Shown: positions 1 through 64,000 of the stretch, piece after piece
Numbering within the stretch: the stretch's first letter is position 1
Layout: each line of letters opens with the position of its first letter
Assembly (NCBI GenBank): GCA_003024175.1
Contig: MDYQ01000094.1
Coordinates: 62,001-126,000 of the forward strand
Reading direction: 5' to 3'
From: Planoprotostelium fungivorum
Lineage: Eukaryota > Evosea > Variosea > Cavosteliida > Cavosteliaceae
DNA: 64,000 nucleotides
Translations under genes and position numbers: made by a program
The notes under the pieces: generated by a model
The model's database searches: none
The model's input: the letters and a program-made list of their open reading frames with translations, nothing else
What the model was told of the DNA's origin: nothing

Positions 1-318
1 CGTCATCAGGGTAAGGAGACCAGCACGAACTCCATCGCATCCATCTTTGCCTGGACGAGAGGATTGTCTCACCGTGGAAAATTGGACGAGAACGCGAGAC
101 TGCAAGAATTTGCTCACAGATTAGAGGAAGCTTGTGTAGAGACGGTTGAGTCTGGAAAGATGACGAAAGACTTGGCCATCTGCATCCACGGTAACAAGTG
201 AGGACCTTCTATAGAGTGTGGATGTTGATGGAGGAGCAGAGTGGACAGGAGTCAGTATCTGGAGACGATCGAGTTTTTGGATCAAGTGGGTCAGCACCTC
301 AACCAAAAGTTGAAGTGA
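1..318 (+). CDS. NADP-dependent isocitrate dehydrogenase, C-terminal part
   Basis: This is the C-terminal end of isocitrate dehydrogenase, which oxidatively decarboxylates isocitrate to 2-oxoglutarate with NADP+. The first base is already inside the gene. The exon reads [20 protein letters not shown] and continues with [10 protein letters not shown] and [11 protein letters not shown], which matches the conserved tail of eukaryotic NADP-IDH (human IDH1 has [20 protein letters not shown]). An intron at 198-239 (donor GTGAGG, acceptor CAG) joins IHGNK to [17 protein letters not shown]. The stop TGA is at 316-318. The protein ends in NQKLK with no visible peroxisomal SKL-type tail. Whether it is mitochondrial or cytosolic cannot be judged without the N-terminus. 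Confidence 0.95.
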
Positions 319-1021
319 GGGAGATAAAGGAGCAGTGCATCATTTTTTATCTGTGAATGAAACGTAGAGATGGTATGCTGACGCTTGTCAAGTCTCGTAA
401 TTCCTTACGGCGCCTTGGGCTCGACATCTTCCTATCGTTCGTTTATAGTGCAGGGCTTCTCTTCGCAAAAAAATGTACGCTAAGGTTGCAATTACAGCGC
501 CTAAACACAACAGCGATCGCCTCTTCCACTCCAGGTATCACAAAGCAATCCTAAACTCTGTTCGCAGACAACAGAAGACACACATCGTTTCAAAAGCCAA
601 CCAGCTGAGGTTCGCACTCGTAAGACGATTGTGGCCTGTGGCTTGTTTTTGGAGAATATATGTTAACATGAATGTGATGCATGCAATCGAACACTTTGAG
701 TTTATGAGAGTGGTACAGAGATACCGTTAGCGTTCGCGTTCATGAACGAATGGAACTGATAATGGTGAGTCCGCATCGTCGATAGAGATTCTTCACGCAG
801 CGAGTTAATGTGTGTCCATGAAGAACAATGACGCAGAAGCGTTGACGGTGACGAGAACCAACGATAGGACTGAACGATACAGATAATCGTCAACACCAGA
901 ATTATACGTGAGAGAAACTTCCGTCCGATGACGATGAAAGATAACGTCAACCGAGTGGACAAACAAGGATATTCGGCTCCCAATCAGAACATAAACATTC
1001 GTTTCACACAAGGATTCAGTT
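319..1021. other. Non-coding convergent 3' region
   Basis: This stretch separates the end of the IDH gene from the 3' end of the TPR gene on the other strand. Open frames exist, for example an ATG at 357 and a minus-strand frame running to 805, but they show no motif or codon pattern I can support. A minus-strand AATAAA lies at 1021-1026, where the TPR gene should end. Both 3' UTRs are probably here. Confidence 0.5.
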
Positions 1022-4000
1022 TTATTTGAGCATGACATCATCATCAGCCTCCATCGCATGCTTACGATCCATTTCCTCCCTCTCCATCTTTGCCCTTCAC
1101 TTCGTTCTCGCGTAGAAAGATATCGTCCCGCCCAATATCTAAACCAGTCGGCCACGCTCTTCTCATCGCAAAACATGAAACACCGCACCTGTCTCCTGAA
1201 CATGTTCGCGTTGAAAAAGGTGTGTAAGGATGACGGATCACACAAGAGAGGATCGTGAGGGTATTCTTCTCTGTACTCCAAGAGGACCTCTGGATGCTGA
1301 GAGAATCTCGGCCCGAATTCGAATCCGACGATCTTGTGATGGAGTGAGAATGAACGTCTATAGTAGAATGATGATGATAATGATGATGATGATGTTGATG
1401 ATGGTGATGATGGTCTCACCTCAAGTTGAACGGGTTCCAACAGATCTCTCAAGTCCAAAAAATCGAAGGGATGATCGTGCGGTTGCAGGTAGATCGAAGA
1501 CATCTCATCGATTGTTCTGGGATGTTCAAAGAGGGACATCTCGTCCTCATCGATGTTCATGTCTTCACTGAAGAAGAGATCCTTCCTCATGCTGATGAGC
1601 TCTGACCAAGACGCCATCTGTCGTAGTGATACGCGGCCGTCAGCCTCCGTCGTGAAGAGGTGGGGATGTTTCTGTTGTGACATCGATACCTGGTCCCGGC
1701 ATTTTTTTCTCACCTTTTGGAATGCTCTGCGGATCTTCATGACATGATGTGTGAGAGCTCTCGATGTAACGGAAATCTTGATGAGACCCTCTGGACCCAT
1801 CAATTCAATTAAACCCCTATCATTGATTCAGTTTCTTCACATCATGATCGATGAGGAACATCCATATCTTCATTTTACAAACGATGAAATATAAGAGATA
1901 GAAATCAACATACTTGAGAGCATCGATGGGTACTGGCTCGTGACTGAGCTCCCTGACGATGACGAGATGATAATGAGAATAAGGAAGAGAAGAAGGTGGA
2001 ACGTTGGCCGATTCCGCGCAGAAGACTTGTGCCTTATTCGAAGCACCGTATCTCTCCAAGAGGCATCGAGCGTGGGCGACGTTTTTGACGGAGATCTGAT
2101 AGGAGATCAGTTGATGTCGCGGCTCGTTGTAGATGGGCTACCTCTAGGCCTACGACGAAGACGTTTTCCAGGCTCTGAGTCAATTCGTACAGACAGAGAC
2201 CGTTGCCCACGTTAGACACCTGAAATTTCATCAATATTTCAGGGAATTTTCGAAGAGGACGATATCACTGGGAAGATATCTTACCAATATGCGATGAGGC
2301 GTCGTATTCGATAGAGGAACCCCGGGCAAGATGGTACCCATCAACTGTACGTGTGAACGAAAAGTCGAACGAAAATTCTTCACCTGATTGAGATCGACGA
2401 GGCAAGTGAAGCCGTGGAGACACTCTGGCGTGTCAGCCGTTCGGAGAACGACCTGTTCCCGGGATTCCCTCCATTTCCCGTAATTGGGGCTGTTTCTCCG
2501 GATCGGTACCACCTCACTGCACAGTTTTTTTTCGGCCAACTCTTGAATTACCGTTATCCTCAACAGACGAGAGAATGTTTCGTTCAATTGTTTTGTATCG
2601 AGTGGGTCGACTGCATTTGTGATACTGGGGAGGGAGGAGAGTGGCTCGTACAGAGCGTACAGGCTCAATTGGACGTACAGCTCTCGATCTAGCGTGGAAC
2701 CTGTTTCTGGGATGGGTGAGACCAAATGTTTGAGACGATGGACTCACTCGTGTACTGGAGGCGAGCGAGGGAGAGACGTAACTCGTCGATCAACTGAGAC
2801 GGATGAGAAAAAGAATAAAATAGAATAAAATGGAATAAATGACTGACTCTGTGATCGAGAGGGTGGACGGGCCACTGGTAAGAACACAAGTGCATCTGTA
2901 TACCGATGCTGTGGATCAGTTCCGAAATTTCGTCGAAATCTCCCGGATTATTCCTGGAAAAATGCAGGATGGCCGATCGAATGGGGCACAATATTTCGGT
3001 CTCCATGGCGATGTTCTGTATCACCACCTTCACCACGTCACGACATCATCCCGTGACGTCTCGAAAACTCACGTTACGTAGGGAAGACATGAGGAAAGGT
3101 TCGTTGCATATGCTCTTCCAACCGTTCATCAGATTGTGGTACCTTCCTCTCAATTGTTCGAGAGGGCTGAGATCACCGTCTGGTTCTTGCACGTCGAATT
3201 TTTCCATGGCCTGCAGCCACACGCTCAGCCCCGTTTCATAGACGAGAAATCTGCCAAATGATCAGCATCGTCACGATTTCATGTCAAACCAATCGTGATA
3301 GAGCATCACATCAATGATGATCAGACATCACATCAATCGTGATCAGACATCACATCAATGGTGATCAGACATCCAATTCATCACGGTGTATCGAGATTGT
3401 ACGCACCGATTGATGTTCGGCACATCGTAGCATCTCGACACATCGAGTAAAGTCTGAAAGATTCCACCCAATAGATCGTAATTGTTCCATCGATCTCGAC
3501 TCTGCTGACTCAGCGCGGCCAGCCAATCTTTTGCAATCATGTGATTCGACCAATTGTCTAACAGGAAAGCTCTGTGGTGCTGCAAGAAGGCTTCCTGGAT
3601 GTTCCTGTGGAGGGAAGTTGAGGAGTGATTTGGCTGGTTGTAGATCTCACTGGGAGGATAAGATTTGGCGGGAGAGGATGAACTCGGGGTGATCGGGGGC
3701 GAGTTGTAGACCGAGATCTGTGGATGCTCTGAGGAGTTCTTCGTCTTCTAATTGGATGGCCTGCAGATGATGATGAGATGATCATGATGATTAGATCATG
3801 GATGATTAGATGATGAGGAGAAGAGGAGAAGATGATGATATCGAAGGTGAAGATGGGTCAAGATGAACACCTCTGCGATGATGAATGAGATGGCTGCTGC
3901 TGGATCACGTGCTATGTAATGTTCGAACGACTTCATGATGCTCCCCGATTTTCCACTGTCACACGCTTCTTGGATCTGCCTGGTAGGAATATCAGTCAAC

Positions 4001-4908
4001 CGATATGTGAATCATTTTAATCTATTTTAATGTTTCATCTCACAACATCTTCTTACCTCCTCATCGTCTTGAGATCACCATGACATCGTTCTGCCCATCG
4101 CTTCTGATCGATCATGAAACGAGTGTCATGCATCAGCATGTCTTTCGCCATGTGGGCGCAGTGCTCAGGTCTGTCCTGTAGATTGACCCTCCACTGGTTG
4201 ATCTTCTTCTCGATCTCTTTGTTCTGGCCTCCCTCTAAAAGGTGGGCGCGATACATTCTGACGTAGGCTTCCTCGTGTTGCATGAGAGAAAAGAGGCAGA
4301 TTGCGGCTTGGTAATGAGCCTGACGAGAGTGTCGGTGAATTGGAGGATGATGTGGATGATGTTCGTATCGATGTCGACAATTCATGTGTAATGATTGCAT
4401 TAGACATTTTGAGATGTAAATCACTTGATATTCGTTTGGACCATGTTTCATGGCCCTCTTTGCATCTTTCAAGGCCAGTTCAGGGCTGATCTTCGTCACT
4501 TCGACATCAAATCAACGTGTCTCACTTTTGAACGGAGAGATAACACGCAGAACGGCCGGCGTAAAAAAGACTGATGTTGTCGGGATTACCTGCGATACCT
4601 TCTCCGTAACATCGTGATGCCTCGATGTATCTGCCTTGTTCACGCAGAGCATTTGCCTTTTTCAATAGCCGTTCGGCTATGAGGGTGAGACCAGATTTTA
4701 GCATGTTATTTCAAGATCACCTGTCTCCTCATCCATCTGATCTCCATCATTTGTCTCTTCTCCTTCCTGAGTACGAATCAGACCAGATGATCAAGGTGGG
4801 TTGTGATACCTCTTCATCTTCACGAAGATAAAGATATGCTGCCAGACTCAAAGCCCCCAATAATGAACATCCAACGACTATCTTCGAGCTATTGCTGATG
4901 TTGTCCAT
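1022..4908 (-). CDS. N-terminally membrane-anchored TPR protein of unknown function
   Basis: The ATG at 4906-4908 gives MDNISNSSKIVVGCSLLGAL, with one hydrophobic helix at residues 10-28 and then an acidic RED stretch. This is a tail-out anchor like that of TOM70. A TPR-type block follows (about 4690-4060): ALREQGRYIEASRCYGEGI, ISLFYAGRSACYLS and a later segment with AHYQAAICLF. Downstream exons down to about 1090 are conserved-looking but unrecognised, with segments such as ETGLSVWLQAMEKFD (about 3200), ELYVQLSLYALYEPLSS (about 2660) and ADWFRYWAGRYL (about 1140). There are about ten short introns. The 3' end is uncertain. The frame ending at 1022 overlaps a polyadenylation-like AATAAA, but an alternative last exon would end nearby, and one open frame continues to 805. 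The anchor-plus-TPR layout suggests an outer-mitochondrial or ER chaperone-docking protein; that is inference. Confidence 0.65.
3304..3369. repeat. 22-bp tandem repeat, three copies, in an intron
   Basis: Three consecutive 22-bp units share the form CATCACATCAATNNTGATCA plus GA and differ only at one or two positions. A fourth unit decays after five bases. They lie in an intron of the minus-strand TPR gene, between the exons ending near 3400 and starting near 3250. Confidence 0.85.
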
Positions 4909-5157
4909 GTTTGCGATGATGATGAAATCTCGGTTTTGGCCTTTGTAGATGAAGAAATAACACTGCACGATTTCCACGCTGTGTACGCAGGAGGGACAGA
5001 ATGTCCAGAAGCGTCAGCCTGCAGGTCTTTTATTTGATATTGGAGCTCATCATCACGGACAGAGCTTCCAATAACGGGATCAAGTTGTTACGCTCAGCCT
5101 CACGCCGAATCACTTTCAGCATGATCGATCATCCAACCAGCTTCGATTTCACCGTCT

Positions 5158-6075
5158 TTATAATTGAAATTTATCGTCTTGACAACCCATGAGCGGAGTG
5201 CCAAATTCGTTGTGTTTGCTGAGAGGAACGTAATACACGGTGGTGCGGCTTCGGCTGGGTTGGCCACAGCAGAAAGCAACGGCCATGCACCCGGCAAGAC
5301 AGCAAGTGAGGATGCCCAACATGATGAAGATGAAGGAGCTGATGGCGAGACTGGATGGAGGATCAGATGGTGTGCGATGGATAATACGATGAATCATTCA
5401 CCCTCCGACTTGGACGAGAGCACCTCCGAGATCGCACAGAAGCAGGGACGTTTCATTCTTTTGGATGTTGATCTGAAAGTTTTTCACGGTAGTCTGCACA
5501 ATGGGCTGGAATGAGAGGAAGATGGAACCTTTGCAGAGAGAGAGGGAGAGGGTCGAGTTCGTGGGGTTGAAAATGGTCTTCGTGTGGTTGTGAATTGCTT
5601 GGCTGAAGAGGATCAGATGTGACTGACGACGTGATACTCACTTGACTTGAAACCATGTTCCGATGGTCATCTGGACTGGAACGGTGAGGGGGCTCTTTAC
5701 GACGAAGTTGAGGCGAGCTCCATCATGGTTTCTGTCCAGATCGATCTTTCTGGTTATTCCTTGGGGCGGAATATCGAAGGTGAAATCAGGTCCAGAAGCC
5801 CAATTCCATGTCGTATATGCTGTTCGTATTGGTCAGAGATGATGGAGGTGATATGGAATCAAAACGACTCACCCGAAGAGTCTGTGTAACGATCGTTGAC
5901 GAGATCAGCAGTCTTCTCCGCTTGACTATTGAAGTACTTTGGAACGGCGATGGTCAGGATCAGCGAGATGACAGTGAAGCCGAGGAGTACAAACCCAACG
6001 ATGCGGCATGGGGTCAGCCTGGAACGTTTAGAGGTATGTCGAAGTCGGTACGACTCACTGGAAGTTGGACAACAT
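5158..6075 (-). CDS. Two-TM membrane protein with a luminal/extracellular domain, unknown family
   Basis: The start ATG at 6073-6075 encodes MLSNFQ, then an intron (donor GTGAGTCG, acceptor CCAG near 6018), then LTPCRIVGFVLLGFTVISLI, the first TM helix. The middle exons carry a polar domain with segments such as PQGITRKIDLDRN, SPLTVPVQMTIGTWFQVK and PIVQTTVKNFQINIQ, which looks like beta-rich extracellular sequence with N-glycosylation sites (NPTNSTL). A second TM helix, FIFIMLGILTCCLAGCMAV, comes near the C-terminus and is followed by a short tail ending DDKFQL. The topology N-in, loop-out, C-in resembles CD36-like or LEM3/CDC50-like architecture, but I see no diagnostic motif of either family. 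The gene at 42299-43568 encodes another two-TM protein of similar layout, but I see no clear sequence identity. Confidence 0.7.
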
Positions 6076-6297
6076 GTTGTGTTGTGTGCCTTGTTTGAAA
6101 TGTCAGCCGTGCCATGTTTCTGTCATTCGCTTGACGACGAGAATTCTCCTCACGACAACATCTTCCTAGAATTCTTGCCCTCACAATGGGGTCTCTTCGC
6201 CCGTCCAAGTATTGCGACACTCTCTTTCCACCTCAGTTGAGCCTTCGTGGTGGACGGCATTGACGATCTTGAGCGAACATCACCATCGATGTTCCCG

Positions 6298-6740
6298 CAC
6301 GTGACCTCCAATTTTGCCCTTCGGAGAGCGGCTTCTCTCTCTCCTCAATTATCTCAAAATCTGTTCGAATTTTAATTCTGACGAATTTACGATGGATAGA
6401 ACAATAGCTAATCTATCGAATATTGTCTCTAGAGTGTGGGGTCATGTCGCATCTGAGCGAGAAATCTTTTATGTGCTGTAGAGACGTCAAATATCCCACA
6501 GATCCGCAACGGTTCAGAGGTACCTCTACAACTTTCACGAATTCTCAAAATCTGTTCGAATTTTCGATCCAAAACTTAAACTACCGGTAGCCACACATTT
6601 GATCTATTCATTTATACCGACAAACATGGGTCTCATGTGCCATTGAAGCGAGAAATGATTATCGCATTCGAAGTCAGACGAGTTTTCCATACACGCCTCG
6701 TGGTAAAAAATTTTATGCGGAGAGGGCGAAAGGTCACGTG
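6298..6740. promoter_or_regulatory. Inverted pair of CACGTGACCT boxes
   Basis: CACGTGACCT is at 6298-6307 and its exact reverse complement AGGTCACGTG is at 6731-6740. The CACGTG core is a classical bHLH/bZIP-type palindrome. The two boxes flank the 191-bp tandem duplication inside a divergent intergenic region, one box facing each gene. A regulatory role is inferred. Confidence 0.4.
6352..6733. repeat. Diverged tandem duplication, period 191 bp
   Basis: The 22-mer TCTCAAAATCTGTTCGAATT plus TT occurs at 6352-6373 and again at 6543-6564. AGCGAGAAAT occurs at 6456-6465 and 6647-6656. A partly conserved CATGT.GC stretch recurs at the same offset. All shared blocks are 191 bp apart, so the segment is two aged tandem copies of about 190 bp, not scattered words. 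Confidence 0.75.
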
Positions 6741-6949
6741 ATTGACGAATTTTCCAATCGGAACTCTATGGTATCGTGCCACCTTGAAGAGTCACGTAAT
6801 GATGATCGTTGTCGGTGCTTCCACGGTGTGGCCATACGTATATCCCATCAAACGGAGAATTGGAGGTACTTACGCTCCTCCAACTGTTGGATGATGCGTT
6901 TGCATATTTCTCTATTTCTCTTCCTGCTTGTCACATCTTCGCTATCACC

Positions 6950-9176
6950 ATGCATCTCGCACTGCTACTCTTCTCTTTATCTCTCGTTTGGGCAGAGGTG
7001 AGCCGTCACGGTAGAGAGATTCTGAATCTATGGAGGAATATTCGTTCTCATTCATACCATCCACTGGGGTCTATACACCAGTCATCACGTCCAGTGACGC
7101 CCATTACTATTCAGTCGACATCATCACAACTCATGCATCCATCCGATCTGTCTCATCGTGCGATGGACAACTACACACGGTACAGACAAAGGAATCTCTT
7201 CGCTGTTTCACATTTAACGTGGCCGCTTACGAATCTGATCTATCAGTGGAGGAAGAGTCTCCCCTCTCGCTGGTTATAAGAATCAACAAAACGAGTGAAT
7301 CGTAGTATACAGTGAGCCGAGGTTGATTCATCACAGGTGAAATACAAGCAGAGCCCGGCAAAATGTACAAAGAAAGTGAGCCAGTTGTGTATGTTTACAA
7401 TAGCACTCTACCATCTATGATATCGATTAATGGCAATCCTGCCGTATTGACGCCCGTTGTCTATCATGCGGCTGCGGATGAAGAATTTCAAATGAGCCAG
7501 ACCAGTGAGTACGATACGTATGGGTCGCTCTCAACAATGATAGATTTCCCTCAATTTTCCGTCGACAAATCCATCACCATCAGTAGAGATGCTGATGACA
7601 CGTTTATATTGGGAGGAACAACTTACCCCATCTCCCTGGGAAGGATTTGTACGGTTGCGTCGGGTTACGTATACACCTCCAACGTACACACCTCGATCGA
7701 TGTCCCACAAGTGATCCACCTTTTCATTCATCCATCTCATCCATTCAGTTTTTTTTACCTGCCAACGACTGCTATATCGTGCAGCTTGGACTGTCTAAAT
7801 CGAACACATTCAACGTCACCCTCGTTCCATCGAAACCAACGATCACCGTATCTGACTCCACGTCTGACGTGTCTTGTTACCCCATCGGATCTACAATGGA
7901 CACGTTCACCATCGTTCAGTACGATCTATCGATCACGGATGGAGAAGCATTGCGTTCGGGAGTTCCAATCTCTTTCAGCACCGGATCATCAAAGCCATCA
8001 TTCTTATCTTCTTCTGGTTCCACTGTATTTCCTCTCTCATGCAGGGGCGAGAACAGCATCAAAGTGACGATAGCAAGTGGACCTTGTGATATATGATCCA
8101 TCGAAACAACGATTGATGTTCAACAGATGTTCCCGTGACGATAAATGGAGTCACCAATTCGGCCGTGATCAGAAGTATTTACGGAACAGGTTTCTACAAT
8201 GTGACGATTCCTGCTGGATTCTTCCCTTTCTTCACCGGCCAACGCCTCAATTCTGTACATTGTTCGTGAGTTGAGTCACGATCATCAAATTCTGAAGCAT
8301 GAAGTGATACGACGACTCATTTCCTCTACCACACCGACACTACTGGATTCGTCGTTTTTCGTGTGTATGATGTAAATCCTCAATCATTGATTTCATCCAG
8401 CTTGCCAAAATGTGTATTCGCCCGTCAACGATACAGTCCCTTATGTTCGATTCTTTAATTTCTTTCAACCACCCACCGGTTTCTGTTTCAAGATGAAAGG
8501 TGGATCTGTTGAATCTGGATCCACAGTCATCGACGATGCCGGAATCCATCACATCTGCGAGCCTGCAATGATCTCGCTCACCAATCTGAGCACATCGATG
8601 ATTCACCGCCAGATCGAATCAGGTACTCTACTAGTCCTTCACATCTCGATTTACACCTCGATCAGTTGCCTTGATTGACGGAACCTATAACGAGACGGTA
8701 CAAGTGCCGGCGAACGACACCATCTGCATCCAATACTTAGCCACGACTTCTCCCATAGCGATCACGTCTGGTGTCTGTCATGACGAAACGACAGTCGTCG
8801 GTGGTCAGATGGTCAGTTCAGATAAGAAGAGAGTCATCAACGTCCACGGCGCCACAGATGCACTCACGAGATACATCGTGATCGTTCAGAACGGTGGTAC
8901 CTTCCATCTCAATATCGGATCAGGTGATATCACATCGTCATATCATCACATCAGACATCTTTCATTATCACATCAATCGTTCAATGCGCATCACATCATC
9001 ACTTGTGAAGAGTATTCACATCAGCAGCGTCGGGGCTCAACATTGGAGTCACATCACAACCCACAGACATCAAGAACGAACCGTTCATCACCCAACAAGA
9101 GGGCGACGCATCGTCGATTCGATCAATCCTCCACATCACGCTCATCATGATGATGATTTCCATCCTCTTCGTTTGA
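6950..9176 (+). CDS. Secreted or GPI-anchored surface protein, unknown family
   Basis: The ATG at 6950 begins a signal peptide, MHLALLLFSLSLVWAE, which ends at an intron donor. Later exons carry repeated beta-rich, Thr/Ser/Asn-rich segments: YSFSFIPSTGVYTPVITSS, SEPVVYVYNSTLPSMISI, KSNTFNVTLVPSKPTITV, VTINGVTNSAVI, GTGFYNVTIPAGFFPFF, NVYSPVNDTVPYVRFFNFF and DGTYNETVQVPANDTICI. N-glycosylation sequons are frequent. There are about seven exons with short introns. The last exon ends in GDASSIRSILHITLIMMMIS ILFV and stop, a short hydrophobic tail with small residues before it, as in GPI-attachment signals. No catalytic motif is visible. A cell-surface adhesion or recognition role is inferred from topology only. 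Confidence 0.75.
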
Positions 9177-9339
9177 ACGTTCACATCGATGTAAATAAAT
9201 CACAAGCAGCATGATTCATTCATCACAATCGATGATTTTCGATTGCATGGCAGCCGATGCCTCTTCGTGCAACCGAACGTGATGAAACCAACTCTCGTGC
9301 CTGTCATCGTTCAACATCGTCGATGTGAATCGAATCACA

Positions 9340-12300
9340 TCACCTCGCGCGGATGCCAGCAAGGATGCTACCCCTGATGTCACTCTCTTCCTTCTTCTCG
9401 TTCTCTCTGTATTCGAACATCTTCAACTCCCTCTTCATCGTCTTCGATCGTCTCTGTCGTCCATCAACGTCACATCGTCGATGCCATCCCCTCGTCATCC
9501 CCAAATCATCGATGCGTCGACTCACGTTCCTGGAATCGACCAGCAGACCCCCCACCACTTGCTTCTGCAGCGACCTCTTGTATAGGATCGAATCATAAGT
9601 ACCGGCCACGATGAGTCGATAGACAAAAGTTTCCTTGATTTGACCCATCCGATAGATTCTTCCCACTGCCTCATCGATGTTGGACGGGTTCCAATCCAAA
9701 TCGAACAAGACGACACTGTTCGATGCGGATGAGGTCGTGACATCGACGATGTGACGTGGATGAGGGACTCACTGGTTGGCACCGACGATGTTGTGACCGA
9801 CGTTGCCTGATTTCATCATCATGAGGAGGACTGTCTTGGATGTGTCCTCTTGGAACTTCTGAACTGCGATGTCGACTGTGGTGCCGAGCTTGCAGTGTAC
9901 GAATCGGATCTTCTCTTGATGAAGAATGGACGAGATGAAGGCGAGGCCGGACAGTGAGCTCATGAACACGATGACCTGTGGGCGTCAGAAGGTGTGGGGT
10001 CTATCTGCAACGCTTTGCTCGATTCATCCACTCAGTCCATGGGATGACGTGATGATGATGACGATGTGATGATGATGTGATGATGATGATGTGATGGTGA
10101 TGATGTGACGATGAGATGATGTTGAGATGATGTTGTGATGATGTGAGCTGTGATGTAAGCTGTGATAATGTGATGTGCTTACGTGACGATGCGACGATCT
10201 AATGATGTAACATCAACTCACTCGATCTCCCTTCTTTTCACATTCACGGATGATGTCCAACAGCACCAATATCTTCACTCCATCTTCCTTCCTCACATCA
10301 GCGCTCGGCTGTTCCTGATGTCTGCGATTGATTTCTGGATGTCCCAATGTCCTCATGCTCGCATGACACAACTCGATGAAAGATCCCTGATGCACATCTC
10401 CATCGATGTCTTTCGGAAATATCTCTTCGTACATCCGTCTCTGTTGGATGTGAGTGATGTGGATGTCAAATCGACGATGTGATGGATGTGAATTACCTGT
10501 GGTTCCGTGATGTTGAGATACACCGCGTAATCGGTGTGGCTCGGTAGAGTTCGCTTCAATTCTTCACCACCTGAAGAAATCAATCTGTTTGATTTGATGC
10601 CGATGGGAAGGTGGATGAGGTCACACATCGAAGACACATCGACGATGTGAAATCTGAAATCGATCGACTCACTCTTGCGAAATGTGATGGGTTCCAACAG
10701 CTTCTGCAAGATGTTCATCCTCTCGTCTCTCAACTGGATGTCCTCCTCCGTTGAGTCTTCATAGCAGCCGTTCTCGATCGGATTGACGAATTGATTCCCT
10801 GATGGAGGTCGATGGATGTGACGGTGAGCTGACTCACTGTACTCGATGATGGAGCCGAGGTAGTGTGGAGCGATGAAGTTGATCATGCACCAGTATTCTG
10901 TCAGATGATTCTGGAAGGGGCAGCCAGTCATCACAATTCGACGTTTCGTCTTGATCCTTGAATGATGATGAGATGATGATGAGATGATGATGAGATGATG
11001 ATGGATGATGAATGATGATGTGACGATGTGATCATATGATGATGAGATGATGATGTGATGATATGATGATGAGATGATGATGAGATGATGGATGATGAAT
11101 GATGAATGATGATGTGATGATGTGACGATGTGATCATATGATGATGAGATGATGATGTGATGATATGATGATGAGACGTTGATGATGTGAGGTGTGATGC
11201 GATGATGGTGCGATGTGTGATAGATGGATATGAATATGATACATATTTAACGACGAGTAGATAGACTCACTTGTTGAGAGATCTGACCATGACCGCATTG
11301 GGATCTTTGATGTGATGACCCTCATCGACGATGACTAAATCACTGATTTCCTGTATTGTGGCGATGTGTTCTTCCGGTAGAGTCGATTTGTTGTATCCAT
11401 GCGAGAAGAGTATGACTCCTCCAATCTCTCTCCACCTATCGATCATCAGTCGTCTCACATCATTCTACATCATTGTCCGCATCGACGATGACGAGACGAC
11501 CAAGTTCATCACATCGATCTCACTTGTTGATGATGCCAGAATCCTTCTTGATGTGTTTCATGGTCCATATGTTCGGCTTTTCATCTCCCAGCCACTTTTC
11601 AAATTCATTCATCCAATTTCTCTGCAGACTCGAGGGGACTACAATGAAGACACACTTTCCAGTGGGTGACCTCTTGTGCGCTGTCATCGTCAATCTACAA
11701 CGAGCCATGTCTCCTCACGATATCGGACGATATTCCTCAGGAAGAGGTGTGTGAATGTGACGGCAACCATCGTCTTCCCTAGACCCATGTGAAGTGATAA
11801 GAGGAACCCGGAATTTTCAACGAGAACTACCTGCCAGATTTTGATGATGGCCAAGTGTTGCGTGAGCGTGGCGGGAGTTGTGACACGTTGTGGGAGATAC
11901 ACTGGAGCTTCCGTGGGACTTCTGTCGACGTTTACGAGACGTCGACCGTGGGCGGGAGGGACTGGGGTGGATCAATGTTTTGGAACGGTGGGTGACCCAC
12001 CGTCGGAGTTCGGGGTCGGGGTTCGGAATTGGATGCGGCCGATCCTCTCTCGAGCGGCTTGGGTGTCGCTGCGGAGATCGGAGTCGGAGAAAATTTCGGC
12101 GATGTTCTTTCGGCCTTTCTTCTCCTTGTTCGGTCGATCTACAACGGGGACGGAAGAGTATTCGAAGGGATCCACTGCGATGGGATCGGGATTGGGAGTT
12201 TCCGTGGAATCGGGATTAAAATCTCCGTCGGAATCGGAGGACGTCTCGGTCCGTGGATTTTCCGTGGAGTATCCGGCTGCGGTAATGGAGCTTCCATGGG

Positions 12301-15300
12301 TTTCCCTGGGTACCAATGGAGCATCTTCTACTTCCATGAGAGCTTGTGATGGAGCCACTTCCTCTCTGGGAACATCCAATAGAGCTTCATCCTCCTCACT
12401 GGACCCTTCCGATGGAGCTGCGGCTCCACTGGGAACTTCCAGCTCTTCCCTCACGCGGACTTTTGGTGGAGCTGTACTCCTCTCTTTCCTCTGTGATGGA
12501 GCAACTGCCACGGGAGCGTCGATTCCAGGTGGATGTGACCCCTCTTCTGCTCCTTCTTCATCCGAGGAGGCGACAGGTATGGCATCTTCTCTAGTCTTTC
12601 CTCTGTCTAAATCGGCTCGATTTCCGTGAAAGAGTGTAATATCGGATGGAGCCGTGGGTCTTCCCGATGGAGCCGTGGGTCCCTTCTTTGGAGAAGTGGG
12701 TCGCTCGGATGGAGCATCTGGGGCGGTGGATGATGGAGCTTCGATGGATGGTGGGATAGATGTAGTTGCCGGTGTGTCGACCGTCTCCATGGCTACACAT
12801 TCTTCCGTAACGTCAGATGTGGGGACGGAATTGGATTCTTCCGGTTCTGCAGAATCATCCGTCTTCCTCTTCTTCGATTTTTCTCGCGAATCTTCTCTCG
12901 AATCTTCCACCACCTGACATCGTGTCAGAAAATTCGGCGAAAATTCGTCTCACCTCATGTTGTGATGCGACGAGCTCAGAGTCATCGATGAAATCATCCA
13001 AGTCGTCTTCCTCGCTGTCGACATTTTTTGCATTGTCGACACTCTTCCTTTTCGTCTTCGATCTCTCCTCCTGCGACCCAATCAGCCGATGGGTCCCATC
13101 TACAACGCTCACGCTGGGCGGAGGGGGAGGATTCTGACAGAGATGGAGCTGTAGCCCCACACTGCACATCTCGTAGACCGTCACCTCCATGTACGATTGA
13201 CAACTTCTCCTCAGCTCAAATGCATCGCGGACTTTCTTATAGAAGGTCTGCTTCAATTCTTCTATTCTGGCGTTCAGATCTGACAACCTTCTGTACAGCA
13301 TGGACTCCTGATCTCGATAGATCTGCCACGTGCGGTACAGATTGACTTTGGGATATCTGCCTTTACGTCATCACTCGTCACGATACCGTGAACTCACTCG
13401 TTTAGATTCCATTGTTCTTTCATCAGTTCGATCTCTTCTTGTACGATCTTATCCCTGCGTGTGTCACTCGTTGTAGATGAAGGATTATATCTATTTTGTG
13501 TCATCAGGCTCACCATTCAGAGTGGATGATCGTGTCGGTTGGAATGAAAGATCTACTGAGTCGTGGAGTCTTTACAATGTCTGGAATGTCATCGAGAAAG
13601 TCATCCTGAGATGAGTGAGGGGAGATGTGGAAATCGCTCACCTCGTAGGATGAGATTCCACCATCAGATTCAACATTCGATTCATCCTCATGCTCATCGT
13701 CTTCAGCATCATCATCATCTTCATCATCGTCATCATCCTCGTCATCGTCATCATCGTTGGGGTCAGCAGCACCATCGCGATGATCATCAGCCATGACTCC
13801 CTCCATCGCAACCGATCCTCCTTCTGGTCTCAAAGTCTCCGTCTCTTCCTCTGAACTCGTCTCAAAGTCTGATTGTCTCTCGCCGTACAACTGTATGACG
13901 TCATCAACTGTGTCATTTCATTCTTACCTCTAATACGGGATCGTCCTCTTCTTGTGTATCTACAACTGGCATCGATCTAGAATAAAATTCGTCCATCCAA
14001 TCTTCTTCGACCATGACGAGAACATTCGAAGAAATTTCCGTGACTATTTGGGCGGGAACCGACTCTGTTATTACGTGAGCTGTCGAAATGTAGAATGTCG
14101 ACTACCTGGTGAGATGGGAGCTTGTTGTACCTCCTGTGGTTGTTCTGCAGGTGGATGAGTGAGATGTCACACTGATGATATCGTATCAAATGTCTCACCC
14201 GAAAGATCCGTAGTGATCGTGGCCTCGAAATCTGGAATATTCTGTGAATTTTCTTCGACCTCGTTTGGATGGTGAGAGTTCTGTGAGGCTGCGATGTCTT
14301 CAGATGACTCGATCGTCATCATCAACTCACATGCTGCCGGACTCGATGATGGTCGATCGTCTTCCGATTCTGAGCCCGATACGAGATTGCCTCTGGGAGA
14401 GCCCTGTGTGGAGTCAATCTACAACGAGCCAGTTCCTCTTTCACCTCCCCGCGTGCGTCGCTGGTTGATGGTTGTCCATGAGATGGAGAGGCTTGACTGA
14501 GAAAATTCAATCAAAACAATGAATGTGTGCTGTTCATACCTCAAGTGCCGCTCGAGTTTGTCTTCTATGCGGCTCATGTGTCGTCTCATCTCGTTGAGTT
14601 CGTTCTTTAATTCGTTTTTTAGTCCTCCCACGGCTTCGTCCACGACCGTTTTGAATATTCTGTACAACTGGGAAAGGATGAGGCGAACGAAAAGAGGAGA
14701 TATACCTCTTCTTGTGATGGTGTGGTCATCTCTGGTGTTCGATCTCTCGTTCGGCCGCGAGGAATCTGGAATGGAGGTAATTTACCCACTTGTGAATAAC
14801 TAACATAGAATGAGACGATTGGCGATGTTCATATGATCGGATTACGAATTATCCAATGATTTCTTCTTACCGGGTGGGTGCAATTCGTGGACTTTGTGAC
14901 TTCTCTTGCTCGTGATGATTATCTGTTTCAGCTGAATGGATTCAGATGACATGCCAACCCAAATCGTTGGGACGATTTAGATGATTATTTGAACTCGACT
15001 CACACTCTCCCTCGAACTTCTCTCCATCGACCGAATCGATCTGATCTACATCATAAACCTTTCTTCGTTTATCAGGATGCTCTATCCCTTCTATCATCAG
15101 ATGGATGGCCGAAAGACTTCGGCTGTGATGTTATGTGTCGTGTTGTGAGAGATGGGCCGTCGTTTTGATTTCTGTAACGGTTAATTGATCTACAATGCTT
15201 CAATTCAAATTTGAAACTCAAATGAAGCTCGCTGACTGGAAGCATCCACAACCAAGACAACAGCCTTACTCGATAATAATCGTGTATCCATTCTATCCGC

Positions 15301-15437
15301 TGAAAGACCGATCGGTCACCTGTGCAAAGAGAGGTTGATGTCTTACGCTTGGCTATATCAATTTTTTCAAAGATGGAATCCTCCGTCAGAAACCATTCGG
15401 AGAAACGCTCGAACATGAGGTAGAACGAAGACACCAT
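9340..15437 (-). CDS. SNF2-family chromatin remodelling ATPase, ATRX/ARIP4-like
   Basis: This is a DNA-translocating SNF2 ATPase. The helicase motifs appear in order on the minus strand. Motif I is FLLSLHMGLGKTMVAVTF (about 11790), and Ia includes VVPSSLQRNWMNEFEKWL (about 11620). Motif II is DEGHHIKDP (about 11320), the DEGH variant typical of ATRX and RAD54L2. Motif III is RIVMTGCPFQNHLTEYWCM (about 10930), followed by LGSIIEYS and NQFVNPIENG as in ATRX. The C-lobe includes VIVFMSSLSGLAF (about 9970), NVGHNIVGANQ, LFDLDWNPSN and EAVGRIYRMGQIKETFVYRL (about 9700-9640). The long N-terminus (15437 to about 12000) is acidic and Ser/Pro-rich, with two probable coiled coils near 14640 and 13280. 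No ADD zinc finger is visible. The start is provisional: ATG at 15437, with poorly resolved exons between 15437 and 14700. Confidence 0.88.
10931..11190. repeat. Simple and minisatellite repeat block in an ATRX-like gene intron
   Basis: This is an almost uninterrupted run of GATGATGAGATGATG-type units. A longer sub-block (GGATGATGAATGATGATGTG through GATGATATGATGATGAGA) occurs twice, roughly 100 bp apart. It fills an intron of the minus-strand SNF2 gene between the exon ending in KIKTKRR and the exon with motif II. In the sense direction of the gene it reads CATCATC. Confidence 0.85.
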
Positions 15438-15460
15438 TTTTTCTTTCCTCTTCAACCATC

Positions 15461-17578
15461 ATGTCACGCGGACAACCGAGTCAAAACAATGTCTGGAATC
15501 AACGCATTCAAAACAGAGATCAAACTGGTAGCCAAGGTGGGGACCAAGATTGGAATCAATGGAGCCAAGACGGTGGCCAAGAGTGGAGTCAATGGGACCA
15601 AGATGCCGGTCAAGACTGGGGCCAAGATGTTGGAGCTCAAGATTGGAGCCTGCAATGGGGAGCCGCGGAGCCTGATTCGAACTTGGAAGAGCACCCGCAG
15701 ATTGAAGATGATACGGGTCGCACACTCTTCCAACCATCTATGATGGAGGAAGATGTCTGGCGTCACATCCTCAGGTGCTTCTTCACACCCGACGAACAAG
15801 ATCTCGTTCTCAGTAACGAAGACGATCAAGAGGGCCCCAAATGGGCTGTAGCTCGAAGGGTCTGTAAGGGTTGGAAGAAATTGGCTGATGAAGTCTTTCA
15901 TTTCCACACGGTAAAGAGGATGATATGCATTCACGTCTGACGCACATCAGATCCTATTGAAAGCGAGTGCGAAAGATCACATCGAAGCAGTCAAGTTGTG
16001 TCTATCTGAAGGCACGAGTAAGATCGGAAGAGACAAGTTGCAGCATGCATTAGAGGTGCATTTCGTGATCTCCGATGCACATCACGAAAAAAATTGACCT
16101 TGTCCAGCTGGCCACAGTGAACGGGAGACATCACATCATGCAACTCCTAATCGACGCCGGTGCCGATCCATCTGCAGGTACCCTCTCGTCTCTTCTCCCT
16201 CCTCTCATGCGAAACAGATGACAACTCTTGCATCCGACTGGCCTCCCTCCATCTCCAACCGAAAGCCCTCCATCTTCTCATGGCCGATGAGAGAGTAGAC
16301 AAATCCATTCCACAGAAGATCTTCACAGAGAGAAACCAATCGACCGACGTGACGATCATCCTCGGACATTCTCGAAACAACGTGCGGTCTCTCATGTCTC
16401 TCCCATCACAACGGAAAACTCACGTTACGCAGTCAGTGCACCGATTGGGTGACGCCTTCCACTGTGGTGATCTTTTCACCGCACGAAAGATCCTCAAAGA
16501 CGAGAAAATTAGTGGAAATCTCACCACCTCGATGTTGTCCCACACATCTCGCCACGTCATCCAGCCGATCGTCCGCCGTGGTGACATCGAAGCCTTGGAG
16601 TTGATTCGGCAGAGTGTACTGGAGGGTGAGACGTGGACTTGTCATCGTTCGTGAGCTGATGGGGTGGAAAGAGGCTTTTGGAGAGGGTGTAGTCAAGATG
16701 GCGAGGTTGAACGGGGAGGTGGATCTGTGGTTGCAAGGGACGATTTATGGACATTCGATGTTGTATGCGGCCGTGTTGTCGGATGACGTGAGTGGATCAT
16801 GTGATCGATCATCATCATGTGATCGATGATCATCTGATCGATCATCATCATGTGATCAATCTTTTGATTCTCATGTGATCGATCGATCATCTGATGGATC
16901 GATCAGATCGACCGCGTCAAATCGATATTGGACAACGGTAAAGTGGATCCCTCCGCCGAAGACAACAAGATCATTAGGATGGCATGCCGACATTCACGAG
17001 ATGCCATCGTGGAGGTGATCGACGCGATGATGGAAGATGACATCATGACATCATCAGCTGCTCCTGCAAGACGTTAGAGTCGATCCTTCTTCAAACAATA
17101 ACGAGGCTCTCATTCAGTCGTGTCAACAAGGTCACACCTCCATAGCCCAAAAGTTGATCTCTCACCCAAAGTTTCGTATAGAGGACAATGTCTTCACGGT
17201 AAATATTCTCCACCTCTTATTCTATTTTATTTCTACTCTTTCACTTCGTCTCACAATTTCCAGAAAGCTTGTCTCCTGTGTGACGAGAAGATATTGCACC
17301 TCTTAAAAGAGAAGACGAACACGAGTCAACGTCAAGCTGCTCTTCTCAGCACGATCGTCCACGGTAGATATGACTCCGCCAGCATCCTCTTAGAGGATAA
17401 AGAAGTCAATCTGGAGGCTGTTCTGTTGCGTCTGGCCCGGCGTGGGGACATCAAGCGCCTGCGTGGAGCGATAGATCGACTACAAGTGGAGCCACACGTA
17501 GAGAGGGCGTTTCGAGCGGCTTTGAGAGAAGGAGGGGCGGTGCACGTGAAACGTCTCGCGAGGAACATGAGAGAATAA
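15461..17578 (+). CDS. F-box/ankyrin-repeat protein with a Trp/Gln-rich N-terminus
   Basis: The ATG at 15461 starts MSRGQPSQNNVWNQRIQN, followed by a low-complexity DWNQW/QEWSQW/QDWGQD stretch (residues about 20-65). An F-box-like helix set comes next: MEEDVWRHILRCFF, then WAVARRVCKGWKKLADEVFH (about residues 92-148). The rest is degenerate ankyrin repeats: HIEAVKLCLSEG, GRHHIMQLLIDAGADPSA, RGDIEALELIRQSV, VKSILDNGKVDPS, QGHTSIAQKLISHPKFRI and RYDSASILLEDKEVN. It ends RLARNMRE with the stop at 17576-17578. F-box proteins recruit targets to SCF ubiquitin ligases, and the ankyrin array would be the substrate-binding part. The start codon lies only 23 bp from the provisional start of the divergent SNF2 gene. 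Confidence 0.8.
16793..16905. repeat. GATC/ATGTGATCGATCATC palindromic repeats in an intron
   Basis: Short units such as CATGTGATCGATCATCATCA recur three to four times with small changes. They are rich in GATC and ATCGAT palindromes and fill an intron of the F-box/ankyrin gene. Confidence 0.7.
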
Positions 17579-17954
17579 AAGGAGAGGTACCTCTTTGTAT
17601 CTGTGAGATCATCATCACGTGATGTGGAGCGGACGTGCACCGTGATGATGTCTGATGAAATCGTATTGTCATGGTGAGTCTGTGACGAGGTGAACATCAT
17701 GGATGTTGAACGACGCATGTTCCCACCGTCGATTTCAAGAGAACATCATCAGCCGATACGTGTGAACCAGACTCCGACTTCATTGAAGAGCTCATTATCT
17801 CACCCTTTGCGCTTCCCACAGTGTCCCTGGTACTGACCTTGAGTTTGTAGAGGGTGATCGGCAGCGCGAAATGGAAAGCATAGATTTTCAGCGCCGACGA
17901 CGATCAGGTGATCGACTCCATCTTGGAAGGAGTGTGTGGCGTTGGGATCCAGAC
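17579..17954. other. Intergenic region, no gene seen
   Basis: This 376-bp gap lies between the ankyrin gene and the LRR receptor gene, both on the plus strand. It should hold the terminator of the first and the promoter of the second. No motif stands out. Confidence 0.5.
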
Positions 17955-20900
17955 ATGCGTGGACATTTTTTCATCTGGGGCTGGTGTGGGGTGCTGCTCT
18001 TGATTCACGTATCGGCCGTTCCATACGATGACCTGCAGTCTATGAAGATGGCATTTGGATATTCCGGTGATGATTCGTTACGCGTCTGTGTTTGCATTTT
18101 CTGATCGATTCGACAGCATCGGATACGTCCTTTTGGTATGGACTCGACGTGCGTGATATCCATCACGACAATCATCTCTCGTGTTGATCTCTTCAGGTGT
18201 GTAATGCAACTTACATCGGAGTATCTTGCGATTCGAGTGGAGATGTGATCTCCATCATTCTCGAAGGCACCGATGGTAAACACGGAGGATATCTTCATCC
18301 CGCTGTGGGGAATCTGGTCAATCTGACACGCTTATCCATCACATCATTTTCCCTCAAAGGACAGATTCCATGGACATCCATCGTCCAACTGACTCAGCTG
18401 ACGTCACTCAACCTCGAAAATAATCGACTGACGAGTGCGTCATTCGAATCATACACGACGTCTAATCGGCATCTCAGGCATCATCCCCACCAGCACCGGG
18501 CTGACCGGGCTCAAGTACCTCTATCTGACGGGTGCAGACCATCTGGGAGCGACTCTGACACCTTTCTCCTCTCTCACCGGACTGATGGAGCTGAGGTGAC
18601 TTATGGAGATCGATGATGATGATGATGACGAGAGAAGATGTGGTGGATGCAATCTGACTGGAACTATGCCGATGACGCTCAATGGATTGACGGCTCTGAG
18701 AAGTCTCAATTTATCATCGTGAGTGATGGGATCACGATCGTTGTCATCATCGTCTCATGCGTCGCATCATCCTGGATCCGTCCAGCTCATCCTCCTCATG
18801 ATCACACGATCACCGTCATCATCACCGATCCATCATCAACCATCTGACGTGACGAACAGGAATCATCTCGTAGGTCTCTTACCCAACATCTGGGGCAGCT
18901 TTCCCTTGCACGACCTCGATCTACACAACAACAATTTTACCGGTGAAAAATCCAACTTCCACGAAAATTCGACTCAAACTTTTCCAGGGTCCATTCCAAC
19001 TTCTCTCAATTCAAATTTGCTGGATGGCTTGTTTTTCTTAGATCTATCACAAAACTTATTCACTTCTGTTCCTGGCAATTTCAACTTTCTCAATTGTAGT
19101 CTGAGAGGAAATCCTCTCCCGTGCTCGTCAGCCAATTTGACTTGTCGTACCGATGGAAATCTGTTGTGTCAGAATTCTCTGGTCAGAAAGACGTTGCAGA
19201 CCTTTTGGAAGAGCTTGGGAGGTGAAAGAAGGAACGTGTGATTGAGATTGACGTACGCAGGATCGAACGATATATGGAGCACTCCAAATGTGAGTGCTCA
19301 CGATCGTCCTTGTAATAGGAATAACCTCGTCCACACCATGATCTCATCACATCCCTCATTACTCCATCATCACATCACGATCACATCATCAGCAGCATCT
19401 CGATCGCCATCACATCATGATCACATCATCACATCGTCATCACATCATCACATCACCATCACATCATCACATCACGCTCTCTTCACCTCATCACCACATC
19501 GTCTCACACTCGTAGTACTGCGACACATCACGCTACCCCGGCATCCTCTGCAGTGACAACGACACCATCACAGGCATTCTCATCGATGGAGCCCTCCTTC
19601 CCAGCACATCAGGCTTCATCGACCCTGCCATCGGCAGCCTCACCAACCTCACTGTCTTATCTATGACTGGTTTGGAACTCTCTGGCGATATTCCGAGCAG
19701 TCTGGCCAACTTGACCTCTCTGAGGCATTTGGACTTGTCTCGTAACCAGCTGTACGGTCAGGTCATGGATCTGAACCTGCCGAATTTACAGTACGTCAAT
19801 CTGTCGCAGAATCGACTGAGCGGCGCGATTCCGACGATTCCATATGCGACTACGCTCGACTTGAGGTGAAGAGGAGTCTGCAATTTCGAAAGATGTCTTA
19901 AACGTGTGCAGTTATAACAATTTCACATCTCTCGGGGACAGCATCACAGATGCATTGAGAGTGTGTGACTTGTCACATAATCTCTTTCCTTGTCTACCTC
20001 GTGCGTACGAGGCAGGCGTCTGCGTTGTAGATTGTGTTCCCGCCTCGAAGACGGCTCTATCTACACTGCGAGGAATGTGGAGCAGTCTGAAGGGTGGGAG
20101 ATCCGATTGAAATTTCGCGTTTCTCATCGTAACAGGTCCCGGGCAACTGTGGACCAGTGATAACGTGAGGTGTCATTCTCATACAACACTTACGTACAGC
20201 AGTACTGTACGTATTATGGTGTCACCTGTGACGAACGAGGATATCCCAGTGAAATTTCCCTGGAGGGTAATGGAGATCTGCTGTTCAACGGTACGCTCCC
20301 AACGGATCTGGGACTCCTAGTCAACCTCACCACCCTCAGCATGTCCCAAATCTCCATCACCGGACAATTACCCGACAGTCTCGGACAATTGAAGGGTCTC
20401 AGGATCTTGAACTTGACCGGCACACAATTATCCGGACCCATACCTGCCGTCACCCTGCCGAATCTGGAGGTACTCGATCTGAACCAGTGAGCATCCACAT
20501 CATCACATCACATCAACATCAACATCAAATCACATCCACATCAACATCAACATCCACGGCATCTGACGAATCTCATCGTCATCTCAGCAATCTACTCACC
20601 GGACCCATCCCCTTCTCCATCGGCTCGTGGAGAAACTTGACCCATTTGGACCTTTCCCGCAACGCTCTGAACGGCTCCATACCTTCTTCCCTCAATCCTT
20701 CTTCCCTCCCCTCACTCGTCTCGATTCACTTGAACGATAATTTTTTCTCCTCCATCAGCGAAGGAGCGGCCGCCTTCCATTTCTCCATCTGTGACCTCAG
20801 CCACAATGAATTCCCTTGTTTTCCGAGATATGTCGTTGGAACCTGTCAGATCGATTACAGGTCCTGTGGTGATGACGTGAAGAGTGTCATCAGAGAATTG

Positions 20901-23120
20901 TACGGGGCAGAAGGTCGTCTGACTGCATCGGATGCGCAGGTGACGTTTGAAATTCGAAAGGTGGAGGTTGGCGGGAATTGACGTAGATCAGGCCATCTTG
21001 ACATCCATCACGAACACCACCCGCCAGACATCTGACGTGAGATACTTCTATGAATACTCCATCTACAACACTGTAGATTGACTCGCCATCAGTTACCCGC
21101 CCTTCTCTCTGCCCTCGCCGCCCTTGTCATTCGCACTCGCACGAATCAGACGGACTTTTTCATGTTCGGCGACGGCATCGAATTTTCCGCGAACAATTCA
21201 CGATCAGTGGACTTGTCCTCGAAAACATTCACCTTACCTCGCACGAATATTTCTGTGAGATTTCCAGCTTCTATCGGCCTGGACGTGGATGGTAAATCAT
21301 CTCTCTTGTTCATTCTTTTCTAACGTAAGAGAAGATATCGTGGTGACTCTGTCTTCTGTGTCTCACAGGAATACGACGACGTAAGTGATGATGATGAGAT
21401 GATGTCACGATGATCATCTGATCGTGACTCATGAACGATAGATATGGTCCGATCGTTGGCGTCAGCATTTTGGACCTGTACGGAAACGAGAGAGAGGTGA
21501 GCGGACTCTCCCTGCCCATCAATATTACCATGGGAACCGTCCCAGATCTTCCCAACGGAACCGGTGAGCTTACCCTCATTCGTGATATCTCACGTGATGT
21601 CTTCAGTTGCCGTGTGTCTATTTTGGGACGAGGGCAACAAGAATTGGTCCAGGGATGGATGTTCATCTTTCATCGATGTAGAGAAGAGAGTGATATGTAG
21701 TTGCCTCCATCTCACCAATTTCACCGTTGGAGCTGCAGCTCCATCTCTGACTCCGCCGGCGCCATCGTCTTCTTCGGGTACGAAGAGAGAAGTGGTCGTG
21801 GCAGTTTCTGTGGTTGTCGTCAGTCTGGTGATCATCATCATCGCCGTGGCTGCTTTCGTCATCATCAAGAGGAAAAAAGTGAACTCATCTCTATTTTCAT
21901 ATCTCTTCTGCCTCTTTAGTAACATCTCACAATTCACATCGCATCATCACATCATGGATCGATCACATCATCATTGACACATCAGATTGACGATCATCTC
22001 AGTCTTATGTCACCGATACATGTCTCACTACGATCGTGGAGGACGTACACAACGACATGTCTGGCAAGATCGAGTTCATCGAATCGATAGAGAAGAAGGA
22101 ACACATGGAGATATGGAAGGGCAGGCTCAGTGGTATGACAGATGTCGTCCTCAAGATGTGTAGAGAGCCTACAAGAGTCGGTTCTCTCAGAGACGAAGCA
22201 CTCCTCATGCAGGTGTGCCACCATCGATGCATCACCATCGTCATCTGTGTCGCTGACGATGAGTAGACTCTGCATCATCCCAACGTGATTCAATATCTCG
22301 GACATCATTTAGAACATTCAGGTGATCGCTCTCGATGATCTCGATCGGGCGTGATGCTGACACCTGCATAGAACCCCACTTTGTCATGGAATGGATGAGA
22401 GATGGCAACCTGCGAAACTATTTATCCGCACATCCTGACGGTCTGACCACCTCTGAAATCTTGTCGACGTGTGTCCATCACATCACGTATCACATCGATG
22501 ACGTTCAACAGCCTTCTACAAGTAACACAAGGTATGACTTACGTCGCAAAGAGTGGTCTCGTTCACAACAACTTGACTCTGGAACACGTGAGTCTTAGAC
22601 GTAAGATCGTAGATGCAAGATGTTGATGGAGATCAGGTGGTTCTATCTGCGACAGATGGAAAAGTTGTGGCGAAAATCTGTAGCTTCTCTCGATGCGTCG
22701 AAGAAGGTTCGAAGGTGAACCGAGAAAACAAGTTTAGACACGCGGTGAGGGTCCCATGAGGAGATGGACTGAGGGAAACAGGCACCAGAGGTGGTAGAGA
22801 ATGCAGTTGTCTGTCCGGCGGATGTGTGGTCGTTTGGAATCATGTTGCTCGACATCACCTCCGAAGAAGATGTGATCAGATCGCATGATTCGAGTGGATC
22901 TCATGTGTTCCAGATGTTGACCAATCTATACGAAGGATGTGTGAATCGAGATGCAGAGAAGAGACCAAGCTTCTCCCATATACACACGCGCCTGTTACAG
23001 AGGAGAGAAGAGGAAGAGCTTTCCATGCGTGGTCGATCGACCACGGGTTCTTTCCGTCTGGCACCCGTTTCAAAGGCCTTTGTCGAAGCGACGAGCGATA
23101 ATTACGATCAAGATGAATGA
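17955..23120 (+). CDS. Receptor: LRR ectodomain, GAIN/GPS motif, one TM helix, degenerate kinase domain
   Basis: The ATG at 17955 starts a signal peptide (MRGHFFIWGWCGVLLLIHVS). The ectodomain has three modules, each with an LRR N-cap (C..(5-7)G[VI].C), plant-type LRRs (L..L..L.L..N.L.G.IP) and a Cys-containing C-cap: 18120-19240, 19240-20110 and 20130-20980. Two C-caps share CDLSHN.FPC.PR. A GAIN-like stretch follows (about 21150-21570), with ISVRFPASIG, YGPIVGVSILDLYGNE and PINITMGTVPDLPNGTG. A full GPS motif spans 21607-21735: CLFWD, NWSRDGCS, VICSCLHLTNFTVG. A TM helix is at about 21795-21875 (VVVAVSVVVVSLVIIIIAVA). The kinase-like domain (about 22040-23000) keeps VVLKM, APEV and DVWSFG. 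The HRD site reads HNN and the DFG site reads SFS, so it is probably a pseudokinase. Autoproteolysis at HL/T and a scaffold signalling role are inferred from the families. Confidence 0.87.
19360..19500. repeat. CACATCATCACATCAC simple repeat in an LRR gene intron
   Basis: CACATCATC and CATCACATCATCAC units run through the intron between LRR module 1 and module 2. They are in the sense orientation of the host gene. Confidence 0.75.
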
Positions 23121-23216
23121 ACAATCGAGAATGATGGCGGGTGTTTTGACGTTATGAAAATCTTTCAAATTCGCATCAGAAAGACCACCGCTCCATGATC
23201 TTCACAGTGTCCAGAG

Positions 23217-24279
23217 ATGATGAATGAAAGCGGTAAGAGGCCATACGAAGGTATGGATAATGCAGAGGAGTCTCCTTCACTCCAAGACGAGAGGTTGAGG
23301 AATGATTATGATGGGCCCACGGTGTTGGTACCTCCTGGCGAAGGTCTGTTTCGCATTCTGCAGCAGCCGGCTGATAAGCAGAGGAAATCATACAAGTATG
23401 TATCACATATATCTTCACCACCCTGAAGAACATCACAGGAACGAGAATCGATATCTGTTACCTAATCCGATGGTCATATGCCCGATTCAGACGATACCTC
23501 CATTCGTTAATGGAATCGTCGCGGTCAAACTCATCTACGAAAATCAACACGGTGAGGTCTATTCCACGTCTGTAGATGTGTTCTCTTGTAGGAGGTGGAA
23601 TTTGGGATGACCCATCGCAGTCCCAGACCCTCCCATACAACAGAACCTTCTTCATGGGAACCTCATTAGAGAGTTAGATGTCAACGAAAAGAGGGCGTGC
23701 TTCGTCTTAAAATGTCTAGGAACCAGCGATGGCCAGAGGTTCAAAGTGAGATCAGCTGATCGCATGGTATCGGACAGACACTGACCACCATCAGCTCAAC
23801 TTTAAAGTTTTATACACAAAAGTGGGGGATCAAGACAACATTCTATACGAAGAACAATTGGACTCACAACCATTTGTGGTCACATCGAACAAGAAGAAAC
23901 AGCCCATCAGTGAGACGACCATCACTCCATCACCTTCTCACCTGCTGCAGACAAGCCCATCATCCAGGATCTCAAGCCTGCCTTTGGCTCGAACGACACG
24001 GAAACAGAGGTGTGCGGCATCATGTCTCCTCCATCATGTTGACACGAGCAGGTTTGGATCAAAGGAAGCCAGTTCACAGACAAAGCGGGTATGACCGTCA
24101 AGTTTGGAGGATATGAAGCCCGTGTCATTGATGCCGAAGACAATCTCATCACATGTCTGGCACCATCTCGATTAGATCTGCAGCATGAGACGAAAGTGTC
24201 TGTAGAAGTATCCAACTACCATCCAAATGAGGGTGTCATCGCTGGAGACAAAAACTTGGAATTTGTCTATCTGGTGTGA
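23217..24279 (+). CDS. IPT/TIG-domain transcription factor, Rel/CSL-like
   Basis: The ATG at 23217 starts MMNESGKRPYEGMDN. The first half includes GEGLFRILQQPADKQRKSYK joined across an intron (donor GTATGT) to NENRYLLPNP. QRKSYKNENR resembles the QKSYGNEKRFFCPPP signature of the CSL DNA-binding region. A beta-rich domain follows: VAVKLIYENQ, KRACFVLKCLGTSDGQRF, LNFKVLYTKVGDQD and SQPFVVTSNKKKQP. The last exons encode a typical IPT/TIG Ig-like domain: KPIIQDLKPAFGS, VWIKGSQFTD, MTVKFGGYEARVID and NLITCLAPSR. The stop is at 24277-24279. At about 300 residues it is much shorter than animal CSL. The exact class (CSL, Rel or an amoebozoan TIG family) is not settled. It follows the LRR receptor gene by 96 bp on the same strand. 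Confidence 0.65.
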
Positions 24280-24379
24280 CATGATTGCATTGCACCATCC
24301 CCATCATCTTCCATGCAACGCATGACAAAGTCAAGAACGAGAGAGGATAAAGAAGCTCGAAATGTATTGATCGTGACGT

Positions 24380-25008
24380 TTAATTGAGATCCAAGGCGGG
24401 CTTACTGGCCAGAATGAGTCCCACAATGAGACCGTAGAGGGCAAGAGCTTCGGCAAAGATGAGGATGAGGATGGTGCCCACGAAGAGCTTGGGTTGCTGT
24501 GCGGTAGCTCGAACACCTGCGTCTCCAGCGACTCCGATTGCATATCCGGCCGATAGACCAGACAGACCGACACACAGACCGGAACCGAGGGCGGCGAAGG
24601 CCTTTCCGTAGTTGTAACGAACGGATTGGACTGTAGGATTAGCATTAGAAGATGTGATATGGATGTTTTTACATCGGTTTCAATCGGGGTGGGAACATGA
24701 TGGAGAGGAAGACTTACCGTTCGTGGCGATAATCACAGCAATAATAAGACCGTAGATACCAATGACACCAGCCATAACCACTGGAATGATAGAACGCATC
24801 ACCAACTCGGGCTTGAGAACTCCCATGGAGGAGATACCAGTACCTGCCTTAGCTGTTCCATAAGCGGCTCCTGCACCTGTTGCACGTGTGACCCTCTGAG
24901 AATAAAATGTGTTTATATCGACTCACATGCAAAAACGAGGGCGGCTGAACTGCCGGCGAAACCGAAGAAAGCCTCGAAAGGAAGAGTCTCGTCACCCTGT
25001 CTGGACAT
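24380..25008 (-). CDS. ATP6V0C: V-type proton ATPase 16-kDa proteolipid subunit c
   Basis: Subunit c forms the proton-carrying ring of the V-ATPase Vo sector in acidic organelles. There are three exons: 24927-25008, 24718-24876 and 24380-24630, with introns of 50 and 87 nt. They join cleanly as [23 protein letters not shown] and [15 protein letters not shown]. The family is clear from [68 protein letters not shown] and [19 protein letters not shown]. The glutamate in [10 protein letters not shown] is the essential proton-binding carboxylate. Length is about 163 residues with four TM helices, normal for the family. The start is [19 protein letters not shown]. It is convergent with the TIG gene, 100 bp apart. 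Confidence 0.97.
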
Positions 25009-25918
25009 TTTGAAATGGGTTGAAGATGTTGATGCAGATGAAGGGGGTTTGGTTCATTGTAGACGCCAATTATTGAGAAGCACATTCTCGCTTCTTTTAA
25101 AAGAACAGAAGCAGTTGGCCACAAGCTTCTGTAGAGCATTGTGAAGACCTCTTCCATATATCAAAGTACGACCGAACTCTTCAGACGGCATTTTAGTTCC
25201 CCATCTGTGATACACGGCATTCTTGTCATCTGCACAAGTATTTCACTCAAAACAACGTGATCACACCACGGACGAAGACTAGTGTGGTCTCCTCTAGCAC
25301 TCATTTTTCTGATTAATGGTGACGACGCTGTTGATCTTACCTGAGAGTACAAGTGTTATATCTTTTACAATAGGGACGGTCAATTTACTGAAAGATTGTC
25401 GACGCTGACATTGGGTGGTTCTACTGGTCACATCGGCAGACTACCAACTCGCAATGACCTTTCCAAAGGATATCACTGCTGTGATAGTTCTAACAACACA
25501 TGAAGAATAGTTATCAATGCGTAATCTGCTCCTCGTTTCCATGTGATAACAAGGCATTTAAGGCACCCCCTTTATGAGATTGCCGGTAGGGCACCCTTTG
25601 CCAGTGTACCGGAAAATTGTCCTATCGTGAAGACTTCGGCACTGGCAGACAAATGATCGTGTGGGTCCCTGTACTTTTTTGACACACACCGACGTGCTCG
25701 GGAAGTGTGGACTTCTCGCAAGAACTCCACAGTCTCAATCGACGGTAACGCAACGTGTTCGCGTGTATCGAAACTGAATCACGTTAAGAGTGCAGCGATG
25801 TGTTACGCCGGCTGAATGGAATATTTCTCTTCGTGTCACCCTGGGTTTGCGGGACTTCCGAACTCAAGCCAAGCGATGTCAAGATTTATTCTGCCAGCGA
25901 AGAGACACAAACATAGAG
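25009..25918. other. Divergent intergenic region, 910 bp
   Basis: This lies between the V-ATPase start (-) and the next gene (+). The part near 25050-25130 should be the V-ATPase promoter and 5' UTR. A hairpin and T-run near 25600-25680 are listed separately. A minus-strand 48-codon frame at 25161-25304 starting MSARGDHTS shows no family resemblance. Confidence 0.5.
25560..25680 (+). ncRNA. Possible structured RNA: long stem ending in a T6 run
   Basis: GCCAGTG (25600-25606) plus nearby CCG can pair with CGG plus CACTGGC (25637-25646), giving a 10-bp stem with a 2-nt bulge and a loop of about 25 nt. A run of six Ts ends at 25680, as in RNA polymerase III terminators. Just upstream, GGCACCC is repeated (25562 and 25590). 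No tRNA A/B boxes or known snRNA sequence were recognised, so this is only a candidate. Confidence 0.2.
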
Positions 25919-27755
25919 ATGAAGAGACAGAGAGTCACAGATGAAGTCAATACAGAGGAGAGATCTGCCTTCGCCGTGTTGACGACAGATGAGAGACCGA
26001 CGATGGTTATCAAACGGAGGAGTGGTAGTTCTGTAGGGGAAATCATCTTGCAGAATCAGGCGGCTGAAGAGTTGCTGACTCAGGTCGTATCAGACGAGAG
26101 GTAATCATCTGGAATGCACCATCTCTGAAACTCACGCGGTGCAGTCTCTACCCCCAATTTGCAGCAGCCGTCGATTCAGTTTATAAGACAGGTCAATCGG
26201 CAGAGGCAATCGTCAACACATTACAACACACCATTAAGACCAAGTGAGGAGGTGCTTCTCCGCATAGCATCTTAATATTTCAATTAGACTCAGAAGTGCC
26301 ACACTGTCGAATCAACAATATGTTATCGTTACCGCAAAGAAGATGAAGGAGGCGAAACGATCTTGGGTCCAGTTACAACATGATGCAATCCCGCCTCGCA
26401 GGAATCTATTTGAGGAGAGCCCTGAACATCCCATCGGTCCACTCATCAACACCGTGGAACAAGATCTCATCAGCCGCACACTGGGCACGAGTTCAGTCTT
26501 TCTTCTCATCACTTCGGAGGTGATTCACATCATCATCCGATCCATTCTCATCTTCTTTCAGCTAGTCGAGCCAGGCATAGTGACATTCTTCGCTGTGAAT
26601 CCTGGAGTTGCTGCTCGGTATGGATATTCCAATCCATTACAAATTCGAGGAAAGACATCACGTGAGGAAACCTTCCCTCTTCCCTCCAACATCTTCTCAT
26701 CGACAACAGAGGAACTGGGTCTGTCTCCACCTGAAGTCATGAACATGGCGAGACAACACAGATCTCATTATGACCCAAACATCCAGAGGGCCAGCTACTC
26801 TTACGATATCGCCAACGTCACTATGCTCTGTGAGAACAAATTGGTGTGATGATAAATCACATTGCGATGATTAACATTACATCAGATCAGTCCGGGTGTG
26901 AATCTGTCTGTCCTCTTCGCTCTGTCGAAGCCAGAACCCACATTACCTGCACCACCGAAATCGATCCTACCTCCCGTCATCCTGGATCAGAGGTGGAACA
27001 ACCACCACTGGGATGTCTTCTTAGAGGATCTACTCAACCACGCCAAAGACAACGCACAATACACGTCACCAACACGACAGAAGCTACCAGGTGAGAACAT
27101 CTATCACGAAGAATAAAACAAAATAAAACGTGGCTGAACTCTCGCAGCCGCCTTCTTTGAGAACCCAAACTGTGTCTACTGTTACGTCTACCAAGGAGCA
27201 GAGGGCTTCTTACCTTCTGGACAGAGCGATGGTTTCCGATGGAAATCGAGTTGCAGCACGACATCACAAGGTGAGATGACATGATGACATCGTCCTCCAT
27301 GTGAACTCGTCCACAGGTTGTCTGAAGAAGAGATACTTCTATGCGAGTACGGCGGATGGAAAGAAGCTGAGACGCCGCGTCATGTGGACTGAGAAGATTC
27401 CGAACCTCTTCATCGTGGAATACAGACACATCAGCCACTGTGGCCTCGTTCAAGCCGAATACCTCCTGGGACCCAGCATGATGGACTGGCCGGTTGTAGT
27501 GCAGCATCTGTGCGCTCAGAAGAATCATCAAGTCTTGAGGGCCATGAATGAGATCGTGAGTCATCGAATCACATCGCATCGGAGATGATGAGACGATGAG
27601 TTGCTGATGTCCTTCAGAGTCAGCACTTTGATTTGGGAGCCATGCTGAGTGAAACGCCGGCACCCGATGAGCCGCACGAAGTCATCTCTTACGTCAACGG
27701 AATACTGAGCCATTGGGCTACGGACCATCACAATAAGAACATCCCTCTCTTGTGA
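25919..27755 (+). CDS. Unknown nuclear-type protein with a WRKY/GCM1-like segment
   Basis: The first in-frame ATG is at 25919 (MKRQRVTDEVNTEERSA). About eight exons follow. The N-terminal half includes PTMVIKRRSGSSVGEIIL, QPGIV-type linkers, VEPGIVTFFAVNPGVAARYG and VNLSVLFALSKPEP; none was recognised. Near 27220-27440 the sequence reads SDGFRWKSSCS across an intron to KKRYFYAS, KKLRRRVMW and LFIVEYRHISHC. This follows the order DG[YF]RW..., [RK].YY, R..V and H.H of WRKY/GCM1-type zinc fingers. The cysteine after the YY position is missing, so the metal site would be altered. Adjacent NPNCVYCYVYQG could supply cysteines. The C-terminus reads SETPAPDEPHEVISYVNGIL, with the stop at 27753-27755. 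A DNA-binding role is inferred, with modest confidence. Confidence 0.6.
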
Positions 27756-28239
27756 TAGTATCAATGCAGCCTGTACATATAAAAATTGGGATCGAGAGTG
27801 GCGTCATCATTCATCACGTGATTTCGTCGCAGACGTCGCTTGTCATTCGACAGAGCACTCGATGTCGTCATGACCTGCGGTTGGTCAGCTTTTCTGTTCG
27901 TGTGAACATCCTCATACATAACCCGCAGCTGCATTGCCCACGCGACACTTCAAACTTTCAAGGTCATACGATTGAGTGGACAAAGATCTGTCACGAATGC
28001 CCTTGTCTTGCTAAAAGTATTCGGCATCATCACCAGACGATGATGTCTATCACGGTTTGTGATGAATACATTTCGAAAAGATTGTAGTTGATACACTGCT
28101 CCTTCTTTGAGTTCTATAAGAGTATACAGGGAGAGTTCTATTCGAAAATCGAATCAAGCGATAGAGCGAAAGCCAGAATGATTGCGACGAGACACATGAG
28201 CTCGCCCTTTCCTTCACTGCTCGTCCCACCTTTTCTTCA
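27756..28239. other. Convergent intergenic region, no gene seen
   Basis: This 484-bp gap lies between two converging genes. An open plus-strand frame covers 27752-28087 but has no recognisable domain and no splice partner. I treat it as 3' UTR sequence. Confidence 0.5.
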
Positions 28240-28776
28240 TCAGTAATCGGAGGTGACGGTGATGTCTATGTTCGCGATGAGATCACCTCCTCGATGCGTT
28301 GTCTCGATGCTGGATGACGATCCACCATTGACATAGTTCGAGATCTCGCTTGGGAGATGATCGACCGAATAATAAGCCGCAGATCGATACACAGCTTTGA
28401 CTATCTGATCTCGTCATTCTTCACGTGATGCATCGTGCACGCACCGCAGGGGGCGAAGGAAAAGGTCCGTAGTATTGATCTTGTTTTGCCACGACCCAAT
28501 TATTGATGAGCAATTGCATGCTGACGCTTGGTGTGACGAAATCACCGGTCGCGTTAAAGTGGAACTTTCTGTCAACGAGCCTATTGAACTTGACTGGCCT
28601 GATATCATTAGACATCAGGTAGAAAGGAAAATGTTTACCTCCCACTGAGATGCAAAGAGGTTGTTCGGTTTGTATGTCGACTGATACCAGATGTTGGAGT
28701 CATTGAGAGGTAGATTCTGTTCTCTAATGGATATCGATAAGAAGAGAACGAGGAGAAGACGTGATGTGAGCCGCAT
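28240..28776 (-). CDS. Small secreted protein, unknown family
   Basis: The ATG at 28774-28776 starts MRLTSRLLLVLFLSISIREQ, a clear signal peptide. Two introns of about 47 nt (donor GTGGGAGG) and 40 nt (donor GTGCGTGC) restore one frame. The joined protein is about 149 residues: NIWYQSTYKPNNLFASQ, KFNRLVDRKFHFNATGDF, SMQLLINNWVVAKQDQYYG, AVYRSAAYYSVDHLPSE and ANIDITVTSDY before the stop. It has few cysteines, an N-glycosylation sequon (NAT) and no TM helix after the signal. The exon layout is supported only by frame continuity. It sits tail-to-tail with the WRKY-like gene. Confidence 0.6.
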
Positions 28777-28880
28777 GTCGGTCGATCGAATAACGGATGG
28801 CTGACACAAGATCAGACGTCAATCTCATGTCACAGTCTACTGCTGCTCAACACACATCCATCACATCGCTCATCGTCACA

Positions 28881-28941
28881 ACACCACATCTCTTACGATC
28901 GAATCACACATCACATCTCCTACGATCGAATCACACATCAC
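28881..28941. repeat. Direct repeat in a short intergenic gap
   Basis: The words TACGATCGAATCACACATCA and CATCTC recur in two back-to-back units of about 29 bp, with a third partial unit. They lie in the 202-bp gap upstream of the small secreted gene and downstream of the CLU gene end, so they may be promoter sequence of the former. Confidence 0.7.
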
Positions 28942-28978
28942 ATCTCCATCTTCCAGACAATCATCTTCTTTATCATCA

Positions 28979-31900
28979 TCACTGAGCCCTGACGATCCTC
29001 TCCCTCGACTGTTGGTAATAGTTCCACGTCTCCTTCGCTTCTTTCGGCCTCTTTAACTCGATGAGGAGGATAGTGTAGTTGCGATACACCACGGGGTGGA
29101 TTTCACGTCGGTTGACGGCCTCTTTAAACAGCCTCTCTGCGTCAAAGTGTCTCTTCTGTCTTAATCTGAGGCAGCCGAAGTTGTTGAGTAGGCTGGTGCT
29201 GGCGCTGCCGATTCGCATGGCGGCCTCGTATACTTTCTCTGCTGTTGAATGGTGAGGTGGTGATCGAGTGATGGATGATGGTGTTGATGATGAGTGTGAC
29301 GATGATAATGGTTGTGTGATGGTGATCATGATCGTGTGATGATGTTGTGATGCAGATGATGGTTATGAAATGATGAGGAATCGACCTGCTTGTTCGTTAT
29401 TGACAGTGAACGCCAACCAATCTGCATAGACACACAAGGCCGATGCATTATTCTGTCATCATGTCATCATCATCTCCATCACCTCGTGACTCACAGGATC
29501 ACCCTCCAAGGCCTGTAGATAGTACTCTTCTGGATTCTCCCTCTCGTTCTTATCTAAGAAACAAGCGTATTTGAATAGCGTGTACGTGTCGTGCGGATCA
29601 CAATCGATCGCCCTCTGGTAATAGATATTCGCCTCTTCGCTCGCATCTGCTTCGTTGTAGATCGAACTTTTGGCGGGAAAATCTTCCGAGAAATTTCTCA
29701 CCGACGAATTCGTAACAATCAGCGAGATTTCGAAGAGAATTCTTGTTGTCGGGATTGGATGAGAGTGCCTTTCTGAATCGGTCGATGGCCAGGGAGTACA
29801 AGTGGCCTGACTCGGGTGCCAACTTTTTGGCAGCCTTCAATTTGAGGACGAAGCCCTCGGCGTGGGAGACGATATTCATGTGTTTCACTCGTTCGGAGAA
29901 GTCTTCGAGATCGACCTGATGAGATGTGAGTGGAAGGTGATCGTAATGATGATGGATGGTGATCGGATCGAGTGATGGAACGAGGGGTGATGATCATGCG
30001 AAGATCGATCGTGACATGATCATGTGATATGTCACGATCATCAGATGATCACGAGGGGTTGATCGGGATGAGACGATCATCACAGCGAGATGGATGATCA
30101 TGACATGACGATCATCACCGAGCGATCAGATGAAATGTCTCACCTCATCGAAAGGTGCCCTCAATTCAAAAGCCGAAGGAAATTGAAAACACTGCTGTGC
30201 ATTCACAGACATGACCAGCCCCATGACTTTACAAACTTCCGAGAAGAGGTGACTCCTGCCATCCACGAGTCCCAATTTTCCGCTAGATCTCACGATGTAA
30301 TCTCGAAGCGAAAATTCGGCGGGTTTTCCATTGGGACTGTACAGTTCGAACCGTGAATGCTCCGGAAAATAGACGCCTGTCAGAATTCAACCGTATTCTT
30401 CCGTTCTTCCGATATTTACCCGGTGGCTTCTTGCTGATGAAAGATTCGACGAATTCGGAAGAAATGAGGAATTTTCGCTTCAGCGAGTTGTAGATCATGT
30501 GTGACCAGTAAGCTGAAGACTCGTCTCTGTTTCCAAAAATAGAATTGAGCTCGCGGATGATCATCTTCTTGTAAGGGACATCTCCCTGAGTTTTCACCTG
30601 AATTTCGTTACGATTTCCTTTCTATTATTTCTCTTTCATGATGATCGACAATCATATCTTGCTGAATTCATAATACATATCACACGATAGAATAAGAAGA
30701 ATGATTTCGTAACACACGAATATAAGAAGACACTTTAATCTCACCTCTCTCGCCATTTCTCTCAATTTAGTCTGCATCATCTGTTTGATCGTTCGCGACA
30801 CCATTTCGATCAAAATGATGTACCGCCAGTATTTTATACCTTTGGATAGATAAGCCCTGTCACACTTGAATATTTTCACTCTTTTTCTTTTTTTCACCTG
30901 AGTAGACCGAGATATCGAACGTTGATGCCGTTGTGATGCAACGATTCGATCAGTGGATACTTCTTTGAAACTGTTCCACCATCATCATCATCACGACACG
31001 ATCGTCACATCATCATCACTCACCCTCTATCTTCTGCTCCTCTAATTGAGATGCAAACTTTGGCACCGTCGAGAATAAGAGACTGCTCGTGGCATTTCTG
31101 ATGTCATCGTTGATCTCGATCCTCTGTTTTCGATCCAAGAAAGAAGAGAAGGCATCGCTGCACAGTGGTTTCGGATACGTTCTCACGAATTCCGGCCGGA
31201 AGAGATTGACCAAGAAGGAACTCATGATGCTGTGACGTCATCAATCGTCATGGTGACGTCATCGATGGTACTGACCTGGGTTCGGGTTGGATGGGAGGGA
31301 ACAGCCGAGCGAAGTCGAGGAGGTACACCTATTTGCAAGTGTAAGGTGATGATGGTGGTGGTGGTGGATGATGATGATGGTTGATGATGGTTGATGATGA
31401 TGATGATGATGATGATGGTTGATGATGGTTGATGATGGTGATGATTGTACGTCAGGCTATCACGATGATAGTTCAAGGTTCACAATCAGTGATGACGATC
31501 ACCATCGTCATGCACAACATCACACCTTTCTATCCAGCCCGATGTGAGCTTCCAGATCTACCGGCGTACAGATCTCCAGACCTTCAGACCCGGCGATGTG
31601 CTTCCTCAGATTCAAGATCTGAAGCCGATCATCCATCTACAACGCCAATGGTTTACCTTTCCCAATCGTTCCATCTTCTCTTTGACGCTGTCGTCCGACA
31701 TGTGCACTTCGCATTTTCCCGACGCGTTACTGATGAAATTTCGGTGAAATTTGGAGTCGAATGGACTCACTGTGCACCGTAGACGATCGTGCTCTCTGTT
31801 ATGGGACAGGTGGACATGGCTGATTGTACGTCAGGTCATCACGATGGGGTTTAAGGTTTAGAGAATCGAGTTCAACATCCATCGTCATTTCGATTTCGTT

Positions 31901-33594
31901 TTCGATTCTCTCAAATTTCACGGACGATGTGGGTTTTAAGGTTTAAACGATGTACGACGATTTTGTGATGTGATCGACGCACCTATCAATCGAAATCCTC
32001 TGTAGTCGACTAATACGGCCATTGGTACGTGTAACGGTTTGACCCAGCAGTTGAAAACTTGAGTGAGTGACCTCAGCTGTTCTCTCGTCGATACATGCGA
32101 AGATATCTCTTACGACATCTCACCTCGTGGCCTGCCACTTTGATTGCTCCCACGTCACCTCCAAAAAGATTCGCCGAATCGACTGAAATTTTTGTGAGTT
32201 TTCCGCGAAATTTTCGTGAAATAAAATCACCCGCAAATTTGAAATAAATTCCCTGTACAAAATATTTATCGCCCCCAGCAACTGTTGAAATGAGTTTTCG
32301 TGGAAAATCCGTGGAAAGCTCACATCCTTTACCCTCTAATGGTTTGATCGTCTTGTCTTTCGCGTCCAGGTGAACTTCGGTGATGATGATTTTGCCGTAA
32401 TTCTTTGCAGCAGAGATGAAATTACGTCCCAAATCTGCCAGCTGTTGATACACCTGACACATATTGGTTGGCGGTGAAAAGAGTGATGATCGTGATCATG
32501 ATGGTTGCGACATGGATGATGATGTACCTCCTGCCGTTTGTCTTGTTTCGTATCTGGAGCGGATAATTCTCTGACTGATTCTACAACGGCTTGAAATTCA
32601 TCGTTCCACGTCTCCCCCTCTTGACTCGATAATTTTCTCTCTTGCATGATGCTCGATCTGATCGTCGTCACGATCATCGCCATCATCCTTCACTCACCTC
32701 ATGGGTCCCACCTTATTGTGAAGGAAATGTTCTGGACCGTAGCCCGTCGCTGGTGACAGCATGTCGGCCTTCTTGTACAGATCCTGATCACCATCACCAT
32801 CATGTCACATCATCATCATGTCTTCACCACATCCATAAAGTCATCATCGCTAGGGAATTGTTCTTTGTATGGTTTCCAGCTGATGCGACTGCCAACGGGG
32901 ATATTTACGCCAAAAAGGTTGACGCGCTCCTCGTAATCTGAATCGTTCGAGTAGCCGCTGTTCTCTAAGAGTTGTCGTCCAGATAGCGTGACGGTGTTGA
33001 GCTTCGGCGAATCACCCGACTGTCGTTTCTTATGAGATGAGATGTTTGGAGATGAGAGACTTACGGATGTGCTGGAAGATTCACTCAGATTCGTTACTTG
33101 TGTCTTACACCGGTTGATCGAACCTGATATGGAATCAGATGGATCGATGATTCCTCGATCGTTACCCCTCAGATCGAAATCGGAGAAACGTTTCGCATTG
33201 ATTGCGATGTTCTGTGGCTTGGCGGGCTCGACTGCGGGAAACATGTTCCTTAGATCACTCGTCTTCTGTTGCCGAGAGGTGATCTGTTGGACTTGAGGAT
33301 GATCTAGAGGATGTGCAAACTCTTGAAAGTGTTCGGGGTTCCTCTGTGATTGATATCAGATGTCGGCGATGATTCAGCGTCAATCTGCACCCGCTTGCAT
33401 CCTTCGGCTGCGTATTTACATGTGGGTCTACCCGTGGGATAGAATTCACTCTTATCTAAGATCTTCTTCCGCCGTTCCATAATGTGAATCGAATCGATGG
33501 CATCCTCATCGGGTATAGATAGAGGTACGGGTTGGAGGTACCTCCTATGTCGCCGTCCCTCACTAAGGAGGCGCACTGTGTTCACTTGATCCAT
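28979..33594 (-). CDS. CLU-domain and TPR protein, clustered-mitochondria-like
   Basis: CLU/CLUH proteins bind mRNAs for mitochondrial proteins and keep mitochondria dispersed. The ATG at 33592-33594 gives MDQVNTVRLLSEGRRHRRYL. The first about 250 residues are basic and Ser-rich. Then come WKPYKEQFPSDDDFMD, KKADMLSPATGYGPEHF and a CLU core: WNDEFQAVVESVREL, GRNFISAAKNYGKIII, YFVQGIYFKFAGD, DSANLFGGDVGAIKVAGHE and MAVLVDYRGFRLI (about 32640-31990). ESTIVYGA and FHRNFISNASGKCEVHM follow near 31780. The C-terminal exons (29900-28979) are TPRs: SLAIDRFRKALSSNPDNKNS, EANIYYQRAIDCDPHDTYTL, SLLNNFGCLRLRQ and VVYRNYTILLIELKRP. The stop is at 28979-28981. Length is roughly 1,200 residues, near the family norm, but the N-terminus looks unlike canonical CLU. 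Confidence 0.75.
31350..31445. repeat. GATGATGGTTGATGATGG repeat in a CLU gene intron
   Basis: Runs of TGATGATGG and TTGATGATGG occur on the plus strand in an intron of the minus-strand CLU gene. In sense orientation they read CATCATCAACC. Confidence 0.75.
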
Positions 33595-34358
33595 CACTTC
33601 GTGTTTCAACACGAACGGGTAGTGTTGGTTGATTGTAGACTGACATCAGATGAAAAGTGATCCCAACTATGTGTCAGGTGTGTATAGTGTGACACACCAG
33701 CCATTCGATCGTGCACGCGATCGTGCATGAGATCATGCAGGTGAAACTAGTGGTTGCACACCTCTACTCGACCACTTGATGAGCGCACTTTCTCATATAC
33801 TTATTCCCACACTCGTTTTCAATGTACGATTGATCGTCGCGTCTGCCTCGAGGCGCAAGTTCATAAACACCTAAGCATTGAACGGCACAGCCATCTACCC
33901 ATAATAAGACGACATCATCAAGGCGGCTACCAAGTAGCTCGGCAGTCTTAGTCGTCAGGGACGTGTGCAACATCCGAGCGTCACTGCTAAAGCGGATCCC
34001 TCGGTGAGCATTCCTCGCGATGCGAAGGGCGAATGATTAGTTTCTGTAGGATTTATCCAGAGCTTCACATTCGTACGTCCCTCATTTAATTATCAACTCA
34101 AGCAGATACGTTCTCTGACGTTGAAATTTTTTGAATGTGGTCGCAAGACCACCCCAACAAGAGAAAAGATGATGCGAAAAGCGAGATGATGGTGATTTTA
34201 TTTGTGTCGTCGACCACTGCTGCGGCTTCGAGGTCTGAACTAGTGGATGTAACCATGGTATCAGGGTGATGATTCCATGCACGGTGTGGAATCGTTGGTT
34301 GCTAATCAACAGCTTCATCACCCGATCTCGACTCTAAAAATATTTCAAGAGAAAGCGC
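33595..34358. other. Divergent intergenic region, no gene seen
   Basis: This 764-bp gap lies between the CLU gene start (-) and the next gene (+). Around 33700-33740 there is a small nested palindrome cluster (GATCGTGCACGCGATCGTGC, then ATGAGATCATGCA). Frames near 33754 and 34082 are open but unsupported. Confidence 0.45.
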
Positions 34359-35096
34359 ATGGGAACAGGCTGCGTTCGAGCTGCAGCAGTCGCTCCATCT
34401 GAAGAACCCGAGAGGCGGATATCAGCTCCTCCTCCTTACGCGGCACCGAATGAAGGTGATGCCGATTCGTGTTGGTATCACATCATCAGTAACACCTCTT
34501 TAGACAGTGAGAAGGAGAATCCTCCAAGGAAATCGCAGTCTACTGTTCGCAGTGTTAGTACGCCCGAACTGGTGCCTGACAAGGAATTACAGAGGAGGGA
34601 GTTGATCAACAGTATCAATGCTCGGTCTCTAAATCGATCGATATCAGCCGGAGTAGCGGTTCAAAAGTAATCACAGCGCATCGCGATTGCATTTGATTCT
34701 TCATCAGACGTCCCGTCACCGCCAGCAGTGGTAGCACCAGTTCTTGTGGGTTTGTCTCCAAAGAACAAACGAAGAGAGTGGACATCCTTGATGAGATGTT
34801 GAACTCGAACATGCAACAATTGTCCAGCGCAGATCTACAGAGAGATCGCGAGATGATGATGGACACGCCTCTTAGATCAGATTTGGTAGCCACAGAGGTA
34901 GTTCAACTCTCTAAATGAAGAGCCTGACGGTATACAGAGCACACAGTTCAACCTTCCTGAAGCTTCGATGATCGATGACAAAAACATCGATGAGAAGCCA
35001 ATGGAGTTGAAGATACAGAGAAATCAGCTTACGATTCAGAAGATATCCAAGACAGATGTAGACTCTCTGCAGCAAGAAGACGTAGAAGCCGCTTAG
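34359..35096 (+). CDS. Small Ser/Pro-rich protein with a possible lipidation signal, unknown
   Basis: The ATG at 34359 starts MGTGCVRAAAVAPSEEPERR. Gly2 with Cys5 fits an N-myristoylation plus palmitoylation signal, although residue 6 is Val instead of the favoured Ser/Thr. The rest is hydrophilic: SAPPPYAAPNEGDADS, STVRSVSTPELVPDK, RREL, SIDLE-like phospho-site candidates and a C-terminal KIQRNQLTIQKISKTD. Two introns are inferred: donor GTAATC at 34670, and a 37-nt intron with donor GTAGCC near 34873 and acceptor GAAGAG. Protein length is about 215 residues, stop at 35094-35096. No domain recognised. A peripheral membrane adaptor is one possibility. Confidence 0.55.
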
Positions 35097-35341
35097 ATCG
35101 AACGATATTGTACAAAGTAGTGGCGATGGGACCGGTGCATCATTTAGCGTTGGTGGCAGAATGATCTCATAAAACGGGCGGTGTATCGAGTGCACATTTG
35201 GTTACAAATGCTGCATGATGAATACGCAGAAGAAGACACAGCAGACGAGTTCGAGAAGAGTGAACCTGAAAAAGAAGCCGAAAATGTGAGAAAAAAGCAG
35301 GTTGTAATGAGCAATAAAAAAGACAGATCAGCATCACCACC

Positions 35342-36126
35342 ATGAGCTCCACAGACGTCGAATCGATTGCTCCCTTAGAGGGCAAAGTTAACTCTCTTTT
35401 AGGAGAAACTTCACCTGCTGCCACCGATGCTAATCTCAGTCTCGTGAAACTCTATCAGTTCCACCCTGAGCGTCTGAACAAAGACATATTGTCCAAAGTC
35501 CTCGTCAGGTCTCTCATGAATCTTCCTTCCAATGATCTCCAATTGATCCTCTATCTCCTTCCAGAGAAGCAGGTGAGACTCGAACGATGTCGGGAGAGAC
35601 ATTGATGAAGATAAATAGCACGCCGAGGAGCCAACATTAACGGTCGTACGTCTTTCTAACCATTTGGAGAGAGCTCAGTATGCGAAATTCTGGGAGGCCA
35701 CCAAGGGCGCTCAAGAACTTCTCTCTTCCGTACCCAACTTCCACACGACGGTTCGAGAGTGTGAGATCATTTGCCCCATACGACATGATTCTAATCGTAC
35801 TCAGTCATCTCCTCCATGATCACCTTATCTCACCGTACCATCCGTATCGAACAACTCGAACAGGTGATTGACGATTTGGAATGTCATCCATTCTAATCGA
35901 TGTGTAGGTCCTGGGTTTGAGCAAGGAACAGAGCAACAGCTACATCCAAGAGAAGGGATGGTCTAATGACAACGGTGCTATTTCTCTCGGCAGCGTCGAT
36001 CAGACACAGACGAAGAAGATGTCACAGAACGTGAAGTTTGACGGTGCGCATTTCCATCCATCACTGTCCATCAGATTCTAAAACCTCTCAGATCTCTCAC
36101 GGATACTCAAGACTCTCAACAAATGA
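35342..36126 (+). CDS. EIF3K: Translation initiation factor eIF3 subunit k
   Basis: eIF3k is a non-core PCI-type subunit of the eIF3 complex, which docks mRNA and factors on the 40S ribosome. The start ATG at 35342 gives MSSTDVESIAPLEGKVNSLL. Family landmarks in order are ANLSLVKLYQFHPERLNK (human: ANLAVLKLYQFNP), LVRSLMNLPSNDLQLILYLL, RAQYAKFWEATKGAQELLSS, VPNFHTTVRE, EQSNSYIQEKGWSNDNG (human: QLKVWMSKYGWSADESG) and KKMSQNVKFDDLSRIL. Four short introns separate these. The stop is at 36124-36126. Length is about 220 residues, normal for eIF3k. Confidence 0.93.
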
Positions 36127-36189
36127 AAGAATACAGATGTGATCTCGTCTTGTCATTAAAAGATTACACATCTCGTTTATACACTATTT

Positions 36190-36892
36190 TCAATGCAAGC
36201 TGATGGCCTTCAGTCTTTTGTATTCTTGATGCCAATCGATGATCCGTCTGGGCTGCACGTCTGCTCGCGTCGTGTTCTCTTGTCGATTCGTATTGAAGGC
36301 AGAGTCTGAAGATGAAGACATCTGCATGGTGGTGTGGTCTGTATCGTCCATCTCCCCGAATGAGAGCTGCTCGTTCATGTCGTATAGAAGGTGTGCTGCG
36401 AGGACGTCCAAGTTGGGATACGATGCCTCCTCTAAAAGTACTCGAAGATTACCTTCGAAGCCTCGCCATGGGTTGGCGATGTCGTCCGTGTTGTTGTTGT
36501 GCACCATGTTGGTTCTGTTGACTATGCTTTGGCTGCGGGTGATCCTCTTTGCGTGTGGCGTGACAGATAGGGCGGGGTAGAGGAGCACCTGTGTCAGCGA
36601 GAGCGATAGGTCCAGTTCATCTCACACGTGATTTCATCGAAAACCAGTAGAATTCGACGAAAAATATTCATCTAGGCGTCAGCTGCAGCGTCGAAGCTGA
36701 TTCTTTTCGGCTAGTTTTACGCTCAGCAGGAGGATGATGTAGAATAGAGGGGACGCCCTCTATAGAAGTCAGGGGTTCAATTTGGATCTCGAAGTTTGTG
36801 GGAGGCGTGCGTGGGCAGGGAGTTGACTTTTCAACCGATAAGGGAGGGGAATGGAAAAGATGTTGTAAATTCTCTATATGGGCAGGGATCAT
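36190..36892 (-). CDS. Hypothetical protein, unknown
   Basis: The ATG at 36890-36892 starts MIPAHIENLQHLFHSPPLSV, then a Pro-rich stretch (PCPRTPPTNFEIQIEPL). A long intron with donor GTAAAAC near 36715 and acceptor GTGAG near 36625 would join PPAE to HELDLSLSLTQVLLYPALSV in one frame. The second exon contains RITRSQSIVNRTN, NPWRGFEGNLRVLLEEASYP, DVLAAHLLYDMNEQLSFGE and a Ser/Thr/Asn-rich end, IIDWHQEYKRLKAISLH. The helical middle (LRVLLEEASYPNLDVLAAHL) could be a dimerisation or binding segment. About 205 residues. The two exons could also be two genes, since the junction rests on frame continuity alone. Confidence 0.45.
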
Positions 36893-37050
36893 GATGACAC
36901 TGTTGACCTCTCCTATGAGAAGATACGGGAATTTGGGTGGGAGACCCTACGGCCTTCTACACACATGATGATGAGGACGGTGGCACGTGTAGCTGTCGAA
37001 AGTACAGTAAATATCTAATACACAGAAATTCCTCTACAAAGGGAGACGCA

Positions 37051-37902
37051 ATGAATCACGATACGATTGCAACCACCTGCGAGAATGCTAAATCGTCCCG
37101 TCCGTATATGCGGTGCTTCTGTGAAGAGAACATCTACAAGCTTTGTCAGACAATCGGTGATTCAATTCGATGTTCCGAATGATGATGTTGATTCAAAGAA
37201 GAAGATGACTGCTACGTGATCTTCATATCGAATACGAATCAGAACATACCCGTTTTCTCTGTGACGGGTGCAAATCCTGTTGTATGGGTGAGAATCAGAC
37301 ACGACAATGGACGTCTTCTGACGCCATGGGAGGATTATCACGTGATACTGCTCCGAATCGACAAGAATGGAACATCATGGGTGTATGATTTCGACATTCC
37401 CTCCGATGGAGAGCAACCCCCTCCAAATGCATTTCCTCTGGACTTCGAATGGTACGCGAATACGGTCTTGATTTCAGAAAATCTACACGAGCGCTACATA
37501 AGGTGATCCTGTCTTCGAAATCGATCCATCTTCACTCATTCGACAAAGAAGGTACAGAGTTGTATCGAAATCGATGTTTTTGAGAAACTTTTCATCTGAT
37601 CGTTCACACATGATCAAAAACGGGCAGTGTGAGATAATCATTCGGTCATCACATTGTGATCATCCTGATGTGCATTCGACAGGGTTGTCAACTCCTCCTC
37701 CTTGGGATATCATCCAACGAGAAGGTGAAGACATATGCTCTCTACAACAATCTCGACCCNAGGTCTGAACAATCTCTTCTCTCATTATGTAAAGATGGAA
37801 CCATTAGAGGATAGACAAGTCAAACTCGAACAATTGAAGGAGAAAGAGTACGGAGGAGTCTGTGAAGAGTCACACTTCTTTCATCTCTTCGGTTTGAAAT
37901 AA
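37051..37902 (+). CDS. NTAQ1: Protein N-terminal glutamine amidohydrolase (WDYHV family)
   Basis: NTAQ1 deamidates N-terminal Gln to Glu, feeding the Arg/N-degron pathway. The first ATG in frame is at 37051 (MNHDTIATTCENAKSSRPYM). The catalytic Cys is in MRCFCEENIYKLC. The family motif WDYHV appears as PWEDYHVILLRIDK (His), followed by WVYDFDIPSD (Asp). Later come YRVVSKSMFLRNFSSDRSHM and GQWLSTPPPWDII, both family landmarks, and the tail YGGVCEESHFFHLFGLK. Four introns are needed: near 37157 (donor GTGATT), 37502 (GTGATC), 37633 (GTGAGA) and 37725 (GTGAAG). The single ambiguous base N at 37760 falls in the last of these, just before its acceptor AG, so it does not affect the protein. The stop is at 37900-37902. 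Confidence 0.92.
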
Positions 37903-37929
37903 ATCGTGCACGTTGATGATGGATGATGT

Positions 37930-38451
37930 TCATTGGTTCCTCTCGGCATGATAGCCCATCTTTAATTCTGGATATTGTGCGCACTCGTCCGGCGCTTCAT
38001 CTCGGAGGGAAGAGAGGTTTAACTCTTGTCTCTGTCCGAGCCAGGCCGCGTGAACTGTGTGGTCTCTCTTTTCATATCGTGTCAATGGATGAACGAGAAC
38101 AGAGAGATCTCCATGATTGAGTGCCATCCATCCGTAGACATTGGCGAAGCTCTCAGGGGTACCCATATCTACCTATCGTTCAGCTCGACGACGTGCACGT
38201 TGATCTCTTTCGTTCTTGCCTCGTATGAGCCGATTGGATGTGGACCACGAGGGACGTAGTTGACGTTCGATAAAGGGACAGCCGTATACGATTTTGATTC
38301 ATTCGATCTCTGGATGATCTTCTCTCTGATGTTCAATGCGGCAGCCACCTCTGATTCCATCAAAAATCACAATAGAGGACAGGACGACTTCACCTTCGGA
38401 ATTCTGTGCGTGGAAGTAGACATGGAAGTGAAACTCTTTCGGTTCGGACAT
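37930..38451 (-). CDS. DOPA 4,5-dioxygenase family protein
   Basis: Members of this fungal/plant/bacterial family open the ring of L-DOPA or related catechols with Fe(II). The ATG at 38449-38451 gives MSEPKEFHFHVYFHAQNSE, where HFHVYF carries the first conserved histidines. Exon 2 has LNIREKIIQ and YVPRGPHPIGSYE (family: GPHP...FE). Exon 3 has GTPESFANVYGWMALNHGDL, then SVLVHPLT, RDHTVHAAWLGQRQELNLS. The exon 2 to exon 3 junction uses a GC donor (GCAAGA near 38208) and acceptor ATAG. This 47-nt GC-AG intron restores the usual spacing of 20 residues between GPHP and the conserved Trp. The stop is at 37930-37932. About 145 residues. The true substrate is unknown. Confidence 0.85.
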
Positions 38452-38515
38452 GGTGTCGTTGTGGTTTTGTGAGAATCACTGATGACGACAGTTCCATCGG
38501 GATCGCGTCAATCGT

Positions 38516-39886
38516 ATGACAACCCACCATCACATTTTATTTCTCTTTTGCATCTGGCTGATCAGGGTCGAATCTCAGACGTTCACGTGCATTGCACTGG
38601 GGACAGAAGGTGGAGCGGTATCATCGACGGCAACTGCATTTCTGATTCAGACGACGGCTCTTCCTGATAATGGTTTCCTTCTTTTAGATTCAGGCACCGT
38701 GTTAGATGGTGATGCATTTTGGACTCCGGATTTTACTGATGAGGATGATATGTAGGATTGAACGCGGCCTTGAGGAGAGGATCTTTTGATTTCGATTTGT
38801 CTCAAGCAAATGATGATGATTATTCGAGAGCTGTCTTCATCTTACAGAATCACATCAAGGGTGAGCGCTCTTTGTTGCAATGCAAACAGTGATTCAAGTC
38901 CAAAGGGTACGCCATATCTCACTCTCACCTGGACCATTATGCAGGTTTCATCGCAGCCTCTCAAACAGATACGAGAGGCAAGATGATCTACGGCATTTCA
39001 TCTTCCATCGATGCCATCAAGACCCACGTGATGAATGGACCCATATGGGCCAATTTTGCAGACGAGGGTGAGACGTCCATCACCACGACATCTCTCAAGT
39101 ATAACAGGACCATCACCCATTGGTCAGTACAAATATTCCGTCATCGATGAGCGCTACGTTCAAGTCCCTTTTGGAAATCTCTCCATCGCGGCAGAGACTT
39201 TAGCTCATGGCACTCTGAACGGTCGGACTTTCAACTCATCTGCCTTCTTTGTGAGAGATGATGTCACACGACACATCACATTATTCTTCGGTGATGTCGG
39301 AGCCGACTCCATCCAATCGTCCACGAGGAATCGTGAAGTCTGTAAACGTGCAGCTCCTCTCATCCGGGAGGGATATCTAGACACCATCTTCATCGAGTGC
39401 TCATACACGGAGGAACAACCGACATCACAACTCTATGGACATCTCACTCCTTCTCTCTTGAAAGAAGAACTCTCCGTTCTCGCTTCTCTCACGCGTGATA
39501 AGAGCCGGCCACTGGCTGGCATCAACATCATCGTCATACACATCAAGCCGAAATACAATGAAGACGTGAGAGCTACCATAAAGAGGCAACTGGAAGAGAA
39601 CAATGAATTAGGAGTGCTGTATCATTTTCCAGAGCCAGGTGAGAAACCATGTTACATCGAACCTGGACAAGATCACATGATAGATCTGACTTCTATAGGA
39701 TCGAGATTCACCTTTGGAGGAAAGAAACTCGAGGTCCGAGACGTTCCATCTGCTTCCGTGAAGACATCATGGCCTATGACACCCCTCGAGAGTGCCGTTG
39801 TCGTCTTTTTCGGAGTCATCCTCTGGCTATCCTTCAAACGAGCGAACCAACATAAACCATCGACCGTTTATCGTATCCATCTGTAG
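38516..39886 (+). CDS. Class II cyclic-nucleotide phosphodiesterase, membrane-tethered
   Basis: Class II phosphodiesterases (yeast PDE1, Dictyostelium PdsA) are metallo-beta-lactamase-fold enzymes that hydrolyse cAMP/cGMP. A signal peptide (MTTHHHILFLFCIWLIRVES) is followed by TFTCIALGTEGG and GFLLLDSGTVLDG. A 46-nt intron ends in ATGTAG, then NAALRRGSFDFDLSQAN. The metal motif is YAISHSHLDHYAGF (HxHLDH). Further family blocks are ETLAHG, FNSSAFFVRDD, ITLFFGDVGADSI, LDTIFIECSYT, YGHLTPSLLKEEL and INIIVIHIKPK. Beyond the usual end there is a membrane-proximal segment and a TM helix, ESAVVVFFGVILWLSF, with a short KR-rich tail. The enzyme would therefore face outward or a lumen while tethered, unlike secreted PdsA. 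The stop is at 39884-39886. Confidence 0.93.
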
Positions 39887-40390
39887 ACATCATCCACGCA
39901 TGATCGGCTTTCAATCAATCCCATAATGCACTCTTCTGACAAAGTCAATTCGTTGTAAACAGATGGTTATTCCAGATTACAAAAGTTGAAATGAAAGCTC
40001 ACAGGATGGAGTCATGTGTATGATCCCAACCACAAGGCTTTCATAGAAAGTCTTGGTCTAAGTTCTGTCTGCTTCTTTAGCTTCACAGACCCGTCCCATT
40101 GAAACATCTCATGCAACATCATCACCTCACGAAAACATAAGAAGACGAGCGGAACGAGTGTCTCCTCCCTATGTCACCCGACAGGAGCAGTAGACGTCGC
40201 CTGTATACTCACGTTTGTACAGAAGTGAAGCTCTCGGTGGAGGTCTGTGACACATAACCAACCACCTTAAGACAAAGAAGTAGGGTCCAACTGCCTGTGT
40301 GATGTTACGAAAGACGTTTGAAGTTTTCTGGCACTTGTCTGTGGAGGAAGCTGAAGAGCTTGTTATTCTTCCCGACACGAGAGACCGTCC
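39887..40390. other. Intergenic region, no gene seen
   Basis: This 504-bp gap lies between two plus-strand genes. A minus-strand open frame overlaps 40169 onward but is a shadow of the glucanase exon. No motif recognised. Confidence 0.5.
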
Positions 40391-42100
40391 ATGTCTCTTC
40401 GTGTGTTCAGCGCCCTCCTGGGTGTGTCTTTGGTGCTCGCTGGATGCCCATCCTTCTTGAAGTCCTGCGGAGATGCTTGCTACGCCGAAGACCTCTACTG
40501 CTGCAAGAATGGGATCTTGACTCAAAAGTCCTTCTGCGGGGGTGGTGGTAATAACAACAACAACGGAGGTGGCGATAGAAGTGGAAAGTATGGACCCATC
40601 GAGAAGGGAGATAGAGGAGGCAGCGATCTCGGAGGCATGCCCGTCCGTGCCTCGAACGCTGACGATTGCCAACAGAAGTGCTTCGACCGATCTGATTGCC
40701 AATCGGTGAGCCTCAGAATGCATTCGAGACTAGATGTCTAAAGACATTGCAGTGGGCCTTCGATAGTTGTGGAACCAACTGTTGGTTGAAGAACGGCCAA
40801 CCCGGAAAGGATGGCAACGTCAGTGAGTAATCCATATCATGTTCCATATCGAACTCACATCCTTAGACTGCCGTACAACCGGTGTCATCACAGCCAACAG
40901 AGGCAACAACAACAACGATCAGAGCCACTGCCCATACGGTAATCAACAGAAATGGACCAGCTGGAACTTCTTCGATCAGTTCAACTTCTACACCGGTGGC
41001 GATCCAACTCACGGCTACGTTCAATACGTCGATAGAGGAACCGCCCAGAATGCAGGTCTCATCAACGGAGATAATGGAAGAGCTTACATCGGTGTGGACA
41101 AGAACAACAGAGCCGGAGGCGCTGGAAGACAGTCCGTTCGTTTGGAATCGAAGAACAAATTCGAGAACGGTTTGATGATCCTCGATTTGAACCACATGCC
41201 AGGAAGTGTCTGTGGAACATGGTGAGTCTACATCTGCATGAGTCGGCGAGACTAACGATGGCTCTACAGGCCCGCCTTCTGGAGTTTCGGAGACAACTGG
41301 CCCAACACTGGAGAGGTAAGAGACGTCTTCTACGTCCATCACCTCATACGATGACAGATCGACATCATCGAGGGAGTCAACAGACAAGATTACAATCAGA
41401 TCACCCTCCACACTTCGTCTGGATGCACTCTCGATGGAGGAGCCCAATGGCAGACTGGTTCCACCATCTCAGGTGAAAAGACATTTATTTGATTTTATTT
41501 CTCATCTCTCACAGGCAACTGTGACGCCAACGTGAACGGTAACGCTGGGTGAGCTCGATTTCCCGCCAAATTTTCCCGCCAGAATTCTCACCCTCTCGCA
41601 GCTGTGGAGTCAGAGCCAACAAGGCCAACGCTTATGGAGACAACTTCAACCGCAACGGCGGTGGAGTCTATGTCATGGAGAGGACAGACAACACCATCAG
41701 AGTCTGGTTCTTCCCTAGAAATGCCATTCCCGCCGACGTCCTCTCTGGCAGTCCTAATCCATGCGGTTGGGGCAAGGTGAGCTCTCATCCATCATCGAAT
41801 CACATCACACATGGACACCTCCATTGATGTCATGTCACAGCCCGACGCCGACTTTCCGTTGGGCGGCCAATGCCCCAGAGGCAAGTTTGGACCTCACAGG
41901 ATCATCTTCAACGTGAGATGAAGATGATGTAGATGTCTCGGAGTTGACATCACAAACAGATCACCTTCTGCGGAGATTGGGCCGGAGCTGTCTTTGGACA
42001 GCAGTGTGGAGGAGACTGTGTGTCTTACGTCAGAGACAACCCGGGCGCCTTCGGAGAGTCTTACTGGTCCGTCAACTCTCTCAACTTCTTCCACAGATGA
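40391..42100 (+). CDS. Secreted GH16 beta-glucanase with N-terminal Cys-rich and PAN-like domains
   Basis: GH16 enzymes cleave beta-1,3(4)-glucans and related polysaccharides. The signal peptide is MSLRVFSALLGVSLVLAGC. A Cys-rich segment (KSCGDACYAEDLYCCKNG) and an Asn/Gly linker precede a PAN/apple-like unit: DCQQKCFDRSDCQ with WAFDSCGTNCWLKNGQPG. The catalytic domain begins near 40860. PAFWSFGDNWPNTGEIDIIE (about 41270-41345, across a splice) gives the GH16 nucleophile and acid/base pattern E.D..E, followed by GVN. Then come GCGVRANKANAYGDNFN, GGVYVMERTDNTIRVWFF, NPCGWGKPDADFPLGG, HRIIFNITFCGDWAG and SVNSLNFFHR with the stop at 42098-42100. At least seven short introns. For a bacterivorous or fungivorous amoeba a role in digesting fungal or own-cyst walls is plausible; that is inference. 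Confidence 0.92.
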
Positions 42101-42298
42101 AGCTGATGTGCCTGTTGTGACAATAAAATCAGATATTCAATGTTTTATTCTTTCGTGGAGGCGCAGTACAGATATCCACGGTAACAGGAACACCTTAAGA
42201 CACACGATTTAAGCTACTGTTTAGGAGACCGTGTGGGCAGAGTTATAATTATCTCCTGACTGAGCTCTAAGGACAGATTATTCTAGCTTCACGCCGAG

Positions 42299-43568
42299 AT
42301 GACAATCCAGCGTGTTGCACCATCAGACAGCGATAACAACATGCACACCATGGAAGTTCAAGGTCGAGGAGGTCCCGGGGCAGAAGAAGCCATCGAGACC
42401 ATACAGAGATCATTACCCAGCCGCGTCTACATGGCCATCGTGTGGTTGACTGCCTTCGCTCTGATGTCATGGTTCGTGAAACAAATGTGATGGACATTAA
42501 CAACGACAGGTACACGAGCAGTCTAGCAGGACAACTGTTCGATTCGAGAGCTAAACCGGGTACCGTCATCACATACGAAAACTCTAAATCTCTTCCCTAC
42601 CCTGGCGTAGCGGTGAGACGTCGATCGAAGCATGGTTGCAACACTGACACAAACTCAAAGGTGTGTTCATATACTGTCTACAGTGAGAGGCCCGAACAGC
42701 TGTCGGACGCCAACCGCACGTTCATCCTTGAGGTCATTGACACAGCCATAGGAGGAGAATGGACCCCCATCTTCATCTGGGCCAACGAGAGCGCCACATC
42801 GAACGAGTGAGATGCATCATATCGAGTCAATCAACAGCTGCATTCTCACGCTCGTCAGATGTTACATCTGGAACTTTGGCCCAGAGAATAAGACCATCTG
42901 GTCGACTCATACTGGCATCTATGGTGCGATCACGGTTGACTTCAGTTTCTATGAAAGACCTGGCGTGATGGGCGTCACCATCGGATTCTATGATTCAACG
43001 ACGGACCCCCTCACGTTGGGCGACGAAATCTATAACTCCATCACGTGAGTCGTCGTGATCTTCTAATCGTGTCGGTGTCTGATGTCATCTCCACAGCATC
43101 GTCGGAGTTCAGCAGCAGAACTTCTTCCAGATTCAATACGTGAACGAAGTCCATTCGGAGGAAAACTTCAGCGGCAAACGATGCAGCGTCGATGACTCAT
43201 GCCAAACCATCCCTCAGAACTCGACCTACTTCGATTGGAAGTACACGTCTGCACCTTTAGACACGTTCGTGGACAACCCAGCCGGCAGCAAATACAACGG
43301 CAGCATCCTCTTCTCTTACCAAAAGTTGAGCAAGCAGACGATCGAGTACCAGACGCAGTACAAATTGCAAAACTTCTTTGGTGACTTCGCGTGAGTGATC
43401 GATGATGATGACGGACCTTGATGAAGGGACGCGTTGCTGATGGAGGACAGTGGTATGTTGGGAACTCTGATGGGTATCGATGGTGTCAAGATTTTCAGTG
43501 GTCTCATCGTGTTGATCCTCGGTGCGAAATTCAGAACTCTATCACCGATAGAGGACCACTGGAATTAA
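42299..43568 (+). CDS. Two-TM membrane protein, unknown family
   Basis: The ATG at 42299 gives a cytosolic, acidic N-terminus (MTIQRVAPSDSDNNMHTMEV), then a TM helix, VYMAIVWLTAFALMSW, that ends at an intron. The long extracytoplasmic region includes SSLAGQLFDSRAKPG, GVAVRRRSKHGCNTDTN, FILEVIDTAIGGEW, CYIWNFGPENKTIWSTHTG, VTIGFYDSTTDPLTLGD, FFQIQYVNEVHSEENFSGK and LSKQTIEYQTQYKLQNFF. It has several N-glycosylation sequons. A second hydrophobic helix, KIFSGLIVLILGA, lies at the end, then RTLSPIEDHWN and the stop at 43566-43568. The first intron is about 38 nt with an unusual GTTCGT donor; a 23-nt intron from the GT at 42489 gives the same phase. No known domain. Confidence 0.7.
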
Positions 43569-43745
43569 ATTTTTCCTTTGTAATTAAAAGAGATTTATCA
43601 CATCGTCCCCTCTCTTTGTTTCGTGCCGAATTCAATGGATAGACCTTCGAAAAATGTTGTTGAGGACATCACATCACCACATCATCATGAAAGACATCAC
43701 ATCTCCTTCATCCTCCCAACACAAAGTATAGAACCCGACACTCTT

Positions 43746-45811
43746 TCAAAAGAGAACTTTAGTCATCAACTTGTAGTGAAACCAATGCCACAGTGACCTC
43801 AACCACGTTCTCCTCCTCTTAAACTCTTTCAAAGTGATCTCCCTCGACCCTTCTAAATCTTTGATGAAATCGTTTTCCAGCTGCCTGGCCATGTCTTCGT
43901 CAAACGTGACGACGCCGAGTTCCAAGTTGTGATAGAAGGACACGGGATCTAAATTGAACGACCCGATGAGAGAGTAGTGGCCGTCAGCGGTCAACGTCTT
44001 AGCGTGGATGTTGCCCACAAAATACTCGTACACTCTAACCTGATGTGATCGTGAGATGATGATCGAGATGATGATCGAGATGATGATCGAGATGATGATC
44101 GAGATGATGATCGAGATGATGATCGAGATGATGTGACATTGTGACGCACGTGAGCTTGAGAAGAAGATATAAATGTCACCTTATTGTTCAACAATTGATT
44201 GTATGCGTATTGTGATGCCGTTTTGATTCCAAAGACCTCACTCAGCCTCTGCTCATCGTCATCATCATCATCACGCATCATCACTCACCGATGTCAATAT
44301 CCTGACGTCTGTACCTCTATTCGATGCATTAATGAGAGCTTGGATGAGGTCTGGTGGTGGTACAAAATAAGGTGTCGTGATGTACAGATGTTTGCTGCTC
44401 TTCTCTATCACCTGAATGATGCTGCTCTGAATGTTGTAGATGCCTGATGGGGTGAGGAGAGAATAAAATGGAGGAAATTGATTTTAAAGTTTCACCTCGG
44501 GAGGGGTTGGAGGCCAGGATCTGTACAAATTTTCCCTGGGAGGATGAGTGGAAAACTCGATGAAAATTGTAAATTCACCGCATGAAAATAACGGACTGTC
44601 TGTCTCGTTGGCTTCAAAGGATTCACCTCTGTATCTCATCATCAGCCTCACGATCATCATCACGTTGCATCATGTGATCGTGATCATCATCCCACCTTCA
44701 CCGATGACGAGTGGTGTGACCAGATCCGTGTGGCCCTTTCTCAAGTGTAGACTTGGAGGTGTCCTGCACGTGTCGATCATGGACAGAGCGAAGACTTGTT
44801 GCAGGTTGTAGACGGCGGGTCCGGTGATCTTCATGTGAGTGTCCCTGTAGAATTCTGCGATTTTTTTCAGATTTTTCATCTATTTTCGAATGTGGATATC
44901 TATCGTTCAATATGATATTTCTTCATGAAATACTCTTGAATCTTTTACCAATGATAAATTCGTCCTTGTAATTCGAATGAAAAGTTTCTCCCGCCACATT
45001 TGAATTTCAAAATTCAAATTTCCTCACTCGTTCCTCCGACTTTGTACCCAGCGTACTCGCTGCCGATGTTCATTCCTCCACAGAAGCCCGTGTGGTCATC
45101 TATAACGAGTAGCTTCCTGTGGTCGCGGTACATGCCTCTGTGGTTGTGGATACGGAAGGGCCATTTGGACATGGGGTTGAAGTCTTCGACGTGAATGCCT
45201 TCTTTCACGAGCATGTTGATGTGTTCTCTTCTCAAATGTTTCGATCCCTGCGCGATATTGGACGATGGAATTTTTTTGTCGATGATATGATTGAAAGATG
45301 GTCTCACGATGGTATCGTAGAGGAGATAGACCTCGCAACCTCTCTTTCGTGCGTCGATGAGATGTTGCATGGTGGCCTTTCCCACCGTGTCGGGTTCTAT
45401 GATGTAGCTCTCCATCAAGATCCTCTTCTTCGCCTGTCCCTCTCAGAGGGGTCAACGAGTGACGATCACCTTTCCGATAGCCTGCCACATTTCACGAAAA
45501 GCGGCATCGCCACTGGAATACAGTGTGACATCATTTGCAACTGAACTCCCGCCCATCTTGTCGAAAGAAGGGTTATACAACGGACTATCAGCAACATCAG
45601 AAGACACCCCAATCGACATCTCACTTTCTTCGATATGAAGGAATCCTTGTGAATGGTTTCGTCGTATCAGTTGGCTTCGTAAATGGCCTGTAGACATGCT
45701 GAAGGCGTGGTAGAACCCTCTGCATCTCGCCAGATCACGACATTCACTGATCATGTTCGGAGGCGTTGTAGAAGGTTTCATTGCATTACAAAGCTTGGCC
45801 TCAGATCTCAT
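43746..45811 (-). CDS. Phospholipase D superfamily protein, cardiolipin-synthase-like
   Basis: Two HxKxxxxD motifs identify a PLD-type phosphatidyltransferase: HRKLLVIDD with GFCGGMNIGSEYAGYK (about 45120-45050), and HAKTLTADGHYSLIGSFNLD (about 44005-43950). Before them are LMESYIIEPDTVGKAT and LIDARKRGCEVYLLYD, as in bacterial cardiolipin synthases. The tail includes FYHNLELGVVTFDEDMARQL and EFKRRRTWLRSLWHW, ending in VLF with the stop at 43746-43748. The N-terminus (MRSEAKLCNAMKPSTTPP, later FYHAFSMSTGHLRSQLIRRN) is basic and Ser-rich, which would suit a mitochondrial presequence. It lacks the N-terminal TM pair of bacterial Cls. Introns contain a 12-bp tandem repeat. The gene is divergent from SPT6 with only 81 bp between the start codons. 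Confidence 0.85.
44061..44132. repeat. 12-bp tandem repeat, six copies, in a PLD gene intron
   Basis: GATCGAGATGAT is repeated six times in exact register (copies start at 44061, 44073, 44085, 44097, 44109 and 44121). It lies in an intron of the minus-strand PLD-like gene and reads ATCATCTCGATC in sense. Confidence 0.92.
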
Positions 45812-45892
45812 TCAACGGGCGTCCACACGAGGAGCAGGCTGCAAGGGCTTTAGAACCACCACAGACAAACACTCACCCAACAACTACACATC

Positions 45893-48800
45893 ATGTCCGA
45901 CTCTGGACATAGCGATGACGATTCGGTCGAATCGGACGATAACAACTACAAGGAGGACGATTTTGTCGTCGCCGACGATATAGAAGAGGAACCCGAGGCT
46001 CCCACTGAAGGCGGAGGGGAAGAGAAAGAGAAGAAGAAGAAAAAGAAGAAGAGGAGGGAGCCTAGAGGTCTCGATGAAGATGATCTCACGTTGCTGATGG
46101 ATCATGGTTACAAAGTCAATCGAAGCGCAAGCGGGGGAGGCCGTCTGAAGAGATTGAAGAAGAATGTTGTAGACGAAGAAGACGATGTGGAAGACCTTGC
46201 CCCAGAGACATTCAGTAAAACTTTGAAGGAAAAATTATTCAGTTCCGTAGATGGTGACGGTGCGTAATGATTTTGCATTGGAGAAGGAAAATGGCCTCAT
46301 GCCAACCTCTTCTCCAGGAGATAACGTCATAGAGGAAGCCCCCGCGCCCATCGAGGAAGATGATAATCTCTCAGAAGAAGACAGTGATTTGGATGGAATG
46401 GGTGATTTCATCGAAGAGACCGATGCCTACGGAAATGTCATCGAGAGGGAGAGGAAGAAGAAGAACAGGAACAGGAACCGTTCCAACATCACATCAGTTC
46501 AAATGAGAGAGGCCAATGCCCTCTTTGGGGGTTACGAAGACTTTGCCAATCAGGATTACGAAGCGAGTTTCATCATCATCTCTCATGTTCCATCGATCCA
46601 TCGTATCTCTCACAATTCATCTTTCATCACGTCATTCCATCATCACATTGCTCGATAAAGATGAACAGAAATCATTTCGATATCTATTTTATTTGATTTT
46701 AATGTTTTGCAGTATGATGAAGATGGACAACCCAAGCCAGAGAAGGCTCCAAGCTTGACCGAACAATTCGAACCCGCCGTGTTAGCCGAGAGGTACATCA
46801 CTGCCGAAGACGATCAGATCAGAGCTTTAGACATACCAGAGAGACTGCAAGTGTGTAGACTCATCATCACATCATCCGTGATGCGATCCATGATGCATCA
46901 TCTGTTCTCCCCTCTCGAAACTTTCACTGATTCTCCTCCAGCGTCGTCTACTCGAGAGAGGAGAAGAAGATCAAGAGTCTGAAAAGTTTGGCTCGGAGCT
47001 CATGCGTGAATCTCACTGGATCTACAAACACTATTTCGCTCACATTCCTGAATACCGAGCCCCCGCCGACAAGGAAGTCATGAGCAAGATCTGCACAGTC
47101 CTCGACTACATGAGACGAGACCATTTAGAGGTGCCTTTCATCTGGCAGTACAAGAAGGACTATTTCACCTTGTCCGTCCATTCGAACGTCAGCTTCAAGA
47201 ACGACGACCTGTGGAACATCTACGATGGTGACGGAAAATGGCTCCACCTGCAGAAGGCGAAGGACAGATGTACCGTCAACTACAAAGATGAAAATCGATA
47301 CCAAGGAGACAGAGAGAAGTACCTGGAGGTGTTGAGAGATGCAGACACGGAGACGGACGTTCAAGATCTATTCGCCCACTGGTACATTCATTCTGAAGAC
47401 GATGCGACGCAGCCGACAAAGAGGGCAGTGAGGAGAGATATGTACAGGTACTGCAAGAAGACAGGTATCACGGGGTTTCTGAAGGTGGGAACACGCGTGG
47501 AGCATCCGTGGAGAATCCGTGGGACTGACTTACGTAGCATTACGGTATCACGGCGGCTCAATTTGGAACGAACGTGACGAGCAACGTGCCGATTTACGTC
47601 TCTCGCGACGAAGAGAAGGAGCCCGCGGATTACGCTTACGAATATTCGACTCCAGAGTTCAACAGCGTCGAGAAGATATTAGACGGTGAGGTTCATCTCA
47701 TGATCATCGTCTCATCTTCATGATGATGATCATCGTCTCATCATCATGATCATCGAGTGTTGACTTTCTCTCAGCTGCCCGATCCGCCGCCGCACAAGAG
47801 ATCGCGTGTGATCCCCACGTCAGACGAGGTGTCCGACAAGTCTACAACATCCAGGCAGTGGTGAGTCCCCCGACGTACCGTACGTCTCATCCCACCAGGT
47901 CTCCACTTTTCCCACCGAGAAGGGAAAACAGATCGATCCTTATCATCAGTACAGGAGGCTTATCCGCATCGATAAGAAGCCGGTAGCCCTCTTCTCGGAC
48001 AACACGGACTGGCTGTCACTTGTCAAGGTGACAGACAGAAAAGTGACATGTGACTGACAGGTGAAAGGCTGAGAAGGAAGGATTCCTCACCATCAAGATC
48101 GGCCTCTTGGATAACACGTACCGCCCGGACGAACTGGCGATGGACTACGATCCCAAGTGAGTAAAAATTCATCCAGTTTTCTCATCGTGACGTCATCACT
48201 CACCGGAAGAATAGATCTTCCGACGTCGATTTCGGAGGAATTCTGGCGGAATCGGAGAAATTGTACTTGTCTATGGGGACTTCAATCGTGAGTCAGTCGT
48301 GGAACGAAGAGAGGAGGAAGGTACTCAAAGAGGCTCTCTCCAAGCATCTCTTTCCTCTCTTTGAGAAGGAGCTGCGTCACTCCCTCTTCGAACAAGCGCA
48401 GCAGAAGGTATTGAACCACGTGACCGAAGAGTGAGTTCTTCATCATTCGTCATGACGCGATGATGATCGTGATGTCATCACACGATGATCATCATCACAT
48501 CATCTCATACACGATCATCACATCATCATCTCATCACACGATCATCACATCATCATCTCATCACACGATCATCACATCATCATCTCATACACGATCATCA
48601 CATCATCATCACTACCCCTTCTCACCTCCACAGCCTCACAAAGAAGCTCCTCCGTGGTCCATACGTCCCCCCCAGCACGAACGAGCAACAAGAACACGAC
48701 ATCACCGTCCTTGCCATCGCCGCAGGTATAGACAACGAGCCCACCTTCTGCGTTTTACTCGACGGCCACGGAAACGTATCGGCCACTCTGAAGCTCAGCT

Positions 48801-51800
48801 ACATCACCATGAGAGGTAACGACAGCCGCAAAGACAAGGAGAAATCAGATATCCACGCTTTCATCATCAACAACGAACCGATGGTCATCGCTATCGGGGC
48901 CGATCCAGAAGCCAAGGGGGTGTATGACATGCTGTGGGAGGTGAGAGATTTGAAGGAAATTTCGGAGAAACGGAAGAATGACGGGAGAATAGATGACGAA
49001 GGAGATCCACGAGCAGAGAGAATTACCCGAGATGATCCACGTGGCTTACGTTGATCCGGAGGTGCCCAGGATATTTCAAAATTCAAATCGCGCGCGAAGT
49101 GAATTCCCCGATTTCCCGCCCGTTTTGAGGAGGGCGATCTCGGTCGGTAGATATTTGCAAGATCCTCTCACTGAAATGGCTGCCCTCATGGCAAATGAAT
49201 CGCAAGAGGTGATATCTACAACGATGTAGATCGATGATGTCATACCCTTACGATCATCATCATCACGATCATCGTCATCATCATCACACGATCTTCATCA
49301 CGATGACTGATCTATTTTTAGATCCTCTATATGAAGCTCCACCCTCTACAAGGCATCGTCAACCGAGTCACCCTGAGAGAAACGTGTCAGCGATGTTACA
49401 TCAACGCCATCAATGATATCGGTGTAGACATCAATCGATGTGCATCCGTCAAATTCGCATCGGTCAATCTACAATTCGTCTGTGGTCTGGGCCCGAGAAA
49501 GGCGGTCGGGCTACTCAACGCAATCAACCGAAAGGGTGAGGTCACGTGATCACATCGTCTGGCTGATGAGGATAGGTGGAAGGTTGGCCTACAGAGATGA
49601 ATTAGAAAATATGCTGGGGAATTGTGTCTACACCAATTGTGTCGCTTTTCTGAAGGTAAGACATCTCACTCAAATCCACGCGACACATACGACATCACAC
49701 CCGTACGATACGACATCACGTGACCTCCCCCAGATCACCGAACGCTATGCCAACCGCAACGAAGACATCTTCCCTCTCGATGGAACCCGCATCCACCCGG
49801 ACGATTACGTCTTAGTCAAGAAGATGGCCCGCGACGCCCTCGAAACCGACGACGACAGTGATGGGGTCATCATCAGGCTGTGTCACCAACCGAAACAAAT
49901 GAACGGGATGGACTTGGAGAATTTCGCCTTGGAATTGGACAGGAAGAACAAGAGGAAGAAGAGGACCGTATTGTACTCGATACGAGACGAGATCAACCAC
50001 GGGTACAGGGACTCGAGGGATCCGTACCGTGACTACAGCCCCGAAGAATTGTACAACATGCTGAGCGCGACGGAATCACCCGATCAATTGAGGGTGGGGC
50101 AGCTCGTCACGGGAATCGTCATCGACGTGCGGGATCGGTGTGTGAAATTTCATCGAGATTTCGTTGACATCTCGCAGGATGATACGGTGTCGCCTGGACA
50201 ACAATTTGGTCGGAGCCATCATGCAGAACAACGTGAGCGACAGTGGAAGGCCCATCAGTGATCTGCCCATCAACGTCGGCGATGCGATGCAAGTTCGCAT
50301 CATCAACATCACATCGACGAAAGATCACATGTCCGGGCAGCCCAACACACAAATCGACCTCTCATCGAGATCATCGGTGTTGAACGACACCCACTACGAT
50401 GACGAGGTGCTCAATCAACTGAGACACAGAGACCCGTGAGTCATCTCGATGGATGACATCGTCGATGTCCATCACATCAAGAATCAAATCGTCGATGTGC
50501 ATCGATTGACTCCATCAGTTACATCAAGATCGAAGACTACCGCAACGAGGTCGTGGAGAAGCAGAAGAAGAAGAAGAAGCCAGTGCTGAAGAGACACATC
50601 GACCACCCTCAGTTCCAGAACGTCAATTCGATCGATTCAGAGAAATACCTCGCCGACAAGGACATCGGGGAGGTCGTCATCAGGCCTTCATCCAAGGGTT
50701 ACAATTACTTGACCATCACTCTCAAGTTTTACGATGATCTGTACTGGCACATCAGCGTGAGGGAGGAGAGTAAGAATGCGAACGATCAGCAGGGGCTGGG
50801 GAAGGTGCTGTGTGTGGGAGGGCAGAAGTTTGAGGCATTGGATGAAGTGCTGGTGCGTTACATCACGCCGATGATGGATTATGCCAACGGTGAGACATCG
50901 ATGATTTGATCTCATGCATCACACATCGATTCAGTCTCGTTCATCACATCATCATCATCTCATCATCATCACATCATGACATCATCATGACATCACATCA
51001 TCATGACATCATGACATCATGACATCATGACATCATCATCTCATCATCACATCGTCGTCGATTCACATCTAACAGATCTATTCAAATTCCGTCTCTTCAT
51101 GAAAGGAGAGAGGGATCAAATTGAGGATCGTCTCAGAAAAGACCGCGCGAAAAATCCCTCCCGAATTCCTTACTACATCTCCGTATCTACAACGCGCCGC
51201 GGAAAATTCATCCTCTCTTTCTTGGCTTCCCGCAGCACCTGCATCCACGAGTGGATCACGGTCAACGGAGAGGGTTACCTCTTTCGAGATCAAACGTTTA
51301 AGAAGCCAGAGAAGCTCATCGAATGGTTCAAGAAACACTTTCGAGATGCCGTGCCACAGAGAGCGAAGGAGCAGGTGCCGGAGCCACATCCCAAATCCGG
51401 CGGTTTTGGCGGGAACAGAAATTGGGACGGTTCGCAGAATGGGGAGAATTACAGCCCGTCGAGGGACGTGGGGTACTCGCCCGTGAGAGAGCAGAGCGCG
51501 GGAAATTACGGAAATTGGGGGAACTACAATCAGCCACCTGCAGCCGTCTACAATCAACCAACTCCTGCCGTCTACAACGCGCCACCGAATTACGGCGGCG
51601 GCAACAATTTCCCGCCCAATCCCAACTACCGCGGAAATTTCCGAGGAGATTCCGACCGAAGTTACGGAAATTACGACCAGCCGATGCCAGACTACAACCA
51701 GCCACCCCCGCAGACCAACTGGAACCAGCCTCGTCACAACGACTACCCCCCGCGCGGTGGCGGTGCCCCTCGCTACAACGACAGACATAACGACCGTGGT

Positions 51801-52088
51801 GGTTACCGTGACAACCAACCACCTAGCTACGGTGGAGACAGGGGCGGCGATAGAGGTAACTATGGAGACCGCGGCGGTGGCTATGGAGATCGAGGTAACT
51901 ACGGTGCACCGGCTGGAAACTCGTGGGAAGGTCAGGGACACAGTCAGGGAGGACCTAGAGGCAGCTACGGCGGCAACAGGGGAGGAGGTAGAGGAGGAGA
52001 CAGAGGAGGAGATAGAGGAGGAGACAGGAGGGGAGGAAATGGACAGCGAGAGTCGTGGACATCTGGAGGTTGGGGCTCTTGGGATTAA
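45893..52088 (+). CDS. SPT6: Transcription elongation factor and histone chaperone SPT6
   Basis: Spt6 travels with RNA polymerase II and reassembles nucleosomes. The ATG at 45893 starts a very acidic N-terminus (MSDSGHSDDDSVESDDNNYK) with a K/R run, as in all Spt6. Domains in order: a helical/HTH part (SHWIYKHYFAHIPEYRA, VPFIWQYKKDYF; about 47000-47180), a Tex-like core, a YqgF-like domain (VLAIAAGIDNEPTFCVLLD; about 48710), helix-hairpin-helix (FVCGLGPRKAVGLLNAIN; about 49475), an S1 domain (GQLVTGIVIDV, DNNLVGAIMQNNVSD; about 50100-50340) and tandem SH2 (VVIRPSSKGYNYLTITLKF at about 50670, WHISVREESKN, then the second SH2 near 51080-51350). The C-terminus has YNQP.PAVYN repeats and an RGG tail ending GGWGSWD. 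About twelve short introns, some with long CATCATC runs. The stop is at 52086-52088. Confidence 0.96.
48484..48612. repeat. 27-bp tandem repeat in an SPT6 intron
   Basis: Units of the form ATCATCACATCATCATCTCA plus TCACACG recur four to five times. This is an intron of SPT6 between the exon ending near 48430 and the exon starting near 48633. The repeats are in sense orientation. Confidence 0.88.
50936..51062. repeat. CATCATGACATCATC repeat in an SPT6 intron
   Basis: CATCATGA and CATCATCAT units run almost without interruption through the intron between the first and second SH2 domains. The sense strand reads CATCATC/CATGACATC. Confidence 0.85.
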
Positions 52089-52213
52089 AGAAAATAAATC
52101 GACATGTGATCGCGTTTGATGATGATCATCACGTCCACCGAAAAGAGTGATCGGACTTTGACCTTATTCGTGTTTGGTATTTATCAATTGTGCGGCCACA
52201 ATCGATCATTCAT

Positions 52214-52663
52214 ATGAACCGATTCCAATTGACCACCGCTCTAGTTTCTATTAAGCGATCACACATTGGCCAGCGGAGGTTTCGTCAGGTGATCATCGAT
52301 CCATCTGATTGACCTCGATCCACAGAGGCACATCGTCTCCAACAACACAACAGCAAGCTGGTGAGAGCCTTGGTTAAAGCAAGATTGCCTTTAGTTAGAT
52401 ATCGCTGCTTTGGACAACGAGCGGACCTGTCAAAGGTGACCAAAAATGTTCTCACAAACAAACACGAGAAAGATCGAGGTCCGATCAGAAGCAATCACAG
52501 CATAATGAGAGAGAATGTGGACGAGCCAAATGACATCACCGCATTTGCTCTCTTAGGTTCATCGGATGTATTTGAAGACTGTAAGATATCAACTGAGGAA
52601 CATTCTATCTCCACAACAGAAACTGAGATCAACGACGAACTTCACACCGGGGTGGTGAGATGA
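52214..52663 (+). CDS. Small basic protein with a presequence-like N-terminus, unknown
   Basis: The ATG at 52214 gives MNRFQLTTALVSIKRSHIGQ RRFRQ, rich in Arg/Ser/Thr and lacking acids, as in mitochondrial targeting peptides. An intron (donor GTGATC at 52289, acceptor AGAG at 52327) keeps the frame into LQQHNSKLVRALVKARLPLV and RCFGQRADLSKVTKNVLTNK, then an acidic second half (MRENVDEPNDITAFALLGSS). The frame stops at 52661-52663. About 124 residues. Alternatively a 41-43 nt intron starting at GTGGTGAG (about 52653) would splice this frame straight into the F-box of the next gene (HTG to NLHDLPAEIL), making one protein. The sequence alone does not decide. Confidence 0.4.
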
Positions 52664-52682
52664 ATCACATTATGTTCGGCTG

Positions 52683-53766
52683 ATGCCAATTAAGAACTTG
52701 CACGATCTACCCGCGGAGATACTGACTGATATTGCCTTCATCCTATACCGTGAACACAACAGCTTCGAAGACATGAAACATCTGGTGAAGAGAGATCGAC
52801 CCACCCACAGATTACTCATCACGAGATAGATCAACGTCAACCGTTTCACGCGAGAATGCCTCAATGGTCTATACCAATGTCAAAAGTGGAGAGACATCAC
52901 CATCGACATTGGTGATTCTCCATTCTGGATGTGGTTTTCAACCACAGATTACGCCAAGTACACGAAGAGCATCGCCTTCAAGTTTGTTCGAAAGACCAGC
53001 GTCCAAGACTTTCTCCCCTCTCTAATGCAGTTCACACAAGTCGAGACGGTCAAAGTGGTGCATCCTCTGACGGACGAACACATGGATAGAGTCTTGGCCA
53101 ATGGAGTCTTCCGTGACTTCTTACATCATTTAAAGTTCATCTTCCCTCTTTTACATCACACGAGTCCGCATGTGAAGAAGATCGAGATGAGACACACTCC
53201 GATCAGCTACATCAAGCAGAAGTGACGTCAATGTCTACATCTCAACTCACTCTAAACGTTTCAGGTGGCCGTCTTTGACTCATCTCAAGATATCTGGACA
53301 TCGTGGTGACGATGAGAGAGACACCATAGACTTTCTCATCGATCATCCGACATTGACCGATCTGCGTATACATGATGTGCCTTCTCACATCCCATCCGAC
53401 TGTCTGCCCCTTCTAAACCATGTCAATCTGACGAAAAAAAGTATCGATGCCGTCTGTGAAGTCATGTCAAACGGTGAAGAGGAGAATTTTCTCGGAAAAA
53501 TGTTGATGACATCATCGTCAGGTCGCTACCGACCCATCAAGAGTCTCAAAATTTTGGGACCCTTAGAATCTGTGCCTAGACAATGGACAGAGCTGAGAGA
53601 ATTTGAAGAGTTAGAGTGAGTGTGAACATGGACGACATCATCATCAGCGGCAGCTGACAAAGTCTATAGCTTGGAATTTATGAACAGAACGATATTGGTT
53701 TGGGCGTTGCAGAGGATTAAGAGGTTGAGTGAGAGGGGTGACGTCGTGTGGACCGCATCGAAATAA
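52683..53766 (+). CDS. F-box protein with a leucine-rich C-terminal part
   Basis: The ATG at 52683 gives MPIKNLHDLPAEILTDIAFI, a standard F-box start (LP.EIL..I). An in-frame TAG at 52827 is explained by a 45-nt intron (donor GTGAAGAG at 52785, acceptor GATAG), which joins FEDMKHL to INVNRFTRECLNGLYQCQKW. Later segments are YTKSIAFKFVRKTSVQDFL, TQVETVKVVHPLTDEHMD, WPSLTHLKISGHRGDDE, HPTLTDLRIHDVPSHIP, PIKSLKILGPLESVPRQW and LEFMNRTILVWALQRIKR, an irregular leucine-rich-like solenoid suited to substrate binding. The stop TAA at 53764-53766 is followed at once by an AATAAAGG polyadenylation-like signal. About 310 residues. The start may instead be upstream, fused with the preceding small frame. 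Confidence 0.7.
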
Positions 53767-54075
53767 AGGAACCAACGAAACTCGATTTCACACTCGTGAT
53801 CCGTGATACCGCCAACATCAAACTGCTAGTCAGACTCCATGATGGACGCAGATCACGCAGACATGTGCCGTAACTCTCAAAATTCGAGTGCGATTGAAGA
53901 GACATTTGGACTGCATCGAGCGTGGAAAGTTGACCGTAAATGGACATCTTTAGCTAGTGCCTGGAAGGAAGAGGTTCGTGTCTAAAAAGAATGGTGTTTT
54001 CGATCCGAGAGTAATTTGAGGTGGCTCGTTGTTTTTTAAATCAACTTGTCAACTGCTGGAGCCGGCTCGTCAAGG
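53767..54075. other. Intergenic region, no gene seen
   Basis: This 309-bp gap lies between two plus-strand genes. It should hold the terminator of the F-box gene and the promoter of the surface-protein gene. No gene-like structure. Confidence 0.5.
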
Positions 54076-57000
54076 ATGAACAGCCGCCTGTTCATCCTCT
54101 TTATCCTCTTCGTATCCGCCTCTGCTCAATGCATGCGGTACGGGCGGTGTGATTCGCTCTTATTCGCAGATGATAGCTGCTGGAGGTGTGGACATGTACC
54201 CTGGAACGAGCCCGGAGAGATCGCACAAGTCTATGACAATGGAGCCCAAGTCCTTTTCGATAGACCCATCCGTCTCAACAGCTCGCTGGTCACGGGCAGG
54301 TGATGGTGTTCCGATAGAAAAGAAGTCTGATTGATTCGATCAGCAACTACTTCATCTTCAATCGACCGGGCTACAACGTCTATTTCACCGAATGGAACTG
54401 CACAGCGACCAGAGCTATTGGGAGCAGTGAGTATGAGGAAACAGCTGTGGCCTGACTCTTTACAGTTGCGAACAGTTTTGGGGTCCTGGGAAGTTCACTC
54501 AGTGTCGGGCGAGCCGTTCTCTATAGTGAGGGATCACATTCGCCACATCACACCTCATTTTTTTCTGATCCACCTCACAGACGGAACGGGGGACAATCTT
54601 CGTTTTACCATTCGAGAGTATGCAGAGTTCCAGGGTTTCGCATTGGGTGGCTGTCTCTTGTATAATTACGGCACACTCATTTATGGACCCAACTCATACA
54701 ACAACATCGTCGTCAGGTCGACCGTCTATAACTATGGAAATCTCGTCACGGTCAACGGCACATTCATGGGATTCGGTCAATCGACATTGCAGAATTACGG
54801 ACAGATTCACATCGAAGGAGTTGTGAGTTCACCTCTCGACTTGATCGATGCATCCTATCACGTCACTCCATGTATATCCATGGCCATCGAATCATCCATC
54901 GTATCACATCACCATCTTCGAATGTCCATCTCATCTCACATTCTTCAGACGTGGTGGGAGAAGGTATCCATCAACAACTCGAACGGCACCATCTACGTCA
55001 ACCAGGAGCTCACCATGATGGACCCCCCGGCCAACTTGCTCGGAGGTCGTATCTACCTCAACGCCACACTCTATCTACCTTACGGTTGGTTCTACTGGTT
55101 TCCCGATGTCTTCCAATCTCTCAACGGCAACGTAAGTGTGACACCGTCTCATGCATCATGATGACATGAGAAAAGATCCAATACGTCCTGTGTAGCAACT
55201 TACACGCTTCTTATTTCCAGAGAGATACAGTATTGAAGGGCATCTATCTAGAAGCAGCTGCCGCTTCTATCTATCACGGTAATTCTTCTGTTACCGTGGA
55301 TCAGCTCTATCTGCATGACAACAGGATGAATGGTACCCTCACATTCATCTCGAACAATATGACGCTGGCGAGCATGACTGTCCTTGCGAACGCATCATCA
55401 GTCATGCAGAGCTCGAACGGAAAGATACAGGCAGACATCAATGTCAACGGCCTTCTTAACCTGACGGGTGAGGAAATTTCACGGAACATTCACCGAAATT
55501 TCCAGGAAATTTCCTCAGCGCGGCAAATTTTCTCGGCGGCGGTGCGTTGACCGCGGATACCCTCATCGTCTTACCTGGCACGAATAATTGGTCCGTACGC
55601 AATGGAGTGAACGTGAACAATCTCATTCTATCGGATCGTGGAACGATGAGTGACAATGTCGGTACCTTCTACAACGGCAGCACGTCCTCTCTACCTCTCC
55701 TGCAGATCACAACACAGGTGATGTAGATCACGTGACCGAAATTGACGCTACGTAGACGAACGTCAAGAAATTATCCGTGAGGGTGTCGAAATTACCCGAC
55801 GAACCGTGGAACCAGCCGGTACAGCTCTTGAATGGAGCCAACATTTTCGTGGAAAATTCACAAGTGATCGACAGCACACTTTGCTTCGGCTCCCACGTCA
55901 GCAAGACCGACTCGGGTGAAATTTCGCGGAAATTTCACGTCACGTTCACAGAAATTTCTCACATCCACGGACAGGTTACGAATTGAGATACGAGGCACCT
56001 TCCTTCACAAACATATCTCCCGTACAATATTTCCACGGTCAGGGTAGTACTATCGATCTACAATGGGCATCTCTTACTCTGTGTGGTGGCTTCGTACCGA
56101 AATACGATTTGTATTTCAACTCGAGCCTAGTGGGCACGGCGGGTGGGTTGACACGAGGCCTCGCCTGTAATGACGTGTGGCAGTTTTCGATGGAAATTCC
56201 GTGAGCTTTCCCAGCTCAGTCATCGATGCTTGTGGTGGTAACGTCACGATCCGTACGCAGTTCTCTTCATCCAGGTGATATTCTCTTCTACTATCATTCT
56301 GATTTTATTCTTCACTTTTCCCATCCTGCAGACATTCCACGACAAGTCCATTCGAATTCGTCTCTGACATTCTTCATCAGATATCCTTCGTTGGTTCTAT
56401 CTCAAGACATACTCGTCTCTGTTCTAGGTTCAGCGATGATGTCAGACATCCACTTGGACCTGGGTTTCTCTGTCATACAAGACGGTACCTCCTTAACGGT
56501 GAGAGGACTCGTTGAAAATTGGTAGAGAACTCGAAGTTGACTCGTTGTAGATGACGTACAAGGAAGACAACGTCCAATGGCCTTGTAACACTCAGCCCAC
56601 CGGAGTTTTCTTGGAAATGTCCGCGGCAGGCACCAACAATACGAAGGTGACTGGTTGTAGATGGAGAAAGCACTGACGTGCAGTAGACGAGATTTCCTTG
56701 GAATTCCCCAGCGAAAGCACAGCTGCCCAGATGTCAGTTGACCACACTGAAGGCAGGAGTGACCTTACAGCTCCAATCCAATTCTTATGATACTGTTACC
56801 CAGGAGCTGGGACAAGTTCTCTACATCAGGTGCAATCTATTCTTCGTGATTCACAACTGTTTCTGTGTTTTTCATATTCTCTCACGATTGATCGAGCGAT
56901 TTCTATTCCCTTTCTCACATGAGAAATGAGACGTGTCAATCTTTATTTTAATCTTTTTATTTCAGGGAACCAGTACACACTTATCCCATCGTCAAGGTGA

Positions 57001-57885
57001 CTCGTTTCATTCACACATCGATTCTGATGACATCATCAGACATATAACAACACAGCCTCCTTCTACTGGTCCTCTCCTTTCCAATGCGATTGTACCTCCA
57101 TGCTATCCGATCAGTACCTCAACGTCACTCTCAACGGAGACGCGAAATTTCTCAGAAAAATCAGTGATGACGTCACCATCGACGCCGCCCTCCACGCTGA
57201 TGACGTCATCACCCTCACCTATAATTTGGTCTGCGTCTACTCCAACGAGACCCTCTCGTCACAATTGTCGACACGCAACGTCAGCCTCTCCAGTCCACCC
57301 CCGACCACGGTGAGACACTCTCCCCTGTCGACATTGTTTCACACGGTGCAGGACGTAAGGGTGGGATTCAACAGCGACATCAACTCTTCACAGCTGGTCG
57401 AGTTGGTGTCCTCCGTCTTAGGCACGGAAGACGAAGCTGTTCGCGTCAAGTCGTGGCAGGTCTTATCTGCGAAACGCAGCGCTCATGTCATGAGCTCCAT
57501 CAGCTTCATGGACGGAAGGATGTCTAAAGATGCCGCCGCGGCCAAGTTCCGCTCGCTGGCTCGACAGCAGATGAATGGAGGAGAAGACAAGTTTGCCGAG
57601 GTCGCCGGCAGCATGGACGTCCCCACCATCATCATCACCTTCATCGATGACGATCTGACGTCTGCATCGACATCAGCAACATCATCATCTTCCATCAGCG
57701 ACACGTCTGAAGTTCAGCCGACTTTCGGACAGATCGATGAAGGCGGGAAACTGAAGAAAGGACAAGTGGCGGGAATTGTAATTGGGACTCTGGCGGGAGT
57801 TGGAGTTTTGGGAGCCGCCGCGGTGGTCATTGTCTTGAGAAAGAGGCAACAGAAAGCGAAGGCCGCCAGCGATTATGATATGTAA
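54076..57885 (+). CDS. Large type I surface protein with NYG repeats, unknown family
   Basis: The ATG at 54076 starts a signal peptide, MNSRLFILFILFVSASAQC. A Cys-containing N-terminal unit follows (MRYGRCDSLLFADDSCWRCG). Next is a repetitive beta-solenoid-like region in which NYG or similar recurs about every 20 residues: GCLLYNYGTLIYGPNSYNN, STVYNYGNLVTVNGTFMGFG and STLQNYGQIHIEGV. Further exons are Asn/Ser/Thr-rich with many N-glycosylation sequons (YLEAAAASIYHGNSSVTVDQ, NNMTLASMTVLANASSV, FTNISPVQYFHGQG). A membrane-proximal globular part contains VRVGFNSDINSSQLVELVSS, KSWQVLSAKRSAHVMSSISF and PTIIITFIDDD. One TM helix, GIVIGTLAGVGVLGAAAVVIV, precedes a basic tail ending ASDYDM. About 15 exons. 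It is probably an adhesion or recognition receptor, by topology. Confidence 0.78.
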
Positions 57886-58192
57886 CAATAGAACATGGTA
57901 TTGGAATGTCTTTTTAGATCATCAAGTGCATGTGATGTGATGAGGTGTTACGATGTGTGATGGAGAGGTGTGATGGTTTGTGAAGATGTTTTGTGACGGT
58001 GCGATGACAAGATGAGTGATGGAGAGAAGGGGGAGAGGAGGTACTTGTCAAGAATCATTTTTTATTCTCTTACAACAACAGACACAGACACACTCTCTCA
58101 GTAGACATTTGACGTACTGAGAGTAAAAGCGTCCTCGAAGAAAGTCTTTGCATCCTTCTGTCCTGTCCTCTCTTCAGCTCATCGTCCCATCA
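57886..58192. other. Convergent intergenic region, no gene seen
   Basis: This 307-bp gap lies between the 3' ends of the surface-protein gene (+) and the kelch gene (-). It contains GATGTGATG-rich sequence and TTTTTTATT near 58058. Both 3' UTRs are expected here. Confidence 0.5.
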
Positions 58193-59585
58193 TCATGATG
58201 TGAGATCGCGATCATCATCACCTCCAAATATCAACACCGTCTGATCGTCCACGATGGATACACCGTGAGAGTATCTCTCTGGTGGACTGACGACACCCAT
58301 CGGTTTCTTCTTCTGCCAGGTGAGAGGAGAAGAAGTGATGTCTGCGTAGTGCAGATCGGTCCAATCGTGCTGTCTGCCGGGGCCAATTCCTCCCCACACG
58401 CAGAAATATTTTGTGGACACCCAAGCTTGTGATCCTGAAGAGAGGTGAACAACGTGATCATGTCGTGAGGTGAGGTGATGAGGTGATGAGGTGGAGGATG
58501 CGATGATGACCGGTATGATATGATCATGTGTTATGAACAACGAAGTGATGTGATGAGTGGTGTGATATGAGATGATGATGAGCCACGGCATCGTAATGAC
58601 ATTCGGTGGCGATGATGGATGATCACCTGATCTTGGCTCCGGGCGTGGACCTCTCTTCGGGATCTCTATCCACCTCGCCGCACCTGCTCATCGTGTCACC
58701 CTAAAACATCTGACACATCATCCGTTCATCACCTAAGTCATAGACCCAAACCTCATCCAGGGCCGTCCGGGTGTTGTGACCGTATCCACCATACATCTGA
58801 CACGTTCAACTTGAAAATTTCAAGTTGAACTCACGATGAGCTTTCCGTTGAATGTGATGGCGGAGTGACCCGATCTGACCTCAGGGACACTACCACCTTG
58901 TGAAGGCTGCCTCCACTCCATGTTTTCTATTTTCTTCAGATATTCTGCGATCTACAACGTTGTAGATGTCGTAGATTCGTCTCACCCAGTGATAGTATGG
59001 ACAATGCGTTCAACGGATTTTCGTTTGAATCTCCGTCATTACCGTAGATCACCAGCTCGTTCTTGATCAGGGTGCAGGTGTGTCCCGATCGGGCCATCTG
59101 ACCCACCCCTGTCTCGTTCGGCCGCGACCATTCTCTCTCATCTACCTCGCGATGAGAAGAACGTCCATCGATGATTATCTCACTGATGTCGAAGACATGT
59201 AGCTCATTGGTCTTGATGGCACCCACAGTTTCACCTCCGAAGAGATAGAGTTTATCATCGACAGCGGTGAGAGTGCACTTCCAGCGAGAAGATGGGATGG
59301 TTCCTTTCGGTTGGATCTTGGTGCATGTCCAATCGGTCTGTGAAGATTGAGTATGATGACATGTGATGAAGGATTCTGTGGTGATATGAACTCACGTGAG
59401 ATATAGAGTACATATCATTGTACGCCTCGTTACCTCTCTGTCCTCCGAAGATGTAGGTCACTCCTCCCGCACTGCACATCCTACATCATATCAATCATCA
59501 CAGTCCAACACCTTCAGCATGTTCACCCGAACTGTGACCTACCAGAAGGTACCTCTCCCTTCAACGTCACCTTCTTGAAGCTCAT
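58193..59585 (-). CDS. Kelch-repeat protein
   Basis: Kelch repeats fold into a beta-propeller used for protein binding. The ATG at 59583-59585 gives MSFKKVTLKGEVPSGRSQFG. An intron follows (donor GTGAAC) to MCSAGGVTYIFGGQRGNEAY. Further blades show the GG and W/Y pattern: RWKCTLTAVDDKLYLFGGET, NELHVFDIS, ARSGHTCTLIKNELVIYGND, GHSAITFNGKLIMYGGYGHN region (about 58870-58780), WVSTKYFCVWGGIGPG and RYSHGVSIVDDQTVLIFGGD. It ends DDDRDLTS with the stop at 58193-58195. About six blades and 310 residues; no BTB or F-box domain is attached. Introns of about 45-100 nt separate most blades. Confidence 0.85.
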
Positions 59586-59702
59586 ATCTTCCGATCGTTT
59601 TTTGTGTCACGACTTATTTCATCCCCTGTTCTACAATCGTTCAAGTAACAGTTCTATTTTCTGCAGATATAAAAGAAGCTCAGCGCATCATCATCACAAC
59701 CC

Positions 59703-62700
59703 ATGTCTGGTGTTCCGGAATGGCTGAGGCAAGATTCGTTGCCTCACGCTAAACGGAAGGCTGCCGCCGCCGCCGAAGGACAAGCGTCAACACCTGCAGT
59801 CCAATTGAACAACCAGCAGGCACCAGCGTGGCTACAGTCTGATGCTACGAAGAAAGCTGACGAACAGTCGAAACCGAAATGGTTGGAAGAGACACAGAAG
59901 AAGGCGAAAGAGGCGGCTGTAACAGAGAAGTCCAAGAAGCCCGAACTAGAACGGAAGAACACGAAACCGTCTTGGTTGTTGGCGGCGTCAGCGGAGGTCG
60001 AGGAGAAGGCTGCCGCAGCTGATGCGAAGGACAAAAATGAGAACCCTCCACCATCTTCGACACCGTTTGTAGCATCATTTTTCACTCCCACCACTGGTGA
60101 GTGCTATTCTTCGGGACACCTTTGCGTCAATCGATCGAAATGGATTGATGGATATCGTTGTGGATCCATATCCATCATCTGATCTTATACAGTACCGCCA
60201 AAAGAACAGCACGTACCACCACCTCGCATGTCCTCTAAAGGAAACCTCTTCAACAACACAAAAAAGACCGACGCGGAGCCAGAGAAACCAGCTCCAGTTG
60301 CACCACCACGCACGGCCACCGCCGCTCCTCCATCGATGCCTCACTCGAGTGCTCCCGCGACTCACATTGCAAACACTCCATCACCCGAGAGACCTCCTCT
60401 GACATCACGCAACAACATCGTGGAACCATCATCAGGCCCGAAATCATCTGGAGCCAAGCTAGAGAAGGTGGAAGACAAGCCCATCGTGCCCAAATTCCAA
60501 ATTCCCACCGGTAGAGAATCGTCGAAAGACTCTGTGCGAGGCGTCACCTTCCGTCCGCGAACGGAGAGTATCCATCAAGATTCGAAGGGTACAGCTCGCA
60601 TCACATTAGAAGCTCTAAAGGTGATCGGCTGATGTGCTTGTCATCAAACGTGACACGAGCAGGATAAGGATGAACATCCCAAAGCCGAAGAGAAACAGAA
60701 AGAACCTACGCCCAGACCGAAGTCTCCACCCTTAGTATCAGAAGACGACGAGGAAGAAGATGACGAGGAAGAAGATGACGACGATGAGATAGACGACATC
60801 GACGCCTTGGACCTTCCTACTTCACCTCCTCCTGCAGAACCGGAACCAGCTCCTCCTGCACGTAAAACGCCCAGAAGAGAAGAGAAGAAGGAGACACCCC
60901 GCCAGCCTTCACCTGAGGAACCTGTAGCAGCGGCTGCACCGTCAGAAGTCACACCACCGCGGCAGAGAATCATCGTAGCCTCCAAGATGATTCGACCCAA
61001 GTTAGAGATGGACTGGAGCAAATTAGTCCGTGGCGGTCCGATGACATCACGATCGGCCCTCACATCACGATCGCGCTCCGACACATCGCGATCACGCTCC
61101 GACTCTCAGAGATCCAATCAAAGCGAGAACGGCTTATCTGAATACGTCTTGGAACACATACTGAGCTACCTTCCCAACAGAGATTTGGCCCACGCCAGGC
61201 TGACCTGCAGAGAGTGGTGCAGAGTGTCAGAAGAGATGTGGGGAGATCGAGAGGCGGTGATGAGAGATCAGAAGAAGCGGAAAAATCCGTCCAAAACGGG
61301 TCCGGCCGATGAGGTCGTCCGCATGGGTCTCGTCGTGTCATCGACGCAACTGGAACCACTCTCTCTGCAGATGAGGTCTGTCATACGGGAAGCCCTGGGA
61401 AGCTCGGAAGTCAAGTTGGATTCATTGGGAGATCTCGAGGAAATTCTGGCCAAAGTAGAGAAATCGTGGAACGGGCTGACGCATCACCACTTGTTACGCC
61501 GCAACCGTGGAGACCAATTGGCAGCAGACGCAGGTCAAGAGATGGGGAGACAGATCACAGTCATCAGAGAGATCGCACTCATGAAAGACTCCACCACACG
61601 TCAGCGAGTCTTGAACATCCTGGGCGAACTAGAGCAAGTCATACCGACCTACACGAACAGCTTGAGAAAGGCTGTTTCTCTCGCGGGAGAAGAAAATACG
61701 ACGAGAGAAGTGTTTGCAGAGGCCACGCAGCAGTACCACAACGTCATGACAAAGTTCACCAAAGTGTTGACGGGAGAGAAGGATGTCATCACCGAAGGGC
61801 CAGTCGTTGACATACAGAAGCGAGCGGAGAATCACATGAGCATCATCAGTGATGGTTTGAAGTTGGCCAAGGAACTCAGTTTCAACATCAACAAGCAAGT
61901 CAGTATGTCGAGAGACGCTCTCCCCAGCGTGAGAGAAGAGAAGGAGAAGGCGGATGTAAATAGTGCATTGTCCTCGCTAGAGGGTGAGGGTCTCCATTCA
62001 CATATGATGAACTCACACCGTTTCAGCTTTACAAGCGCAAGTGTATCGTAATATGAAGACTTTCCTCTTGAATCCAGAAGACATCCAACTCCGCAGATCG
62101 ATGGACGATTTCCTGTCCAATCTGGCAGATTCATCTCAGATCCTGGAGAAACTCAACACGCTCGATTCGAAAATGATGACCAACAGCCGGCTCATCAACG
62201 GCGGCCTCGATCGCATCCGCAAGATCGTCAATCAAGTCACATCCGCTCTCATCACGCAGAGAGAAGTCGATTCACTCATCGATGCCGTCAAATCGAAGAT
62301 CACCGCCCACGTCCACAACACGAACGAGAAGGTGGAATCAGTCGTGAAGAACACTCAGATGCAGTACAAGCTCAAACAGGCCAGCAGTAAACTTCTCATG
62401 ACAAGAGATCCGTTGGTCAACATCGCCGTGGCGATCATGAATGATCCGAATCGATCGGATGGGACCGTAGAACTGCAAGGACTTTTGACCGAAGTGGAGA
62501 ATCACAGTTCGATCATCGAGAAGGAAGGGCATTTGGATAAGAGCTTTTCAACCCACACCAAGGCGTTGAGAGAGGTCGTCAAGAGGATGACCTCCTCTCT
62601 CGAACACTATACCACCATGAACAACTACAAGAAGCTGATGGACAACTGCCTCGAGATGCTTCAAAAGTTGAGGGAAGTGTGCGAGTCCAATCACAGTGCA

Positions 62701-64000
62701 AAGACGAACGATCCACAATCGTACGCGTTGTACCAGCAGCAGTTGGACAGAGAGTTGAGCACGTCTTCGAAGGTTTGGTCAGACAACGTCCAACGCATCA
62801 ATGGAGATGATTCCGTTTATTCCGATCGTCTCCACACCCTCCTCTCCAGAATCGAAAAGACAGTGTTAGAAGCACAGAGACTTCATCCATTACAAAAGAA
62901 AGTGCACATCCAAGGTGGAAATCGTTTGTAATCGAATGATTCTGATGATATGCAGCCGCTGACATCTACTTGTGCATCAATGGACTGAGATCTTTTGTGA
63001 TGAGGAAACAAGCCGAACAGACCGAAGGTTCTCAGGGTGGACCAGAAGCACATAACGTCGCCAATCACATCATGTTCGGTATCGCATTCGGCAGAGAGGA
63101 CGCAGCCACGAACAGTGACGAGTCATTCCGCAACATCATCGTCGGTGAGAATCATCCTGAACGAAATCAATGATGTGATGACAATCGGATCAGGTGAGAT
63201 GGATGAACTCGAGAATGGCATGGAAGAAACCATCGGCGTCATCAACAAAGGCTTGGAATCACCAAAGGACCCGGAGGCTCAATCGTTACTGCGCAACAAA
63301 CTACAGAGGTCGATTGAAGTTCTGTCCAACACTGAGAAGAGGTCCGGCCGAGCGGAAGATCACAGCCGAAAGATCCGCAACAGCCTCCAATTCGTGAACT
63401 CGTGTGTCAGCTCGATCACCCAGGCAGAATCCTCCATCCAAAAGTACAGAGAAGTCTTCGCATCATCCATTCAATCGACCAAATCATTGGCCAAGTCCAC
63501 GAGAGATCTCAAATCGAGGACGTTCATCATGGATCTCATTGATCGCCTCGAGAAGGTCAACACTTCCATCGAAGGTACCGTCGACGAAGATTTGGCGTCC
63601 TGCGTGAGGCACATGAGAGAGTACCCACAATTCGTCACGTCGACCGCACAGAACAAGAACGAGAATGCAAAGAAGATGATCACGATCATGCCCACACCTT
63701 CCACCGACGTCAATCAGATCCTGGCGGAAGTCAAGACGGGAAGCTCCACCGTGGACTACAATCTGTACAAGATGATCCAACGCATGGATCTGAGGTCTCA
63801 CCTTGCAAAGAAGACGGCCCTGAGAAGTACCGACGTCCAGCTGAGAATCGATCTCATCGATCTTGCCAATATGCTGGATAATTGGATGGTGCCCCTTGTA
63901 CAAGCTGCCGCGGCTGTTGTGGCCGATAGTGACGACAGACCAGCACAAGGAAAGGCTCAGCACATCATCGAACGTTCTCTGCAGGCCATGGGTAGAATCG
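59703..64000 (+). CDS. F-box protein with a long charged N-terminus and a helical C-terminal body (3' end outside window)
   Basis: The ATG at 59703 starts MSGVPEWLRQDSLPHAKRKA. The first about 400 residues are low-complexity, with repeated short boxes PEWL, PAWLQSD, PKWLEE and PSWLLAA (a P.WL motif spaced 30-40 residues apart), then Pro/Ser/Glu-rich sequence and an acidic run (60740-60800). An F-box follows near 61130-61240: LSEYVLEHILSYLPNRDLAH with ARLTCREWCRVSEEMW. From about 61260 to the window end the protein is almost entirely alpha-helical: VIREALGSSEVKLDSLG, QITVIREIALMKDSTTR, TRDPLVNIAVAIMND and NIVGENH-type linkers. It resembles bundles in talin/vinculin-type proteins in style, though I see no specific motif. 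Introns are few, near 60090, 60620, 61983, 62930, 63145. The gene continues past 64000. Confidence 0.75.

Follow-up and report, generated by a model that had tools for sequence, protein, structure and literature searches.

A gene on the forward strand of the window (the whole 64-kb stretch of DNA that was analysed) appears to encode a one-pass receptor that joins an LRR sensor, a probable self-cutting module of a type familiar from adhesion receptors of animals, and an inner kinase fold without catalytic residues. Each of these modules is already known. For a protein with the order LRR-GPS-TM-kinase, we found no description in the open-access literature searched, in which papers were judged mainly by their titles and the openings of their abstracts. 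On balance, we lean towards an LRR receptor pseudokinase that has one TM and a self-cleaving GAIN/GPS stalk, in which the pseudokinase would act as a scaffold or allosteric switch.

Gene model and domain order

A single open frame spans all 24 exons and carries every domain, and the LRR, GPS and kinase families all score over their Pfam cut-offs in the same protein (Table 1). In our hand-spliced model the 23 introns (GT-AG, 37-226 nt) are frame-consistent throughout. Left unspliced, 22 of them would disrupt the frame or bring in a stop; only intron 18943-18987 would do neither. Splice sites were picked by eye, with frame and homology as criteria, and several have close alternatives. The preliminary description had placed the gene correctly, with the ATG at 17955 and the last base of the stop codon at 23120. 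Its domain order of signal peptide, LRRs, GPS, one TM and kinase fold was likewise recovered by Pfam and hydropathy on the spliced 1230-aa model.

Table 1 Features of the receptor gene, in window positions.
Feature	Position	Strand	Basis or remark
Whole gene	17955..23120	+	24 exons, 1230 aa; hand-built model, introns all GT-AG and phase-consistent
Signal peptide, aa 1-21 (cleavage point inferred)	17955..18017	+	Hydropathy peak aa 5-23; next part starts at 18018
LRR block 1, N-cap (ends YIGVSC) and plant-type repeats	18018..19221	+	Pfam, block alignments
LRR block 2, tandem copy of blocks 1 and 3	19261..20093	+	Alignments 168 and 273 versus shuffle maxima 62 and 60
LRR block 3, LRRNT_2-like cap and C-cap cysteines	20136..20867	+	Pfam, block alignments
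Candidate GAIN region including GPS, aa 685-886	20868..21728	+	aa 816-885 match ADGRG3; aa 791-886 weakly match ADGRG1
GPS motif, aa 848-886	21612..21728	+	PF01825, 39.6 bits, cut-off 22.5
Predicted self-cleavage site, H880-L881^T882	21708..21716	+	Aligns with the HLT in chains of adhesion GPCRs
Single transmembrane helix, aa 914-932	21810..21866	+	Hydropathy 3.56; sole peak besides signal peptide
Intron joining TM exon to kinase exons	21879..22002	+	124 nt, GT-AG, phase 0
Kinase-fold domain, predicted pseudokinase, aa 960-1189	22072..22994	+	PF07714 8.8e-32; residues from alignments
HNN replacing HRD, aa 1075-1077	22564..22572	+	Alignment to sequences of kinase structures
SFS at DFG position, aa 1098-1100	22682..22690	+	EGFR alignment

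The outer part is dominated by LRRs, detected by Pfam as LRR_8 (4.7e-28) and LRR_1 (1.1e-21), with LRRNT_2 slightly below its cut-off (19.0 versus 20.7 bits). When aligned pairwise, the three LRR blocks scored 168, 204 and 273; the maxima in 100 shuffles of each pair were 62, 63 and 60. By this measure the blocks are tandem copies. They have plant-type caps, an earlier reading of the repeats as plant-like is supported, and the architecture of signal peptide, capped LRRs, one TM and inner kinase fold matches that of plant LRR receptor kinases.

An intact GPS motif and a candidate GAIN region

The GPS motif that had been read from the sequence was confirmed by Pfam (PF01825, E-value 7.8e-10). 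Its HL^T triplet is intact, and its four cysteines and two tryptophans are kept, elements that it has in common with the adhesion GPCRs ADGRG1, ADGRG3 and ADGRF1. In six-frame translation, the GPS-core pattern occurred once in the 64-kb window and in none of 60 first-order Markov resamplings.

The coding sequence of the candidate GAIN region is split over six exons in differing frames. In PDB sequence searches, a stretch of ~70 residues up to the end of the GPS matches ADGRG3 (E 2.3e-5) and one of ~90 residues weakly matches ADGRG1 (E 0.005-0.02), such that ~30 pre-GPS residues align with ADGRG3 and ~55, weakly, with ADGRG1. We take our unbiased figures from three PDB searches: adhesion GPCR chains made up 14 of 16 matches at E up to 10 for the GPS-region query, and 18 of 19 and 17 of 21 in two further searches of this region. 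A profile search of GAIN-GPS gave 23 of 25 matches to adhesion GPCRs, but the strong E-values of this search do not count as independent evidence, because three adhesion-GPCR fragments are part of the profile itself. Other matches were taken as chance, namely MmpS5 (two PDB searches and the profile search), a TetR regulator (one PDB search), OX-2 (profile search) and, in the PDB search with 17 of 21, a designed protein together with three chains related to pancreatic lipase (E 0.0019, though no single stretch passed).

Extending the query by 75 pre-GPS residues raised the bit scores of ADGRG3 (7qu8, 22.3 to 27.6; 7d76, 15.4 to 20.2), ADGRG2 (7xke, 18.9 to 21.5) and ADGRG1 (9s9u, 13.2 to 18.8), and newly matched ADGRG1 5kvm at 20.1 bits. 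The same extension lowered the scores of ADGRF1 (7wu3, 26.6 to 21.6; 8hc0, 18.8 to 14.4), ADGRL3 (6vhh, 18.0 to 17.2) and BAI3 (4dlo, 14.7 to 14.0). Without the GPS, aa 685-835 (151 aa) gave 0 PDB matches, although residues 791-835, part of the supposed GAIN match, lie within it, and aa 685-845 (161 aa), upstream of the GPS, gave 0 Pfam families. A complete GAIN domain has two subdomains, and at ~200 aa the candidate region is also shorter than the ~320 residues given for GAIN (PMC13197933). The proposed GAIN domain upstream of the GPS is, in sum, partly supported: its C-terminal ~70 aa match ADGRG3, the match is weak past ~70, and the stretch before the GPS alone matches nothing.

The residues that would follow the cut (aa 882-888, TNFTVGA) do not match the tethered agonist consensus TxFAVLM (PMC12716839). 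Nor does the receptor have seven TMs that could act as receiver: no 7tm family is among the 20 families listed by its Pfam scan, and it has one TM peak only. A GPCR-type tethered agonist, which the preliminary description had mentioned as known from adhesion GPCRs and polycystins, is therefore unlikely.

The same one-gene receptor might instead use a non-cleaving GAIN-like domain as a rigid, disulfide-bonded stalk and signal as an intact LRR receptor pseudokinase. Some GAIN domains are indeed uncleaved, as seen for the human B2 and B3 ones (PMC13197933), the upstream half of the GAIN region here is divergent or short, and the tail past the predicted cut is not an agonist sequence. However, HL^T is preserved together with every cysteine and tryptophan of the GPS, beyond the needs of a mere spacer, and we hold such a stalk to be rather unlikely.

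TM and kinase exons read best as one gene

For the self-cleaving receptor pseudokinase that we favour, the TM and kinase exons have to belong together. Hydropathy exceeds 1.6 in two places only, aa 5-23 and aa 914-932, and the single TM previously claimed stands as the one peak besides the signal peptide. Between its exon and the kinase exons lie 124 nt with 8 CATCA/ATCAC words. Three other long introns of the gene have 10 in 141 nt, 33 in 226 nt and 11 in 101 nt, and three intergenic stretches have 6 in 376 nt, 1 in 100 nt and 1 in 99 nt. Since the 124-nt gap resembles the gene's other long introns, one gene is the best reading.

Two adjacent genes, that is, a short-tailed LRR-GPS-TM protein ending just past 21878 and a separate kinase-like gene from ~22057, seem improbable to us. 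The TM exon does read through to a stop whose last base is 21977, the kinase domain has an in-frame ATG directly ahead of it at 22057, and the genome is locally compact (the three intergenic stretches used measure 99-376 nt). Against this, a phase-0 GT-AG intron links the TM and kinase exons in frame, the stretch between them is intron-like and not intergenic-like in its CATCA/ATCAC words, and one TM with a kinase fold close behind is the usual receptor order.

The inner domain is very probably a pseudokinase

In the one-gene model, the inner domain has the kinase fold, and the PDB kinase matches listed (60 of 1566) are tyrosine kinases, a match list and not a phylogeny. The VAIK Lys, alphaC Glu, APE and DVWSFG are kept. 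By contrast, the Gly loop is lost, with three of three loop glycines substituted, and the loop Asn is replaced by His. The DFG Asp is absent; an alignment to Lck shifts the DFG position slightly, and Asp is absent there too. With loss of at least one of VAIK, HRD and DFG defining a pseudokinase, the change of HRD to HNN and the missing DFG Asp make this domain very probably a pseudokinase. The label 'kinase-like' used earlier thus holds for the fold, whereas the missing catalytic residues had gone unremarked. Lacking the Gly loop, HRD Asp, loop Asn and DFG Asp, the inner part is unlikely to signal via kinase activity of its own. An unusual catalytic mechanism that would let the receptor signal via its own phosphorylation is very improbable: two catalytic aspartates and the loop asparagine are lost together, and the glycine loop is gone. 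In favour of such activity are the retained VAIK Lys and alphaC Glu, and a few predicted pseudokinases do transfer phosphate; the function of pseudokinases is not predictable from sequence alone (PMC4718504).

Comparison with known receptors

Adhesion GPCRs differ from this receptor, which has one TM instead of seven, an inner kinase fold, TNFTVGA in place of TxFAVLM and a shorter candidate GAIN. Polycystin-1 has many TMs and is not known to carry a kinase, and its family is marked by a PLAT domain and a polycystin TM region. We rejected membership of this family, as the Pfam scan's list of 20 families includes none of this kind and the receptor has a single TM. Polycystin-1 nevertheless resembles it in having GAIN outside the classical adhesion GPCRs (PMC13197933). 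A variant of Drosophila Cirl offers a precedent as a GAIN receptor with one TM; unlike the present protein, it is an isoform of a 7TM receptor with which it pairs, and the portion of the source describing it mentions no kinase domain (PMC13197933).

With plant LRR receptor kinases and pseudokinases such as EFR and BIR2, the receptor has outer LRRs, one TM and an inner kinase fold in common. We know of no such plant protein with a GPS or GAIN. EFR, an active LRR receptor kinase, is still able to activate BAK1 when made kinase-dead, a precedent for an inner kinase fold that works without catalysis (PMC11259431), and BIR2 has been classed as 'No nt binding' (PMC4718504).

Protists provide further receptor kinases for comparison, among them nine Dictyostelium TKL kinases with a classic one-TM receptor architecture (PMC1420674) and the Phytophthora Oomycete Subfamily 4, with 16 transmembrane proteins bearing extracellular LRRs (PMC3019232). 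The term 'GPS' is absent from the main text of both kinome papers. The 7TM-RGS proteins of Naegleria also carry a GPS outside animals, in a receptor other than an adhesion GPCR; in contrast to our receptor, they have seven TMs and an RGS inside, and the sections concerned mention no kinase, and LRRs only in another protein (PMC9283941). Two sponge papers mention GPS-bearing GPCRs (PMC6208332, PMC8242945).

A possible mechanism and its implications

In the self-cleaving receptor pseudokinase, the three LRR blocks would, from their domain type, bind some ligand or surface. The GAIN-like domain would fold in the ER and, to judge from its intact motif and the known chemistry of GAIN domains, cleave itself at HL^T. 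An LRR fragment (aa ~22-881) would stay non-covalently bound to a TM-pseudokinase fragment (aa 882-1230). A ligand or pull could then shift or remove the outer fragment, so that the inner one clusters differently or changes its juxtamembrane geometry. By analogy with receptor pseudokinases, the inner domain, unable to phosphorylate in the usual way, may serve as a scaffold or allosteric partner of an active kinase, and no GPCR-style tethered agonist would be required. More tentatively, the protein might represent a non-GPCR receptor class, possible though somewhat doubtful, in which a self-cleaving GAIN stalk gates a pseudokinase: a pull or ligand on the plant-type LRR ectodomain would part the two non-covalent halves of the receptor, and the freed single-pass pseudokinase would activate a partner kinase.

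GAIN autoproteolysis has mostly been studied in seven-TM adhesion GPCRs, where it is difficult to tell the effect of the cut from that of exposing the agonist. In a naturally occurring one-pass receptor that keeps the triplet but has a dead kinase and lacks an agonist sequence, the effect of cleavage alone could be examined. The receptor also bears on the origin of GAIN. A 2025 survey dates the fusion of GAIN with 7TM to stem holozoans and considers GAIN itself older (PMC12716839). Among amoebozoan family-2 GPCRs, another survey reports no GAIN (PMC10445921). Should the host be an amoebozoan and the class an old one, GAIN may have served one-pass receptors first, before the 7TM fusion in holozoans.

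Relatives and window context

Compared with the window's 1988 stop-to-stop ORFs, the receptor protein matched 21 (E <= 0.01), all within its own gene. The GAIN-GPS piece matched 7 stretches in viral contigs and the GAIN-to-kinase piece 3 stretches in prokaryote genome contigs, with 0 relatives in either scan; this says little, because the sets scanned were viral contigs and prokaryote genomes. The 64-kb window contains a class-II cAMP phosphodiesterase, which would suit an amoebozoan or fungal host without being proof of either, and it yielded 0 tRNAs and 0 Rfam families.

Architecture of the receptor and its LRR ectodomain

The predicted single-pass receptor encoded at 17955-23120 (+) combines leucine-rich repeats (LRRs), an intact GPS motif and one transmembrane (TM) helix, in that order, with an inner kinase-fold domain that has lost catalytic residues. 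Its gene is readable as a single unit in which 23 GT-AG introns (length 37-226 nt, median 48) divide a 3693-nt coding sequence for 1230 aa into 24 exons. Splice sites were picked by hand on frame and homology, and close alternatives exist for some; the acceptor at 21334, for example, could lie a few bases upstream. Retention of 22 of the 23 introns would lose the frame or gain a stop. The exception, 18943-18987, would add 15 residues within an LRR with the frame kept, and could be an alternative-splice site.

Behind the signal peptide lie three blocks, each a cap followed by plant-type LRRs (Pfam LRR_8, 4.7e-28; LRR_1, 1.1e-21; LRRNT_2 slightly below cut-off). The caps terminate in YxG(V/I)xC (YIGVSC, YPGILC and YYGVTC). 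Aligned locally with one another, the blocks reach scores of 168, 204 and 273, where 100 shuffles per pair give maxima of 62, 63 and 60; we infer that the ectodomain expanded by tandem duplication. There are 26 N-glycosylation sequons upstream of the TM helix.

A GPS motif and the probable end of a GAIN domain

The GPS (aa 848-886, VCLFWDEGNKNWSRDGCSSFIDVEKRVICSCLHLTNFTV) scores 39.6 bits against a Pfam cut-off of 22.5. A 241-aa stretch drew 16 PDB sequences within an E-value limit of 10, of which 14 were adhesion GPCRs, led by ADGRG3 (6.2e-5, aa 816-885); the ADGRG1 alignment starts at aa 791 (E 0.021-0.022). The contribution of pre-GPS residues was gauged with a 123-aa query against a 48-aa GPS-only query. 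Scores rose for ADGRG3 (7qu8, 22.3 to 27.6 bits; 7d76, 15.4 to 20.2), ADGRG2 (7xke, 18.9 to 21.5) and ADGRG1 (9s9u, 13.2 to 18.8; 5kvm newly appearing at 20.1) and fell for ADGRF1 (7wu3, 26.6 to 21.6; 8hc0, 18.8 to 14.4), ADGRL3 (6vhh, 18.0 to 17.2) and BAI3 (4dlo, 14.7 to 14.0), so the residues before the GPS resemble, by alignment score, G-subfamily members. A profile search gave 23 adhesion GPCRs among 25 matches, ADGRG1 again from aa ~791, with E-values that are not independent since the profile includes three adhesion-GPCR fragments. With the GPS left out, a PDB search with aa 685-835 had no match, and a Pfam scan of aa 685-845 found no family. The sequence thus supports the final portion of GAIN subdomain B, and the remainder of the domain is a candidate.

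H880-L881-T882, which we take to be the self-cleavage triplet as in known GAIN domains, aligns to HLT in adhesion GPCR chains of the PDB. Of the tethered agonist consensus TxFAVLM quoted in a 2025 survey (PMC12716839), the tail, TNFTVGA, retains TxF and lacks LM. About 30 residues run up to the hydrophobic core of the sole TM helix (aa 914-932, hydropathy 3.56), and a basic KRKK stop-transfer comes after it. The receptor offers ~200 residues where GAIN domains span ~320 according to a 2026 review (PMC13197933). That the GAIN-like region is instead a stalk without cleavage is unlikely, though it deserves some weight.

One gene rather than two

If two adjacent genes stood here in place of one, the break would have to fall after the TM exon and ahead of the first kinase exon. 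We counted CATCA/ATCAC words on the coding strand of four long introns, three intergenic stretches (boundaries assumed) and exons. The 124 nt at issue hold 8 such words and 0 complementary ones; in the remaining three long introns there are 10 in 141 nt, 33 in 226 nt and 11 in 101 nt, in the intergenic stretches 6 in 376, 1 in 100 and 1 in 99, and in the receptor exons 28 in 3693 nt. Small as they are, these counts favour an intron, and we consider two genes distinctly improbable. Across the four long introns, the only ones counted, 62 words stand against 2 complementary ones; such richness could help gene prediction for this genome by marking introns in a strand-specific way.

A predicted pseudokinase inside the cell

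PF07714 covers aa 960-1189 of the single-gene product (profile positions 2-258 of 258, 8.8e-32). Residues were read off PDB alignments to EGFR (9p9u), a tyrosine kinase (7t6f) and Lck (3mpm). The VVLK lysine, the alphaC glutamate (RDEA), APE and DVWSFG are retained. IEKKEHMEIW stands opposite the Lck Gly loop LGAGQFGEVW, HNNLTLEH opposite EGFR HRDLAARN, and KICSFS opposite EGFR KITDFG; in the Lck alignment the gaps around DFG lie elsewhere, yet no Asp is placed there either. The Lck record itself has HRN. On a plain reading the domain is a pseudokinase; an active kinase working by unorthodox means is very hard to credit. Each of the best 60 of 1566 PDB matches is a tyrosine kinase or a reconstructed tyrosine-kinase ancestor, a hint of a TK/TKL type, although a match list is no phylogeny.

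Proposed mechanism and precedents

We propose that the GAIN-like region folds and self-cleaves, that the receptor would then stay as a non-covalent two-part molecule, that ligand or force would work on the LRR half, and that the pseudokinase may serve as scaffold or allosteric element. Published work describes the continued activation of BAK1 by EFR, an LRR receptor kinase, in a kinase-dead form (PMC11259431), a one-TM variant of Cirl (PMC13197933), GPS-bearing Naegleria 7TM-RGS proteins (PMC9283941), Phytophthora LRR receptor kinases (PMC3019232) and GAIN in other non-holozoan genes (PMC12716839, section 11). A search confined to open-access literature found, in the text it returned, no description of LRR and GPS combined with a pseudokinase.

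Other genes in the window

The IPT/TIG-domain gene also has sub-threshold TIG_SUH (0.012) and LAG1 DNA-binding (0.23) matches, and this putative gene possibly encodes a CSL-like transcription factor. The subunit c product is probably a V-ATPase proteolipid. The phosphodiesterase frame has a hydrophobic stretch close to its end, and the probable SPT6 product ends in a long Gly/Arg-rich tail.

Long introns of the receptor gene and other features in the window
Feature	Position	Strand	Evidence
Long intron	18719-18859	+	CATCA/ATCAC-rich; holds both complementary words
Long intron	19290-19515	+	CATCA/ATCAC-rich
Long intron	20487-20587	+	CATCA/ATCAC-rich
Long intron, TM exon to kinase exons	21879-22002	+	CATCA/ATCAC-rich
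IPT/TIG-domain gene, neighbour of receptor gene	23221-24280	+	IPT/TIG 4.9e-9
ATP-synthase subunit c domain	24380-24679	-	PF00137 1.2e-19
Class-II cAMP phosphodiesterase domain	39035-39883	+	PF02112 5.8e-31
Probable SPT6 gene	46894-52085	+	SPT6 helix-turn-helix 3.8e-17; SH2_2 1.6e-19
Reading frame with probable TM helix and short tail at end	57031-57882	+	No Pfam family reaches cut-off
Kelch-repeat fragment	58193-58684	-	Best Kelch model 1.3e-8; 34.9 bits, below cut-off of 50
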